NCBI GenBank assembly: GCA_002724245.1
Contig: PBOG01000145.1
Location: forward strand, 1-39,517
Direction of reading: 5' to 3'
Length of the DNA stretch: 39,517 nucleotides
Source of the DNA: Planctomycetaceae bacterium
GTDB taxonomy: Bacteria > Planctomycetota > Planctomycetia > Pirellulales > Pirellulaceae
Shown: piece by piece, positions 1 through 39,517 of the stretch
Position numbering within the stretch: the first letter of the stretch is position 1
How the letters are laid out: each line of letters begins with the position of its first letter
Position numbers and translations under genes: made by a program
The notes under the pieces: model-generated
Seen by the model: the letters and a program-made list of their open reading frames with translations, nothing else
The model's database searches: none
What the model was told of the DNA's origin: nothing

Positions 1-2
1 AG

Positions 3-1064
3 CGCGCCTACCAGATCAGCCAGGAGTTGATCGAGAAGCTGGTCGTCAACCAGCAGTTGTCCGCGGCCGCCGCCGCAGATCACCTGAGCGGTTTGCAGGA
101 TCGTTTTGTGAACCACAGGGATTCTCGCGAGGCGTTCGATGAGAACGACCCCGCGGCGCGTCGGGTCGCCTTTGCCAGGGCCGCCCAGGAGGTTCAGGAG
201 CAGCTTGCCACTGGTGAGCTCACCCGGCGACAGGCGGGGCGACGCATCGACGCTTTGAAAAAGAAAATGCTTGATCAGGTGGAAAAGCGCGGTGACGACC
301 GCCTCAACCTTTTCAACCGGGCCAAAGCTGAGCTCCAGGAGCTGGTTGGTGTGGGCAAACTGAAGAAGGAGCAGGCGGACCAGGAGTTGGGTGAGCTGAA
401 AAAGCGGCTGTGGGCTGAGAAGGCGAAACCGGGGTGGGGGGACAAACAGGGTCCCCGCGGCTTTGATCCCCAGTGGCCCAAGCGTCTCGCCTCCGCCCGA
501 CTGGCGGTGCACACGGCCCAGCTGGGGCCACTCGATGACCGGGTGGCTCGACGGCTGGCACTGGCCTCCAAGGGGGTGCTGCAGCAACGGTTTGAGACAG
601 GGGTGGAGTCAGCAGATCAGGCACCGACAACGGTGCGGCGCCAGCCGGATGACGAGGACCGATCCAGGGGTCGCGCGGCTGCAGTCAGCGATGATGTGCT
701 TCAGCATCCGCTTTACCAGCGGACGCTGCGGCGGTTCCTCTCGGCAGAGGTGCTGGCCCGCCAGCAGGCGCGCCGCGAGTCTCGGAAATCGTATCAAATC
801 CAGGCGCTACGGCAGCTGGCGGTGGCGGCACTGGACGCCCATTTGTTATGCGATGAGTCGCAGCTTCAACAGCTTGAGGTGGCCGCCGCCGAGTTGACCC
901 TGCCCAACCGCCAGGGGGCGGTACCTGCCGCCGCGCGCATGCTTGCCCAGCTTTCTCGGCGGTTGGAACGCGCGTCGCTGCGACCTGAGCAACAGCAGCG
1001 TTTGACGGCTCTTTGCCGCTGGCTGGAGATCAATGATGTTGACTTCGAAGACGATGAAAAGTGA
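3..1064 (+). CDS. Alpha-helical hypothetical protein, 5' partial
   Basis: The reading frame is open from the first bases of the window, so the true start lies upstream; a TTG at 27 is the first start-like codon inside. The visible 353 or so residues are rich in Glu, Arg, Ala, Leu and Gln and look like long amphipathic helices or coiled coil. They include a Lys/Glu-rich stretch (about 95-140), a Pro/Gly break near 145-155, and a second helical block from about 235 to the end. No signal peptide or membrane segment is visible, but the N terminus is missing. The stop at 1062-1064 lies just before the start of the next gene, which suggests one transcript with the two exported proteins downstream. 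I do not recognise the family. Confidence 0.75.
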   Translation, partial: RAYQISQELIEKLVVNQQLSAAAAADHLSGLQDRFVNHRDSREAFDENDPAARRVAFARAAQEVQEQLATGELTRRQAGRRIDALKKKMLDQVEKRGDDRLNLFNRAKAELQELVGVGKLKKEQADQELGELKKRLWAEKAKPGWGDKQGPRGFDPQWPKRLASARLAVHTAQLGPLDDRVARRLALASKGVLQQRFETGVESADQAPTTVRRQPDDEDRSRGRAAAVSDDVLQHPLYQRTLRRFLSAEVLARQQARRESRKSYQIQALRQLAVAALDAHLLCDESQLQQLEVAAAELTLPNRQGAVPAAARMLAQLSRRLERASLRPEQQQRLTALCRWLEINDVDFEDDEK

Positions 1065-1095
1065 GCTGCTCGCCAGGCCCCAGGAAATGCGAACG

Positions 1096-2232
1096 ATGAC
1101 AAACGCTGTGTCACCAAACACCCGGGTTTCCGATCGCCAGGCGGTGCGGCCCGTGCCGCCTGGTGTTTTCCTGGGCAGAGTTGCCTGGGGCAGTGTGGTT
1201 CTAATCGTGTGGGCGGTTTGTGGCGCAGTGTGGCCGGCGGCGGCGCAAGGGCCCGGTATTCGCTATGGGCGTGGTGTCCCTTCGGCGGTGCGGGTGATCA
1301 ATGAACGGAGTTTGCGGTATCTGGCCAATACACAGCGGGAGGATGGTACCTGGTCGGGAGCCCAGAGTGGCCCTGGAGTGACCGCGATTTGTGTGATGGC
1401 GTTCATGGCCAGTGGCGAAGATCCAGACTTCGGTCCGTACGCGGAGAACCTTCGCCGGGCCGTGCGCAGTATTCTTTCCAATCAAGATGAAGGCACTGGC
1501 CATGTCAGTGGACCCGGACACGGGCCGATGTACCACCATGGCCTGGTCACCCTGGCGCTGTCGGAGGCTTATGGCGCTGTGGATGATCGCCGGTTGTGGG
1601 CTCAGACGGACGTGCCACCGGCGCGGCGGCGGACGATTGGCCAGGCGTTGGAGCTGGCCGTACGTTGTACCCTGACGGCCCAGGAAAAGAACCAGTGGGG
1701 TGCCTGGCGTTACTCTCCGGAGTCGTCGGACGCGGACACGACCGTTTCGGGCACCGTGTTGATGGGCCTGTTGGGTGCCCGCAACGCCGGGATCGAGGTA
1801 CCCAACCAGGCAATCGACAAGGCGCTTGATTTTTTCCGTACCAACACCATGCGCGATGGCACGGTCTCCTACCAGCCTCTGCAAAATCATGGTGATGGGA
1901 TGACCCGAGCGGCCATCGGAACACTCGTGTACGCAATTGCGAAACGAAAAGACTGGCCTGAATACGAGGCGACGTCACAGTTTATCCAACGACGGATTGA
2001 CCGTGATACGAATGAGCACCCTTTCTACCACCGCTATTACATGGCGCAGGCCTTGTTTCACAGTGACCTGGAGACATGGCAGGCCTGGAACCGGCGGACC
2101 GTCGAACGTTTGCGTGAGATGCAGCGTGAGGATGGCAGCTTCACCAGCTCGCATGGCCAGGTTTACGGAACCGGTATGTCGGTGCTGGCGCTGGCGCTCA
2201 ACTATCGCCTGTTACCTGTTTACGAGCGCTGA
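1096..2232 (+). CDS. Exported prenyltransferase/squalene-oxidase-repeat protein
   Basis: After a hydrophobic export signal (about residues 27-51, ending near AAAQG) the protein has repeats of the alpha/alpha-toroid type seen in squalene cyclases and prenyltransferase beta subunits. Examples are LRYLANTQREDGTW, a central NQWGAWRYSP segment, and REMQREDGSFTSS near the end. The Q-x-x-DG-(S/T)-(W/F) signature recurs. Known cyclases carry a DxDD or similar acid motif; I see no clear one, so enzymatic activity is uncertain and a binding role is possible. Homologs are common in planctomycetes. I chose the ATG at 1096 because AGGA lies about 10 bases upstream. In-frame ATGs at 1033, 1054 and 1087 are alternatives, and the first two would overlap the upstream gene. 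The next gene begins 14 bases after the stop. Confidence 0.8.
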   Translation: MTNAVSPNTRVSDRQAVRPVPPGVFLGRVAWGSVVLIVWAVCGAVWPAAAQGPGIRYGRGVPSAVRVINERSLRYLANTQREDGTWSGAQSGPGVTAICVMAFMASGEDPDFGPYAENLRRAVRSILSNQDEGTGHVSGPGHGPMYHHGLVTLALSEAYGAVDDRRLWAQTDVPPARRRTIGQALELAVRCTLTAQEKNQWGAWRYSPESSDADTTVSGTVLMGLLGARNAGIEVPNQAIDKALDFFRTNTMRDGTVSYQPLQNHGDGMTRAAIGTLVYAIAKRKDWPEYEATSQFIQRRIDRDTNEHPFYHRYYMAQALFHSDLETWQAWNRRTVERLREMQREDGSFTSSHGQVYGTGMSVLALALNYRLLPVYER

Positions 2233-2246
2233 AATTGAGGGACACC

Positions 2247-4886
2247 ATGGGTTGTGATTTCCAGCGAATGACGATTGCTTTGATCTGCCTGGTGGCAGGC
2301 CCGGCGCTCTCTGGCTGGGCCCAACAGGCTGCCGTGGCACCCGGTACTGCACCGGTTGATGCAGCCCAGGCCAGGGCGTCGCAGTCCCCGGAGCCGGCGG
2401 CGTTTTTGCGCTGGAAGAACGGAGATGCGCTACCAGGTACACTCCTGGAAAGCCAGCCCGGTCAGATCCACTGGTCGTCTCCCTTGTTTGCTGATGACCT
2501 GGTGATTGATGTAAAAGCGCTCGATTCGATTTTTTTTCCCGAACGTCTGCTGCCACCCAGTGAAGCGTTTCGCGTGGGGACGGTCTCGGGAGATGTCTGG
2601 GTGGCCGATCTGATTGGCGCGGACCAGGAGACTTTCTTGTTTTCCAGTAAGCGGCATGGCCAGGTACGGGTCCGCCGGGACGCCGTGCACACGTTAGATC
2701 GTCAGCAACACGCCAACCTGATTTTCGAAGGGTCGCAGCTGGCGCAGTGGAATTTGGACCAGGATGGGCCGATAAAACGCATGACCTACAAGGTGTATCA
2801 GGGAGAGTGGTCGCGGGTCAAATTTCCCGATTTCACCCGGCTGGTGCCGGTTGCCGAAGGTGCCCAGGCCGCGGGCTGGTTGGACTTGCAGCTGGCCAGG
2901 AAAGAAGACAACTTTGGTATGGTGTTTGAGGGGCAACTGGAAACCGAGTCTGCCGGAGACTACACATTCGAGTTGAGCTCGGACGACAACGCGAGGCTCC
3001 TGGTCGATGGTCGTCTGCTGGCCGAAACTTCGCCGGCCCGACCGGCAGAAACACGCCTAGCCTTGACCGCTGGCTCGCATACATTGCGGGTCGAGTTTGT
3101 CGAGTTGCAGGGGACGCAGCGATTATCTGCCTGGTGGAGTGGTCCCACGTTCCAGCGTCGGCCTTTGTTTGGCAACAGTTTGACGGCTGCCTGGCGACGT
3201 GCGCCGGGAGGGCATCCGCAGACCGAGCGTGACCGTGCCAGGCTTGCTCGGGACATTGAGTTGCCAGTGCGTGTGGAAGTCGATTTAGAGTTTACCTCGA
3301 GCGAACAGCCACGCTTTGTCTTGATTCTTGGTCGAAAGCGCCAGCAAGCGGTTCGACTGGAGACCTGGCAAGATGAACTGGTGCTTGTGCAGGGCGATCT
3401 GTTTGAACCCGTGCTCACGCTGGCAGAGGGCCAACGTGATGTGCAGTTGCGATTCTCGTTGGATTCAGCGGCCGGTGAGATCAATGTGAATGATGCTACG
3501 GGGGAGTTGCTGGCAAAGATCGAAGAAGTGCAACCACTGGAGGCGTCGTCGTCGATTGCGGTCCACAATCGGGGCGCCGATTTGACGCTCCGGCGTTTGC
3601 GATTGAGTCGTGGCACTTCGAACGCAGGCCAACCGCCGCTCGATCCGTCGAAAGAGCGTGTACACCTGATCGAGGGACAGGTACTGTACGGGACGTTACT
3701 GGTCGATGAAGCGGGGGCATACATCCTGGGTGCCGATCAGCAGAGGCAATCGGTCGACCTGGCGCAGGTCGCTCGTATTGTCCGCCCGGGTGGCCGTCTC
3801 ACCGAGCGCTCCGAGGGAGGTGAGTTGTCCTATGCTGACGGGGTGGTGCTGCGTGGCCGTGTAGAGCAGTTGACCGCAGAGCATGTCGTTTTGCGTACGG
3901 CGTTTGCCGAGCAGCCGCTGCGCTGTGCCCTGGCCGGCGCCGCGGCGCTGCAACTGGCCACAGCGGGGTCCTCGAAACGGCCTGGCCGCAGCCTCGACCA
4001 GCTGTTCTGTAAAGCGGGACGCGTCCATGGACGATTGGCTTTCGCTGCCGATGGATCTCCCTTCCGCTGGTATCCCGAAGGGGCCCAGGCATCAGTACGG
4101 TTGGCGGGGCAGGGCGGTGCGCGCCTGGAACGGAGCCGCAGTCATGTTTCTACCAAGAAGGCGTTTGATACCGAGGCATTTCCACACGTGGTCTACCTCC
4201 AGAACGGCGAGGTGTTGCCGTGTCTGATTCAGGCGTACGATGCGCAGACTCTCACGTTTCACTCGCCGTTTGTGCGCGGCCGCTCGATCGCTGCGGAGCA
4301 TGTCAAAGGTATTGAGTTTTCCAGGATTACAGAAAGACTTCGCACGGCGGTGAGTGGCATCCTGGCAAAGATGTTTTCAGAAGGCAACGACCGGGAAAAG
4401 AACGAAAAATTAGCACGCGCACTTACGGTGCCGCGGTTCAGCCGGGAAAATCCACCGAGTCATATGCTGGTGGCCAAGACGGGTGATCTGAAGCGGGGGA
4501 CGTTGCTCGGCATCCAGGGGCAAACGTTGCGGTTTGAATCCAAGTTGCGCGAGCTGTCGGTTCCCCTAGAGCGACTCGCGCGAGTGATCCGGATCAGCCC
4601 GCTGACGGGTGGAGAGAACGACCCCGGCGGCGTTGCAGACACGGCTCAGTCGATGGTTCGTGCGACGCTGGCGGATGGTTCGATGTTCCTCTTTGAAGTG
4701 GTCCAGTCACAGGCCGAACAGCTACAGGGGCGTTCGCCACTCTACGGTGCGCTGACCCTCCCCTGGCCTCAGGTGAAGCGTCTGAACTTTGCCGAGTTTG
4801 AGGTCAATCAACGGAAATTCGCTTTTCGGGACTGGGTCGTTCAGCCGGCGCAGGAGCCCGAGTTTGAGGAACCGACTGGTCCCTAG
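2247..4886 (+). CDS. Exported PA14-domain protein with recurrent beta modules
   Basis: An 879-residue protein with a signal peptide (about residues 8-26). A PA14 domain, a beta-barrel carbohydrate-binding fold, is visible at about 177-303, with DYTFELSSDDNARLLVDG and a later SAWWSGP. A second beta-rich region follows at about 335-455. Around these lies a module of about 40-45 residues that seems to occur seven or eight times, beginning near residues 55, 109, 475, 528, 588, 650, 744 and 807. Its pattern is roughly NGD-x-LxGxL, then a strand ending in S-P-(L/F), then a hydrophobic strand ending in I-x-F or similar. The ATG at 2247 is preceded by GAGG with good spacing. Third in an apparent operon. 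Likely surface or periplasmic binding; substrate unknown. Confidence 0.85.
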   Translation: MGCDFQRMTIALICLVAGPALSGWAQQAAVAPGTAPVDAAQARASQSPEPAAFLRWKNGDALPGTLLESQPGQIHWSSPLFADDLVIDVKALDSIFFPERLLPPSEAFRVGTVSGDVWVADLIGADQETFLFSSKRHGQVRVRRDAVHTLDRQQHANLIFEGSQLAQWNLDQDGPIKRMTYKVYQGEWSRVKFPDFTRLVPVAEGAQAAGWLDLQLARKEDNFGMVFEGQLETESAGDYTFELSSDDNARLLVDGRLLAETSPARPAETRLALTAGSHTLRVEFVELQGTQRLSAWWSGPTFQRRPLFGNSLTAAWRRAPGGHPQTERDRARLARDIELPVRVEVDLEFTSSEQPRFVLILGRKRQQAVRLETWQDELVLVQGDLFEPVLTLAEGQRDVQLRFSLDSAAGEINVNDATGELLAKIEEVQPLEASSSIAVHNRGADLTLRRLRLSRGTSNAGQPPLDPSKERVHLIEGQVLYGTLLVDEAGAYILGADQQRQSVDLAQVARIVRPGGRLTERSEGGELSYADGVVLRGRVEQLTAEHVVLRTAFAEQPLRCALAGAAALQLATAGSSKRPGRSLDQLFCKAGRVHGRLAFAADGSPFRWYPEGAQASVRLAGQGGARLERSRSHVSTKKAFDTEAFPHVVYLQNGEVLPCLIQAYDAQTLTFHSPFVRGRSIAAEHVKGIEFSRITERLRTAVSGILAKMFSEGNDREKNEKLARALTVPRFSRENPPSHMLVAKTGDLKRGTLLGIQGQTLRFESKLRELSVPLERLARVIRISPLTGGENDPGGVADTAQSMVRATLADGSMFLFEVVQSQAEQLQGRSPLYGALTLPWPQVKRLNFAEFEVNQRKFAFRDWVVQPAQEPEFEEPTGP

Positions 4887-4956
4887 GTGTGCCGCAGTCT
4901 GTTGCCTGTCTGAGTCGGCTACGGACGGACTGCTGGACATGGCAATGCAGCCCGGT

Positions 4957-7581
4957 CTACCAGCGGTAGCGGATGCCCGGCACGGATTTCTGGTCAACCG
5001 CTTGCAAGAACGCCTGGGCCCGGTCTTCCTGGCCTGGAAGCTTTCCCGCTGCGAGCATGCTGCGGACCGATTCTGCACCGCTGCTGGCACGCACTCCAAG
5101 TTGGCTCAGGCAGATGAGCACCTGTTGCCTGGTGGCGTCGTGGGAACGGGCGGGGTTGAGCAGCTGCAAGAGCGCTGCCAGGTCCGCCTCCGCGCCCCGC
5201 ACCCAGCACAAAGCGTGGAGAGCTTCGATACGGTCTGAGCCGTTGTGCAGCCGGGCGTATTGTTCCAGGGCGTCGATCGCTCCATGGGCCGCGGGGCCGA
5301 TGGCGGCCAGGGCACGCAAGTGACGGGCATCCCAGCTGTTCTGGAGTTCGAGCAGCGTGGGGACCGCGGTGCGCGCCTGTGGCCCCAGGTCGGTGATCAG
5401 ACCAAGTCCCGCAGCGCGGCGGGTAGGATCCGTATCCCGGAGTAGGGCGATGGCTTTGGGAACAGCGATTTGGGCGCGTGTTCCGAGGGCTGCCAGTAGT
5501 TCGGCCGCCATGTGTACGAGGCTGGCACGCTCATCGGACAAGGCGACTGCCAGTGGCGCCACCACCTGAGCAGCGGACTGTGAAGGTATCCGCAGACCAC
5601 TGCGGGTGCGCGGACGCAAAGGACAGCCGATTTCCCCGAGCGACAGAATGGCACCGATGCGCAGATAAAAATCGGGATGCTTCAGTAGGGCTGCGATTTT
5701 CGGAACCGCGGGCGCTGCGGCGGGACCAATGGCTTCCAGTGCGCGCAGTGCGGGGACGCGCAGATCCGGGTCCTCCAGTGCCTGGGCCAATGGTTCGGTA
5801 GCGGCGGCAGCCTGGGGTCCCCATTCAAAGAGCGCCCAGGCCGCTGCCCGGCGCTGTTCCAGCTGGCCAGCCGCCAGACCTGCGATACAGTGGGCCACGG
5901 ATTTGCCGCGATAAGGGGCCGCCTCGTCCCGAGCGTGCCTCTGTGGTGGACGGGTTGTGCTGTCGGCTGGACCCAATGTGCGGACATAATGTGCGGCTCG
6001 AGAACGAATTCGATCGAATTCTTCGATCGCCAGTGGACGACCTGCCTCTACCTGGTGTGGTAGCGTTGCAATCAGGCGCTGTCGCAGAGATGCCAGCCAG
6101 GCCGCCGCTACCTGAGCCTCCGATTGATTGGGATCCCGGGCAATCGCGTCTTCCAGCATTTGCAGATAACGGTAGTCATCAATGCCTTCCCGGCGCGCTT
6201 CATAGCCCGTAACGGGGTGAGGCCGCGGATCTTGTGGCGCGAACCACGCATGACGGTGATGTGCATGGTGATACGCCCAGACCCAATTGCCGCCCAATCG
6301 ATGTGTCCAAGTGTAGAACCCGGCGTAAAATCGCTGGCGCAACGGACTGAGATCCTTACGCCAGATGCGGTAGGAATACGTCCAGATGCGGGTACCGCGG
6401 CGCTGCGCTTCACGTTGCATTTCCGCAGAGAGCTCTCCGTCCATCACGGTGAGAACGTCGCACAGGTCGCCATAGCCGTAGGCAGCGGTCGCATCAAGAT
6501 CCACGTTTACGCGCAGCGGCAGCCCTCGCAGCTGTTGCAACTGTTTTCTGACAATCGCGGCATCGCGGGGATAGGCGGGTTCATCGGTGCCGAAGACAAC
6601 CAACTCGGGCCAACCCTGTTCCTGACGTTTGTGATTCAACCAGCGTCCGGCGGCGCGCAATTGTGGGGCATCCAAATCGCCTGGGATACCGCCGCAGATC
6701 ATGCTAGGAATCGCGGGATCCAGTAGACCGGCTGCTTGTGCCAGTGGCAGCAATTTCTCCAGGGCCGGGCTATTGGTTGGTGGCAAGTTGGCAAACGTGG
6801 CAGCCGGATAGAACCAGCCGGCGTTATGTCCGTGTTCTGCCATGTCTCGGTACATGGCCAATACCAGCTTGTGGGGTGTGTCTAATCCACCGAAGCGGCG
6901 AGGTAACATGTCTTCGCGAAAAAACATGCCGAAGGCTGCCCGGGGACGTTGCAGCTGGAAATCTCGCACTCGGATTTCCAGAGGTAGTTTTGTTGCAGCT
7001 TGATCTGCGGGGGTGATCCGAATCAAGCCAGGGTGTATCCCCGGCCGCGTCTTTGAGTCGGCGTGAAAGGTAATCCAGAAGTTGACGCTTTGACCTGCAG
7101 CTAGCGCCGGAAAGACGTCTCCGCGCTGCAAGTGCACCTGGCTGGGCATCCAGCGTGCAATGCCGTCACCCTGTTCGTAGAGCTCGACCAGTTGGTCCTT
7201 GATGTCCGGGAGTACACGGTGGTAGATGGTGGCTTGCAGGTCGCATTCCACCGTGATCCGGATCTGTTTGATTTCAGTGGTAGTCGCGTGCACACCAATC
7301 TGAACGGACTCGTATTCGTCTTGAGCCAGTGTACAAGAGATATTCTGCAGCTGGTCGGCTGCCGCCGGAATGTGGGCTGGCGTCAAGTTCTGCAGAGTGC
7401 TGTGGCGGAAAATAAGGTAACTCGTGTTCCCAGCATCTGGCGTCTGTTGCCCGCTGGCTGGTTCGAGCGACGCGACAGACAACCAAATCATCCCAGTCGA
7501 GAGCAGCACGCGGAAGCAGCGATGGTCGTGATTGATGGCAGGCTCCTCGGCGCAAGTTTGCTCGTCGACTGCGTTTCGCAA
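4957..7581 (-). CDS. Exported DUF4091 protein with C-terminal HEAT repeats
   Basis: The first 500 or so residues form a DUF4091-type glycoside-hydrolase-like region: a beta-sandwich N-terminal part, a barrel-like part with the acidic motif FGTDEP, and the REGIDDYRYLQML signature that closes these domains. From about residue 565 the protein changes to Ala/Leu-rich HEAT-like helical repeats (for example LRALEAIGPAAAPAVPKIAALL). HEAT tails are often fused to planctomycete exported enzymes and probably mediate protein contacts. The signal sequence is preceded by 20-30 hydrophilic residues when counted from the TTG at 7581, so the real start is probably further in. A GAGGAG Shine-Dalgarno lies six bases before an ATC codon at 7536. 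Other options are GTG 7509 and ATG 7491. It converges with the PA14 gene. Confidence 0.8.
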   Translation of the reverse strand: MRNAVDEQTCAEEPAINHDHRCFRVLLSTGMIWLSVASLEPASGQQTPDAGNTSYLIFRHSTLQNLTPAHIPAAADQLQNISCTLAQDEYESVQIGVHATTTEIKQIRITVECDLQATIYHRVLPDIKDQLVELYEQGDGIARWMPSQVHLQRGDVFPALAAGQSVNFWITFHADSKTRPGIHPGLIRITPADQAATKLPLEIRVRDFQLQRPRAAFGMFFREDMLPRRFGGLDTPHKLVLAMYRDMAEHGHNAGWFYPAATFANLPPTNSPALEKLLPLAQAAGLLDPAIPSMICGGIPGDLDAPQLRAAGRWLNHKRQEQGWPELVVFGTDEPAYPRDAAIVRKQLQQLRGLPLRVNVDLDATAAYGYGDLCDVLTVMDGELSAEMQREAQRRGTRIWTYSYRIWRKDLSPLRQRFYAGFYTWTHRLGGNWVWAYHHAHHRHAWFAPQDPRPHPVTGYEARREGIDDYRYLQMLEDAIARDPNQSEAQVAAAWLASLRQRLIATLPHQVEAGRPLAIEEFDRIRSRAAHYVRTLGPADSTTRPPQRHARDEAAPYRGKSVAHCIAGLAAGQLEQRRAAAWALFEWGPQAAAATEPLAQALEDPDLRVPALRALEAIGPAAAPAVPKIAALLKHPDFYLRIGAILSLGEIGCPLRPRTRSGLRIPSQSAAQVVAPLAVALSDERASLVHMAAELLAALGTRAQIAVPKAIALLRDTDPTRRAAGLGLITDLGPQARTAVPTLLELQNSWDARHLRALAAIGPAAHGAIDALEQYARLHNGSDRIEALHALCWVRGAEADLAALLQLLNPARSHDATRQQVLICLSQLGVRASSGAESVRSMLAAGKLPGQEDRAQAFLQAVDQKSVPGIRYRW

Positions 7582-7733
7582 TAGCTGTCGTTATGTCACA
7601 CCAGCGAGAAGATGTAAACGTCCAACGGGTTCTCATTTTGCGTCAGCGAGTCCCCTGACCTGGTTTGCAATGGATCGGGCGGCTTTGGTGTTTTCGGGAC
7701 CGCTCAAGACATAGAATGAACTAGTCCTGTGCG

Positions 7734-8504
7734 ATGGTGACCCGATTTGAGAAACGGTGGGCAGTTGCGATGCAACAAGGCGATGACAACATTGTGGTTT
7801 TGTTCCAGGGTGGTCGATTACCCAGTTGGGGGCAGTTGAGCGTTGAGGACCAGAATCGGTTTTCTCAAACCCACGTTGATCTGATGTTGGCGGTGGCCCA
7901 GAAGCACCAGATGACGCGGTTAGAAGGATTTCGTTTGATTGGACCGCAAGACGTCTGGCAGCGTTTCTGGTTGATCGAATTTCCCTCGCTGGCAGGGGCT
8001 GAGAACTGGATCCAGGCGGAGATGGCGCCGCCGTATGGACGCTACGGTTATTACCAGTATTACCTCTCCAGGAAGTTGGAACCGGAACGGTTTTCTGCCT
8101 GGGTCACCGACCCCGCGCCACCCGTGGTGCCATTGTCAGATGACCCCCACACGATTCCTGAACTGAAGGTCGATACGGGTAGTGTTGTCGTGTTGATGTT
8201 TGCGCGTTATCGAGCGGGAGCAGAATCACTGACACCGCAAGAGCGGGGTGATGAACAGCACGTCGCATTGATGACTTCCCTGGCGCGCCAGTATGGCTTG
8301 ATGCGGCTGGAGGCGTTTCAATTGATCACACCGCAGGAGGAGTGGCACCGAGCCTGGGTCATTGAGTTGCCGACACTGGAAGCTGCTGAAGCGTGGATTG
8401 CCGGTGAAGAAACGCCGCCACACGGCGCGCATGCCCGCCGGACGTATCAGCTCGCGCGACGTTGGGCCCCAGAGTATTGTGCCAGCTGGGCACCAACTGC
8501 GTGA
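7734..8504 (+). CDS. Tandem ferredoxin-like (YCII/NIPSNAP-like) two-domain protein
   Basis: A 256-residue cytoplasmic-looking protein made of two similar halves, about residues 18-120 and 147-250. Matching segments show an internal duplication: MTRLEGFRLIGPQDVWQRFW against MRLEAFQLITPQEEWHRAW, and AENWIQAEMAPPYG against AEAWIAGEETPPHG. Size and predicted strand-helix pattern suit dimeric alpha-beta-barrel folds (YCII, NIPSNAP or EthD-like), where two domains would form a pseudo-dimer; this fold assignment is inference. The start could be ATG 7734 or ATG 7770, and no clear ribosome binding site distinguishes them. It is divergent from the DUF4091 gene across about 150 bases. Function unknown. 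Confidence 0.7.
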   Translation: MVTRFEKRWAVAMQQGDDNIVVLFQGGRLPSWGQLSVEDQNRFSQTHVDLMLAVAQKHQMTRLEGFRLIGPQDVWQRFWLIEFPSLAGAENWIQAEMAPPYGRYGYYQYYLSRKLEPERFSAWVTDPAPPVVPLSDDPHTIPELKVDTGSVVVLMFARYRAGAESLTPQERGDEQHVALMTSLARQYGLMRLEAFQLITPQEEWHRAWVIELPTLEAAEAWIAGEETPPHGAHARRTYQLARRWAPEYCASWAPTA

Positions 8505-8541
8505 GGGTGCAAGGGATTGGATTCGACGGTGGAGTACCACG

Positions 8542-8605
8542 TTGACAAGACCGAATGTTGACAAGAACGAACGATGACAAAAGCGATCGTTGAGGGGAAC
8601 GCAGC
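8542..8605 (+). repeat. Decaying tandem repeat, 16-bp unit
   Basis: Units begin at 8542, 8558, 8574 and 8590. The first two (TTGACAAGACCGAATG and TTGACAAGAACGAACG) differ at two positions. The third matches the first at 11 of 16 positions, and the fourth matches the second at 10 of 16. The array runs right up to the chosen start codon at 8607, and the fourth unit supplies its GAGGGG ribosome binding site. Confidence 0.6.
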
Positions 8606-8606
8606 A

Positions 8607-11600
8607 ATGAACAAACGCAATCGGCTGGTGACGTGGATTATGGTTCTCAGCGCCTCCGCGGTTTGCTGCCCCATGCAGGCCGTCGAGCCGGTTGCCTGGC
8701 CGTCTGCCGAGATGTTGCCGCAGGTACCCGAAGGTTTTTCGATCTCGATTTTTGCGGCTGAGCCTCTGCTCTATAAGCCGACGGCGGTCTGTTTCGATGC
8801 ACAGGGCCGCCTGTTGGTAGGGCAGGGACCGCAGTACCATCTCTCCAAATCGATTGAGAAATCTGATAGCGTAATCTTGCTGCTCGATACCGATCACGAC
8901 GGCATCGCGGATAAACGCAAGGTGTTTGCCACAGGTCTCAACAGCATCCAGGGGATGGCCTGGAAAGGTCGCGATCTCTACATTGCAAATGCCCCCGAGT
9001 TGACCGTCGTGCGCGATCTCGATGGTGACGACGTGGCTGACCAATACGTGGTGGTGTACACCGATCTGGGGAACCACGAGCACGCCTTGCACGGCCTGGT
9101 CTGGGGTCCCGACGGCCGCCTGTATATGTCCAAGGGGAATTCGAAAGGGCACAACCAGCCGGAAAAGTACGGGCGTGTGGCGCCGCGGGCGTTCCGTGAA
9201 CTTTGGGACGTTGCCCATCCAGCTGGCGTACCTGACATTCCCCCGCCTCAGACATTTACGGCGGAGACGTACCGCAAAACGTACCACAACCCGATTGACG
9301 ATTGGGGTCGGCAAGGGGGTGTGCTGCGCTGCGGACCGATGGGATCCCAGCTGGAAATCGTTGCCCGCGGTATGCGCAATCCGTGGGATATTGCCATGGA
9401 TAGTGAATTCAACTGGTTGGGAACAGACAATGATCAAACCCAGGGCGATCGCATTATTATGCCCTTTTACGGTGCGCACTTTGGTTGGGGGCATCGTTAC
9501 AGTAGCCATTGGACCGGTGCCGGAAACCTGCCCACGGTGCCAGTGAGCGGCCCGCTGACTTCGGGTTCGTGGGTTGGGATCACTTATTACCAGCACGCAC
9601 AATTTCTACCACGTTATCGCGACGTGTTTTTCATCAACGACTGGCTGTTTGGCACCTACGTCTATCGGCCGGGATGGAACGGCGCGCTGCGCGACGCGGC
9701 GGACGGAACACTGGAGCCGTTTATCCAGCGCCGTCCAGACGGGATGCTCTATCGACCAACCGATCTCGCGGTCGGACCAGGCGGTGACCTGTATATACTT
9801 GGCTGGGGCGGGAACTATCACTATGAAAAAGGGCAGGAGGGAAGTTGGGTATTTCGTGTCTCCTGTCCGGCCGGCGTGCGCCCCGTAGTGGCCCAACGCA
9901 CGCCACTTGGCCGGCGAAGCGTTGCGCAATTGATTACCGACCTGGGGCCGCAGAGCGTACCAGCTCGGCGCGTCAACGCTCAGGATGAACTGGTGCGACG
10001 AGGCACCGCGATCTGCGACCAACTGGTGGAAGCGATTTCCACCGGCGAACTTAGCCGCGGACAACAGACCTGGGCTGTCTGGGCCCTGGGACGAATGGGC
10101 CGCCAGGATCCAAAGCACGCCGAATGGTTGCGAAAGTGGGCGCTGCCTGTAGCAGGCAGAGGTGCATTACGGATTGCTCGTAATCTGCGGATTCAAGCGA
10201 TTCGCATTCTCGCCTCACCAGCACAGCGCTTTGGGAATCCCGAATCGTTACTGGCTGTGGTTGATGCCGCGTTGTCCGATCCCGATCCGCGGATCCGTTT
10301 CGCCGGTATGCAGGCCGTTCACGAGATGCGTCTGGCGGGTGCGGTGCACAGAGTGATCGAGCAACTTGCCAGCGAAGAGGATCGGGTGGTGTTTTACGCG
10401 GGCTGGCAGGCCTTGCGTGCGACGGCTACCGTAGCGGCGCGGCGCGTCTTGCTCGATCACGAATATCCCCGCGTTCGCCTGGCAGCCTTGCTGGGTTTGC
10501 AAGAGGACTACAAACTGACCCGCGAGGATGTGATGGCCCTGGTCGACCGGGAACGTTCTCCCGAAGTACAGAGCTGGGCGCTGACCTTTGCCCTCAATCC
10601 GCTGCCCGTCGCCAAGCTATCTAACGATCGCTTGCGGATCGAGATGGAGCAGATTGCACCTGTGGGGGAGATGATCGACCGCGCCCAGGCGGCCCGTACG
10701 AATCCCAAACTATGGCAGATCTATTTACGGATGCTGGCCCGCGCATCGGTTCGCGAGGGTGCTCAACAGCAGGAACTCTTGATGTTTTATCGGACACTCG
10801 AAGCGGTGGAGGAACGCGCTTTGATTTTGCCTGCGGCGGCGACCACGCTGGAGGCGTTTCCCGATTTGTGGACCGCGCTCGGCAGTGCTGCGCCGCTCCA
10901 GCAAGCTGCTGTCGCAGGGATTTCCAGCCTGGTCAAATTTCGTGTCAAGTCACTGCGGTCGGCCGAAGCGAATGTCCGTTCTGCAGAACGGAGCCTGTCT
11001 TCGGTAGGCACTTTTTCCACACTCCTGACGGACCGCCTTTTCAAGAAGTTGCAAGAGGTTGATCCGCAGGACTCGTCAGTTGCCCCGGCGTTGCGGGCCA
11101 TCGTTGCCTTACCTCTGCCTGCGAACTGGTCTCTTGACCAGCAGTCATTGAACACATTGCTTCGTATTCTGGAGATGCGAACCGAGCCTGTCGTTCGCCG
11201 CCGTGCGCTGCGGCTGATCGCAAAAATCGATGCAAATCGTGTGGCAGGCAGGGAACCACTGGTCAGATCGATCCGACGATTGTGCCGGGTTCCGGACGCA
11301 CAGCTGTACCGGGAATTACTGGCAGTGAAGGCGCATCTGCAGCTGGAAATCGAAGTGCCCATTCCTCCCGAGGTCACCGTCGCCGAGGTGTTGGCTCGGT
11401 TGGGAGAGGCGGATGCCACGCGCGGCCAGCAGGTCTTCTTTGATCGGATTTCCGGTGCAGGTTGTGTGACCTGTCACCGGGTGCAGGGGCGGGGCAGCCC
11501 CTGGGCCCCCGATTTATCGGGGGTCGGTGTCCGGCTGACACCGGAGAATCTGGTCAAGGCGATTATCGATCCCAATGCGGCGATCACCGAAGGTTACGCG

Positions 11601-11861
11601 GTGCAGCTGGTGGTGACCGCCGATGGCCGGACCTATCGCGGGGCCGTGATCCAAGAGACGGGATCCGCGTTGACCCTATTGCAGGGCGAGGGCACTCAAG
11701 TCACCGTTGAGACACGTACGATTGAGCGCCGTCAACAGCTCAAGCAATCGGTGATGCCGACCGGTTACGGACGATTCGATGTCCAGCAGTTGGCTGACCT
11801 GACCGCCTGGTTATCAAGCTTGCGGACCGTGGCCGCACCCGTCGCGGCTGATGCAGATTAG
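8607..11861 (+). CDS. Exported sorbosone-dehydrogenase-like/HEAT/heme-binding protein
   Basis: A 1084-residue three-part protein typical of planctomycetes and their relatives. After a signal peptide (residues 1-26) comes a beta-propeller like membrane-bound L-sorbosone/glucose dehydrogenases (about 30-420), with calcium-type loops LDTDHDGIADKR and DLDGDDVAD. Residues about 470-920 are HEAT-like helical repeats. The C terminus is a heme-binding domain with CVTCH (Cys953, Cys956, His957) and a later Met in QSVMPTGYGRF that could be the distal ligand. The family is presumed to oxidise sugars or alcohols outside the cytoplasm and pass electrons to its own heme; the substrate is unknown. ATG 8607 follows GAGGGG at good spacing and directly begins the signal peptide. 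The upstream ATG at 8574 lies in a repeat. Confidence 0.88.
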   Translation: MNKRNRLVTWIMVLSASAVCCPMQAVEPVAWPSAEMLPQVPEGFSISIFAAEPLLYKPTAVCFDAQGRLLVGQGPQYHLSKSIEKSDSVILLLDTDHDGIADKRKVFATGLNSIQGMAWKGRDLYIANAPELTVVRDLDGDDVADQYVVVYTDLGNHEHALHGLVWGPDGRLYMSKGNSKGHNQPEKYGRVAPRAFRELWDVAHPAGVPDIPPPQTFTAETYRKTYHNPIDDWGRQGGVLRCGPMGSQLEIVARGMRNPWDIAMDSEFNWLGTDNDQTQGDRIIMPFYGAHFGWGHRYSSHWTGAGNLPTVPVSGPLTSGSWVGITYYQHAQFLPRYRDVFFINDWLFGTYVYRPGWNGALRDAADGTLEPFIQRRPDGMLYRPTDLAVGPGGDLYILGWGGNYHYEKGQEGSWVFRVSCPAGVRPVVAQRTPLGRRSVAQLITDLGPQSVPARRVNAQDELVRRGTAICDQLVEAISTGELSRGQQTWAVWALGRMGRQDPKHAEWLRKWALPVAGRGALRIARNLRIQAIRILASPAQRFGNPESLLAVVDAALSDPDPRIRFAGMQAVHEMRLAGAVHRVIEQLASEEDRVVFYAGWQALRATATVAARRVLLDHEYPRVRLAALLGLQEDYKLTREDVMALVDRERSPEVQSWALTFALNPLPVAKLSNDRLRIEMEQIAPVGEMIDRAQAARTNPKLWQIYLRMLARASVREGAQQQELLMFYRTLEAVEERALILPAAATTLEAFPDLWTALGSAAPLQQAAVAGISSLVKFRVKSLRSAEANVRSAERSLSSVGTFSTLLTDRLFKKLQEVDPQDSSVAPALRAIVALPLPANWSLDQQSLNTLLRILEMRTEPVVRRRALRLIAKIDANRVAGREPLVRSIRRLCRVPDAQLYRELLAVKAHLQLEIEVPIPPEVTVAEVLARLGEADATRGQQVFFDRISGAGCVTCHRVQGRGSPWAPDLSGVGVRLTPENLVKAIIDPNAAITEGYAVQLVVTADGRTYRGAVIQETGSALTLLQGEGTQVTVETRTIERRQQLKQSVMPTGYGRFDVQQLADLTAWLSSLRTVAAPVAADAD

Positions 11862-11937
11862 AGCTGCTGCGTGACGGTGACCGGCAGTAAGTGCAACTGC
11901 TGGTTTCTCGTGCCCACGCCGTCGCCGTGCCACGTGT

Positions 11938-12882
11938 TTAATTGTCCGTTTTGATTCTGGCGCCAGGCTGCGTCATGCGCACACTGTAAAGCGAAGTGCG
12001 GGCGGTAATGAACAAGGTCTTGAAATCGTTGTCTCCAAAACAGACATTGGCAGGCCCTTCAGGCACATCGATCTGCTCCAGGTGTTTACCGTTCGCATCG
12101 TAGATGTGTACGTTGCCACTGTGCGTGGTGTACAGATTGCCCTGGACGTCGACTGCCATGCCATCGCTACCCGCTTCGATGTGAAACAGCTTTTTGCCCA
12201 GGCCACCTTTCCTGGTGATCTCATGGCACTGAATGCTGGGAGGGAGGTCATGGTATTTGGGATCCGGGTGTCGCTCGTGTCCACCGGTATCGGCGATGTA
12301 AATGCGACTCTCGTCGGGTGAAAACACGATTCCGTTGGGCATCGCCAGAGTTTTCAAGACGACGTCAACTTTGTTGGTCTTGGGATCGAGCTTGTAGACC
12401 CAGTGCCCTGGAATTTCATGCGCTCCGGTCAATCCCCATGGTGGGTCCGTGAACCACAGGCTACCGCTTGAGTGGATGGCCGCATCGTTGGGAGAATTGA
12501 ATCGTTTTCCGTTGAACTTGTCTGCCAGTACCGTCGTTTTTCCAGTCGATTCGATGCGAATCAGATTGCGCGCACCGTGTTGACAGGAAATGATGCGCCC
12601 TTGCAGGTCGAGAATGTTGCCGTTCGCGTTCTCGCTTTGGCGAAAAACAGAGAGCCCATCCTGTTTGCTCCACTGCATCAGTTTGCTGTTGGGGATGTCT
12701 GAAAAGACCAGCTTCTTTTCTGTCGGTAGCCAGACAGGACCCTCGGTGAATTGCATGCCGCCAGCGAGTTTCGTCACTTTAGCGTCTGGGGCGACGAGCG
12801 ATTTGCGATCATCCGCAGGACTGACAATGGTCCCGGCAAGGACCAGTAAATGGGCGACAAAGCAGGTGTATGTGCGAGACAT
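11938..12882 (-). CDS. Exported SMP-30/gluconolactonase-like protein
   Basis: A 314-residue six-bladed propeller of the SMP-30/gluconolactonase/LRE-like family. After a signal peptide (MSRTYTCFVAHLLVLAGTIV) the family's metal-site segments are visible: FTEGPVW (Glu ligand), NSPNDAA (Asn ligand) and VFSPDESRIYIADTGG (Asp ligand). Members hydrolyse sugar lactones using a divalent metal. The export signal places this one outside the cytoplasm. It converges with the heme-type dehydrogenase gene 76 bases away; the pairing of a possible lactone producer and a lactonase is suggestive only. The 302 bases upstream carry a 16-bp tandem repeat. Substrate not predictable. Confidence 0.85.
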   Translation of the reverse strand: MSRTYTCFVAHLLVLAGTIVSPADDRKSLVAPDAKVTKLAGGMQFTEGPVWLPTEKKLVFSDIPNSKLMQWSKQDGLSVFRQSENANGNILDLQGRIISCQHGARNLIRIESTGKTTVLADKFNGKRFNSPNDAAIHSSGSLWFTDPPWGLTGAHEIPGHWVYKLDPKTNKVDVVLKTLAMPNGIVFSPDESRIYIADTGGHERHPDPKYHDLPPSIQCHEITRKGGLGKKLFHIEAGSDGMAVDVQGNLYTTHSGNVHIYDANGKHLEQIDVPEGPANVCFGDNDFKTLFITARTSLYSVRMTQPGARIKTDN

Positions 12883-13184
12883 CGCGTCAGCTCCAAAGGG
12901 GATTTGCGAAGTGGGGGATGCTGTCCACAGGGTGACAGATAGCCTATGCGGTACATTTACCTGAGGATAGTCCCCTCGCCGCCTGCACTGCTGCGGCTGG
13001 CGATTACCCCGCGCGGTGCCAGTTCCTCCTCAGGGTGCTGCTCCGGACTGCGGCAATCATGTTTGACTGTGGGCGGGTACTGAGTTTCTGGACCGGTGAG
13101 TTTCTGGACCGGTGAGGACTGCAACCTGTGATTCTGGTTCCGTGGCCGCCATGGCTGCGATCGCAGCGCAATAACAAATCGGTA
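12883..13184. other. Intergenic region before the SMP-30 gene
   Basis: No coding potential that I can support. It separates two minus-strand genes, so it should hold the promoter of the SMP-30-like gene and the 3' end signals of the propeller gene, but I see no convincing hairpin terminator. The one distinct element is the 16-bp tandem duplication at 13081-13112. Confidence 0.5.
13081..13112 (+). repeat. Perfect tandem duplication, 16-bp unit
   Basis: TGAGTTTCTGGACCGG occurs twice head to tail (13081-13096 and 13097-13112), followed by a partial third copy (TGAGG). It lies in non-coding DNA. Confidence 0.9.
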
Positions 13185-14609
13185 TTACTGGATCACGAAT
13201 GAAAATAACCGCGCCTGCTGCAGGTGAATTCGCAGGCGTATGGTTTGGCCTCGCAGCTCAGCAAAAGATGCGCCTGCCCACGTGACCTGGCTGTGCAGCA
13301 TGTCGCTTTCGAGTGCAATGGCGCGGTCCATGCCGAATTTGGCGAGCGGTTTCTGGCGGTCATCGAGGATGCTGACACGGATTTGTCCTCCGGTGGCATC
13401 GGCGTTCAAAAACAAGTTGTCACCATCGGCGATAAAAGGTTTGGTGACCAGCCAGCCAGGTTCTTGCATCGCTTCGAGTGAAACGAATCGATCCCGCGGT
13501 AAGGTTGCCAGTCCGAGGGATGCTTTGTTCCTGGTAAATGCATGGTCTTTTTCAAACCCACAGTAGTAAAAGTGCAACGTGTCTCTGACCGGTACCTCGG
13601 GCATCAGGTAGTTCATTTTGGCATCCCAGGCTCCCTGGCCACCCAGTGGCAGAAAACGCCGTTTTGGGTCCGCTCGTGTCCAGTGAATCGTGTCGCGACT
13701 GTACATCAATGACGTTGCCACGGTTCCGGCAAGCCGTACACCGTCGTCACGGACCTTGCGGGAAGTATCGGTGTGGAACAGGTAGAGATAGCCGAAATGA
13801 ATTCCATGGTAGGACTGGGTACCGATGAAATGTGCTGCGGCGTGGTAGAACTCAAGATCCGGATCATCGTCGGCGCGTCGATCGACAACAATTCTGCCGC
13901 CGGTCCAGTGAAGCAGATCCTGGCTTTCCGTGCGCCAAATACACCGGTAGCGATGACCGTCATGGGAATCTCGGCCCCACTGTTGCTCGATCAGGAAGAA
14001 CGGCGGGTTTTTCGTCACATTGCCACCGCGGACATTGCGTAAATCGCCGATTTTTTTCTCGGTCTTCCAATGCAGTCCGTCTGGCGATGACGCCACGAAT
14101 TCGGTGAGGCCCGGTACATTATCAATGTAGAGTGCCAGATACCGTCGCGCCCGGTCTGTCGTATCCGGGTTCAATACGACGTAGCGGGTACGAGCGACCT
14201 GGCCTTCGCCGCGCAGGACGATGTTGTTACGGGTTGTGCCATCCGGGCCCTTGTGTAACCCGAGCAAGGGTTTGATCCAATGAATGGCATCGTGGGAAGT
14301 GGCGTAGCAGGTGTAAATGGTTTCCGAGTTGTAGACGGCCCAATAGTACATACGAAAGAGCTTGAGATGAGGGTCCCAGAACACGGTGGGCATTTCGAGG
14401 ACGGAACCCTCCCAGGCGTGTTCGGCTGCGATGAGGGGATTTTGTGGATGCGGTTTCGGTTGCTGAACCACGCGCGTCAACCGTTCGCGGGATTCAATCA
14501 CATGGTCGTCGACCAGTAGTTGCACCCGCTGGTCTGCGACCAAGGGATGTGACAGAAGTGCGCTGATACAGCCTACAGTCGTGAGGAAACAGGATTGAGA
14601 AGGCACCAT
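13185..14609 (-). CDS. Exported GH43/GH32-like five-bladed propeller protein
   Basis: From the chosen ATG the protein has 474 residues, with a short signal peptide ending near HPLVADQ and then a propeller-like body. Segments such as MPTVFWDPHLKLFRMYYWA, YATSHDAIHWIKP, VASSPDGLHWKTE and LMYSRDTIHWTRA repeat the S-x-D-(G/A/T)-(L/I)-H-W pattern, which fits blade strands of the GH43/GH32/GH62/GH117 superfamily and their planctomycete relatives. The frame is open further upstream to 14807, but that extension (66 residues) lacks a natural N terminus and would run into the opposite gene's promoter. No Shine-Dalgarno is visible at 14609. Activity is likely on glycans outside the cytoplasm, but I cannot confirm catalytic acids. 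Confidence 0.72.
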   Translation of the reverse strand: MVPSQSCFLTTVGCISALLSHPLVADQRVQLLVDDHVIESRERLTRVVQQPKPHPQNPLIAAEHAWEGSVLEMPTVFWDPHLKLFRMYYWAVYNSETIYTCYATSHDAIHWIKPLLGLHKGPDGTTRNNIVLRGEGQVARTRYVVLNPDTTDRARRYLALYIDNVPGLTEFVASSPDGLHWKTEKKIGDLRNVRGGNVTKNPPFFLIEQQWGRDSHDGHRYRCIWRTESQDLLHWTGGRIVVDRRADDDPDLEFYHAAAHFIGTQSYHGIHFGYLYLFHTDTSRKVRDDGVRLAGTVATSLMYSRDTIHWTRADPKRRFLPLGGQGAWDAKMNYLMPEVPVRDTLHFYYCGFEKDHAFTRNKASLGLATLPRDRFVSLEAMQEPGWLVTKPFIADGDNLFLNADATGGQIRVSILDDRQKPLAKFGMDRAIALESDMLHSQVTWAGASFAELRGQTIRLRIHLQQARLFSFVIQ

Positions 14610-14828
14610 GGGCGGGCTCGAGGTGAAGAGGACGCGGGGCGGGCAGCAAAACGCTGCAATTGCTCCTGCCAGCATAGCAGGTATAGAGGCAACATTTTGG
14701 TGTGATTGCGAACCGGTGACGCAGGACGCTACGGCTGATGCCACCTCGGCGATACGCCAACTGCACGATACAATCACGGCCAAGAGATTTAGAGGGGCCT
14801 TTTCCATTTGGAGTTAAGGAAGCAAACG

Positions 14829-15377
14829 ATGAGTGAACGGATTGTGATGCGAACTGGTGAGGCTCTGGTGGCGGGTGGACCGCCGTTTACCGCGGCGGAA
14901 CCAGAAGTGGTGATTGGGGAATTAGATGGTCCCGTCGGCGTGGCGATTGCGACCTTGACCGGTGATCAATCAGCGGGGCATTCCAAAGTGTTTGCTATCC
15001 TGAATACGGATGTCCAGGTACGTCCGGTCACATTGATGGTCAGTAAAGTGACCGTCAAAAGTACCGCTTACACCAACATCTTGATGGGAACCGTCCAGGC
15101 AGCGATTGCCAACGGCGTGCTGGATGCGGTGCGTGCGGGTGATATTCCCAAAGAAAAGGCGAATGATCTGGGGATTGTCTGCTCTGTGTGGCTCAATCCA
15201 GGTGCTGCGACAGACGAAAATCTGGATCATAAAGCGCTCTTTGAAATCCACCGTAAAGCGACGGCACTCTCGATCCACAAAGCGATGCACAACGAGCCTG
15301 ACATAGACTGGTTGCTTGAACACCAGGAAGAGATTGTGCACAAGTACTACCAAAAAGGTCTCGAGGGGACACTCTAA
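14829..15377 (+). CDS. Formaldehyde-activating enzyme (Fae) homolog, catalytic His apparently replaced
   Basis: A 182-residue protein of the Fae family. Fae condenses formaldehyde with tetrahydromethanopterin in the C1 oxidation pathway known from methylotrophs, methanogens and planctomycetes. Recognisable segments are GEALV near the N terminus, RPVTLMVSKVTV (65-76; Fae has a PNTLMFNKVTI-like segment) and KATALSIHKAMHNEP (143-157; Fae: TKLSIQRAVNGEP-like). Aligning the AHIDLIIG region of Methylorubrum Fae from memory puts Glu24 of AEPEVVIG where the catalytic His17 sits. If correct, this is a divergent Fae-like paralog with altered or lost chemistry. ATG 14829 follows AAGGAAG. The gene stands alone between a divergent propeller gene and a convergent flavin oxidase, without other C1-pathway genes here. 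Confidence 0.82.
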   Translation: MSERIVMRTGEALVAGGPPFTAAEPEVVIGELDGPVGVAIATLTGDQSAGHSKVFAILNTDVQVRPVTLMVSKVTVKSTAYTNILMGTVQAAIANGVLDAVRAGDIPKEKANDLGIVCSVWLNPGAATDENLDHKALFEIHRKATALSIHKAMHNEPDIDWLLEHQEEIVHKYYQKGLEGTL

Positions 15378-15391
15378 CGGGAGCGGGTAGG

Positions 15392-16510
15392 TCAGGGACG
15401 ACTGAATCGATCGAGTTGGAATCGCTGTACGGGATATGGAGTCGACCCGATGGTGGCCAGTTGTGCCAGCATGAGTCCGATCAGAGTCGAGAATTTGAAT
15501 CCGTGTCCCGAAAATCCCGCCCCGACAATAATGCCGGGCTGACGCGGGTGGCGACCGATCAGAAAATCCTGGTCAGGTGTTTCCGTGTACATACACGTGG
15601 ACCCTGATAGCAACTTGAATGTCCGTTGCGGCAGCAGGCTGGCGAGCCAGTTTCCCAGCCGCTCGCCTTCTTGATGATCAATCCTGCGGTCGATCCGGTC
15701 AGGATCGGTTTCAGCGCCACGCGTATCGTCGGCCACTTTGACGCCAGGTCCATGTAGCGGAAAACCGTAATAGCGTGTGTCATAGTCGGCGTAGACGGGC
15801 AGAGAGGTCGGCTCGAGCGCCCCTGGTGAGGAGGGCTGGAAATAGAATTTCTGTTGCCGCGTTACGGTCAATGGGAGCGTCAGTTCCGGCAGGCACTGAC
15901 GGGTCCACGGACCGGCAGTCATGACCAGGCGGTTGGCTCGGAAGTCGCCAGCGCTAGTTCGAACGATCGTGTGGCCGCGCCCTAACTCGATGTGTTCCAC
16001 GGTGACTTGTCCATGAATGCTGGCTCCCAGTCGCCTGGCTTCAGCGAGATGGGTCGCAACACAGCGGTCTGCGTCAAGAAAACCGGCCTGGGGCGTGAAG
16101 CATACCCGACTCCTGGCAGGTATTTGCAGGGCCGGAAAACGGCTGGTGACCTCTGCAGGTGTCAGTAGCTCAAATGGGGCTTCGCTTTGCCGAATCGCGG
16201 TTAGATGGTCTTCCATCATCCGATTGTCAGGGGTAGCAAATGCCAGGAACCCGCAGAGATGAATTAACGGGATCCTGGAGGTTGCCTGTAATTCTTGCCA
16301 GTGTGGCAAAGCCGCCTGGGCCAGTTCCGTGTAGAGGGGGTCGCGATAAAAGACTCGGAATGCGCGCGAGTGCCCATGCGAGCTGCCCCACACGTGACCT
16401 GGTTCGAACTGATCGATACCCACTGCATCGTGTCCCTGGCGGGCAAGGTGGTAGAGGGTCGCACTTCCCATGGCTCCCAGGCCGAGCACCAGGCAATCAC
16501 AGTTTTCCAT
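15392..16510 (-). CDS. Monomeric sarcosine oxidase / N-methyltryptophan oxidase-like flavoprotein
   Basis: A 372-residue flavoprotein of the MSOX/MTOX group, which oxidises N-methyl amino acids, releasing formaldehyde and hydrogen peroxide. The N-terminal GLGAMGS (residues 10-16) is the dinucleotide-binding loop. WGSSHGHSRAFR (41-52) matches the family's flavin/substrate segment. Lys258 in GVKVADDT fits the oxygen-activating lysine, and Cys306 in GSTCMYT fits the cysteine that holds FAD covalently. The C-terminal GAGFSGHGFKF is conserved too. Length is as usual for the family (about 390) and the start at 16510 begins directly with the Rossmann strand. No export signal, so cytoplasmic. It converges with the Fae homolog with only 14 bases between stops. 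Exact substrate cannot be read from sequence. Confidence 0.87.
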   Translation of the reverse strand: MENCDCLVLGLGAMGSATLYHLARQGHDAVGIDQFEPGHVWGSSHGHSRAFRVFYRDPLYTELAQAALPHWQELQATSRIPLIHLCGFLAFATPDNRMMEDHLTAIRQSEAPFELLTPAEVTSRFPALQIPARSRVCFTPQAGFLDADRCVATHLAEARRLGASIHGQVTVEHIELGRGHTIVRTSAGDFRANRLVMTAGPWTRQCLPELTLPLTVTRQQKFYFQPSSPGALEPTSLPVYADYDTRYYGFPLHGPGVKVADDTRGAETDPDRIDRRIDHQEGERLGNWLASLLPQRTFKLLSGSTCMYTETPDQDFLIGRHPRQPGIIVGAGFSGHGFKFSTLIGLMLAQLATIGSTPYPVQRFQLDRFSRP

Positions 16511-16995
16511 CGCGGGCTGCTTTGTGAAGAGTTGCTGACAAGGCGATTGTTATCCGCCGCCTCGATAAATTCAACGCGGTGGAGATGCGCGGTTGTTGAT
16601 ACTTGCCGGCACATTGACGCGAGGGTCTTTCGCAGTGGCCAATTTGCCAGTTCAGACCATCTCAATCAGGCGGTGGGTTTTTGTTTTGTGCCCAGCCGAC
16701 AAGGTAACCAGCCGACAAGGTAACCAGCCGACAAGGTAACCAGCCGACAAGGTACCGGCAGGGAGCCAGCCACTGCGACGCTGGCTGGTCCAAGGTCTTT
16801 TCCGGCAGTCTGCAGAGGGGCGTCTGGTGAAGACGGCATTGGAGAACGGGGTCACAATCGCTATAGTCGCCAGCCCATTGGTTTTCTGCGGGACCCATTA
16901 GCAGCACTGCCGGTCACCACATCAAATTCTTCCAGCAGGCCGATTCTTGGGTGAGCCACCAAACCGAGTCCCTGCGAAAAAGTGAGCTGGTGAAG
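16511..16995. other. Intergenic region with 16-bp repeat array and hairpin
   Basis: No supported gene. It separates the divergent flavin oxidase and glycosyltransferase genes and should contain both promoters. It holds a four-copy 16-bp array (16693-16755) and, eight bases later, an inverted repeat AGCCAGC (16764-16770) / GCTGGCT (16780-16786). A GTG at 16951 could extend the glycosyltransferase by 15 residues, but those do not resemble the family. Confidence 0.5.
16693..16755 (+). repeat. Four-copy tandem repeat, 16-bp unit
   Basis: CAGCCGACAAGGTAAC is repeated at 16693, 16709, 16725 and 16741. The first three copies are identical and the last lacks one A near its end (CAGCCGACAAGGTAC). There are no spacers. 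It lies between two divergent genes. Open frames through it only translate the repeat. Confidence 0.95.
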
Positions 16996-18063
16996 ATGGA
17001 TATTGCGGTCGCGATTTGCACCTGGAATCGAGCGGATCTGCTCAACGCTACTTTGACGTCACTGGCGGAAATGACGATTCCTCCCGGTGTGCGCTGGCGC
17101 GTGATTGTCGCCGACAACAACTCTACCGATCATACGCAACAGATCCTTGACCAGCACCAGCAGACGTTACCCTTGAAACGGGTGTTTGTGCGCGAGCAGG
17201 GAAAATCGTACGCCCTCAATCGAGTTGTCCGTGAACTAGAGGGTGATTTGGTCTTGTGGGCAGATGATGACGTACTAGTCCATAAGAATTGGCTCGAAGC
17301 TTACGTTCACGCTGCGCAGCGCTGGCCCGACGCCGCTTTTTTTGGTGGTCAGATTGTGCCGCGGTTTCTGGGTCCTGAGCCCGCTTGGCTGCGCCCTGCC
17401 TGGCGTACGATTGCCAGTGTGTACGCAACACGGGAACTGGGGGATGAACCTTTTTCGTTTGATCGCAAGGAGCTTCCCTTTGGCGCCAATATGGCGTGTC
17501 GTGTCGCGGTGCAGAAACAATATCAGTACGACCCTGACCTTGGCGTCTGCGGCGAAGAGATAGTGCTTGGTGAAGAAACCGCCTTGATGCGGCAGTGGCT
17601 CGCAGACGGATATCAAGGTATGTGGATTCCACAATCCCGTGTCGAGCATTTGATCACTCCGAATCGTATGGAATTGATTCATATTCAGCGGTACTTTTAT
17701 GGACTCGCTCAGATCAAACAACGACGCGGCTGGCGGAACTGGACTGCCGTGCGATTCGCGTGGGGTTTATGGCATTTGCAGTGCGCATTGAGAGCCGAGA
17801 TGTGTTGTTCCTGGAATCAAGTCAATGCTAATCCTGCAGCCTGGATCAAGTATTTGGCCCGCGCCAGTCACACCTGGGGACGGCTGGAGGCAGAGTGGTT
17901 TGATGTTCCCGATTGGGCCAAACCACGGGCGTTGCGTGCATTGAAGCGTCAGCGGACCCAGCCGCGTTATCAGACTCCCATTACGCTGGAAGGAATACGC
18001 AGAGAGTTGGCTTCCAGCGAGTCCCGTGTCACGTCGTCGTGTCCTGTCCGCAAAGTAGCCTAG
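16996..18063 (+). CDS. Family 2 glycosyltransferase
   Basis: A 355-residue GT-A fold glycosyltransferase. The N terminus gives the family's first strand and loop (VAICTWNRADLL, residues 4-15). VIVADNNSTDHT (37-48) is the nucleotide-sugar segment, LVLWADDDVLV (85-95) holds the metal-binding DDD, and FFGGQIVPRF follows. The C-terminal third contains a Trp-rich region (RRGWRNWTAVRFAWGLWHLQ) that may sit on the membrane, but no clear transmembrane span is visible. It probably transfers a sugar from an NDP-sugar in polysaccharide or glycan synthesis; donor and acceptor are unknown. ATG 16996 begins right at the first beta strand. The upstream GTG at 16951 is a weaker alternative. There is no obvious glycan cluster around it. 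Confidence 0.85.
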   Translation: MDIAVAICTWNRADLLNATLTSLAEMTIPPGVRWRVIVADNNSTDHTQQILDQHQQTLPLKRVFVREQGKSYALNRVVRELEGDLVLWADDDVLVHKNWLEAYVHAAQRWPDAAFFGGQIVPRFLGPEPAWLRPAWRTIASVYATRELGDEPFSFDRKELPFGANMACRVAVQKQYQYDPDLGVCGEEIVLGEETALMRQWLADGYQGMWIPQSRVEHLITPNRMELIHIQRYFYGLAQIKQRRGWRNWTAVRFAWGLWHLQCALRAEMCCSWNQVNANPAAWIKYLARASHTWGRLEAEWFDVPDWAKPRALRALKRQRTQPRYQTPITLEGIRRELASSESRVTSSCPVRKVA

Positions 18064-18272
18064 CGCTCGTCAGCCCGAGGATGCTGGGCTGTTGCCCGCT
18101 GTTGTCGCGGATCTGCAGGATCGTGGTGCACCGTCCTGATGGCGTGTAGCACGTCATTGCGCCAACCGGCATAATCGCAGACACGGCGTTCAGTGCGTCC
18201 TGTGTGGGCGTGCGTCAGTGGCACAGCGGTGTGGATTGGGTTCGTTTCTTGGTTGCGATGAGGGAAGCAGTG

Positions 18273-19481
18273 ATGGCGAACTGGCAGCGTGCGTGTTGGG
18301 TGCTTGTGATGCTCGTCCTGACTATGGGCAACCTTCGCGTCGTGCAAGTCGAGACGTCAGGTCGAGCCTCGGCGCAGACGCGCGCGAATCCTGTTGACAC
18401 GGTCGCTCAATCGCCGCTGAGCTATCGCATTGACACGCTTGCCGGTAATGGGCAACCGGGTGATACACCGGGGGCAGTGAAAAATGCGCGGGAGATTCCC
18501 GTTGATTTACCGTTTGGCGTCGAGCAAGGACCCGATAACGCCATTTACATCACGACCGTTGGTAGTCATCGAGTGCTCCGTTATGACCTCCGCAGCGCGA
18601 AGATCAGCAGTGTGGCAGGCAATGGCCGCGCCGGCTATGCCGGGGATGGTGATCAGGCGACTGAGGCGATGTTGAACCAACCGTACGAAGTGCGGTTCGA
18701 CTCAGGCGGCAATATGCTAATCGTCGAAATGCAGAATCACCTGATTCGTCGTGTCGCAGCAGAGAGTGGAGTGATTACCACGATTGCCGGTGATGGCGTT
18801 GCCGGTAATCGTGGGGATGGTGGATCCGCGCGGCGCGCCCGGTTTCGGTATCCACATAGCATCACACTGGATGACCAGGACAACATTTACGTCTCGGACA
18901 TTGCCAATCACCGTGTCCGGCGGATTGATGCTCGCTCGGGTCGCATCACTACCGTGGCTGGAAATGGAAAGCCGGGGATGCCCAGGGAACAGGGCCAGGC
19001 GACAGAGCAACCACTACTCAGTCCACAGGGGATTGCCATTCACGGCGGCGGATTGTGGATTGCTTCGTTCCGTGGGCATGTTGTCTGGCGGCTGGACTTG
19101 AAAACGGGTCGGATTCGCCGCGTCGCCGGGACGGGCGTCCAGGGTTACAGCGGCGACGGTGGCCGCCCACTGGAGGCCAGATTTGACGGTCCACGCGGCA
19201 TCCTGATGTCAGCGACGGGCGTGCTCTACGTGGTCGAGGGTGAGAACAACATTATTCGTTCGATCGACACAACACGTGATGCTATCCGTACGATTGCCGG
19301 CGCGGGCCCCCAACGGCATCGCTATGCAGGTGACGGCGGGGCTGCGGTCGACGCACCGCTGTGGCAGCCGCACGGTATCTGTTTGCTCAAGAATGGAACG
19401 TTCGTGCTCAGTGATACCAAGAACCACCGCGTGCGGCATTTGTTGCCTGTGGTTCCAGTCACTCCTGCAGATCCGGATTGA
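18273..19481 (+). CDS. Exported NHL-repeat beta-propeller protein
   Basis: A 402-residue protein with a signal peptide (MANWQRACWVLVMLVLTMGN and following) and six NHL-type blades. Each blade carries a version of I-x-T-(V/I)-AG-x-G-x-x-G-x-x-GDGG: AGNGQPGDTPG, AGNGRAGYAGDG, AGDGVAGNRGDGG, AGNGKPGMPREQG, AGTGVQGYSGDGG and AGAGPQRHRYAGDGG. These alternate with N-x-(I/V)-Y-(V/I) and (S/A)-D-x-x-NHR-(V/I)-R strands, so a complete six-bladed propeller is likely. NHL propellers bind proteins, nucleic acids or glycans; here an extracytoplasmic role is implied. ATG 18273 has AGGGA seven bases upstream. ATG 18258 and GTG 18204 are in frame but would add residues before the signal. Confidence 0.85.
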   Translation: MANWQRACWVLVMLVLTMGNLRVVQVETSGRASAQTRANPVDTVAQSPLSYRIDTLAGNGQPGDTPGAVKNAREIPVDLPFGVEQGPDNAIYITTVGSHRVLRYDLRSAKISSVAGNGRAGYAGDGDQATEAMLNQPYEVRFDSGGNMLIVEMQNHLIRRVAAESGVITTIAGDGVAGNRGDGGSARRARFRYPHSITLDDQDNIYVSDIANHRVRRIDARSGRITTVAGNGKPGMPREQGQATEQPLLSPQGIAIHGGGLWIASFRGHVVWRLDLKTGRIRRVAGTGVQGYSGDGGRPLEARFDGPRGILMSATGVLYVVEGENNIIRSIDTTRDAIRTIAGAGPQRHRYAGDGGAAVDAPLWQPHGICLLKNGTFVLSDTKNHRVRHLLPVVPVTPADPD

Positions 19482-19896
19482 TCGTATGGGATGCGGGATA
19501 GAGCGCGCGGCAGTTGCGGTCCAGCAAAGGCAGGGTTGCGTCGTCCACTCTGCCGAACTTGCCTCCTATTTGCAGCGTGCTGTTCCGGTGGTTCGCTCCC
19601 GCAAACCACCGCGGCCGTTGCCGCGGTGTCTGTTTGTGGTTGGTTCGGCAGCAGACAGCTCGCTGGCAGCTGATCTGGATGACCGCGGCCTGCGAATTTC
19701 GGATCGTAACGCGACTGCTTGATTGGGTTCGTGGTGTCGCTTGTAGAGTTCGCTGGCCCGGGTGGATCCCGGTGTAGCCGCACGCACTCACCTTTGCATG
19801 CATCACCAATGCTGGTGCTGCGGCAACGCTTTCAGTAAACGGATTGGCTACAATAGAAATCGTCGAAAGTACCGGTCAGCGGTATTTCCAGGCTTA
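19482..19896. other. Intergenic region between NHL and DUF1501 genes
   Basis: About 415 bases without a gene I can support; open frames here are short and of odd composition. It contains a GC-rich hairpin at 19607-19628. The DUF1501 reading frame stays open back to 19762, but that part does not look like a signal or a protein start. Confidence 0.4.
19607..19628 (+). terminator. GC-rich hairpin, possible terminator of the NHL gene
   Basis: CACCGCGG (19607-19614) and CCGCGGTG (19621-19628) form a perfect 8-bp stem with a six-base loop. The bases that follow are only moderately T-rich (TCTGTTTG), so it is not a textbook Rho-independent terminator. Confidence 0.3.
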
Positions 19897-21336
19897 ATGA
19901 GCAATCGCATGTACAGAATGAATCGGCGGCAGCTGGTGCACGCAGGTACAGCTGGTGCATTGGGAATCGGCCTGCCAAGGCTGGAGGCTCTCCGCGCAGC
20001 AGCCACCCGTCAGCAGTATGCGCCCGCGAAATCAGTGATTTTTATTTATGCGGTGGGAGGCATGTCGCAGTTGGAGACGTTTGACATGAAACCCAGTGCA
20101 CCGGCTGAGACGCGAGGGGAATTTCAACCGATTCAGACGGTGACCACAGGGATCGAGATCTGCGAACATCTCCCCTTGCTTGCCAGACAGAGTCACCTCT
20201 ATTCACTCGTGCGATCGGTTTCCCATCCGTATACAGGTCACGGTCAAGGCCACATGGTGATGCAGAGTGGTCGGACAGCATTGCCGATCGGATTTACGTC
20301 ACGCGCCAAGCGTACCGATTGGCCGTCGATTGCAGCGAAAGCCGGATACGCGACGAAGTCCCGCAACAACCTGCCACAAGCGCTAGTGTTGCCTGAATTG
20401 TGTGATAACGAAGGCCTGGTATCCGGCCAAACGGCAGGGCGAATGGGGCCGCGTTATGATCCGTGGTTAGTCAAGGCTTCCGGGACCTCGAAAGAGTTTG
20501 AATGGGGCCCTTGCCCGGATTGTTTCCACTATGACGACAAGGGGTTCCAAAGGCACCAGTGCGCCGCCAATCCTGTGTTCGAGACACCCAAGCTCGGTTT
20601 ACCCAACGATGTGAGCGGACAACGGTTGTCCAGTCGTTTTGACCTCGTGGGAAAAATCAGTCGCGGGCAGCGGCAACTCGAAAAAAATGAAGCGACGGTT
20701 GGTTTTGATCGCTATCGACAGCGCGCGATCGCGTTACTCACACGTGGCAAAACGCGACAGGCTTTCGATGTCCGTAATGCGGCGGATCCGGTTCAAGATC
20801 GTTATGGACGGAACAAATTTGGCTGGTCGCTGTTGATGGCGCGGCGGCTGGTGGATGTGGGCGTCAATATTATCCAGGTGAATTTGGGGCACACAGGTAC
20901 CTGGGATACCCACCAACAACAGTTTCCGGTGCTCCAACAGCGTCTGCTCCCGCCCACCGATCAGGCAGTGTCGGCGCTGTTGGAGGATCTTCACCAGAGT
21001 GGTCAGCTCGACGAGGTGCTGGTCGTGCTCGCCTCGGAATTCGGGCGAACGCCGCGGATTTTTGTACCCACCGGTGCTAAGACCGGATTGCCAGGCCGTG
21101 ACCATTGGGGGCCTGTGCAAACCGTGCTGTTTGCCGGTGGAGGGGTCCAGGGTGGTCGTGTGATTGGCAAGACCGATCGACAGGGTGCCTATCCAGTGGC
21201 AGCAAAGAAAACGCCCGAAGATTTTGCAGCCACCATCTATCAGGCAATGGGGATTCCGGCGACCGCCTCCTGGTACGATGAAACGGATCGGCCGACCCAC
21301 CTCTATGGTGGCAAACCAATTGCCGAGTTGTTTTAG
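19897..21336 (+). CDS. DUF1501 protein with Tat-type signal
   Basis: A 479-residue DUF1501 protein, a sulfatase/alkaline-phosphatase-like family expanded in planctomycetes and usually exported by the Tat system. The N terminus has NRRQLVHAGTAGALGIGLP, a twin-arginine signal. Later family segments are FIYAVGGMSQLETFDMKP, HGQGHMVMQSGR, VNLGHTGTWDTHQQ, VVLASEFGRTP, GRDHWGPVQTVLFAGGGVQGG, VIGKTDRQGAYPV and GKPIAELF at the end. Several His and Asp residues fit a metal site, but no activity has been assigned to the family as far as I know. I chose ATG 19897; ATG 19909 and ATG 19918 are equally good for the signal. Its usual DUF1549/DUF1553 partner is not adjacent here, unlike the copy at the right end. 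Confidence 0.88.
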   Translation: MSNRMYRMNRRQLVHAGTAGALGIGLPRLEALRAAATRQQYAPAKSVIFIYAVGGMSQLETFDMKPSAPAETRGEFQPIQTVTTGIEICEHLPLLARQSHLYSLVRSVSHPYTGHGQGHMVMQSGRTALPIGFTSRAKRTDWPSIAAKAGYATKSRNNLPQALVLPELCDNEGLVSGQTAGRMGPRYDPWLVKASGTSKEFEWGPCPDCFHYDDKGFQRHQCAANPVFETPKLGLPNDVSGQRLSSRFDLVGKISRGQRQLEKNEATVGFDRYRQRAIALLTRGKTRQAFDVRNAADPVQDRYGRNKFGWSLLMARRLVDVGVNIIQVNLGHTGTWDTHQQQFPVLQQRLLPPTDQAVSALLEDLHQSGQLDEVLVVLASEFGRTPRIFVPTGAKTGLPGRDHWGPVQTVLFAGGGVQGGRVIGKTDRQGAYPVAAKKTPEDFAATIYQAMGIPATASWYDETDRPTHLYGGKPIAELF

Positions 21337-21379
21337 GTGGCCCGTGCTCGATTCGATCCCGCTGTACCAAGGACATCCC

Positions 21380-22510
21380 GTGAAAACGAGTACGCTTGTG
21401 TTGACCGGCTGGCTGTTGGCGGGCATCGTGACTGGCCTAGCACGGACGCCTAGTTGGGGCTGTGCACCCGCGCCGCCACCCGGCTACCACGTTTCGATTC
21501 TGAAGGAATTTGCCCTGATCGTCTGGGATCCGGCTGCCAAGATCGAACATTTCATTCGCGTCGCCGATTTTCACACCGACGCGCCTGAGATGGGGTTTCT
21601 GGTGCCAACACCGACGGTTCCTGAGCTGTTTGAAGTCGATGCCGATGCGATCGCGGCGCAACTGCGACAGACGACCGCGGCGCGACGCGTGGTCAAACTG
21701 TCGATTCTGACTAAATTTGGACTCGGTCCCTGGGAGAGCGTCGGCACGATCTTCACTGACACCGCCGCGACCCCGCTGCCTGGTGGCGTGGATGTGCTTG
21801 CCCAATATGAGGTTGCTGGCTATGAGGCGAGCGTGCTGCGCGCCGACGATCCACAACGGCTGAAGACCTGGTTGACGGATCATGGTTACACCACCAGCAA
21901 CGCGATCGAGTCCTGGTTGAAGGTCTATACGGACCAAAAGTGGATCATTACGGCGTTCAAGGTTTCGGAATCGGCGGAGATCGGCACATTAAAGACCCAC
22001 GCGGTCCGTATGACCTTTGCCTCCGAACAACCGTTCTATCCCTATCGCGAACCGCCGCCAGAGGAGCTTGCCGCAGAACGAGCGAAGCTACCTTCAGATA
22101 CACGCCGAAGTCGGTTGTTACGGGTGTTTTTGCTGGCGGACCAGCGTTATGAAGCGACGATCGGGCGCGAGCAGAAGTGGCATGCCAAGACGGTCTTCTC
22201 CAATTCGGTTCAGTCTTACGTGGCCCAATCGGTCGCGCGTAGTCTGTCCTTACAGAAGGTCCCTGCGTATTTGACCGAGTTTGAGGACCAGGCTGCCCCA
22301 CGTCCCGGTTTTGATGAACTCTATTTCCATGTTGCAGAACAGCAAGGTACCGTCGAGCGTCCCCCCATCATCGTGCGCCGCACGCAGATTGAGTATTACC
22401 CTGGCTGGCGTGGTGCCTTCTGGCTGGCTGGCCTGCTATTGCCCTTGTCTGTGGTCGTCGGCGGTGGCTGGTACTGGTTTCGGCAGCGGCCGGGTAACGG
22501 ACCGGTTTGA
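21380..22510 (+). CDS. DUF2330 domain protein, exported and membrane-anchored
   Basis: A 376-residue protein with a signal peptide (LVLTGWLLAGIVTGLA), a Cys shortly after (WGCAPAPPPG), and the DUF2330 core: ALIVWDPAAKIEHFIRVADF and MGFLVPTPTVPELFEVD. A C-terminal hydrophobic segment (AFWLAGLLLPLSVVVGGGWYWF) followed by basic residues looks like a membrane anchor. DUF2330 proteins occur in many bacteria and their role is unknown. The GTG at 21380 is the chosen start, since AAGGA lies about six bases upstream and the signal peptide begins at once; the frame is open further upstream but overlaps the DUF1501 gene. It probably shares a transcript with that gene. Confidence 0.78.
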   Translation: MKTSTLVLTGWLLAGIVTGLARTPSWGCAPAPPPGYHVSILKEFALIVWDPAAKIEHFIRVADFHTDAPEMGFLVPTPTVPELFEVDADAIAAQLRQTTAARRVVKLSILTKFGLGPWESVGTIFTDTAATPLPGGVDVLAQYEVAGYEASVLRADDPQRLKTWLTDHGYTTSNAIESWLKVYTDQKWIITAFKVSESAEIGTLKTHAVRMTFASEQPFYPYREPPPEELAAERAKLPSDTRRSRLLRVFLLADQRYEATIGREQKWHAKTVFSNSVQSYVAQSVARSLSLQKVPAYLTEFEDQAAPRPGFDELYFHVAEQQGTVERPPIIVRRTQIEYYPGWRGAFWLAGLLLPLSVVVGGGWYWFRQRPGNGPV

Positions 22511-22518
22511 TGCCGCGA

Positions 22519-22550
22519 TTGCTTCGTGTAAATGTTGCTTCGTGTAAATA
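22519..22550 (+). repeat. Tandem duplication, 16-bp unit
   Basis: TTGCTTCGTGTAAATG (22519-22534) is followed directly by TTGCTTCGTGTAAATA (22535-22550), so 15 of 16 bases match. It sits just after the DUF2330 stop. Confidence 0.9.
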
Positions 22551-22681
22551 CAGACTGCCGGGACGGATGATTGTTCGTTTTCTCTTGCAACTGCTGGCAT
22601 TTTGTCGGGGTGCCGCCGCGGCCGGTGCTGCTCCGTGCCCAGTCAATCGAGGTGTCTGAAGCAGCGCGCGGCGGGCCCACC

Positions 22682-22813
22682 ATGGGTCCGGGAATCTTTA
22701 TGTTCCCGGGTTTTGTTGTGGCGGTTCTGGGCGAGGTGTTCGCCTTCGCGCTGGCCACGACACTTCTTTGGCTTTACATCTGGTGGGGTCGTTCCAGGCG
22801 GAAGTGTTCCTGA
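22682..22813 (+). CDS. Possible small membrane protein
   Basis: From ATG 22682 the frame gives 43 residues: one hydrophobic span (FVVAVLGEVFAFALATTLLW) followed by WWGRSRRK, a positive-inside pattern. No ribosome binding site is evident, and the frame could be chance or a gene remnant. I do not recognise it. Confidence 0.2.
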   Translation: MGPGIFMFPGFVVAVLGEVFAFALATTLLWLYIWWGRSRRKCS

Positions 22814-22843
22814 AGTGGGGCTGGCGTTGTGGGAACGCTCTAG

Positions 22844-22972
22844 ACGGCGTTTCGAAAACCGGTATTGCGACTGGTCCGTGTGCCCGTCGATTGCGGTACC
22901 AGCCGCTCCTGGTACGACGGCAACACGACCGACAAGAGCGACATTTGGCTGGCCCGCATCGGCATTGTGTAG
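22844..22972 (+). pseudogene. Possible C-terminal remnant of a larger protein
   Basis: This frame begins right after an in-frame TAG and has no start codon of its own near its beginning. Its 42 residues end in SWYDGNTTDKSDIWLARI, a natural-looking protein C terminus. It faintly recalls the last blade of BNR/sialidase-like propellers, but that is a guess. It may be debris from a deleted gene. Confidence 0.2.
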
Positions 22973-23075
22973 GCGATTCTGAGGCGGCCGATGCTCGCCC
23001 GGCGCTACAGCCAGGCGAATCCGCTAGAATGACGCTGACACCATTGAGGGAAATCGGTCTTTGGAGAAATCCGGA

Positions 23076-23312
23076 ATGAACGTGCGCCCAGGCCACTACC
23101 GCCACTACAAAGGCAACGATTATCTGGTCGTCGGTGTGGCCCGACACAGCGAATCCAGCGAACCCCTGGTGGTCTATCGGCAGGAGTATGGTGAACGCAG
23201 TCTTTGGGTGCGCCCCTTGGCAATGTTCCAGGAAGTGGTAACCGTCGGCGAACAGTCTGTACCACGATTCCGCTTTTTGCGACCGGCAGAGAACAACCAT
23301 GAGTCACAGTGA
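23076..23312 (+). CDS. DUF1653 domain protein
   Basis: A 78-residue protein that is almost entirely a DUF1653 domain: RPGHYRHYKGNDYLVVGVAR, HSESSEPLVVYRQEYG, SLWVRPLAMFQE and VPRFRFL match the conserved order of this small beta-rich family. DUF1653 proteins are widespread and of unknown function. ATG 23076 follows GGAG with nine-base spacing. The stop overlaps the next gene by 14 bases, which suggests translational coupling and one operon. Confidence 0.85.
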   Translation: MNVRPGHYRHYKGNDYLVVGVARHSESSEPLVVYRQEYGERSLWVRPLAMFQEVVTVGEQSVPRFRFLRPAENNHESQ

Positions 23313-23598
23313 TCAGCAGGTCGTGCCCGGCATCTCCATTTCTGCTGCCGGCCAGGCAACCGTGGATCCGTCGATGACGGAGGTTTTGTTCGAACTGGCA
23401 CTCCAACTCGAAGACCCCAGTGGCCATCCGGTCGATGTGCAACATGTACTGGCCGCGATTGTCATGGCGGCGCGATGCGGTGAGCTGGATCCCGCAGTAC
23501 GGCTCTCCGCCGATAATCCGTCATTGGTGCTGCTGCTGGTTCCTCATGTCAAAACGGTGTTCGCGCAGTATGGTGGTGCCGTCGGTCAGGATGATTGA
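23299..23598 (+). CDS. Small hypothetical protein coupled to DUF1653
   Basis: A 99-residue acidic protein that starts inside the end of the DUF1653 gene (ATG 23299, 14-base overlap). After about 25 polar residues it looks helical (MTEVLFELALQLEDPSG, VDVQHVLAAIVMAARCGEL) and ends in QDD. No signal peptide or membrane segment. I do not recognise the family. The overlapping start argues for a real gene acting with its neighbour. Confidence 0.6.
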   Translation: MSHSDQQVVPGISISAAGQATVDPSMTEVLFELALQLEDPSGHPVDVQHVLAAIVMAARCGELDPAVRLSADNPSLVLLLVPHVKTVFAQYGGAVGQDD

Positions 23599-23653
23599 AA
23601 CGGGCACCCCGGTTCGTTTTCTGACAATTCCAGAGATGACAAGAGGATTGTGA

Positions 23654-24477
23654 TGGCCTGCGTTCCCACAGCTGCTGGGTTCGGTGCGTCATGTGGTGCG
23701 CAACTTTGCCTTCGCTTCCTCGCGTCAATTCCTCTGGGACACGCAGGGGGTGACACTTGGCGGAAAGCGAATCATGGCCGTGTCCTACTGGCCTAAAGAG
23801 GGACAACCGTTATGGGGGCAGTACTCGACGGCTGCGGTCGCCCACACAATTCGCGTCTACTCTCGATTCACGTTTGACGATCCCTATCCGGTCATCATCT
23901 CCGTCAACGGTCCCATCGGGGCATGGAGTATCCGATGATCACGTTTCAAAGCCCACGACCGGAAAAGGGCGGCACCTGCAGCGAGCGGACAAAACACGGC
24001 CTGATCAGCATGGTCATCCATGAGGTGGGCCACAGCTGGTTCCCCATGATCGTGAACTCCGACGAGCAGCGTTGGCGATGGATGAACGAAGGCCTGAACT
24101 CATTTGTGCAGTTTCTCGCGGAGCGGGAATGGGCAGAGGCCTGTCCGAGCAGGCTGCAGCAATCGAATGGCAAACGTAACATGTTCACCTACATGAAGCG
24201 AAATGATATCCGACCGATCATGTTCGCGGCAGACAACTTGATCAGCGGCAGTCACAACGCCTACGGAAAGCCAACCCTGGCTCTCACTATTCTCCAAGAG
24301 TCCATCCTTGGCCGGGAGCAGTTTGACTTCGCCTTCAAACAATACGCCAATCGTTGGAAGTTCAAACGCCCAACGCCCTTCGACTTCTTCCGCACCATGG
24401 CGATGTCGCCGGTTGAGGGTAACAGTCGCAAACGCCCCGAATCCGACCATGGTTGTCGCAAGAGGGTTCTTCGGTAA
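23654..24477 (+). pseudogene. Frameshifted, truncated M1-family metallopeptidase remnant
   Basis: Two overlapping frames together encode the middle of an M1 aminopeptidase. The first (to 23938) contains NFAFASSRQFLWD, MAVSYWPKEGQPLWGQYST and PYPVIISVNGPIG. The second continues with MEYPMITF, then HEVGH followed by 18 residues and the Glu of NEGLNSF, the zinc-site pattern of the family, then NAYGKPTLAL and FKRPTPFDFFRTM. The switch near 23917-23925 fits a one-base deletion between GPIG and MEYP. The N-terminal part is absent, and after FFRTM the similarity ends, so the gene is truncated at both ends. The zinc ligands survive, which suggests fairly recent loss. Confidence 0.8.
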
Positions 24478-24517
24478 CGCGGCCTTCTATAGACTCGACC
24501 GCGCCACGGTCAATCGA

Positions 24518-26179
24518 CTATTCACTTGCCCTGAGACGTCGTTTCAGTTTGTCCCGTGCTGCGGCTACTGCCGCCTGGATCGAACTTTGGAAGGCCGGTG
24601 CCGCGGTCGCTGTCGCAAAGTCGTCAAAACGGTCCAGCATCACCAGACCTTCCTCGACAGATCGTCTCACGAGCGGGCCACGGCCGCCCACGGTGACATA
24701 GATCGGACTCGAGTGCGCGAAACGGAGTCGTGAGCGCGCCACACCGAACGGATCGCGGGTACCGCGGCCATCGTACGGAGTGAGTTCCTTGTCCGTCAGC
24801 CAGCCGTCGCGGGCGGTGCAACGAGCGACGATCCATGAACCGGATTCCACGGTGACTTTTCTGGTCACTTCCACACGCTTCGGATCCTTGATGTCAAACG
24901 ACTCAATCACCTCTCCGTTGACCACTAATTGAACCGTTTGCAGTGGTTGATCGGAAACGACCTCCAACCGCACATCAATGGTTCCCCCCGACGGAGAGAG
25001 CTTGATCGTGTCGCCCGGACGCCGGTTGGAAGCAGTACTCAGTTGCAGGATTGGCCCGTTCGTGACAAAGTTGGAACCCCGCTTCCACGCCCGGTAAAAC
25101 TCCTCAATCGAGGCGTCTTCCGCGACACGCACGTAGGCGCGGTTGTAGCCGACGGGCGCTGCCTTCACTCCCGTGGCGGAACCCGCTCCTGCTGCCAATC
25201 GCAAACCGCAGTTCAACAATCGATAGTAAGTTGCCGTGTTCATTTTCAGCATTCCAACGTCCGTATCCGGATAGGTTGGAAATCCTTCCACGTTGAGCAA
25301 GTTTGAATACCGACTGCGTGGCTGGAAACGGTGCAAGGCGAAATTGTTGTTGCAGACATTCACTGTGTGAACACATCCTAACAGGGCGTCCAGCAGCACC
25401 TCCCGGGACCAACCGCCCTGGTAATGCACAATGGCACCCCGCTTCACGGCATGTTTGAGGTAGTCCAAATTCGGACGACCTGGCTCGGCCTTCAGTGGCA
25501 AAGGCGCGGGAAGATTCTGGATGTATGCCGCACCCCATGCGTATTCCAATTCCGCATCGTAAATACTCGTGGGCGTGGTGTGGCCGGCGAACGTGAGTCG
25601 CCGACTCTTTCCGGAACCTGGCGGAATGGGTCGCCTCGCGTCTGGTCCGCGCCACCATGTGAGCGAAGTTCCAAAGTCGAGTCCCTCGGCAGCCAACATG
25701 GGAGCGAGCTGTTTCGAATCGATGTGCAGGTGATTCTCACCCGTTAGGTAGCCGCGTTCTTTCATATGGACCCAACGCCGCAGATGAACGGTCTTCGTGG
25801 CCCCGGACTCCGTAACATCGATCCAACCTTTGAAGCGAACGAACTCAAGACCACGCTCCACCCGCAGCAGCACTCGACCGCTGGTGACATCGACTTTCGT
25901 TTGCCCTGAAGAAACAAACCACAGATCCCTTCCTGTTTGTAGCGTCGTTGCGGCTTGCGGTACGAAACAGGTACCATCTTCCGCCTTGACCAAAACGCGA
26001 CACGGAAGCCGTTTTCCGGATCGGTCAACAATCGAAAGCTTGAACGGCGCGGCCTGGGCCAACAACGTCGCACTCGCCAACGACACACCGACAAGCATCG
26101 AACAAACGAGTCGGTTCGTGAGAGAGCGTCCGGCACGAAGGCTTACGGCTTGCTCACCAGATCGATTCACTTGGGTCAC
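24518..26179 (-). CDS. Exported CehA/McbA-like metallohydrolase
   Basis: A 553-residue protein with a signal peptide (LVCSMLVGVSLASATLLAQA). A beta-rich N-terminal domain (to about residue 130) is followed by a PHP-type region in the style of CehA/McbA hydrolases. It opens with GYLTGENHLHIDSKQ, where a His-x-His metal pair is visible, and includes KRGAIVHYQGGWSREVLLDA and VTNGPILQL. Usual members have D-x-H-x-H; here the first ligand position appears to be Asn or Glu (ENHLH). The C-terminal part has a beta-sandwich (PSGGTIDVRLEVVSDQPLQT). The start is probably GTG 26179 with GGAGAG just upstream. Both neighbours are remnants, yet this frame is uninterrupted. Substrate unknown. Confidence 0.72.
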   Translation of the reverse strand: MTQVNRSGEQAVSLRAGRSLTNRLVCSMLVGVSLASATLLAQAAPFKLSIVDRSGKRLPCRVLVKAEDGTCFVPQAATTLQTGRDLWFVSSGQTKVDVTSGRVLLRVERGLEFVRFKGWIDVTESGATKTVHLRRWVHMKERGYLTGENHLHIDSKQLAPMLAAEGLDFGTSLTWWRGPDARRPIPPGSGKSRRLTFAGHTTPTSIYDAELEYAWGAAYIQNLPAPLPLKAEPGRPNLDYLKHAVKRGAIVHYQGGWSREVLLDALLGCVHTVNVCNNNFALHRFQPRSRYSNLLNVEGFPTYPDTDVGMLKMNTATYYRLLNCGLRLAAGAGSATGVKAAPVGYNRAYVRVAEDASIEEFYRAWKRGSNFVTNGPILQLSTASNRRPGDTIKLSPSGGTIDVRLEVVSDQPLQTVQLVVNGEVIESFDIKDPKRVEVTRKVTVESGSWIVARCTARDGWLTDKELTPYDGRGTRDPFGVARSRLRFAHSSPIYVTVGGRGPLVRRSVEEGLVMLDRFDDFATATAAPAFQSSIQAAVAAARDKLKRRLRASE

Positions 26180-26405
26180 AGTCTCTCCAGTTTCGCTGTC
26201 GGTTCATCAACTGCCACCGAAAGCGAACACGTATTTCATTACAAGCGGCGATCCGGCACGGCGTCCGGCGCGCTCAGAACAGGAAGCTCGCTTCTTTGTT
26301 CAGCTTACTCCGCCGCATACGATCCACAAGCACCCGGCAACCTCTCAACCGAGCAGGTCGCACCTTGGTGCATTCGACCACGCGGTGCATTCCACTTTTC
26401 TTGCG

Positions 26406-26642
26406 CTAGATCAATTCCGGAATCGGCTCGCGGCGGTCGAGTAAGTATTGGGGACGGCCATTGGGATCCATCAACGTGGTGGCGGCATCGATCCCCAGTT
26501 GCCGGTAAACGGCTGCAAAAACGTGCTGCAAATCCATCTTGCGTTCGGTTGCTTCCTGTGCCAGGCGATCCGTCTCACCGATCACTTGGCCAGTCTTCAA
26601 ACCGCCACCGGCCATCAGAACACGCATGACGTTGGGCCAGTG
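26406..26642 (-). pseudogene. C-terminal remnant of a DUF1501 gene
   Basis: Only the last 78 or so residues of a DUF1501 protein are recognisable: HWPNVMRVLMAGGGLKTGQV, IGETDRLAQEATERK, VFAAVYRQLGIDAAT and PIPELI at the stop. Upstream the frame continues to 26795 with residues that do not fit the family, and no Tat signal or N-terminal domain is present. It is best read as a deletion remnant, lying upstream of the CehA-like gene on the same strand. Confidence 0.75.
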
Positions 26643-26856
26643 CTCAGGCTTCCACAAAATGTGGGGCACATCTGTCGCACCATGGCTCTGAGCCGGATTC
26701 AGTCGCGACGGAATGAAGAATGCCCATCCAGCACACCGGACATTCTTCGTAGTCACCAGACAACACTCTGAATGATTCGTGTCCAAGCCAATCACTGGCT
26801 AAATCATCATCCATACTGGTAACTGCTCCATTGAAAATGCGGTTTTGGAGCGTAAA

Positions 26857-26883
26857 TGAAAAAAGCCCTGCTAAAACAGGGCT
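26857..26883 (-). terminator. Rho-independent terminator after tRNA-Arg
   Basis: On the minus strand AGCCCTG and CAGGGCT form a perfect 7-bp stem with a six-base loop, followed directly by a run of T. It begins 18 bases past the tRNA 3' end. Confidence 0.88.
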
Positions 26884-26900
26884 GATAATGCAATTCAAGT

Positions 26901-26973
26901 ATCCCCGAGAGGATTCGAACCTCTAACCTTCGGCTCCGGAGGCCGACGCTCTATCCAGTTGAGCTACGGGGAC
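26901..26973 (-). tRNA. tRNA-Arg (anticodon CCG)
   Basis: The minus strand folds as a 73-base tRNA. The acceptor is GTCCCCG with CGGGGAT (one G-U pair), the D arm GCTC with GAGC, the anticodon stem TCGGC/GCCGA around CTCCGGA giving anticodon CCG, and the T arm AGAGG-TTCGAAT-CCTCT. CCA is not encoded. A strong terminator follows. Confidence 0.95.
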
Positions 26974-27225
26974 AGCACGTTCAAACGATTATGGGCAGTG
27001 ATCCAGGAGAGCGTCAAGGATCGCCAGGCTGACAGGAATCACAAGACGGCTGATTCTTCCTGTTGACATTTGGCACAGGATAGGGTCGTCAGCCGTTTGA
27101 CAGAATGCCCGGGCACCGCAAAGATGAAAAATGGCGGGGAGGTGTGGCCGTCCCTTGCCGACCTGCATCGCCCCCTGGGCGCGGAACTTTTTGTGGTGGT
27201 TTGACGTCCTAAACAGGGAGCGGAT

Positions 27226-27795
27226 GTGCACCACGATTCTCAACTCATCGATCAGACGTTGCAGGGCGACGATGGGGCCTTTGCGACACTTGTCGCCAGG
27301 TACCAGTCACGCTTGTTCAATACGCTGTTTCATGTGACGGGAAGTCGCGAGGATGCCGAAGATGTGGGGCAAGAAGCTCTGGTACAGGCGTATGTCAAGC
27401 TTTCTTCTTTCCAGCAGAAGAGCACGTTTTATACCTGGCTTTACCGTATTGCATTTAATTTGTGGGTAAGCCACCGTCGCAAGCGCAGGATTGAGAATGT
27501 ACTGACGCGGGCTCGGGAGGATCAAGGCAATCAAGCGTTAGATCCTGGTGAGAGTCCTGCCGAGCGGGTTTTGCGGGAAGAAAGGGCAGTGGCGGTTTAC
27601 ACGGCATTGGAGACGTTGCCGCCTGACTATCGATCGATTCTTGTATTGCGAGAAATGGAGGGTTGCCGTTACGAACGGATTGCGGAGATCCTTGAGTTGC
27701 CCATGGGGACAGTCCGCAGTCGCTTGCATCGCGCCCGGGTTCAATTGAGCGAGCAACTGAAAGAAATCCACCAGGCGAGTCCAGCCGAATCCTGA
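27226..27795 (+). CDS. ECF-type RNA polymerase sigma factor
   Basis: A 189-residue sigma factor of the ECF (group 4) type. Region 2 lies at about residues 20-90, with ARYQSRLFNTLF, DAEDVGQEALVQAY and the aromatic promoter-melting segment TFYTWLYRIAFNLWVSHRRK. Region 4 is at about 128-178, with LPPDYRSILVLREMEGCRY, IAEILELPMGTVRSRLHRAR as the DNA-binding helix-turn-helix. It redirects RNA polymerase to a specific promoter set in response to a signal. The GTG at 27226 is preceded by AGGGAG. The next gene encodes a one-span membrane protein that is likely its anti-sigma factor. A promoter recognised by this sigma upstream of itself is expected, but I cannot point to one. Confidence 0.93.
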   Translation: MHHDSQLIDQTLQGDDGAFATLVARYQSRLFNTLFHVTGSREDAEDVGQEALVQAYVKLSSFQQKSTFYTWLYRIAFNLWVSHRRKRRIENVLTRAREDQGNQALDPGESPAERVLREERAVAVYTALETLPPDYRSILVLREMEGCRYERIAEILELPMGTVRSRLHRARVQLSEQLKEIHQASPAES

Positions 27796-27882
27796 GACAG
27801 TATCGCCCCGGTAATTGCACTACCTGTGGGCAAAGCGTAGCAGTAAAGAAAGTACCGCAGACAGCAGATAGCCAGTACAGTC

Positions 27883-29019
27883 ATGAACGCGATCCTTGAA
27901 GAAATACTCAGTGACTATCTCGATGAACGATTGTCGCCGGAGGAATGCACGGAGCTCGAGCAGCGCTTGGCGCGCGAGCCAGAACTCCAGGCGGCTTACG
28001 ATTCGTTAAGAACGGTTCGAGATGCGTTACAGCGTTTGCCCCCGGTGTCTCCCGCGAGTGACTGGTCAGAGAGCGTACTAGGACGAGCCAAAGAGCTTGA
28101 GTCGGGCACTGCGGCAGGTGAGTCGGTTCAACTACCGCAGCACGCTTCGTCTGAATCATCTGGTCCGCGGCGTTTGGGACCCGCCAGCTATCTGCGGTTC
28201 TGGCCCGTCGTTGTCACCGCTGGCCTGTTGTTAATCGGTTTTTTCTGGCAGCGGAACAGCTTTGTAGGACAACAGTTGGCTGAAAAGGCGCCAGCGTCGG
28301 CTTCTTCCTCTGCCCCAGCGCTGCGATCGCCCGAAACGAGTGATTCGTCGGTGAGGGCACTCGACCTGGCCGATTCCATGGAATCAGTGAGCCTGGCAGA
28401 AGAAGCCGTATTGCAGGACGCTCCGGCAGCCCCACTTGCCTTCAGGCCTGCGCCTGTCGCGCAGCCAGCTGCAGGTATGGGGGATGCTGGCTCCAGTGCG
28501 GGCTTGCTCCAGCCTGAAATCCTGCAGGCGGAGACGGTGTCGGTTCGTGTTGATTTGCCGAAGAACTTGTTTCATGTCGTATTGGCAAACCATGATATCG
28601 CACCCCAGGTTGCGGATTCGTCAGCGGCGAATCAGTTGCGTGCCGGTCGCGCCTCAGCTTCCAGAGTTCCCCGCGAACCGGGTGAAGAGTCGGAACGCCA
28701 GGAGGGGTACGTTGTCGAAGCGACTTTGGGTCAGCTGAATGCGGCTCTACAGGAATTGGCGGCGCAGGGATCGGTTGAGGTGTTAGATGAATCAGTTATC
28801 CGCAAGAGAAAGGAATCTGCGGAGCAGTTAACGCAATCCAAGGCAGCGCGTCTCGAGACGCCGGCTGACGGCCAGCGTGCGCGCCGCGCGACGGAAGCAG
28901 AAAAGAGTCGCGTTCGTTCTACGAACAAGCCTTCCGCAAAAGTCAGACGCCCAGCTGGGAAAACGGCGCCGCGTTATCGGATTTTGTTTTTGCTCAATCC
29001 GCATTCGACGGGCAAATGA
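27883..29019 (+). CDS. Putative membrane anti-sigma factor
   Basis: A 378-residue protein. Residues 1-50 are helical and acidic (EILSDYLDERLSPEE), like the sigma-binding end of planctomycete anti-sigma factors, but the zinc motif H-x3-C-x2-C of classical ZAS domains is absent. A single transmembrane span lies at about 106-122 (FWPVVVTAGLLLIGFFW). The outer part has a low-complexity Ala/Ser/Pro linker, then a more ordered domain around VRVDLPKNLFHVVLANHDI and YVVEATLGQLNAALQELAAQ. It ends in a basic tail (KPSAKVRRPAGKTAPRYR). Position 87 bases after the ECF sigma gene supports the role: holding sigma at the membrane until an outside signal arrives. The signal is unknown. Confidence 0.72.
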   Translation: MNAILEEILSDYLDERLSPEECTELEQRLAREPELQAAYDSLRTVRDALQRLPPVSPASDWSESVLGRAKELESGTAAGESVQLPQHASSESSGPRRLGPASYLRFWPVVVTAGLLLIGFFWQRNSFVGQQLAEKAPASASSSAPALRSPETSDSSVRALDLADSMESVSLAEEAVLQDAPAAPLAFRPAPVAQPAAGMGDAGSSAGLLQPEILQAETVSVRVDLPKNLFHVVLANHDIAPQVADSSAANQLRAGRASASRVPREPGEESERQEGYVVEATLGQLNAALQELAAQGSVEVLDESVIRKRKESAEQLTQSKAARLETPADGQRARRATEAEKSRVRSTNKPSAKVRRPAGKTAPRYRILFLLNPHSTGK

Positions 29020-29096
29020 GAAAACCGTTACGTGTTGGTGCGCTTTGGCCTCTGGGGCGCCGCGGGGGGGTACCCGATGTCGTAAAGGAGCAACTG

Positions 29097-29315
29097 ATGT
29101 CGTCAAGTTATATTCGTGTACGCGATCATGGTCCTTTGGTGATCGAGGGAGACATTTCCATTCTCGACGCTGAAGGCAATCGGTTTCAGTGCGCTAACCG
29201 CAAGGACAAGGTTGCCCTCTGCCGTTGTGGCCAAACGCGGCAAAGGCCTTTTTGTGATGGCCGCCATCGTGAAATTGCGTTTTCTGCCGCAGAGCGCGCT
29301 CCGACCAGCAAATGA
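29097..29315 (+). CDS. CDGSH-type iron-sulfur protein
   Basis: A 72-residue protein with one CDGSH iron-sulfur motif: LCRCGQTRQRPFCDGRH supplies three Cys and one His, the ligand set of a 2Fe-2S cluster in mitoNEET-type proteins. The N-terminal half (RVRDHGPLVIEGDISILDAE) is the usual beta lead-in of bacterial CDGSH proteins. ATG 29097 has a strong AAAGGAG six bases upstream. An in-frame ATG at 29016 overlapping the previous stop (ATGA) is a less likely start. Role unknown; redox or cluster transfer is likely. Confidence 0.9.
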   Translation: MSSSYIRVRDHGPLVIEGDISILDAEGNRFQCANRKDKVALCRCGQTRQRPFCDGRHREIAFSAAERAPTSK

Positions 29316-29478
29316 GTTGTTTGCCAGCTGTTTCCTGATACCTTCGGGCGGCCCGATAGCCTGCAAGATAGCGTCTGGCAGCGCGATTCTGAGCTCCTTT
29401 CGTGCGCTTCTCTCGACGGGTATAGTAGTTGTTTGTGGAAAAGCTCTGGCAATTGGCACACTAAGGGAAGTTCGGGGT

Positions 29479-30576
29479 ATGAGTGATCGGGAAACAGGTA
29501 GTCACTGGAGTTCGTTGGGAAGTGAATTGGGCGCTACGCCATCACCCGAATCCGCTCAGCAGGCAGCTCCTGCCAAGGTAGACGCGGAAGCTAGTGCCCC
29601 CAACGTGGCACCACCGCGTGCGTCCTCAACGCCTGCCACGACGCCGGAGGACCAGCCGGCGTTGGTGAGTAGTCAGTCAAGCGTAGATTCGGGATCCCCC
29701 AGTGATTGGTCTGCGTTGGCTTCCGAGCTGGGTGTTGTTCAGACGAAGCCGCCAGTAGCTCAGCCTGCACCAGCCCCTGCGCCGATCGCCGCCGAAGCGA
29801 CGACCAGTCGCAGCCCAGTGGAATCAGCGCCGGCCGCTCCCGCAGCAGCATCCTCCGCCGATAGCGATTGGTCTGCCTTGGCCTCCGATTTGGGTATTGA
29901 AGTAGAGACACCACCTGTGGAAGTTGCCTCCCAGTCTTCAGCGCCGGCGGTGCCAGTTTCCGATGCGAGTCCGGTGTCTACTCCAGTGGATGACGCCGAT
30001 GCTGAAAACACAAAGACGATCAAGGATGCCCCAGACGGTGCGACACAGGTAGCAAAGTCTGAAGGTGCTGGTGGCGATCGCCCTGCCAGACGTCGTCGGC
30101 GAGGAGGCAGAGGCGGGTCTCGTCGACGGGCGCCTAATCAGGACGGAGAACAGCAGCAGGACGGAGAACAGCAGCAGGACGGAGAACAGCAGCAGGACGG
30201 AGCTGCGGCGACCGATACAACGAGGGACGTTGCCCCAGCGAAGGATGGTGAGTCGAGTGGCGAGCCGCGCCGCCGCCGCCGCCGTCGGCGACGAACCCGT
30301 GGAGCAGATCAGGACCGCAACGCGGACGCAGGTGCCAGGGAATCATCTTCCCGCGATGCGTCAGCGGATGATCTTGATACGGATGGCGAGGAAAGTGGCG
30401 ACGGCCGCGAGACAAGTGAGACGCCTCAACAAAAACACCGCAAGATTCCCAGTTGGGAAGATGCGGTCGGTCTGGTTGTCAACGCAAACCTGGAAGCCCG
30501 TACGAAATCACCTGGTGGTGAAAAGAAAGGTGGCCGTGGGCGGGGTCGCGGTCGGTCTCGCAAATCGGGATCTTGA
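29479..30576 (+). CDS. Disordered Arg-rich protein with repeated W-S-(S/A)-L motif
   Basis: A 365-residue hydrophilic protein, mostly low-complexity and probably disordered. The N-terminal half carries three copies of a short motif: HWSSLGSELG (9-18), DWSALASELG (76-85) and DWSALASDLG (130-139), separated by Ala/Pro/Ser linkers. The second half has basic patches (RRRRRGGRGG at 204-213, a run of Arg at 264-272, and a final GRGRGRGRSRK), acidic stretches, and a QDGEQQ repeat. Near the end, IPSWEDAVGLVVNANLEAR (323-341) is the only ordered-looking block. RG-rich tails suggest RNA or nucleoid binding, and the repeated motif suggests docking to a partner; both are inference. ATG 29479 is chosen because upstream residues look non-coding. 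Confidence 0.78.
   Translation: MSDRETGSHWSSLGSELGATPSPESAQQAAPAKVDAEASAPNVAPPRASSTPATTPEDQPALVSSQSSVDSGSPSDWSALASELGVVQTKPPVAQPAPAPAPIAAEATTSRSPVESAPAAPAAASSADSDWSALASDLGIEVETPPVEVASQSSAPAVPVSDASPVSTPVDDADAENTKTIKDAPDGATQVAKSEGAGGDRPARRRRRGGRGGSRRRAPNQDGEQQQDGEQQQDGEQQQDGAAATDTTRDVAPAKDGESSGEPRRRRRRRRRTRGADQDRNADAGARESSSRDASADDLDTDGEESGDGRETSETPQQKHRKIPSWEDAVGLVVNANLEARTKSPGGEKKGGRGRGRGRSRKSGS
30139..30202 (+). repeat. In-frame 18-bp coding repeat
   Basis: CAGGACGGAGAACAGCAG occurs three times exactly (30139, 30157, 30175) and starts a fourth time. It encodes QDGEQQ in the Arg-rich protein, and being a multiple of three it keeps the frame. Confidence 0.95.
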
Positions 30577-30652
30577 GACGGGTTCGGGAGGCGGTCCAGC
30601 CGGCTTGGTTTTCGGTCGCGGGTCTGTCCCATCGTTCGACCGGTGGGCTAGA

Positions 30653-30676
30653 GAAAGACACCTCCCTGTGTCTTTC
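30653..30676. terminator. Hairpin between convergent genes
   Basis: GAAAGACAC (30653-30661) and GTGTCTTTC (30668-30676) form a perfect 9-bp stem with a six-base loop between two convergent genes. There is no long T run on either strand, so it is a plausible but weak bidirectional terminator. Confidence 0.4.
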
Positions 30677-30727
30677 CTGCCCGGCAACTGGGGTGTTACC
30701 AGCTTTTACACCGGTCGGCTTGCACGA

Positions 30728-31186
30728 TCAGGGATTCTCCTGAGCCGGCGGCTTTGGTGAAGGCTTCTGTGGACCACCCTGCGCGGACCGGCGGTGCTTT
30801 CGTCGTGCTGCGGCTGCGGCACGTAATGTCTGAACTTGCTGCAGCTGGTCCGGGCTGAGTACCAGATCGATTTCCTGGTCCCGTTGCCGCAGTAGCTCTG
30901 ACAGCTGGTCTTGCAAGCGTTCGACTTGCTTGCGATAGCCGGCTTGGATTGCATAGATCTGTTGGCGTTGTTTGGCGTTGACCACTTTAGAGAAATAGGC
31001 TGGTAACCGTTGCCTTACCGGTTTGGTTGCCTTCGAGGTAACCTTGGAGTCAGCCGCTGTGCTGCGTTTGGCAGGGCCGGTTCGGGTAGCACTGGCACTG
31101 GCGTTGCCGAGTATCGCTCCCAGCAGGATTGCTGCTGTCACACTACGCCATCTCTGGATTGACCACCGCGTACTTGACCTTCTCAT
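30728..31186 (-). CDS. Small exported helical protein (Spy/CpxP-like size and pattern)
   Basis: A 152-residue basic protein with a signal peptide (SVTAAILLGAILGNASASA). The centre is a long amphipathic helix pair (LPAYFSKVVNAKQRQQIYAI, VERLQDQLSELLRQRDQEID, LSPDQLQQVQTLRAAAAARR), and the tail is rich in Pro, Lys and Gln. The pattern resembles small periplasmic LTxxQ-type helical proteins, but the match is loose. ATG 31186 follows GGAG at good spacing. The 5' region holds a short hairpin (31213-31229). Function unknown. Confidence 0.7.
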   Translation of the reverse strand: MRRSSTRWSIQRWRSVTAAILLGAILGNASASATRTGPAKRSTAADSKVTSKATKPVRQRLPAYFSKVVNAKQRQQIYAIQAGYRKQVERLQDQLSELLRQRDQEIDLVLSPDQLQQVQTLRAAAAARRKHRRSAQGGPQKPSPKPPAQENP

Positions 31187-31516
31187 GCGAATCTCCAGGT
31201 CTAGTGTTTTAGGGTTATTCGATAACCCCCTGATGTAACTAGGTCATGGTAGCGCGCTGGTCAGCAAAGTCAAATCAGCAAACTATTTTTCCGAATTGGT
31301 TTACCCCCTGCGAAACCAATTGCCGTTAGGGTTTTGTGCCTCGGATAGAGCGGTATCACACTCTGGGTGTTCGCAGAGCGCGGCACCCGCATGCGATCGC
31401 CGCAGATCCCAGCGCGGGTGCGCTGCTATCCCTCCAGGGGTTGGAATCGGCTACAACAGAACGCGCGATGGGATCCGCTGTCCAGTGAGGGTCACGCCGC
31501 CGAGAGGTAATCCAGG
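31187..31516. other. Intergenic region with two inverted repeats
   Basis: No gene is supported. It lies between two minus-strand genes. One inverted repeat, GGGTTAT (31213-31219) / ATAACCC (31223-31229), lies just upstream of the small helical protein. A second, AATTGGTTT (31294-31302) / AAACCAATT (31313-31321), has perfect 9-base arms and a ten-base loop. Either could be an operator or an RNA hairpin. Neither is followed by a proper T run. Confidence 0.5.
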
Positions 31517-33004
31517 CTAGGGCGTACCGAAGCAAATCAGTTTGGATCGCGTCCGGACCAGCAACCGACCGTCTGCAATGGCAGGTGTGGCGACGATGCT
31601 ATCCTCGAGCCGGTTTTTGGCCAGAATCTTGAGCTCTTCGTCGGCAGCCAGAACAATTACCGTGCCATTTTCGCCAGCGACATAGATTTTGCCGTCGCCA
31701 CAGATCGGTGAAGCAAAGTATTCACCGATGTTCTGGATGCGTCTCAAGTGCCAGAACGGTTCTCCATCGGTGGTATTGAAGCAGCTGGAGATGCCGCCAC
31801 CTTTGACGACAAACATCCGATTTTCCAGTACCAGTGGTGAAACGATGTGGTCTGGTGTCCGGTCGGCGATGTTCCACAGTACATGTGACTCGGTTACGTC
31901 TCCCTCACCTCCACCGCGAATTGCCTGGATGAAACGCTGAGAGGGATTGACGGCGTCGAACGACGCCCCGGCAAAATTGTCACTCGGTAGAAATGCTCGA
32001 TCCAGTTCGACTCCTTCGAGAAGTCCATCCTTGTTCGCGTCGCCACGGTCGAAGGTCTTTTTGAAGAACGCCGGTGGGATTGTGATGTCGCCAACAAACG
32101 CCTGCATCTCAGCCTTGCTCAACTTGCCATCGCTATTGCCGGTATCCGCACGATCGGCGGTGGCCAGCCATTGGTTCGCAATCCCGCCGCTCTCCAGCGA
32201 GATATAAATGACTCCGTCCTGTACCGAAGGGGTGGTCTTGATGTTGCGGAGCAGAGTGCGTGCGTGCCACTTACGGGCACCGGATTCGAGATCATAGCCG
32301 ATCAACTTTCCGGTTCCGGCGACGACCAGTTCTGGCCCGCTGGGAGTGTTGCAGATCACAGGATGTGAATAGTTGACCGCCATGTCACTACGGTCATCCT
32401 TCCAGAGGATTTTTCCGGTAGTTTTTTCAAAGGCATAAAGCGCAGGGTAGAGATCGTCGTCCTGAACGAAAATCAATTTGTCTTTGTACAGGACGGGAGA
32501 CATTCCCGGACCCCATTTGAAGACAAAGTACGGGACCGGGAGTTTTTGGTGCCAGACATCGGCACCTGTGCGGGCATCTACGGCAACCATGCCGAGCGTG
32601 GAGGAGTAGAAATAGACACGTTCCGCATCAGCGGCCGGTGTCGTTGAGGCATGACTATTGGTTTCGTGGACGTCCAGCAGCGATCCGGCTGGCCAACTGC
32701 GCACCCATAATTGGCGCCCAGATCTGGCATCAAAGCAGTACAACCCGATTTTCTCTTTGTCGACCATTGCGGAGACAAAAACGCGTCCTGCTGCGACGAC
32801 TGGGCAGCCGATCCCGTCACCCAGTTGGGCGGTCCAGGCCATGTTTTCCGTCGTGGAGAATTTGACCGGGAGGGCCTGGGAAGAGGTCGATATCCCGCTG
32901 CAATTGGGTCCGCGAAATTGCGGCCAGTCCTCGGCTTTGAGGGGATGGGGGAAAACAGCCAGTAACGAAACCAGCAGATGTGCCGCAGGAAAAACAAGTT
33001 TCAT
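31517..33004 (-). CDS. Exported PQQ-type beta-propeller with inserted EF-hands
   Basis: A 495-residue protein with a signal peptide (residues 1-24), then EDWPQFRGPN, the standard opening of planctomycete PQQ-like propellers. Blade motifs follow: LYCFDARSGRQLW, VAVDARTGADVWHQ, LYAFEKTTGKILW and IGYDLESGARKWH. Between blades, at about residues 280-345, sit two EF-hand-like loops: NSDGKLSKAE (290-299) and DANKDGLLEGVE (322-333). The second has the full calcium ligand pattern. The propeller resumes after about 350. PQQ binding itself is not shown; many relatives are only structural homologs. ATG 33004 has AGGAG five bases upstream. A perfect palindrome lies about 60 bases before the start. Confidence 0.88.
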   Translation of the reverse strand: MKLVFPAAHLLVSLLAVFPHPLKAEDWPQFRGPNCSGISTSSQALPVKFSTTENMAWTAQLGDGIGCPVVAAGRVFVSAMVDKEKIGLYCFDARSGRQLWVRSWPAGSLLDVHETNSHASTTPAADAERVYFYSSTLGMVAVDARTGADVWHQKLPVPYFVFKWGPGMSPVLYKDKLIFVQDDDLYPALYAFEKTTGKILWKDDRSDMAVNYSHPVICNTPSGPELVVAGTGKLIGYDLESGARKWHARTLLRNIKTTPSVQDGVIYISLESGGIANQWLATADRADTGNSDGKLSKAEMQAFVGDITIPPAFFKKTFDRGDANKDGLLEGVELDRAFLPSDNFAGASFDAVNPSQRFIQAIRGGGEGDVTESHVLWNIADRTPDHIVSPLVLENRMFVVKGGGISSCFNTTDGEPFWHLRRIQNIGEYFASPICGDGKIYVAGENGTVIVLAADEELKILAKNRLEDSIVATPAIADGRLLVRTRSKLICFGTP

Positions 33005-33062
33005 GACCACTCCTCGTTGGAACGGGCGAAGGAGAAATGTAAAACGGATGCGCTTTGGTGTT

Positions 33063-33082
33063 GTCTACCTGGCCAGGTAGAC
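33063..33082. promoter_or_regulatory. Perfect 20-bp palindrome, possible operator
   Basis: The half-site GTCTACCTGG is followed at once by its exact complement CCAGGTAGAC, with no loop. It lies 59-78 bases upstream of the PQQ-type start. A dimeric regulator site is plausible; the lack of a loop and of a T run argues against a terminator. Confidence 0.5.
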
Positions 33083-33305
33083 CGGGCCAGCAGACGGTAT
33101 CACAGTCCGCGGGGCAATCCCGCTACAGGGGACTGGCAGCCACGACAGGTATTTTCCAGCGGGAGCGGACGTTACCATCCTCGCGGTCAGACGACCGAGT
33201 CCTTTTCGTCCGGTCGGTGTTCTACCGCTACCAGTATCCTCCCAAACTGCGCCCTGAGTGTACCTGTGGGAGATTTGTTTCACACCTTGGGGGGGTGAAA
33301 ATACA

Positions 33306-33339
33306 TAAAAAAAGCGGGCCCCCCATTCGGGAGCCCGCT
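33306..33339 (-). terminator. Rho-independent terminator of the Fe-S carrier gene
   Basis: On the minus strand AGCGGGC and GCCCGCT pair across a 13-base loop that can itself pair (CCC with GGG), followed by seven T. It begins 27 bases past the stop of the A-type carrier gene. Confidence 0.9.
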
Positions 33340-33366
33340 GATGTGATCGATCGATGGCAAGAGCCG

Positions 33367-33699
33367 CTAGGCCTGGAATGAGGAGCCACAACCGCAGGAT
33401 TTGACGACATTGGGATTGTCGAATGTAAAGCCACGACGGTCGAGTCCGTCATGCCAGTCGAGTGTTGTTCCTTCCAGATACAAAGCACTCTTTTTGTCGA
33501 CGACCACACTGACACCGTGGCAATCAATCTTGCTATCGGACGTGTCGTCAAATTGATTGTCTGGTTTGAGCGAGTAGCTGAAACCGCTGCAGCCACCGGC
33601 TGCGATGCCGATGCGCAGAAACATGGACTCATCAAATTTCTGATCTTGCCAAACGCGGCGAACTTCGTCTGCCGCTTTTTCGGTAACAGTAATAGACAC
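33367..33699 (-). CDS. A-type iron-sulfur carrier (IscA/ErpA/HesB family)
   Basis: A 110-residue protein of the A-type carrier family, which receives and delivers Fe-S clusters in the cytoplasm. [15 protein letters not shown] begins the family fold. The cluster-binding cysteines are present in [12 protein letters not shown] and at the C terminus (KSCGCGSSF). The length matches the family. The frame is open back to 33843, but the family's first strand starts at GTG 33699, which has GGAGGAG about nine bases upstream. No other Fe-S assembly genes are near, apart from the CDGSH gene about 4 kb away. I cannot tell IscA, ErpA and SufA types apart, so no symbol is given. Confidence 0.92.
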
Positions 33700-33927
33700 T
33701 GGACGGACTCCTCCGAGAATGGCGGTGGTAATCACCTTCTTCTGCAAACTCTTCAGGCGCTGAATTTTCAGGGCCTGAGCGATGTCGACTGGGGACACGC
33801 GGTTCCCTGGTCGGCCTGGGTACCTGACTTTACTCATCGTCATCCCGGGTACCCTACTTCACCGATCCTACCCCATTAAGTCCGCAGAAACAAGTGAAGC
33901 GCTGGGGTGCCCAGATGGGACAATTGG

Positions 33928-35778
33928 CTAATCTTCGTCGGCCATGCGAGTCCGTCCCATGGCAATGTCAAACTCAAACAGCGCAGGGACCAGCATGGCC
34001 AATGTGGAAAAACCATAGGCGACTGAAATGACCAGAATGATGGTCAGTTCTCGATCTCCGAGAACAAAGCTGGTAATTGCGAAAAAGGTAGCAAAAGGAA
34101 GAATCATCGATGACCAGAGAATCGCGTTGGAACCATTGCGTGACCCGAGCGCGACATACAGACCCACGCCGCCTCCCAATACCATGGCCAGAAATGGCGG
34201 CAGCTGTGTTTGAAACGAACCGCTGAAGGACACCATGATCACAATGCACGTGGTGACCCCCAGAAACAAGAAAAAGACGGTACCCAGACTCATACCAATG
34301 GCCCGCCGCGAGTTTGCGTAAATCATACCGCAGTGGATACCGAGCATGGCCACAAAGAGTACCAATAGTGCTAGCCCGCATAGCACGAAAACGAGGTTCT
34401 CACCTCCTTTCCAGCCCTGGCCTAGTCCTCCATTCCACCAAAGAAACCCCGTCAGAATGAGCGGGAACAAAATCATCTCGCGGGTAACCCAGAGTACACC
34501 ACCCAGTTTACCGAACACGAATTCCCGCGAGGAAATGTCGGTGGCCAGTAGCAGGTCGAGAGCCAGGCCGTCTCTTTCGTTGGTGACTGAAGTCACACCC
34601 AAAGAGTTGATTAGTACGAGGCTGACGAGGAAAAAAGGTGCCAATGGCCGAGCGGCTGCTGGAATGACAGAGTTGTCTTGTGAAATGGTTGTGTTGGAGA
34701 GACTTTCCTGTAAACCAAACATCGTGGCGAGTCCGAGCAACAGGTACACGCACTTGATCACGAGAATTTTTCGGCCGTAAGCGCGGGTTCGTACTTCCCG
34801 CCAGAGGACTGGATTATTCCAGACGCGCTTCGATCGACTTGACTTTTTTCGAGTTCGGCTGACGGCATCCACATGACCGGCGCGGGCTGTTTCTGCGCTG
34901 GCCGGCTGGCTGGTGGTTGTGTCGTCGAGCGAAGCAAGGTCTTTGCTCCAGATGTTTTCCGTTTCCGTGTCTTCCTTTTGAAGTCGACGGATTTCACGAG
35001 AGGGATTCCAACGCCGTACGCGCAGGATGGCTAACCCGTTGAGTCCGAGGGTCGCCAGCACAGAGATCGTCAGGTATGTCCACGTGTCTTCGATAGAGCC
35101 TCTACTGGAGGCCAGGATCGCACGGACCGGACTGATTCCAGTCAACAGTTGGTTAATGAGCCAGTCTGGTATTGACTTGCTCTCTGTGGTGAAACTGGCT
35201 GCAACTTCTCCTAACCCAATCCACAACAGCAGAATGAGAGTGGCAATTGCCAGGGCCTGAAAGGTCTTTTCCCGCCATAGTGCGATCGTCGACCCAATGC
35301 TACCGGCGACCAGGACTGTGGCGAGCGTTACAGCGAATACCGCGCCGATCTGATGGAACGAGATACCACCAAACAGTGTCATTAACAGGAACACAGGCAG
35401 TCCCGCAGTGAGCATCACCAGCACATTCAACAGACTGGCCAGTAGTTTGCCCAGGACGAGCTCGCTGTTAGTGAGCCGTGACATCAGCAGCAGGATCAAG
35501 GTTCTGCGGTCTTTTTCCTGGGCGACGCCGCTAACTGCACCGAGAGTCGCCAAAAATACGACCAGGCCCAATTGCAGCGGGCATAAAACCTGAAACAAGA
35601 CTCGCCCGAACCTCGCCATGTCACCCAGGTTGCGGATTTCTTGCGTCCCGATCATGACTAACCAGGCGGTACTCATCAGCAGTAACAGCACACCAATGTA
35701 GATCGTACGATAGACCAGGAAGTGCTGGAATCGCCGCGGCGTAACGACGAGTTCGCGGGAAAAGACAGGGCCGATCAA
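33928..35778 (-). CDS. ABC-2 type transporter permease
   Basis: A 616-residue integral membrane protein. The N-terminal half has the ABC-2 permease arrangement: IGVLLLLMSTAWLVMIG, a later block LGLVVFLATLGAVSGVAQEKDRRTL containing the E-K-(D/E)-R-R-T motif, then LLMSRLTNSELVLGKLL. A charged cytoplasmic linker (about 255-320) is followed by a second membrane half with VTNERDGLALDLLLATDISS and REFVFGKLGGVLW, a repetition of the same motif. The two halves therefore look like fused permease units, about twelve spans in all. The ATP-binding partner is not adjacent in this window. Substrate unknown. Start ATG 35778. Confidence 0.85.
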   Translation of the reverse strand: MIGPVFSRELVVTPRRFQHFLVYRTIYIGVLLLLMSTAWLVMIGTQEIRNLGDMARFGRVLFQVLCPLQLGLVVFLATLGAVSGVAQEKDRRTLILLLMSRLTNSELVLGKLLASLLNVLVMLTAGLPVFLLMTLFGGISFHQIGAVFAVTLATVLVAGSIGSTIALWREKTFQALAIATLILLLWIGLGEVAASFTTESKSIPDWLINQLLTGISPVRAILASSRGSIEDTWTYLTISVLATLGLNGLAILRVRRWNPSREIRRLQKEDTETENIWSKDLASLDDTTTSQPASAETARAGHVDAVSRTRKKSSRSKRVWNNPVLWREVRTRAYGRKILVIKCVYLLLGLATMFGLQESLSNTTISQDNSVIPAAARPLAPFFLVSLVLINSLGVTSVTNERDGLALDLLLATDISSREFVFGKLGGVLWVTREMILFPLILTGFLWWNGGLGQGWKGGENLVFVLCGLALLVLFVAMLGIHCGMIYANSRRAIGMSLGTVFFLFLGVTTCIVIMVSFSGSFQTQLPPFLAMVLGGGVGLYVALGSRNGSNAILWSSMILPFATFFAITSFVLGDRELTIILVISVAYGFSTLAMLVPALFEFDIAMGRTRMADED

Positions 35779-36167
35779 CGTAAACTCCCAGTGGAAAATC
35801 GCGTCGGGCGACGTAGTGGGAAACCGAAATTATAGTAGAAACTGGTTCCGTTTGAGCATTTGGTCCGATCGTTCATCGCATCATAAGTGCCAGTCAAATT
35901 AAAAGTTAGGGATTATGGTGAAGTTTCCGCTGGAATGCCAAGATGGAAATGGCCTGAGAGAGTTCCAGCGAAATTCGCAAAATCAGCGTTCGGTGCACGA
36001 AACTCCTGGATAGGGGCAGGGTTAACTAGCTAGAATTTGTGCAAGAGCCGTCGTTCTTGCCGCTGTGCAGCCCTTTCTGCCGTGTTGTCAAAACGGAAGG
36101 GGCGAGTTGGTGTGGTCAGGGGAATAGCACGGTCGCCGCCGGCCCCCCTGGTGATTAGGAGTCGAAT
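35779..36167. other. Divergent intergenic region
   Basis: 389 bases between the permease and the DUF1549/DUF1553 gene, expected to hold both promoters. It is more AT-rich than its surroundings around 35820-35960. I see no gene, repeat or strong hairpin. Confidence 0.4.
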
Positions 36168-38915
36168 ATGCGTTTGGTCCGTTTGAGAATCCTGGCAGCG
36201 CTCTACCTGGCCGGTCTTTGCGGTACCTGGCAAGTGGTCACTGCCGCAGAGGTTGTCGGTGAAGTCCTGGAGCCAGTGAGCGCCCGTTTTCGTTCTGCGT
36301 CGGTTGACCAGACGCCCGACTTTCGCCGCCACGTTGTTCCCCTTTTTGGACGCCTGGGATGCAACGGCCGCGCTTGCCATGGTTCGTTTCAAGGCCGCGG
36401 TGGATTCCAGCTCTCCTTGTTTGGCTACGATTTTCAAGCCGACCACGCTGCATTATTGGACTCGGAGAGTCCGCGCGTTGATCCACAAAAAGTCGGCGAA
36501 AGCCTGATCCTCAACAAGCCGACGAGTGCGGAGGAACACGAAGGAGGGAAACGTTACGAACGGGAGAGTTGGCATTACCACTTGTTGCGACGCTGGATTG
36601 AACTGGGTGCGAACTACAAACCGAATCCCCAAGAGCGACTTCAGGCACTGGAAGTCACCCCGTCAGAAATCCTGTTTTCGGGTTCTGGCGAAAAAATCGA
36701 ATTGCGCGCCGTGGCGGTCTGGGAAGATGGCACGCGTGAAGATGTTACACCGCTCTGTCGTTTCCGAACGAATGACGACTCGATTGCCACTGTTGGCGAA
36801 GATGGTCATGTCCACGCGGGAGAGGCTGGCGATACCCATGTTGTTGTATTTTATGACAACGGTGTTGTGCCTGTTCCTGTCTTGCGCCCAGTGACTGATC
36901 TGGTGGAGGACCGCTATCCGGATATTGCCACACATACCCGTGTCGATGAACTGGTTGTGACCAAACTCAGGAAACTGGGTATTGTCCCCTCGGAATTGTC
37001 TAGCGATGTGGATTTCCTGCGCCGCGTTCATCTGGATCTAACCGGTACCTTGCCGACGGTCCGAGAAGTGAAGACGTTTCTGGCCGACACGTCTTCGGAG
37101 AAACGATCGCGCACGATTGAGGCGTTACTTGAAAGTCCCGGTTACGTTGCCTGGTGGACGACCCTGCTCTGTGATTTTACCGGCAACAACGATCAGCAAC
37201 TTAACAACGTCTTGCCCCCCATGCAGGGAAAGCGAAACGTTGCCAGCCAGGCCTGGTTTGATTGGATTTTCAAGCGAGTTTCCGACAACACGCCTTACGA
37301 CGAACTGGTCGCTGGAGTGGTGACTGCAAAGAGCCGCCGGGAAGGACAGAGCTATCGCGAATTTTGTGACGAAATGAGCGCGGCCATGCGGGGTGACGAC
37401 GGGAAGTCGATGGCTGATATGGACTCTATGCCTTTCTATTGGGCCCGGCGTGACTTCCGAGCTCCGGAGCCGCGGGCGATCAATTTTGCCTATGCATTTC
37501 TGGGGATCCGCATCCAATGCGCCCAATGTCACAAGCATCCATTTGACCAATGGTCGAAACAGGATTTCCAACAATTTACCGCGATTTTCAACCAGCCGAC
37601 TTCCAGTAATGTCAACAATCTCGCACAGATTGCTCGCCAGCGACCACAAATCAAGAGTGACCTGGAGCAGATCATGGGCGAGCTGTCAATCGACCAGAGT
37701 CTACGAGGCGGAAAGTTGCGCAAGGAGTTGGGGAATCAACTTGCAGAGGGCAAGACCATTCCGTTTCCAGAGGTGTTCGTGAATGCCCGGGGTAAAGGCA
37801 GGCGACGAGGAAAAGGTCGCAAGCGAAAGGCGGCGCCTGTGGTCGCACGAATTCTGGGCGAGGAGCGACTCGATACAAAAACCCATACGGATTTGCGGGT
37901 TCCATTAATGGAGTGGCTCCGCAGCTCTGACAATCGTTACTTCGCCAGCGCCTTTGTCAATCGAGTCTGGGCTAATTACTTCAATGTCGGGATTGTTGAC
38001 CCGCCGGATGACATGAGTCGCGCCAATCCTCCCAGCAATCGCCAGCTGCTCGAGTTCTTGTCTCGGGGGTTTATTGACAGTGGTTTCGATATGAAGTGGG
38101 TCCACAGAACGATTCTGAATAGCCAGACTTATCAGCGAAGCTGGCAACCCAACGAAACGAATGCCGGGGACGAACGCAATTTCAGCAAAGCGATTTTGCG
38201 TCGTTTGCCGGCGGAAGTCGCCTACGACGCCCTGGTCATGGCGACGGCATCTGATGAGCAGGCGGAGTCGATCAGCAAGAATCTTGACGGTCGCGCGATC
38301 GCAATTGCAGCGTCCAGCGGTCGTTATGCAAATCGTAACCCTGCAGGCTTTGCTCTGCGCGTTTTCGGCAGGTCCGTACGTGAGAGTAACTGTGATTGTG
38401 ATCGGGCTGACGATCCGAGCTTATTGCAGACGGTGTTTTTGCGGAATGACCGGGATGTCCTGGCGATGATTGATCGCCGTGATGAAGGCTGGCTGGATCA
38501 GGTAGCGCAGGCCTATGAGCTCAGTCGACCGACTCCGCGTTTTTCACAGTCCCAGACGAAGCAGCGAAGGTCTTTGGGCAGGCAGATTCGGAAACTGCAA
38601 AAACAGATCAAGAACCAGAAAGAGGTTAACCAGTCCGCGGAGTTGGCGAAGTCGCAGAAACGCCTGGCGAACCTGAGGGCACGTTTGCGACGGTTGAACA
38701 AGGCGGGGGCTGCTACTGGACCGGTGGTCCAGAAAGAAGTGGCGACTTCAGAAATCGTGCAGGAAGTCTATTTGCGGACCTTAAGTCGCTACCCAACAGG
38801 ACACGAATTGGAGCGATGTCAGACATATATCCGTGACGCAGAAGATACGCTGAATGGTATTCGTGGTGTTTTGTGGGCAGTATTGAACACCAAGGAGTTC
38901 ATTGTCAATCATTGA
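36168..38915 (+). CDS. DUF1549/DUF1553 cytochrome-type protein
   Basis: A 915-residue exported protein of the large planctomycete family that pairs with DUF1501. After a signal peptide (to about 27) comes a cytochrome-like segment with C-x4-C-H (Cys65, Cys70, His71), followed by GGFQLSLFGYDF. A bacterial Ig-like domain lies near 160-240 (EKIELRAVAVWEDGTREDVT). DUF1549 follows (about 255-460), with RVHLDLTGTLPT and CAQCHKHPFDQW (Cys451, Cys454, His455). DUF1553 (about 580-905) has FVNRVWANYF, WVHRTILNSQTYQRSW and RRLPAEVAYDALV. A basic coiled coil at about 800-850 is inserted near the end. ATG 36168 has AGGAG upstream. A DUF1501 gene follows after 120 bases. Function of the pair is unknown; redox or surface roles are often suggested. 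Confidence 0.9.
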   Translation: MRLVRLRILAALYLAGLCGTWQVVTAAEVVGEVLEPVSARFRSASVDQTPDFRRHVVPLFGRLGCNGRACHGSFQGRGGFQLSLFGYDFQADHAALLDSESPRVDPQKVGESLILNKPTSAEEHEGGKRYERESWHYHLLRRWIELGANYKPNPQERLQALEVTPSEILFSGSGEKIELRAVAVWEDGTREDVTPLCRFRTNDDSIATVGEDGHVHAGEAGDTHVVVFYDNGVVPVPVLRPVTDLVEDRYPDIATHTRVDELVVTKLRKLGIVPSELSSDVDFLRRVHLDLTGTLPTVREVKTFLADTSSEKRSRTIEALLESPGYVAWWTTLLCDFTGNNDQQLNNVLPPMQGKRNVASQAWFDWIFKRVSDNTPYDELVAGVVTAKSRREGQSYREFCDEMSAAMRGDDGKSMADMDSMPFYWARRDFRAPEPRAINFAYAFLGIRIQCAQCHKHPFDQWSKQDFQQFTAIFNQPTSSNVNNLAQIARQRPQIKSDLEQIMGELSIDQSLRGGKLRKELGNQLAEGKTIPFPEVFVNARGKGRRRGKGRKRKAAPVVARILGEERLDTKTHTDLRVPLMEWLRSSDNRYFASAFVNRVWANYFNVGIVDPPDDMSRANPPSNRQLLEFLSRGFIDSGFDMKWVHRTILNSQTYQRSWQPNETNAGDERNFSKAILRRLPAEVAYDALVMATASDEQAESISKNLDGRAIAIAASSGRYANRNPAGFALRVFGRSVRESNCDCDRADDPSLLQTVFLRNDRDVLAMIDRRDEGWLDQVAQAYELSRPTPRFSQSQTKQRRSLGRQIRKLQKQIKNQKEVNQSAELAKSQKRLANLRARLRRLNKAGAATGPVVQKEVATSEIVQEVYLRTLSRYPTGHELERCQTYIRDAEDTLNGIRGVLWAVLNTKEFIVNH

Positions 38916-39035
38916 GTTTTTCGTTTGCCAGATCTCTGTTTGGCTGGTGCCTGCTTTTGTTGCGAAAGTTTTTTTGTTCTAGCGCAGCGTTCAGTGTTTG
39001 ATATCACCTGTGCCGATTGAAGAAGGAATCCTCGG

Positions 39036-39517
39036 ATGGCCGTGCATTTAACCTGTGATGGAGTCAAGCGGCGAGATGTTCTCAAAGTGGGAATAGCGGG
39101 TGCTGCCGGTATGACTCTGGCAAATTACTTGCAGTTGGCCGACGCAGGGGAATTGGCCACAGCGAAAGCCCAGTCTGCGATTTTCATTAATCTGCAGGGC
39201 GGTCCTTCGCATTTGGAGACATTTGATCTCAAGCCACAAGCCCCCTCTGAATTCCGTGGCACCTTTCAACCCGTGTCAAGCAATGTGCCCGGTATTGCGG
39301 TTAGTGAGCATCTGCCAAAACTATCTCAATGTGCTGATCAGTACGCCATTCTTCGTGGTGTGACCCACACGTTGGCAGCACACCGCCTGGGTCAGGAGTA
39401 CGTCAACACAGGTTCACGTCCGCTCCCAGCGCTCGAATACCCGGGATACGGTTCGGTGGTAACCAAAGAGTTGCCGGCCCCCGCCGATCTGCCCCCTTTC
39501 GTCGCCATTCCCAATAC
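39036..39517 (+). CDS. DUF1501 protein, 3' partial
   Basis: The first 160 residues of a DUF1501 protein cut by the window end. The N terminus has KRRDVLKVGIAGAAGMTLA, a twin-arginine-type signal. The family opening follows: AIFINLQGGPSHLETFDLKP, FRGTFQPVSSNVPGIAVSEH and LRGVTHTLAAHRLGQEYVNT. ATG 39036 is preceded by AAGGA. It lies 120 bases after the DUF1549/DUF1553 gene on the same strand, the standard pairing, so the two are probably co-transcribed and exported separately (Sec and Tat). Confidence 0.9.
   Translation, partial: MAVHLTCDGVKRRDVLKVGIAGAAGMTLANYLQLADAGELATAKAQSAIFINLQGGPSHLETFDLKPQAPSEFRGTFQPVSSNVPGIAVSEHLPKLSQCADQYAILRGVTHTLAAHRLGQEYVNTGSRPLPALEYPGYGSVVTKELPAPADLPPFVAIPN

Follow-up and report, generated by a model that had tools for sequence, protein, structure and literature searches.

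The stretch of DNA analysed here, referred to below as the window, comprises 39,517 nucleotides of a contig from a Planctomycetaceae bacterium. On its + strand an open reading frame starts with an ATG at 29479 and closes with a stop codon that ends at 30576 (29479..30576), and its translation gives a protein of 365 amino acids, with homologs in relatives, that is predicted to be largely disordered and that we refer to as the hub protein. Directly upstream, at 27226-29315, lie genes for an ECF sigma factor, an anti-sigma-like protein and a CDGSH iron-sulfur protein, and the hub gene is followed by a reverse open reading frame of 152 amino acids, a PQQ propeller and ABC-2 genes. The same gene order is kept in a contig from a congener (L087). 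The hub gene has an ECF gene nearby in L067, L036 and L038-L041 as well.

Composition and motifs of the hub protein

The hydrophobic and aromatic residues W, F, Y, I, L, V, M and C together make up 10.7% of the window protein, which is acidic overall (net charge -11, pI 5.0) and carries its charge in blocks of -20 over residues 1-200, +7 over 200-290, -7 over 290-320 and +7 over 345-365. An AlphaFold2 model built from the window protein and 15 relatives contains three helices only, at residues 3-16, 77-83 and 326-343, and has a mean pLDDT of 51.5, a pTM of 0.22 and a pLDDT below 50 in 237 of the 365 residues. These helices coincide with the first two tryptophan-containing motifs (W motifs) and the C-terminal block (C block) described below, the C block being the best-scored part, and the model gives the picture of a disordered protein that would present short recognition helices.

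No family in Pfam or NCBIfam was matched by the window protein, and a search of solved structures found no match below an E value of 0.9. When 21 members of the family were compared with Pfam the single match was to REV, at E 0.0034 in one member, which we take as compositional; two of five proteins compared with NCBIfam matched RNase E or sigma factor models, the best at E 0.0015 and far below the cut-offs. A contig search with the full protein as query retrieved no relative, and no paper on the family was found among the titles and opening parts of abstracts searched.

The original prediction was of a disordered protein in which three copies of (H/D)WS(S/A)L(G/A)S(E/D)LG act as docking-like motifs, and exactly this pattern occurs at residues 9-18, 76-85 and 130-139. 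W motif 1 (HWSSLGSELG, 29503..29532, +) is a pattern match that falls within the predicted helix 3-16, and across the family the first W motif sits near the N-terminus, with a median offset of 9. W motif 2 (DWSALASELG, 29704..29733, +) is matched by the same pattern and coincides with helix 77-83. W motif 3 (DWSALASDLG, 29866..29895, +), also a pattern match, is an extra copy for which the AlphaFold2 model has no helix. Shuffling the window protein 20,000 times produced no occurrence of the exact pattern, while the relaxed form W..L...LG appeared at least once in 4 shuffles and twice in none. The W segments are amphipathic, with moments of 0.52-0.54 compared with 0.29-0.30 in shuffles, 3-7% of which were as high. 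The third motif resembles the second, with 8 of 39 nucleotides and 3 of 13 amino acids different, and a clear third copy is found in the window and its congener (L003/L087) only, that is, within the window's genus. Three matches to the regular expression were counted in three members, of which the third is presumably L084, and its third match is poor. Read from these sequences, the three copies in the window are two plus one, the triple being a local state and two being usual.

The basic patches, RG-rich tail and ordered C-terminal block that had been described in the sequence are likewise present, the block corresponding to the predicted helix 326-343. The C block (KHRKIPSWEDAVGLVVNANLEARTK, residues 319-343, 30433..30507, +) is the C-terminal IPSWEDAVGLVVNANLEAR block; it is matched by the family profile and has mean pLDDT values of 83 and 88. 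Of the four tryptophans in the window protein three belong to the W motifs and the remaining one to the IPSW of the C block. This block is not amphipathic (moment 0.19, compared with 0.21 in shuffles). Two Arg patches were read from the translation, the first (RRRRRGGRGGSRRR) at residues 204-217 (30088..30129, +) and the second (RRRRRRRRRTRG) at residues 264-275 (30268..30303, +); Arg 265-269 and 271 of the second are nearly invariant in a family alignment of 21 rows (A1). The RG-rich basic tail, GGRGRGRGRSRK, is encoded at 30529..30564 (+) in the same translation. The earlier description of this end of the protein needs adjusting, in that the C block would be an independent helix-forming motif and not a nucleic-acid-binding tail; the candidates for nucleic-acid binding would be the two poly-Arg patches and the RG segment that follows the block. 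Since disordered proteins with a high Arg content are common, a poly-Arg run by itself carries little information.

Tandem Repeats Finder identified a perfect 18 bp repeat of 3.6 copies at 30139..30202 (+), which encodes a QDGEQQ linker. The repeat is absent from the congener and represents a fast-changing linker.

Distribution and conservation of the family

Genomes within the class are referred to by family labels (f21 and f105-f109), and those of the window's own group as the order. Searching with the full-length protein matched 51 of 98 relatives, the window's own genome included, while a C-block profile of 30 positions and 21 rows (A3) matched 89 of the 98, again including the window's genome, and 76 of the 78 genomes of good quality. 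Three genomes had a second C-block match, each weak (E 0.056-0.092) and each in a frame no longer than 76 codons. Judged from these matches the family is near-universal in the window's order, with one clear copy per genome. In a draw of 246 genomes from the phylum the C block was matched in 26, made up of 4 from the window's order (strong), 11 from f21 (weak) and 11 from outside the class (weak). Seven of the 11 f21 matches were read and all are divergent members, with features such as SWESLAGDLFGID close to the N-terminus, poly-Arg, FGxGL motifs and, towards the end, IPTWEEAIS; in two of those read V stands in place of the motif tryptophan. Outside the class, the four matches that were read (L043-L046) are chance by eye and the other seven lie at E 0.05-0.1. 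Adding f21 to the profile (A6) and drawing 198 genomes from the class gave 94 matches, in 49 of 49 order genomes, 45 of 50 f21 genomes and 0 of 99 elsewhere, with family membership in this split taken from the RNase E/G search of the same draw.

A W-motif profile (A5) detected short members, in frames of 193-325 codons, in four of the six f106 genomes tested. These have an N-terminal DDWNDLARELGV or similar, poly-Arg or Arg-rich patches, an acidic stretch and a C-terminal WNVP[SA]W block with no long tail behind it. At E values up to 1 the same profile found no member in f105 (0/4), f107 (0/1), f108 (0/1) or f109 (0/4), nor in the five f21 genomes without the block, nor in two genomes of the order (G002 and G005); another genome (G046) has a W-motif protein in which no C block was seen. 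A loose C-block search of eight f105-f107 genomes gave weak matches only, the best at E 0.2. A PrkA-type gene lies near the hub gene both in the f106-labelled locus L206 (G487) and in the order loci L052 and L053 (72% and 71% identity), which fits common descent. For 17 family loci the named relatives are planctomycete assemblies, which include Planctomycetaceae, Pirellulales, Pirellulaceae and a Thermogutta. By sequence comparison, then, this is an unnamed family of the window's order and its relatives within the class, divergent in f21 and short in f106.

To determine which parts of the protein are kept, 91 members were read after most proteins shorter than 280 amino acids had been dropped; 76 of these are distinct, 65 from the order and 11 from f21. 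Using regular expressions that were written after the first members had been seen, W motifs of the form W..[LIVF]...[LIVFM][GDN] were counted at least twice in 59 of the 65 order members and at least once in 64 (the window has three), these members having been retrieved with either the C block or the full-length protein; hence those that came from the C block were not selected for W motifs. In f21 the same expression counts 0 of 11 because there the spacing is W..LA..LLG or the tryptophan is replaced. A C block of the [IV]P[ST]W type before a basic tail is present in 61 of the 65 order members and all 11 from f21, a run of five Arg or Lys in 55 and 10 respectively, and an FGxG motif in 17 and 10. 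Shuffled members gave two W motifs in 0.07% of cases, a C block in 0.3% and FGxG in 0.5%. The co-occurrence of the two motif types that had been proposed as a check in planctomycete genomes is seen in 55 of the 65 order members, and the misses for one motif do not overlap with those for the other.

The window protein was also compared with that of the congener L087. In the W motifs 30 of 39 residues are identical, with 19 codons changed, 10 of them synonymously; in the C block 25 of 28 residues are identical, with 16 codons changed, 13 synonymously; and in the rest of the protein 87 of 276 residues are identical, with 240 codons changed, 51 synonymously. Identity in the motifs and C block is far above that of the rest, and the motifs are therefore what selection keeps best. 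Loss of the motifs in orthologs that conserve the remainder would have spoken against the proposed docking role, and the opposite is seen, as the linkers diverge and the motifs are kept. The idea of repeated docking-like motifs in a disordered protein thus stands, with motifs that are predicted to form helices and are conserved across orthologs.

The W motif is largely confined to this gene. In ten whole genomes all 15 matches to the W profile at E below 0.06, spread over eight genomes, lie in the hub gene, and in the remaining two (G065 and G082) the best matches, at E 0.30 and 0.10, lie there as well, although the profile contains many of the hub copies that it matched. The possibility that this is a motif common to many proteins is not supported, given the 15 of 15 matches within the hub gene in these ten genomes. 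A further 24 genomes, chosen because they lack the C block or belong to a distant lineage, gave three W-profile matches at E 0.02-0.045 (G382, G341 and G473) in unrelated-looking frames, which are taken as chance, so the confinement is not absolute. Counted by residue, 124 W motifs occur in 35,052 amino acids of the family and 12 in 217,673 amino acids of neighbouring open reading frames, where they are 64 times rarer; for the C block the corresponding counts are 64 and 2. As significant W matches occur almost only in the hub gene, the copies would be several sites for one partner, or a self-association motif.

Neighbour clusters recur only within sub-groups among the 52 stretches inspected, and a conserved operon was rejected. 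In other groups the neighbours are ArgZ-like, sugar transport, dnaX/recR or PrkA genes, and RNases, helicases and ribosomal genes did not appear as recurrent neighbours in the 52 stretches. A dnaX-type gene follows the hub gene in L056, L064, L068, L079 and L083, with recR-type and, by eye, rpoN-like genes further on in three of these; Pfam checks covered dnaX in L056 and recR in L064. Gene context does not reveal the function of the hub.

RNase E/G, Rho and the F[GA]xG[LI] motif

The window's genome encodes its RNase E/G (L112, G000:C275) apart from the hub gene, as a short catalytic enzyme whose frame spans 543 amino acids; a table in part of a 2011 survey gives planctomycete RNase E/G sizes of 509-588 amino acids (PMC3071783). 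RNase E/G was found in all 24 genomes searched, contiguous in 16 of 16 from the order and f21 and interrupted by a long insert in all 8 from f105-f107. In the draw of 198 genomes it was found in 195, the others being G409, G412 and G448, and among the matches listed there was mostly one match per genome in the order and f21 and two in f105-f107. Exceptions among the matches listed include an order genome with two (G043), a contiguous enzyme in f108 (G343) and several f105-f106 genomes, G487 among them, with one or three; in f109, again among the matches listed, three of four genomes have RNase E/G in one piece with intermediate inserts. The inserts of f105-f107 (L104-L111 and L142-L152) are of about 280-960 amino acids, lie in the S1 region and have a high content of charged residues, in RG-containing and acidic segments and, in many inserts, in runs of Arg. 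The insert of the f108 enzyme (L137, G343) is short, but the protein has a long C-terminal tail rich in Ser and Arg, with RVRESLFEGIE as its last residues, and this tail is another place for a disordered extension.

No W or C motif was found in the RNase E inserts parsed. An F[GA]xG-type motif is present in 16 of 19 long f105-f107 inserts examined (absent in L143, L144 and L145), in none of the four RNase E proteins parsed from f108, f109 and G487 (L140 was unparsed) and in none of nine RNase E enzymes of the order and f21. The N-terminal extensions of the main Rho carry it in 6 of 10 cases in f105-f107 (L155, L157, L162, L164, L167 and L170), compared with 0 of 9 rows for Rho of the order and f21, 10 of 30 loci having given no row. 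Two or three Rho-type genes are present in 24 of the 28 genomes searched (G000:C153 and G000:C85 in the window's genome), and in most of these one Rho paralog is missing about 45 positions at the start of the model and falls short of the family cut-off.

Of 18 genomes searched with a profile of the motif (A7), 8 contained matches at E up to 0.5, 14 in total; nine of these fall in RNase E or the hub gene and include sequences from which the profile was built, and five fall elsewhere. In the other 10 genomes, the window's included, there was no match at this threshold. The matches elsewhere include a Rho paralog with a poly-Arg extension and a SpoVG that carries the motif at its extreme end, the assignment of both proteins having been checked with Pfam, and a helicase that by eye is of SNF2/SWIM type. 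Two matches (L134 and L136) look non-coding by eye and were set aside. The form with acidic flanks, F[GA]xG[LI], is also seen in this Rho paralog, SpoVG and helicase (L133, L135 and L132), as it is in the six Rho N-terminal extensions.

With its acidic flanks F[GA]xG[LI] is found in 23 of 76 family proteins (31 occurrences in 35,052 amino acids) and in 15 of 20 RNase E stretches (34 occurrences in 10,582 amino acids); two of these 20 stretches are not f105-f107 inserts, L118 being mis-parsed and L141 coming from G487. The 217,673 amino acids of neighbouring frames contain eight, five of them in L035 and L037, which are family members missed by the filter; with the neighbour count at three the motif is about 60-fold commoner in the family and more than 200-fold commoner in the RNase E stretches. 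Of the 25 neighbour frames that look disordered, two contained five matches, by their number those of L035 and L037, which would leave probably 0 of 23. Because few unrelated disordered proteins serve as controls here, F[GA]xG[LI] may yet prove to be a common property of acidic disordered regions in the class. It is absent from the window protein and from its genome's RNase E (L112) and main Rho (L174), and as A7 also found no match in the window's genome, the link to RNA rests on relatives. A link to RNA processing is suggested by the sharing of F[GA]xG[LI] between part of the family, the RNase E inserts and the Rho extensions.

A strict complementarity, in which a stand-alone hub would accompany only those RNase E enzymes with a short insert, was indicated at first by the block in 94 of 99 order and f21 genomes compared with 0 of 99 others, the RNase E of the first group being mostly contiguous and that of the second mostly split. 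It was rejected because short hubs occur in four of six f106 genomes tested, also with a long or intermediate insert, and even beforehand it had rested on few splits in the tree.

A candidate scaffold and its alternatives

Sequence comparison and the AlphaFold2 model of the window protein show conserved W motifs and a conserved C block set between free linkers, W motifs 1 and 2 and the C block being predicted as helices, with cationic segments formed by two poly-Arg patches and the RG tail. We tentatively favour the explanation, though we hold it with somewhat less than even confidence, that it is a stand-alone disordered hub in which helical docking motifs are combined with Arg patches that hold RNA, perhaps as part of the RNA-processing machinery. 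Each W motif would fold as a short amphipathic helix, with W, L/I and L on one face and Gly at its end, and these helices would sit on the same groove of one partner, two or three copies raising the avidity. The C block would dock a second partner, the Arg patches would hold RNA or another polyanion, and the acidic linkers would space the elements and balance the charges. More speculatively, the assembly served could be the one that processes RNA and is centred on RNase E/G and Rho; the hub might then do, as a separate protein, the job of the disordered region of proteobacterial RNase E. The scaffold envisaged in the original prediction is in this respect well founded in the anatomy of the protein, and partner recruitment and the binding of RNA or DNA by the tail are putative. 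A lineage-specific code of Planctomycetia, in which one shared partner, or the motif itself, recognises F[GA]xG[LI] with acidic flanks in the RNase E inserts, Rho extensions, the SpoVG tail and the hub family, is a rather unlikely proposal; here the hub would use its W helices, C helix and Arg patches to tie together a body for degradation and termination. It would act in trans as a long protein in the order and f21, where RNase E has only a short insert, whereas in f105-f107 the S1 region of RNase E would contain much of the scaffold, with a hub that is short (f106) or undetected.

The same anatomy can be read in other ways. A nucleoid protein that condenses the chromosome instead of serving RNA processing, with Arg patches and an RG tail that cover DNA or bridge it and with W and C helices that associate with each other, would suit the cationic patches between acidic linkers (+7 at 200-290 and +7 at 345-365, with -20 at 1-200) and the presence of one clear copy per genome in only part of the class. 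We consider it unlikely, as a whole protein with a net charge of -11 and a pI of 5.0 would be unusual for one that coats DNA, and F[GA]xG points to RNase E, Rho and SpoVG, although the SNF2/SWIM-type helicase (by eye) has it too. It is similarly doubtful that the protein forms a homotypic condensate, with W helices that bind each other or the C block, Arg and acidic segments that phase-separate with RNA, and no specific partner. Repeated aromatic stickers, alternating blocks of opposite charge and low predicted order all fit such a condensate, as does the finding in ten genomes of significant W matches in the hub gene only, which is expected if the motif is its own partner; the W, L, L and G are held at fixed places, however, which is tighter than stickers usually need, and generic stickers would drift.

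The neighbouring genes could also be taken to indicate a scaffold for replication or repair that serves the adjoining clamp loader and recombination proteins, given the dnaX-type gene behind the hub in five loci (L056, L064, L068, L079 and L083) and a recR-type gene further on in three, but these are 5 of 52 stretches, with sugar transport, ArgZ-like, PrkA or ECF sigma neighbours elsewhere, and we regard this role as very improbable. There is just as little reason to expect a membrane anchor in which the N-terminal W helix is an amphipathic targeting segment like the membrane-targeting sequence found in RNase E. The N-terminal segment contains Trp and is amphipathic (0.54 compared with 0.29 in shuffles, 3% of which are as high), but it is not cationic, and near-identical copies of it lie internally between disordered linkers.

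Returning to the favoured stand-alone hub, its closest parallel is the non-catalytic region of proteobacterial RNase E, which like the hub is disordered and biased in composition, with tandem repeats, Arg-rich segments and docking short motifs. Two papers describe the disorder, compositional bias, repeats and microdomains of this region (PMC4435900) and the binding of RNA by Arg-rich motifs of the RNase E disordered domain (PMC11964227). The hub shares with that scaffold a disordered region in which Arg-rich and helix-forming short motifs are combined, by prediction, but it is a separate protein without a nuclease domain, matches no curated RNase E model and is not a member of that family. In cyanobacteria the non-catalytic region of RNase E has, as described in parts of two papers, a conserved Arg run like that of the hub (PMC11964227, PMC10989914), and a passage in the first of these reports that the nonapeptide RRRRRRSSA binds PNPase in Anabaena (PMC11964227). 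The Arg runs of the hub family differ in having no fixed SSA end, in usually forming two patches and in being accompanied by the W and C motifs. A further comparison, by description only, is with RebA, a separate cyanobacterial protein that one part of its report presents as universal in its lineage and as binding and inhibiting RNase E (PMC10783494); the hub is likewise separate and lineage-wide, and its interaction with RNase E is a proposal.

An RG-rich disordered tail, presumed to bind RNA, is also a feature of the eukaryotic RGG/RG proteins such as FUS and nucleolin. The tail of the hub is alike in this, but the hub is bacterial, lacks a folded RNA-binding domain or Pfam match and has helix motifs.

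The 2011 survey, in a passage based on the size of RNase E, predicted no degradosome-like complex in planctomycetes (PMC3071783). If the explanation favoured here is true, the hub would be a concrete candidate scaffold for these bacteria, and a degradosome-type scaffold could be a free protein. Part of a study of Planctopirus limnophila lists 108 phylum-specific essential genes of unknown function (PMC10632474). Because such genes are numerous in the phylum, an unannotated protein that is near-universal and single-copy in its order would be a good target even without the link to RNA.
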